Source of the DNA: Candidatus Omnitrophota bacterium | GTDB taxonomy: Bacteria; Omnitrophota; Koll11; VGKN01 | Direction of reading: 5' to 3' | DNA length: 8,421 bases | NCBI GenBank assembly: GCA_016867055.1 | Contig: VGKN01000049.1 | Coordinates: forward strand, 1 to 8,421 | Part shown: positions 1-8,421 of the stretch, one piece after another | Layout of the letters: every line of letters begins with the position of its first letter | How positions within the stretch are numbered: the first letter of the stretch is position 1 | Program-made: the position numbers and the translations under genes | Notes under the pieces: model-generated | Told to the model about the DNA's origin: nothing | The model's input: only the letters and a program-made list of their open reading frames with translations | Database searches by the model: none

Positions 1-32
1 CAAGTCTGCGTCCCCAGACGCTGTACATATTA

Positions 33-214
33 TTATGAATATTTATTTTTAAAAAAGGTTCGGGATTTAGAATATCTCGACCCCAAATCTTCGCCTTGCG
101 TTTCGGCGAACGTTTTGAATTCAGAACTGTAAGAAACTAAAAGGGTTTTATTGAACAGCTTCAGGTTCGATGCAGCCTGACGCAAAAAATCACGCAGGGC
201 TTCGAAATTTGCCT
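33..214 (-). pseudogene. 3' fragment of a second serine recombinase gene (inverted copy)
   Basis: Read on the minus strand, bases 214-81 match the 3' end of the recombinase gene at 1978-2111 over 134 bp without gaps. I count 16 mismatches (about 88% identity), and the first 52 bases are identical. The frame stays open: it encodes ANFEALRDFLRQAASN and onward, about 45 codons shared with the main gene. After the common TTTGGGG it gives a different tail (GSRYSKSRTFFKNKYS) and stops with TAA at 35-33. Two neighbouring differences are synonymous (Leu and Lys codons), so this looks like the end of a related, once-functional recombinase rather than a random fragment. No catalytic domain, start codon or RBS is present upstream (bases 215 onward), so it cannot make a recombinase alone. 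It may be a remnant of an earlier element or an alternative 3' cassette. Confidence 0.85.
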
Positions 215-219
215 ATAAA

Positions 220-251
220 AATTTTTGGGATTTATCGAGATCCCAAAAATT
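220..251. repeat. 12-bp perfect inverted repeat (hairpin)
   Basis: AATTTTTGGGAT (220-231) is perfectly complementary to ATCCCAAAAATT (240-251) around an 8-base loop. It lies just outside the inner end of the recombinase 3' fragment. A-rich and T-rich flanks would let it act as a weak terminator in either direction, but nothing shows that it does. Confidence 0.7.
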
Positions 252-257
252 CTTATT

Positions 258-276
258 GTCCCGCCTGTGGCGGGAC
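258..276. repeat. GC-rich 8-bp hairpin
   Basis: GTCCCGCC (258-265) and GGCGGGAC (269-276) form a perfect stem with a TGT loop. It resembles short dispersed palindromes found between genes in many bacteria. No T-tract follows directly, so it is not called a terminator. The rest of 277-381 shows no gene and no clear signal. Confidence 0.6.
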
Positions 277-381
277 CACTTGCGATGTAAACCTTAACGC
301 TTTGCGTCAAGGATAAAGCCGTCGCCAATGAAAGTTAATACAAAGATAAATTTGTGGGGATTGAAAAAAAGAGGATAGAAG

Positions 382-600
382 TTAATCTAAAATGTCTTTA
401 AAACCGTTACTTATTAAAAATTCTCTTGCTGGCTTATATTCTTCTTCTGGGATCTGAACGTAATAATATATATCAGCACCAGCAAGACTAACATGAGGGG
501 ATGTTTGAAGTTCTAAGGGATTAAATCTATTACTTTTTAATAAAGATATTATCATACCTGCTTCGGCGCTACTCTTACATGCGTAAATTTTCTTAAGCAT
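382..600 (-). CDS. DUF2007-like small protein
   Basis: This encodes a 72-residue soluble protein starting MLKKIYACKSSAEAGMIISL. The opening beta strand, the 'SSAEAGMIISLLKSN' helix (an A-E-A-x-M-I-x-x-L-L-x-S-x pattern), a middle hydrophobic strand (ADIYYYVQIPEEEY) and a final helix (KPAREFLI) fit the ~70-residue DUF2007 fold, a ferredoxin-like domain of unknown role often named 'putative prokaryotic signal transducing protein'. I chose the ATG at 600-598 because GAGAGG lies 4-5 bases upstream of it; an in-frame ATG at 666 would add a hydrophobic 22-residue stretch without a comparable RBS. It is divergent from the recombinase with an 86-bp gap. It could be element cargo or a chromosomal gene trapped beside it. 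Family assignment is from pattern memory, not a search. Confidence 0.68.
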   Translation of the reverse strand: MLKKIYACKSSAEAGMIISLLKSNRFNPLELQTSPHVSLAGADIYYYVQIPEEEYKPAREFLISNGFKDILD

Positions 601-672
601 ACTATTCCTCTCTTGCATCAATAATGCTATCATAAGCAGAGTAATTATGCAAGTATATTTCACCAATTTTCT

Positions 673-681
673 AAGGAGGTG
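673..681 (+). promoter_or_regulatory. Strong Shine-Dalgarno of the recombinase
   Basis: AAGGAGGTG is a near-perfect anti-16S match, 5 bases before the ATG at 687. It fixes the recombinase start and predicts efficient translation once transcribed. I see no convincing -35/-10 pair for either direction in 601-672. Confidence 0.85.
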
Positions 682-686
682 TAAAG

Positions 687-2156
687 ATGAAATATTTTTT
701 GTATGCGCGCAAGTCTACGGATACAGAAGATAAACAGGTTCTCTCTATTCAGTCGCAGTTAACAGAAGTTAGAGAATACGCTAAAAAGGAAAAATTAGAG
801 ATAGCCCAAGAGTTTCAAGAAGCACGAACAGCAAAATCTCCCGGACGTCCAGTTTTTAATGAGATGATTCATAGAATTGAGAAGGGTGAGGCACAAGGCA
901 TTATTGCCTGGCATCCGGATAGACTTGCGCGCAACTCGATAGATGGCGGAAAGATTATCTACCTTATAGACACAGAAAAAATTCTTGATCTTAAGTTTCC
1001 TACTTACCGTTTTGATAACAGCGCACAAGGCAAGTTTATGCTTAATATTATTTTCGGACAGTCTAAATATTATGTTGATAATCTAAGCGAGAATACCAAG
1101 CGAGGTTTGAGAGAAAAAGTAAGACTTGGCGAATATCCTGGCTTTGCGCCCATTGGTTACCTTAACGACAGAAATAAAATAATCGTTGATGAAGCAACTG
1201 CGCCTTTAGTGAAAAAATTGTATGCCTTGTGCGCTGAGAATAAATATTCTCAAGATGAGCTGAGAAAATTGGCGACGGCTTTGGGCTTGGTGAGCAAGAG
1301 ACGTAAGACACCTTTATCGTACAGCAATGTCCATAGAATATTGACGAATCCTTTCTATCTCGGCCTCTTTGAATATAAAGGCGAGATTTTCCAAGGTAAG
1401 CATCCACCAATTATAGACAAAGATTTGTTTGATAAGGTGCAGGAAGTTTTAAAGTTTAGAAGCAGGCCATCCTTAACTAAAAAACATTATTTTGTTTTTA
1501 GAGGGTTAATAAGATGCGCTGAGTGTGGCTGCCAGATAACAGCTGAAATTCAAAAGGGTCATCGTTATTATCACTGCAGCAAAAAACGTGACCCTTGCTC
1601 GCAATCCTCTCTTTTTATTCGTGAGGAAAATCTCGCCCAACAAATCAAAGAGGCCATTTTGAAAGTTTCCTTGGATAATCAGGCTTTTTCCTACATGATG
1701 GAAGAACTAAATAGAGAAATTACTTTAGCCAACGCCGAGCGCGTCCATAATCACGTATCTGCTGAAATTAAAAATCAGGAAATTGACGAACAGCTAAAAC
1801 GCCTGCTTGATTTGTTAGTACGTGGCGTTATCAGTGAGGAAGATTATAAGCGGGAAAAAGCCCAGTTACTGGATAAGAAGTTCGATATTTCGGATGGGGG
1901 TAACCCTGACGGGGACTGGCACGAACGCTTCAAAAACTTTCTAACTCTTGCTCACCAAGCCAGTTACATCGCAGCGGAGGCAAATTTCGAAGCCCTGCGT
2001 GATTTTTTGCGTCAGGCTGCATCGAACCTAAAACTGTTCAATAAAACCCTTTTAGTTTCTTATGCTTCTGCGTTCAAAATTCTTGCCGAAACACAAAACG
2101 AAAGTTTGGGGTGGGCGACGGGGAACGATCCCGCAACCTTTAGAGCCACAGTCTAA
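687..2156 (+). CDS. Large serine recombinase (site-specific integrase)
   Basis: A 489-residue large serine recombinase, which breaks and rejoins DNA at two attachment sites through a phosphoserine intermediate. The resolvase domain spans about 3-150: catalytic Ser10 in YARKS, Arg8, the SIQSQ helix (20-24), and Arg79/Arg82 in HPDRLAR. The recombinase DNA-binding domain follows at about 154-255 (GFAPIGYLND; NPFYLGLF). A zinc ribbon has Cys277, Cys280, Cys297 and Cys304, and a coiled-coil-rich region of about 340-400 is typical of synapsis control. All expected catalytic residues are present, so it looks active. The last ~16 residues (from GWATGND to the stop) are read from the antisense of tRNA-His, so this C-terminus is supplied by the insertion site. 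The tRNA 3' end is therefore the likely attachment site. The other end of the element is not visible in the window. Confidence 0.95.
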   Translation: MKYFLYARKSTDTEDKQVLSIQSQLTEVREYAKKEKLEIAQEFQEARTAKSPGRPVFNEMIHRIEKGEAQGIIAWHPDRLARNSIDGGKIIYLIDTEKILDLKFPTYRFDNSAQGKFMLNIIFGQSKYYVDNLSENTKRGLREKVRLGEYPGFAPIGYLNDRNKIIVDEATAPLVKKLYALCAENKYSQDELRKLATALGLVSKRRKTPLSYSNVHRILTNPFYLGLFEYKGEIFQGKHPPIIDKDLFDKVQEVLKFRSRPSLTKKHYFVFRGLIRCAECGCQITAEIQKGHRYYHCSKKRDPCSQSSLFIREENLAQQIKEAILKVSLDNQAFSYMMEELNREITLANAERVHNHVSAEIKNQEIDEQLKRLLDLLVRGVISEEDYKREKAQLLDKKFDISDGGNPDGDWHERFKNFLTLAHQASYIAAEANFEALRDFLRQAASNLKLFNKTLLVSYASAFKILAETQNESLGWATGNDPATFRATV

Positions 2157-2185
2157 CGCTCTTAACCAATTGAGCTACGCCCACC
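2107..2185 (-). tRNA. tRNA-His(GUG)
   Basis: The cloverleaf is complete. The extra G-1 expected of tRNA-His (base 2185) faces C73, acceptor GTGGGCG pairs with CGCCCAC, D-stem GCTC/GAGC, anticodon stem TTAGA/TCTAA with loop CTGTGGC (anticodon GTG), T-stem GCGGG/CCCGT, and CCA is encoded (2109-2107). One oddity is the T-loop ATCGTTC, where T54 and A58 of the usual TTCRA are swapped to A54 and T58. The 3' half lies inside the recombinase reading frame, so part of this tRNA may have been delivered by the integrated element. The gene stands 945 bp from tRNA-Arg and must have its own promoter or be read through from the 2283-2795 gene. Confidence 0.9.
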
Positions 2186-2186
2186 A

Positions 2187-2201
2187 TATTGTTGCAATAT
2201 G
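2187..2201. repeat. Short hairpin just upstream of tRNA-His
   Basis: The inverted repeat ATTG..CAAT, extended to CATATTG TTG CAATATG in the surrounding bases, lies immediately 5' of the tRNA-His start on the minus strand. The sequence CAATATGT recurs at about 2268-2275. No convincing promoter could be placed in 2186-2282. Confidence 0.4.
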
Positions 2202-2282
2202 TCCTAAAAACAACTAAGTTATGGCAATACCTGAACTTGTTATACCAACCACGCATAATCAAATAAACAATATGTGCCACAG

Positions 2283-2795
2283 TTAAGTGCTCTTATCTCT
2301 CTTCCAGTAAAGGCTTAAAAGAGCAGACCATCCGCTAGGCATAAATTCCGGAGGCCTATTTAAAACTTTGCCATACTTAACGGCCATCTCAAGGAAGTAT
2401 TTTGAGTGAAAGAAAGCCTCCAGAAATATTCGGGTATTTTTGTCCCAGTTCTTATTATGCGATAGCTTCCAACACTTATCCCCTGCTCCTTTTTTCACTA
2501 TCTCTTGAAAACTTGAGCAAAATTTATATCCTTCAGGGGCAAGTTTTTTCAAAGATTCAATAATTTCCCTACTTACATATTGCAAATCATAAACTTTAAA
2601 AGAACCGTGATAGAAGCGATAGACAAAATCTTCATAAACCCAATGGGAATTTATTTTCTCCAAAAGCTTTTTTAGCTGAGAATAATTACTCTTTATATTC
2701 TGAAACAACTGATATGCAAACTTATCTTCTGATTCTCTAAAATTACGTTTGCATCCGGTAACTTGTGAGTTCCCATCACGTAAAAACAAACACAA
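2283..2795 (-). CDS. Conserved-looking protein of unknown function
   Basis: About 170 residues, soluble, with no signal peptide or membrane segment. It is rich in aromatic and charged residues in patterns that look conserved, not random: SHWVYEDFVYRFYHGSFKVY (50-69), FLEAFFHSKYFLEMAVKYGK (124-143) and PPEFMPSGWSALLSLYWKR (148-166). I recall similar unannotated bacterial proteins ending in an 'LPSGWAALLYLY'-type motif, but I cannot name a domain or activity. The first codon is uncertain. There is no early ATG; TTG at 2795 is only 2 bases after GGAG, while the TTG two codons later (2789) is 8 bases after it and fits better. Upstream lies repeat-rich DNA, so N-terminal truncation is possible. 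It occupies the insert between tRNA-His and tRNA-Arg, so horizontal arrival is plausible. Confidence 0.65.
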   Translation of the reverse strand: MCLFLRDGNSQVTGCKRNFRESEDKFAYQLFQNIKSNYSQLKKLLEKINSHWVYEDFVYRFYHGSFKVYDLQYVSREIIESLKKLAPEGYKFCSSFQEIVKKGAGDKCWKLSHNKNWDKNTRIFLEAFFHSKYFLEMAVKYGKVLNRPPEFMPSGWSALLSLYWKRDKST

Positions 2796-2826
2796 TACTC
2801 CTTTTCCTCGTATTGTCTAACGCCGT

Positions 2827-2938
2827 TTCAGTATCAAACTTTGCTTCGCTTTAAGGATGTACTTCAGTAGCTATAATCCTTCTATTCGTCGGATTATCTT
2901 ACGCTACTTCAGTATCAAACTTTGCGAAGCAAAGTTTG
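2827..2938. repeat. Direct repeats and palindrome with AAACTTTGC core
   Basis: TTCAGTATCAAACTTTGC occurs twice (2827-2844 and 2908-2925). The second copy continues into a perfect 10-bp hairpin: CAAACTTTGC (2916-2925), loop GAA, GCAAAGTTTG (2929-2938). Between them ATAATCC and GGATTAT make another short inverted repeat (about 2873-2898). This is the beginning of a gene-free stretch (2796-3130) that I read as debris of inserted DNA. Confidence 0.65.
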
Positions 2939-2963
2939 GCGCGCCTGGGGCGACTACGAACGC
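2937..2963 (-). pseudogene. Displaced tRNA-Arg 3' end with CCA (att-like remnant)
   Basis: The minus strand repeats the 3' end of the intact tRNA-Arg: 17 bases from 2955 to 2939 are identical to 3146-3130, then a one-base insertion, then seven more identical bases. Acceptor strand CAGGCGC and discriminator G are followed by CCA here (2939-2937), whereas the intact gene has CTA. Integration into a tRNA 3' end typically leaves a short duplicate of that end at the far side of the insert. The extra base in the T-loop makes it non-functional. Confidence 0.75.
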
Positions 2964-2976
2964 GTCGCTTTGCTCC

Positions 2977-3008
2977 TTAGAAGAAAACCCTGATGGTTTT
3001 TCTTCTAA
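2977..3008. repeat. 11-bp inverted repeat hairpin
   Basis: TTAGAAGAAAA (2977-2987) pairs with TTTTCTTCTAA (2998-3008), extended by CC/GG across one mismatch, around a short loop. It lies between the two tRNA-Arg 3' ends. Confidence 0.6.
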
Positions 3009-3009
3009 C

Positions 3010-3027
3010 GTCCCGAGGTTTCGGGAC
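3010..3027. repeat. GTCCCGA/TCGGGAC hairpin
   Basis: A perfect 7-bp stem with loop GGTT. The TCCCGA/TCGGGA motif recurs inside the tRNA-Arg intron (about 3397-3413) and upstream of rph (7492-7565), which suggests a dispersed palindrome family. Confidence 0.6.
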
Positions 3028-3066
3028 TGTTTTCTTTCCCTCCGCATAGATGAAGGTTGCGCCGAT

Positions 3067-3092
3067 AAGGGAAAAAGATGCCTTTTTCCCTT
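3067..3092. terminator. Possible terminator downstream of the tRNA-Arg gene
   Basis: AAGGGAAAAAG and CTTTTTCCCTT form an 11-bp perfect stem with a 4-base loop, 39 bases past the tRNA-Arg end on the minus strand. On the plus strand it is followed by TTAAAATCCC and then a T-run. Stem strength supports a terminator-like role for the tRNA transcript, but no clean U-tract follows on the minus strand, so it may be only another palindromic repeat. Confidence 0.35.
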
Positions 3093-3130
3093 AAAATCCC
3101 TTTTTTGCGTTCTCGTTGTCAAAGAAGTAG

Positions 3131-3456
3131 CGCGCCTGGGGCGACTCGAACGCCCGACCCACTGCTTAGCATACCGCACCGAATTACTCCGGCCTTTAAA
3201 GTTGCGGTCTGGACTTTCTCTTAGGCATCTCAGCCTCGCTGTGTAAAGTCTCTACACTCTCCTGAGGTCTCGGGATAGCTCGGTGTTGCCCCGAATATTT
3301 CAGGGTATCCACCGAATTAACAGCGTCCACTCCATAGGTTCATTTCCCTATGAAGGCTCCCAATTTTGGTCCCTCGCTCCCGCTCGGGATCAATTCGTCC
3401 CGAAGATTCGGGATTCATTGAAAGGCAGTTGCTCTATCCAACTGAGCTACAGGCGC
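3131..3456 (-). tRNA. tRNA-Arg(UCU) interrupted by a group I intron
   Basis: Exon 1 (3456-3422) holds acceptor GCGCCTG, D-stem GCTC/GAGC, anticodon-stem ACTGC and loop bases CTT. Exon 2 (3169-3131) holds CTAA, GCAGT, variable GGGTC, T-arm GGGCG-TTCGAGT-CGCCC, acceptor CAGGCGC and discriminator G. Joined, the loop is CTTCTAA and the anticodon is UCU. All stems pair exactly, which confirms the exon boundaries. The bases after the discriminator are CTA, so the CCA end must be added or repaired enzymatically. The gene follows tRNA-Pro by 49 bp and probably shares its promoter. The plus-strand reading frames across this region are shadows. Confidence 0.93.
3170..3421 (-). ncRNA. Group I self-splicing intron (252 nt, IC3-like)
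   Basis: The catalytic core can be folded by eye (minus strand, high to low coordinates). P2-type hairpin: CATAGG/CCTATG. P3: CGCTGT (3325-3320) with ACAGCG (3242-3237). P4: TTCGGTG (3316-3310) with CACCGAG (3285-3279). P7: GACTTT (3250-3245) with AAAGTC (3217-3212). P8: AGGC with GCCT (3236-3223). P9: ACCGCA (3208-3203) with TGCGGT (3178-3173). The S-like element is AAGAGAAAGTCC (3222-3211). The 5' exon ends in U, which can wobble with G of a GAGG guide sequence, and the intron ends in G (3170), as group I chemistry requires. It inserts between tRNA positions 34 and 35, the same place as the tRNA-Leu(UAA) introns. No homing endonuclease is encoded. P1 extension carries the TCCCGA...TCGGGA palindrome. 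Confidence 0.92.
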
Positions 3457-3465
3457 AAATCTCTC

Positions 3466-3500
3466 TGTAAACAGTCAACCGTGAACTGTTGACTGTGAAC
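3466..3500. repeat. Heptamer array, five units of TGTNNAC type
   Basis: Five consecutive 7-base units fill 35 of the 49 bases between tRNA-Arg and tRNA-Pro: TGTAAAC, AGTCAAC, CGTGAAC, TGTTGAC, TGTGAAC. The same family occurs as four units inside fumA at 8315-8342. Confidence 0.8.
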
Positions 3501-3505
3501 TATTT

Positions 3506-3584
3506 TGGTCGGGGCGAGTGGATTTGAACCACCGACCTCCTGCTCCCAAAGCAGGCGCTCTAAACCAAACTGAGCCACGCCCCG
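3506..3584 (-). tRNA. tRNA-Pro(UGG)
   Basis: Complete cloverleaf: acceptor CGGGGCG/CGCCCCG starting with the C1-G72 pair usual for bacterial tRNA-Pro, D-stem GCTC/GAGC, anticodon stem CCTGC/GCAGG with loop TTTGGGA (anticodon TGG), T-arm GGTGG-TTCAAAT-CCACT, discriminator A and encoded CCA (3508-3506). It is the first gene of the minus-strand tRNA transcript, about 44 bases from the predicted start site, with tRNA-Arg 49 bp downstream. Confidence 0.96.
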
Positions 3585-3634
3585 GAAATGGCAAAGAGCA
3601 AATGGCGTTTAGCAAATAGCACTGAGATTTTTTA

Positions 3635-3663
3635 ATTCTACCAACTTAAACTCTAAAAGTCAA
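3635..3663 (-). promoter_or_regulatory. sigma70-type promoter for the tRNA-Pro/tRNA-Arg transcript
   Basis: On the minus strand, TTGACT (3663-3658) and TAGAAT (3640-3635) are separated by exactly 17 bases. Both are one mismatch from consensus. The start of transcription would fall near 3628, leaving a leader of about 44 nt before tRNA-Pro. This is the clearest promoter in the window. Confidence 0.75.
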
Positions 3664-3694
3664 AAAAAATATCCTGTTTGATGCAAAATTGCGG

Positions 3695-3700
3695 TATAAT
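3695..3700 (+). promoter_or_regulatory. Consensus -10 box abutting the AsmA-like start codon
   Basis: TATAAT lies 7 bases before the ATG at 3708. There is no recognisable -35 at 16-18 bases and no Shine-Dalgarno before the ATG. If used, transcription would start at or next to the ATG and give a leaderless mRNA. It could also be chance in AT-rich DNA. Confidence 0.4.
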
Positions 3701-3707
3701 CTTTGCC

Positions 3708-5930
3708 ATGCGAAGGCGAAGAAGATTTTTAAAATTATTTTTATTTTTGCTTTTAATAATCCTCGTCAGCCTGCCTTTGGCAGTATGGTATCTAAACGAA
3801 AAGGTATTGCCAGAAAAACTAAAACCTCGTCTAATAGCCGAGCTTAAGAAAACCACATCTAAAGAAGTAACCCTCTCCAGAATATATTTAAACCACAGGG
3901 GCCTTATCCTAAAAGACATGGTATTTTATGAAACCCAAGATACTCCTTTAATTGAAATTCCAGACATTGCAATTTGGGTAAATCCTATACCTCTGATAAT
4001 AAAAAGGGATATATATTTTAATATAAATCTTAAACTCGGTAGGGATAGCTTTGCAAAAATAAATGCCTGTGGCACCTATAACCTCAGAGATAAAACTCTT
4101 GATGCAATTATAATCACAGGGGACGTGGAATGCGTAAGGGCGTTAAATTATCTTAATAAAAAACTACCCTTTGAGGTTAACGCCGGCCGTTTTAGCCTTA
4201 ATTTAAAGTTATTGCTTGACAAAGACAGAAACCTTTTTTCAAGGGGAGTCTTAAACCTAAATAACGTTAATATTGCTAAAGAGGAATTAAATATCTCAGG
4301 TTCTGCCAGAACTGATTTTAACATTTCCAAGAAAAGAAAAGAACCTATCAACTATGCGGGCGAAGCAAGTGTTGATAAGATAAATATATCGGGCATTCCT
4401 TATATAAATTCCATAGAGGATATTTCGGGAAGGATTATATTCTCAAGGGAGGTTCTAACAAGTTCTGACCTTAACGGTTTTATTCTCGGAAACGGGGTAT
4501 ATCTACGCGGCACATTTGAGAATTTCAGCAATCCCTTCATAAAAACCCTTATAAATTTAGAGGTGGACATAGTAAAAATGTTAAATCTTTGCCCTGTAAA
4601 CATAAAAAAGAGGGTGGAAAAATTTGACCTTAAAAAAGGGACTGCCTCTATGAATCTACTGTTAAACGGCACATTAAGAAATATGTATTATGCCCTTGAT
4701 ATACGACTAAAGGACGTTGAATTTAACTATAAAGGAATAGACAAACCCTTTAGTAAAATAGACGGATTGGTATCAATAAAGAAGGATTTCCTCTCCGGAG
4801 GGCTTAGTGGGATTTTTATGGATAAAAATTATGTAGTCAACGTGGAAATATTAAATTTCAGGAAGCCCGATATTTCCCTTGTGCTAAATTCCGACGAACT
4901 TCATATTGAAACAAAATGTGAATTTGCGGATAACGAGTTGAGTTTTTCAAAATTTGATGGAAAAATTTATAATACAAGTTTTAACCTGATAGGTGAATCA
5001 AACGTAACTATCCCTTCTTTCAACGCCTATGGAGATATATTGCTTGACCTTGATGATTTAAAAAAAATCTTCCCGAAAATAGCAGATTTCTGCGACAAAA
5101 ATAAGATCTGTGGGAATGCAAGGCTAAACCTTTTTTTAAATGGAGAGGGCCTGGTATGGAGAGACTGGGAGATAGGCATAAAGGTAAAATCCGACGAGAT
5201 AGGATTTCTTACATATAAGGTGAATGACCTCTATGCGGATTTAAGACTCAAGGATAGAATCCTTAAAATAGCCTCGTTAAACCTTAAGCCGTATGATGGG
5301 CTTTTATTCTTACGCGGAAGTTTTGATTTGAACCAGGCGGAAATACCTTACAGTCTGGATATAGACTTAAGCGGGCTTGAACTGAATAAACTCGTTCAGG
5401 ATACCCAGTTAAAAAAGAAGGATATCGCAGGTTCCGTAAGCTTGAAAATACTCGCGAATGGGAACGCAAATAACTTTGATAGCCTGAAGGCAAAGGGGTG
5501 GCTTAAGATTATAAATGGAAATCTTTGGGAGATTTCATTTTTAAAGGGGCTTGCGGATATACTATTTATGCCTAACCTAAGGACGATTATTTTTAAGGAG
5601 GCCTTTGCCAATTTTGAGATAACGGATAGGAAAATCTCTACAAGCGATGCCCTTTTAACAAGTGACCAGCTCAACCTCATCATAAGTGGTTTAATGGACT
5701 TTGATGGAAACTTAGACCTTGTTATTACAACTTCTTTTTCAAGAAATTTTGTGAATAAGACTGCTTCTGAAAAAATAAAAACCCTTGTGCTGGATAGTTT
5801 AGGCAGGCTTGTGGGAGAGGTTCACGTAACAGGAAGCCTGAAAGAGCCAAAATATACTGTTAAGCCCGCAAGGTTTGATAAAATGCTTCTTGAAAAATTC
5901 AAGAATTTTTTCGGAAATATCCTAAAATGA
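3708..5930 (+). CDS. AsmA/DUF748-like envelope protein
   Basis: A 740-residue protein with a basic N-terminus (MRRRRRF), one membrane segment at about 7-29 and a long periplasmic part built of alternating beta strands, as in AsmA, TamB and YhdP relatives. These are bridge-like lipid-transfer proteins that act between inner and outer membranes in Gram-negative bacteria. The last ~166 residues (from GSVSLKILANG to the end) have the usual AsmA-like C-terminal layout: a 'GWLKIINGNLWEI' strand pair, a helix, 'ANFEITDRKI', 'GLMDFDGNLDL' and the closing 'VTGSLKEPKYTVKP'. The ATG at 3708 was chosen because it puts the arginine cluster before the membrane anchor; upstream TTG/ATG codons (3678-3683) have no RBS. 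Its 3' end overlaps convergent rdgB by 32 bp. The exact AsmA subfamily and cargo cannot be told here. Confidence 0.78.
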   Translation: MRRRRRFLKLFLFLLLIILVSLPLAVWYLNEKVLPEKLKPRLIAELKKTTSKEVTLSRIYLNHRGLILKDMVFYETQDTPLIEIPDIAIWVNPIPLIIKRDIYFNINLKLGRDSFAKINACGTYNLRDKTLDAIIITGDVECVRALNYLNKKLPFEVNAGRFSLNLKLLLDKDRNLFSRGVLNLNNVNIAKEELNISGSARTDFNISKKRKEPINYAGEASVDKINISGIPYINSIEDISGRIIFSREVLTSSDLNGFILGNGVYLRGTFENFSNPFIKTLINLEVDIVKMLNLCPVNIKKRVEKFDLKKGTASMNLLLNGTLRNMYYALDIRLKDVEFNYKGIDKPFSKIDGLVSIKKDFLSGGLSGIFMDKNYVVNVEILNFRKPDISLVLNSDELHIETKCEFADNELSFSKFDGKIYNTSFNLIGESNVTIPSFNAYGDILLDLDDLKKIFPKIADFCDKNKICGNARLNLFLNGEGLVWRDWEIGIKVKSDEIGFLTYKVNDLYADLRLKDRILKIASLNLKPYDGLLFLRGSFDLNQAEIPYSLDIDLSGLELNKLVQDTQLKKKDIAGSVSLKILANGNANNFDSLKAKGWLKIINGNLWEISFLKGLADILFMPNLRTIIFKEAFANFEITDRKISTSDALLTSDQLNLIISGLMDFDGNLDLVITTSFSRNFVNKTASEKIKTLVLDSLGRLVGEVHVTGSLKEPKYTVKPARFDKMLLEKFKNFFGNILK

Positions 5931-6504
5931 GCTTCTTTGCTTTCTTGAGCGCCTTATAGCGGTGGCTCATTTTGTTTTTTATTCTTGCGCCAAGTTCAGC
6001 AAAGGTTTTTCCGTATTTCGGAATAACAAATAAAGGGTCATAGCCAAATCCATAGGTCCCTTGAATCTTAAAACCTATCACGCCGCTACAGACTCCTTTA
6101 GTGGTTCCGATAAGACCTGATTTATCTGAAATTGCGATGTGGCATACAAATCGTGCTGTGCGATTTTTAAAGGGGGTGTCCTTTAGCAGTCTTAAAAGTT
6201 TAAGATTATTTTTTCTGTCGGTCGCGCCCTTACCCGCAAATCTGGAAGAATATACCCCCGGCTTATTTCCAAGCACATCTACCTCAAGCCCTGAGTCATC
6301 AGCAATGGTAAGTCTTCCAGTAAGTTTTGCTGCTGTTGTTGCCTTCTTTATGGCATTTTCCTTAAAATTTCTTCCATCTTCAACTATCTTGGGCAACCCA
6401 GGGAAATTCCTAAGGGTTAAAATCCTAACATCTATGCCATCTAAGAGTGTTTTTAATTCTTTTTTCTTTCTCTCATTTCGGGTTGCAATTAATAATTCTC
6501 TCAC
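5899..6504 (-). CDS. rdgB: XTP/dITP diphosphatase (non-canonical purine NTP pyrophosphatase)
   Basis: This 201-residue member of the Ham1/RdgB family hydrolyses dITP, XTP and ITP to the monophosphate plus pyrophosphate, keeping deaminated purines out of DNA and RNA. Family motifs occur in order: LIATRN (5-10) with the following lysines, EDGRNFKENA (42-51), IADDSGLEVDVLGNKPGVYS (67-86) holding the catalytic acidic pair D69/D70, YGFGYDPLF (151-159) and MSHRYKAL (179-186). Length is normal. The start is GTG at 6504 with GGAG 7 bases upstream. It follows rph in the same direction, a frequent pairing. The 107-bp gap between them contains an inverted repeat that covers this RBS. Its last 32 bases overlap the end of the AsmA-like gene on the other strand. 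Confidence 0.96.
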   Translation of the reverse strand: MRELLIATRNERKKKELKTLLDGIDVRILTLRNFPGLPKIVEDGRNFKENAIKKATTAAKLTGRLTIADDSGLEVDVLGNKPGVYSSRFAGKGATDRKNNLKLLRLLKDTPFKNRTARFVCHIAISDKSGLIGTTKGVCSGVIGFKIQGTYGFGYDPLFVIPKYGKTFAELGARIKNKMSHRYKALKKAKKLILGYFRKNS

Positions 6505-6609
6505 CCCGTTACTCCAAGAAACCCCGAGGCTCAGCTTGCTGAGGAATGGTTATCAAAAACCTATCTTCATCAAATAAACTCTTTCCCTCCTGACAAGGAG
6601 TAACGGGGT
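6503..6609 (-). promoter_or_regulatory. 107-bp inverted-repeat element covering the rdgB RBS
   Basis: ACCCCGTTACTCC (6503-6515) is a perfect 13-bp inverted match of GGAGTAACGGGGT (6597-6609). One arm starts immediately after the rph stop codon; the other contains the GGAG of rdgB and two bases of its GTG start. In the rph-rdgB mRNA the arms can pair and hide the rdgB start. The first arm's CTCC can instead pair locally with AGGAG (about 6587-6600), so two folds compete. Inside is also CTCAGC/GCTGAG (6530-6543). It may equally be a small palindromic mobile repeat. Confidence 0.6.
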
Positions 6610-7335
6610 TCATAATAAATCTTTAACAACAGATTTTTGTATCTTTATAATTTGGTTTATTCCCTTTTTTGCTAAATCTATGAGTCTGTCCATCTCTTTT
6701 TTATCAAATGGGATTTTCTCGGCTGTGCCTTGAATCTCAACGAACCTTCCCTTTCCTGTCATAACTACATTCATATCTACCTGGGCATTTGAATCCTCTT
6801 CATATGTCAAATCAAGGATAGGCTCACCATTTAATATACCCACGCTTGTGGCGGCAACAAAATCTTTTATCGGCATCTTAGTTATCAATCCTTCATTTTT
6901 AAGTTTTGATAATGCCTCGGTCAAGGCGATGAAACTGCCCGATATACTCGCTGTTCGTGTTCCACCATCGCCCTGAAGGACATCACAGTCTATCCAGATT
7001 GTCCTTTCCCCAAGCGCTTTCGTGTCAACAATAGCTCTAAGACTTCTTCCGATAAGCCGTTGTATTTCATATGTCCTTCCGCTTTGTCTTCCCTTTGAAG
7101 ACTCCCTTGGAATTCTTTTCTTGCAGGAGCGTGGTAGCATGCCATATTCAGCAGTAACCCACCCAGTGGCTGTGCCTTTTAAAAACAGTGGTACAGATTC
7201 CTCAATAGATGCGGTGCAGATAACTCTGGTATTACCAAGTTCTATTAGGCAAGAACCTTCTGCATACTTTATATAATTACGCGTAATAGCAATTTTTCTT
7301 AATTTGGTAGGACCTCTTCCGTCAGTTCTTATCAT
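6610..7335 (-). CDS. rph: Ribonuclease PH
   Basis: A 241-residue phosphate-dependent 3'-5' exoribonuclease that trims tRNA precursors and releases nucleoside diphosphates; it acts as a hexamer in the cytoplasm. The sequence opens with MIRTDGR, then [16 protein letters not shown] (31-46), [13 protein letters not shown] (58-70) and [20 protein letters not shown] (82-101). Phosphate-binding Arg87 and Arg127 (GDGGTRTAS, 122-130) and the metal-binding Asp181 and Asp187 ([11 protein letters not shown]) are in place. The ATG at 7335 was chosen because AAGGAG lies 5 bases upstream and RNase PH proteins start here; the frame stays open upstream to 7464, but this crosses a hairpin region and has no family match. 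It is full length and leads the rph-rdgB pair. Confidence 0.97.
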
Positions 7336-7355
7336 ACGCGCTCCTTCTTCAATGA

Positions 7356-7403
7356 GCAGATGACTTACGGAGTGCAAAACGACGTAAGTCGTAGCCCGTC
7401 TGC
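7356..7403 (-). promoter_or_regulatory. Leader hairpin upstream of rph
   Basis: GACTTACG (7362-7369) pairs with CGTAAGTC (7383-7390) and an outer GCAGA (7356-7360) pairs with TCTGC (7399-7403). The stem ends about 20 bases before the rph ATG, close to its RBS. It could affect rph translation or mRNA stability; there is no T-tract to make it a terminator. Confidence 0.45.
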
Positions 7404-7410
7404 GAATTAA

Positions 7411-7478
7411 ATCCTTGACAATTTTTGAAATGCGGGTTGGTGTCGAAATTAACCATAGACTCAAAAATTGTCAAGGGT
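7411..7478 (-). repeat. 16-bp perfect inverted repeat with TTGACA in each arm
   Basis: CCTTGACAATTTTTGA (7413-7428) and TCAAAAATTGTCAAGG (7461-7476) are exact inverted copies, extended by a G-T and an A-T pair, around a 32-base loop. On the minus strand the arm at 7474-7469 gives a perfect TTGACA, followed after 17 bases by a weak TAATTT (7451-7446). This is the best candidate for an rph promoter, but only three of six -10 bases match. Confidence 0.6.
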
Positions 7479-7491
7479 CAAATTTAACCAA

Positions 7492-7565
7492 TCCCGAATG
7501 TAGCTACGTTTCAGAAATAACCTCGGGATCCCGAAGTTACACTTAAGTAGCTGCATCATTCGGGA
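7492..7565. repeat. Compound palindrome of the CCCGAA family
   Basis: The outer stem TCCCGAATG (7492-7500) pairs with CATTCGGGA (7557-7565), and AGCTAC (7502-7507) pairs with GTAGCT (7547-7552). The inside carries the perfect 12-bp palindrome TCGGGATCCCGA (7523-7534), flanked by AAC/GTT. It lies in the 267-bp fumB-rph spacer. Confidence 0.65.
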
Positions 7566-7598
7566 CAAACTTATGCTCGCTATCACTCCATAAGTTTG
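7566..7598. repeat. 10-bp inverted repeat after fumB
   Basis: CAAACTTATG (7566-7575) and CATAAGTTTG (7589-7598) form a perfect stem around 13 bases, beginning 5 bases beyond the fumB stop on the minus strand. It could protect or end the fum transcript. No T-tract follows, so terminator function is unproven. Confidence 0.5.
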
Positions 7599-7602
7599 GG
7601 TT

Positions 7603-8127
7603 TCATTTGACATACACGCTCCTTCCTCTTGAATCTATCCCTACAATTACAGGAAAAGCTTTTAATTCCAATTCATAAATTGCCTCTGTGCCTAAGTCTT
7701 TATAAGCAATTACCCTTGCCTTTTTGATATATTTTGACAATAAAGCACCGCAGCCAGCCAAGGCTAAAAAATACACTGCCTTATATCTTTTTATGGCTGC
7801 TATCACCTCTTTGGACCGTGAGCCTTTTCCTATCATACCTTTTAATCCAGCCTTAAGAAGCGATGGAGTAAAATCGTCCATTCGTGAACTTGTAGTTGGA
7901 CCACAGGAACCAATTACTTTCTCTTTTGGTGCAGGTGTTGGACCTGTATAATATATCGTCTGGTCTTTAAGTGGCAGGGGGAGTTTTTTACCATTCCTTA
8001 TCGCACTTTTCAGCCTTTTATGAGCCATATCCCTTGCAGTATAGACCTTTCCTGAGAGAAAAAGCAGTTCACCTGTTTTAAGGGATATCAAATCTATCTC
8101 TTTAAGAGGAAGTGTAAGTTTTCTCAT
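7603..8127 (-). CDS. Fumarate hydratase class I, beta subunit
   Basis: This 174-residue C-terminal-type Fe-S hydro-lyase subunit works with the upstream gene product in the reversible hydration of fumarate to malate (TCA cycle, forward or reductive); the tartrate dehydratase beta subunit belongs to the same family. Visible motifs are ARDMAHKR (31-38), IYYTGPTPAPKEKVIGSCGP (58-77), TTSSRMDDF (78-86), MIGKG (98-102) and DLGTEAI (144-150). Length is normal for the split form. The ATG overlaps the stop of the alpha-subunit gene as ATGA and has no strong RBS of its own, which points to translational coupling and an equal supply of both subunits. L-tartrate dehydratase cannot be excluded by sequence alone. 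Confidence 0.93.
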   Translation of the reverse strand: MRKLTLPLKEIDLISLKTGELLFLSGKVYTARDMAHKRLKSAIRNGKKLPLPLKDQTIYYTGPTPAPKEKVIGSCGPTTSSRMDDFTPSLLKAGLKGMIGKGSRSKEVIAAIKRYKAVYFLALAGCGALLSKYIKKARVIAYKDLGTEAIYELELKAFPVIVGIDSRGRSVYVK

Positions 8128-8421
8128 AGGCTTACTGTAGCACTTCGCAGGGCATGACAGCTTATATTCACACAGACAGGTAAACCCGCTATGTGGGTGG
8201 GATTAGTAAGGATATGGACGCCTAAACAGGTGGTCTTACCACCCAATCCCATTGGTCCGATATTTAGTCTATTTATTCTCTTTAAAAGCTGCTTTTCTAG
8301 TTCTGAGATTTTACTGTGGACTGTGGACTGTAAACTGTGAACTTTTTTTAAGAGAGCTTCTTTCGCCAAGAGACAGGCGTAATCCGCTGTGCCGCCGATG
8401 CCAACACCCACCACAAATGGC
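8124..8421 (-). CDS. Fumarate hydratase class I, alpha subunit (C-terminal part, runs off the window)
   Basis: Only the last 98 codons are inside the window; the frame is open to the edge and starts mid-gene with PFVVGVGIGGTADYACLLAK. It continues with LNIGPMGLGGKTTCLGVHIL and PTHIAGLPVCVNISCHALR, the standard end of the alpha (N-terminal-type) subunit that carries the [4Fe-4S] cluster. The N-terminal part with the other cluster cysteines lies outside. Between the LLAKEALL helix and ELEKQLLKRINRL the usual variable segment (often like RPIGERNPDPEIA) is replaced by KKVHSLQSTVHSKI, encoded by a TGTNNAC heptamer array. The frame is intact, so the subunit should still be made. A GTG at 8414 is an internal valine, not a start. 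Confidence 0.93.
   Translation of the reverse strand, partial: PFVVGVGIGGTADYACLLAKEALLKKVHSLQSTVHSKISELEKQLLKRINRLNIGPMGLGGKTTCLGVHILTNPTHIAGLPVCVNISCHALRSATVSL
8315..8342. repeat. Heptamer array inside the fumarase alpha gene, four units
   Basis: TGTGGAC, TGTGGAC, TGTAAAC and TGTGAAC follow one another exactly (28 bases). They encode VHSLQSTVH on the minus strand, in a loop that varies in the family. The same repeat family fills the tRNA-Arg/tRNA-Pro spacer at 3466-3500. Confidence 0.85.

Follow-up and report, generated by a model that had tools for sequence, protein, structure and literature searches.

An apparently mosaic group I intron in the tRNA-Arg(UCU) gene of an Omnitrophota bacterium

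Introduction

Within an 8,421-nt stretch of DNA from Candidatus Omnitrophota bacterium (contig VGKN01000049.1; the whole stretch is called the window here), the anticodon of a tRNA-Arg(UCU) gene is interrupted by 252 nt. What kind of element occupies this position, how would a usable tRNA be obtained from such a gene, and from where did the element reach the site? Cyanobacterial introns in tRNA-Leu and tRNA-fMet are the classic cases of group I introns in tRNA genes, and the initial annotation of the locus proposed a group I intron here as well, either transferred from a tRNA-Leu(UAA)-type intron or belonging to an independent lineage.

Results

A tRNA-Arg(UCU) gene split within the anticodon

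The two minus-strand exons (3456-3422 and 3169-3131) rebuild tRNA-Arg(UCU), with the insert lying between U34 and C35 (Table 1). The junction is forced, since only CUU/CUAA (the slash marks the joint) yields a seven-base anticodon loop; the insert so delimited begins with U and ends with G. When the exons were joined, ARAGORN called the product tRNA-Arg(tct), which bears out, with exact coordinates, the cloverleaf that had been drawn from the two halves. Run on the window without introns, the same program reported only tRNA-His and tRNA-Pro, and with introns allowed it called the split gene tRNA-Glu(UUC) with a misplaced junction. An exon-pair finder gave no match on the plus strand of the window and none scoring at least 18 in a control of 588,008 bases, reversed or complemented; in 80 other loci (1,082,944 bases, both strands) it gave two matches, L016 and L043, the latter starting in an intact tRNA-Arg. 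Upstream of the split gene, 21 of 36 rows of relatives likewise show a Pro-like anticodon loop when scanned with a loose motif, one row (L108) being a repeat of another (L081).

Table 1. Coordinates of the split gene and of the intron helices within the window (a slash within a motif marks the splice site)
Feature	Position	Strand	Remarks
tRNA-Pro(UGG)	3506..3584	-	immediately upstream of the split tRNA-Arg(UCU)
5' exon of tRNA-Arg(UCU)	3422..3456	-	positions 1-34; ends in ...CUGCCUU
Group I intron	3170..3421	-	252 nt, without long ORF; first base U, last base G (3170)
3' exon of tRNA-Arg(UCU)	3131..3169	-	C35 to discriminator base; CCA not encoded
P1, 5' strand CUU/UC	3420..3424	-	spans 5' splice site 3422/3421; predicted pairing, P1 invariant
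P1 extension, two-hairpin palindromic stretch	3370..3420 (approximate limits)	-	
P1, 3' strand (internal guide GGGAG)	3357..3361	-	GGAGCYY in 36/36 typed introns
P2 hairpin	3330..3355	-	3355-3347 with 3338-3330; double changes at 8/9 pairs
P3, 5' strand	3320..3325	-	with 3242-3237; double changes at 5/6 pairs, the sixth kept in only 6/23 rows
P4, 5' strand	3310..3315	-	with 3285-3280; double changes at 4/6 pairs
P5 hairpin	3289..3305	-	3305-3303 with 3291-3289; double changes at 1/3 pairs
P4, 3' strand	3280..3285	-	
P6 hairpin	3260..3275	-	3275-3273 with 3262-3260; double changes at 3/3 pairs
P7, 5' strand GACUUU	3245..3250	-	pseudoknot partner 3217-3212; 100% paired; one pair with double change, five never vary
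P3, 3' strand	3237..3242	-	
P8 hairpin	3223..3236	-	3236-3233 with 3226-3223; double changes at 3/4 pairs
P7, 3' strand AAAGUC	3212..3217	-	
P9 domain	3173..3208	-	outer stem 3208-3204 with 3177-3173; inner stem 3192-3189 with 3182-3179; GUAA loop; lineage-B type

A conserved and covarying core

The fold of the RNA stood out from its shuffles (z -4.84), none of 100 being as good. In an alignment of 23 sequences (19 from a lineage A and four from a lineage B, defined below), helices P2 to P9 with the P7 pseudoknot were paired in 96.8% of 1,058 cells, and double changes were found at 32 of 46 pairs; neither value was reached by any of 500 shuffles, and slid versions of the helix set were only 32-43% paired. 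The number of further pair types was less telling, as 5 of the 500 shuffles reached it. RNAalifold, which cannot draw P7, placed double changes at 37 of 51 pairs in the same alignment. Of the elements previously noted, P3, P4, P7, P8, P9, a U at -1 and a terminal G were present, and the 23 sequences covary in these helices except in the mostly invariant P7, which by homology would be the guanosine-binding helix. P5 is a short hairpin in the aligned introns, and a GNRA loop was seen by eye at the tip of P9 in 23/23 sequences; a small core without P5abc and a GNRA loop at the P9 tip are criteria of subgroup IC3, to which the introns may belong.

The pairing of the 5' exon with its guide, put at about four pairs in the initial annotation, is better taken as five: CUU/UC would pair with GGGAG (3424-3420 with 3361-3357), leaving a U.G pair at the splice site. 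GGGAG is preferred because GGAG stands directly before P2 in 36/36 typed tRNA-Arg(UCU) introns (those assigned to their tRNA by script) and is the sole candidate where P1 is short. A reading with GAGG, further upstream, was dropped, as this motif is missing from the short-P1 introns. The U at -1 and the terminal G were likewise found in 36/36 typed introns, both having been required by the typing script.

An alternative hairpin, GUGUA/UACAC, can be drawn at 3257-3241 (GUGUAGAGACUUUACAC), overlapping the P7 5' strand and P3. It is nearly invariant in lineage A, and may act as a switch, trap the RNA in a wrong fold or simply reflect the conservation of the core.

Lineage A escapes the general group I model

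The Rfam scan that the initial annotation had put forward as a check did not find the intron: searched at E up to 1, the window gave no group I match, and neither did a short stretch at E up to 10. At its cut-off, which is a detection threshold and not part of the definition of a group I intron, RF00028 matched 0/18 lineage-A loci; for lineage B it matched 1 of 2 loci in one set and 2 of 3 in another. Homology was instead established with R2, a covariance model built from lineage A alone (18 sequences). Run at E up to 0.05 on 25 tRNA intron loci that are not of lineage A, six of them being lineage B, R2 found 23, against 0/5 controls. The set is not independent, since most of the 25 came via R1, a covariance model of the intron core built from Omnitrophota and partly from lineage A. 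The weakest matches were L133 (6e-4) and L135 (0.019), and those missed were L139 and L131, the latter of which passes RF00028. Seven loci had been obtained with RF00028 itself, and R2 found 5 of them; 12 of the 23 loci found by R2 pass RF00028, L126 and L133 among them. Because a model made of lineage A alone finds accepted tRNA introns and no control, lineage A is placed, by homology, among accepted group I introns, as a divergent branch that goes unseen by the general Rfam model.

Empty sites, that is, intact tRNA-Arg(UCU) genes, occur in G001, G002 and G004. The last two genomes share the arrangement of the window, with the RNase PH gene upstream of tRNA-Arg(UCU) and both genes on one strand. 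The conserved, covarying core, the empty sites and the homology to other tRNA group I introns together confirm the insert as a group I intron in tRNA-Arg(UCU), from which we infer that it splices.

Host and distribution

The neighbouring AsmA-family gene matched 44 contig stretches, with no confirmed relatives among them, and RNase PH was used instead. The window RNase PH was closest to five Candidatus Omnitrophota/Omnitrophica contigs, at 64-69% identity in the best segment among the best 80 of 589 confirmed relatives, and by this marker sequence the host belongs to Omnitrophota.

BLASTN with the intron gave a match in 42 of 285 Omnitrophota genomes, some of these through the P1 repeat alone or over a short length. 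A script demanding both tRNA halves returned 28 distinct introns besides that of the window, all at 34/35 of tRNA-Arg(UCU), and L122 was added by eye. The exact 34/35 junction, which agrees with the insertion point annotated for the window, was found in 37 introns: that of the window, 35 typed by script and L122, the 36 others lying in 36 genomes. An intron occupies the same tRNA-Arg(UCU) site in at least 36 of 384 Omnitrophota genomes.

Other tRNA genes of the phylum are interrupted as well. R1 matched 161 of the 384 genomes at E 0.01, and distinct typed introns numbered at least 51 in CAU tRNAs (site 33/34; probably the initiator tRNA), at least 50 in Asn GUU (35/36), at least 36, including the window's, in Arg UCU (34/35), at least 10 in Tyr GUA (35/36) and at least 1 in Leu UAA (34/35). 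Left out of these tallies were 17 loci without a typed tRNA (L143-L150, L183, L186, L196, L250, L251, L259, L260, L280 and L295), two of which, L145 and L147, look by eye like 23S rRNA introns from their flanks. At least 115 genomes hold a typed intron, and in at least 26 of these, two or three different tRNAs are interrupted. Three different tRNA genes are interrupted by group I introns in G071, G195, G129, G081, G211, G177 and G390, and G071 also holds L145 and L147.

At E 0.001, R1 matched 20 of 299 genomes in the phylum of a betaproteobacterium, 3 of 148 in that of a Nitrospiraceae genome and 1 of 149 in that of Pelotomaculum, a phylum comparison that leans, since these control phyla were searched at a stricter E (0.001 versus 0.01) with a model from Omnitrophota. 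Among 16 places in other phyla (12 of the 20 plus 4), 14 could be typed, as Leu, CAU, Thr and Arg CCU and none as tRNA-Arg(UCU). Searches with BLASTN gave no match to the pre-tRNA in phages and none to the intron in plasmids.

Two core lineages at one site

A P7 motif splits the 36 typed tRNA-Arg(UCU) introns cleanly into lineage A (20, window included) and lineage B (16). In the P3-P8 columns, identity is 0.43-0.61 between the lineages versus 0.68-0.97 within them (18 A and 4 B rows), and the core tree separates A from B with a support of 1.0 (118 columns). The P9 tree (42 columns) divides ten A introns from nine A and four B introns, again with a support of 1.0. The window thus has the core of lineage A and a P9 of the type found in lineage B. 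Alignment A2 lacks two of the 23 sequences of A1 (L118 and L119), the comparison of P9 group identities was made without L116, whose P9 goes with B in the P9 tree, and L122 enters no lineage comparison.

The P9 type follows the host tRNA to a modest degree. Among 320 A-B pairs, the 19 whose exons are at least 97% identical have a mean P9 identity of 0.90, and the 271 whose exons are below 90% have one of 0.64; the correlation of exons with P9 is modest (rho 0.26) and is reached by 0 of 2,000 permutations. In eight A/B pairs with identical exons (73 nt), which are not independent as they represent 5 exon types, P9 identity is 0.78-0.98; the pair L109/L121 goes against the trend, with exons 97% identical and a P9 identity of 0.64. 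Intronless genes can have the same exons: those of tRNA-Arg(UCU) in G002 (L002, L082) are also found in the A-bearing L105 and the B-bearing L127, and L104 (A) and L121 (B) share theirs with the gene of G001 (L083). The simplest account is that the core would have been replaced by recombination ending in P9. A common P9 forced by the insertion site fails as an explanation, for ten lineage-A introns at the same site carry the other P9.

We placed these cores among other tRNA introns in an 82-row core tree (111 columns), whose alignment, short and fitted to R1, makes it indicative. The rows were taken from 102 matches, 20 matches of 11 lineage-B loci with an ORF or its trace having been dropped, and one source of 94 (L131) gave no match. 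Lineage A stands apart (support 0.956), B falls with the CAU, Leu and Thr introns (0.96), and Asn groups with Tyr (0.962) except for L135, an Asn intron of another phylum. In this tree the window core is not nested among Leu introns.

Of the two origins initially considered, the independent lineage is favoured for the core, which stands apart from the Leu, Thr and CAU introns, while the P9 is of the type of lineage B, which falls with those very introns. The best answer, judged from these comparisons, is that the window intron would be a mosaic.

Endonuclease ORFs and a palindrome in P1

The 252-nt window intron holds no homing endonuclease ORF. ORFs of the same look are found in 9 of 16 lineage-B introns (638-782 nt), and a shortened one in L120. 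The three ORFs tested matched PF11645 (PDDEXK_5), with E values of 7.6e-28 (L124), 1.6e-28 (L129) and 4.9e-13 (the shortened ORF of L120); the ORFs of L129 (E 2e-6) and L124 (E 1.2e-5) also matched 2OST, labelled a putative endonuclease, which we take to be I-Ssp6803I, of tRNA-fMet origin.

At L107, a free-standing ORF resembling the lineage-B endonuclease was seen by eye about 17 bases past the tRNA 3' end, outside the lineage-A intron, a possible case of homing in trans. By eye also, the Asn introns L134 and L184 hold ORFs with HNH-looking CxxC/HH motifs and the CAU introns L141 and L201 hold I-Ssp6803I-like ORFs; endonuclease types may be specific to the individual tRNA sites. A protein of Synechococcus phage Sf-FR1 (PV340855.1, 163920-164318) is 41.5% identical to the L124 endonuclease, one of 4 phage records that match in all.

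The suggestion that the P1 extension has taken up a genomic palindrome held up: it forms two hairpins, and its first 36 nt match places elsewhere in Omnitrophota outside tRNA-Arg introns, in G187 (92%), G142, G010, G212 and G167. The place in G187 (L308) comprises two hairpins over about 100 nt, and this element as a whole has 31 matches in G187 (itself counted), nearly all to its second half, one of them being the P1 loop of that genome's own intron (C75). Matches to the L308 element elsewhere are few (2 in G289, 1 in G007, 4 in G010, 2 in G002 and 1 in G004), and there were none in G071, G158 and G207. To judge by these matches, a repeat-like element sits in P1 of some members, and the 36-nt match suggests that the window palindrome is of the same mobile family as L308.

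Other elements near the tRNA genes

A copy of a tRNA 3' end lies some 50-370 bases downstream both in the window (2939-2955 and 3130-3146) and at L004, L021, L105, L124 and L126. A copy of at least 13 nt lies within 500 bases downstream of 6 of 75 distinct tRNA 3' ends and upstream of 0 of 75, as if small elements had inserted at these ends and copied them in the process. The window also carries a serine recombinase ORF (Pfam Resolvase and Recombinase; 687-2156), which overlaps the end of tRNA-His (2107-2184) on the other strand, together with an inverted repeat of 135 nt (88%) with arms at 80-214 and 1978-2112.

The split gene is probably the sole copy in most relatives

A pattern for uninterrupted tRNA-Arg(UCU) matched 225 of 384 Omnitrophota genomes; as many genomes may be incomplete and variants are missed, such counts are lower bounds. 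By this pattern an intact gene is present in 2 of the 36 intron genomes (G334 and G380) versus 223 of 348 others (Fisher p 2.6e-12). In six window ORFs, the recombinase left out, AGA and AGG make up 65 of 92 Arg codons. As the pattern picks up no intact tRNA-Arg(UCU) gene beside the split one in 34 of 36 relatives, and given this share of AGA and AGG codons, splicing is probably obligatory and essential. Most arginine decoding in this genome would then depend on a ribozyme.

Discussion

We consider it very probable that the gene gives rise to a pre-tRNA containing a group I ribozyme, which would be removed in two steps, and that the intron belongs to an A/B family whose members exchange parts at one site. 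A guanosine bound in P7 would attack behind U34, which forms a U.G pair in P1; the freed U34 would then attack after the terminal G3170, joining the halves of tRNA-Arg(UCU) and releasing the intron, either unaided or with host help. Lineages A and B occupy the same tRNA-Arg(UCU) site, mostly in single-copy genes, and would swap parts, the core being replaced and the P9 next to the 3' exon being kept, as expected from homing or gene conversion that involves two occupied genes and resolves in P9. The window copy would have lost, or never had, the endonuclease ORF, and has a repeat-like palindrome in its P1 loop.

Other accounts of the locus fare less well. Were the gene a dead, interrupted copy whose insert no longer splices, another gene would have to supply tRNA-Arg(UCU), and two relatives (G334 and G380) do hold both an intron copy and an intact one. 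Against this, both exons of the window yield a complete tRNA, the other 34 of the 36 intron genomes are without an intact copy by pattern, and the window, by definition, keeps every column that does not vary among the 23 aligned sequences; we regard decay of this kind as highly improbable. Removal by proteins, a bulge-helix-bulge endonuclease and a ligase, is known for tRNA introns of archaea and eukaryotes. The host here is a bacterium, however, and a 252-nt insert with a conserved group I core, a U at -1, a terminal G and homology to Rfam group I introns leaves that mechanism a negligible probability.

A straightforward transfer of a tRNA-Leu(UAA)-type intron into tRNA-Arg(UCU) would agree with the use of the same 34/35 site, after U34, by proteobacterial Leu(UAA) and Thr(UGU) introns, and with the position of lineage B, which shares the P9 type of the window and falls with Leu, Thr and CAU in the core tree. 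It is nonetheless unlikely, since the lineage-A core separates from Leu, Thr, CAU and B with a support of 0.956, and the core identity of the window's P9 group to B is only 0.49-0.61. It might also be proposed that the intron is a switch tuning the supply of arginine tRNA, for instance through the GUGUA/UACAC hairpin or the P1 palindrome; the sole-copy pattern in relatives, the AGA and AGG usage of the window ORFs and the near invariance of the hairpin in lineage A would all fit. Yet four aligned lineage-B introns have other letters at the hairpin, relatives with empty sites do without any intron, and the invariance may stem from P7 itself, so that we judge a regulatory role very unlikely.

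Returning to the mosaic family, a wider scenario seems to us plausible but somewhat short of probable. Throughout the phylum, two non-sister core lineages would have competed for the same single base position of a tRNA that is essential and mostly encoded by one gene copy, with P1-P8 swapped as a cassette between the 5' exon and a P9 that stays with the host tRNA. An anticodon-loop endonuclease, found inside B and free beside one A intron, would help, and the P1 loop would serve as a tolerated docking place for a mobile palindrome, giving three nested mobile layers.

Sites that are empty or filled by A or by B, in genes for identical mature tRNAs, offer a natural experiment on group I replacement and recombination. 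Since ARAGORN misses or misnames the gene and Rfam finds no intron, the tRNA counts of such genomes may be off.

Among known systems, the PDDEXK_5 endonucleases of group I introns such as I-Ssp6803I are matched by the lineage-B ORFs of L124 and L129; the window intron, in contrast, is without such an ORF, and the ORFs of its relatives sit in tRNA-Arg(UCU). Proteobacterial introns in tRNA-Leu(UAA), Thr(UGU) and Arg(CCU) (L138, L139, L296, L298, L300, L136 and L305) resemble the window intron in having an anticodon-loop site after a U, a terminal G and a related core, and R2 finds six of them, missing L139. They differ in the tRNA, and 3/7 (L296, L136 and L305) pass RF00028 versus 0/18 of lineage A; the CCU intron, moreover, lies at 36/37 and not at 34/35. 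A 2025 preprint reportedly concerns, by its title, tRNA introns of Patescibacteria, which would be similar in regarding uncultured bacteria and different in phylum.

Further reports deal with introns in fMet and Ile2 tRNAs (PMC8450103), with tRNA introns in general (PMC3984707), with insertions in cyanobacterial tRNAs for Arg(ACG), Gly and Lys (PMC5733544) and with a human tRNA (PMC12513839). A search of open-access literature, preprints excluded, returned no paper joining Omnitrophica with a group I intron, and the accessible passages of PMC12641178, which brings together Omnitrophota, tRNA and group I intron, describe no tRNA introns there.

The initial annotation took the familiar bacterial tRNA-Arg introns to reside in the CCU isoacceptor. 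CCU cases do exist, but that picture is incomplete, as a putative group I intron interrupts tRNA-Arg-TCT in Beggiatoa BOGUAY and Thiomargarita nelsonii, according to a passage of PMC4853749 citing MacGregor 2013. As described there, those introns are bacterial, are called group I and share the isoacceptor, whereas their hosts are sulfur bacteria of another phylum. The same passages tell of a Thiomargarita dsrA group I intron with a MITE, which is alike in that a dispersed repeat is nested in a group I intron and unlike in being an IA2 intron of a protein gene, the repeat of the window lying in the P1 loop of a tRNA intron. To go by these passages, the tRNA-Arg(UCU) site is not new for group I introns. 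The lineage, the phylum and the chimaerism were not found in the open-access literature searched without preprints, and within this known kind the Omnitrophota introns are a new lineage and make a case for mosaic introns.
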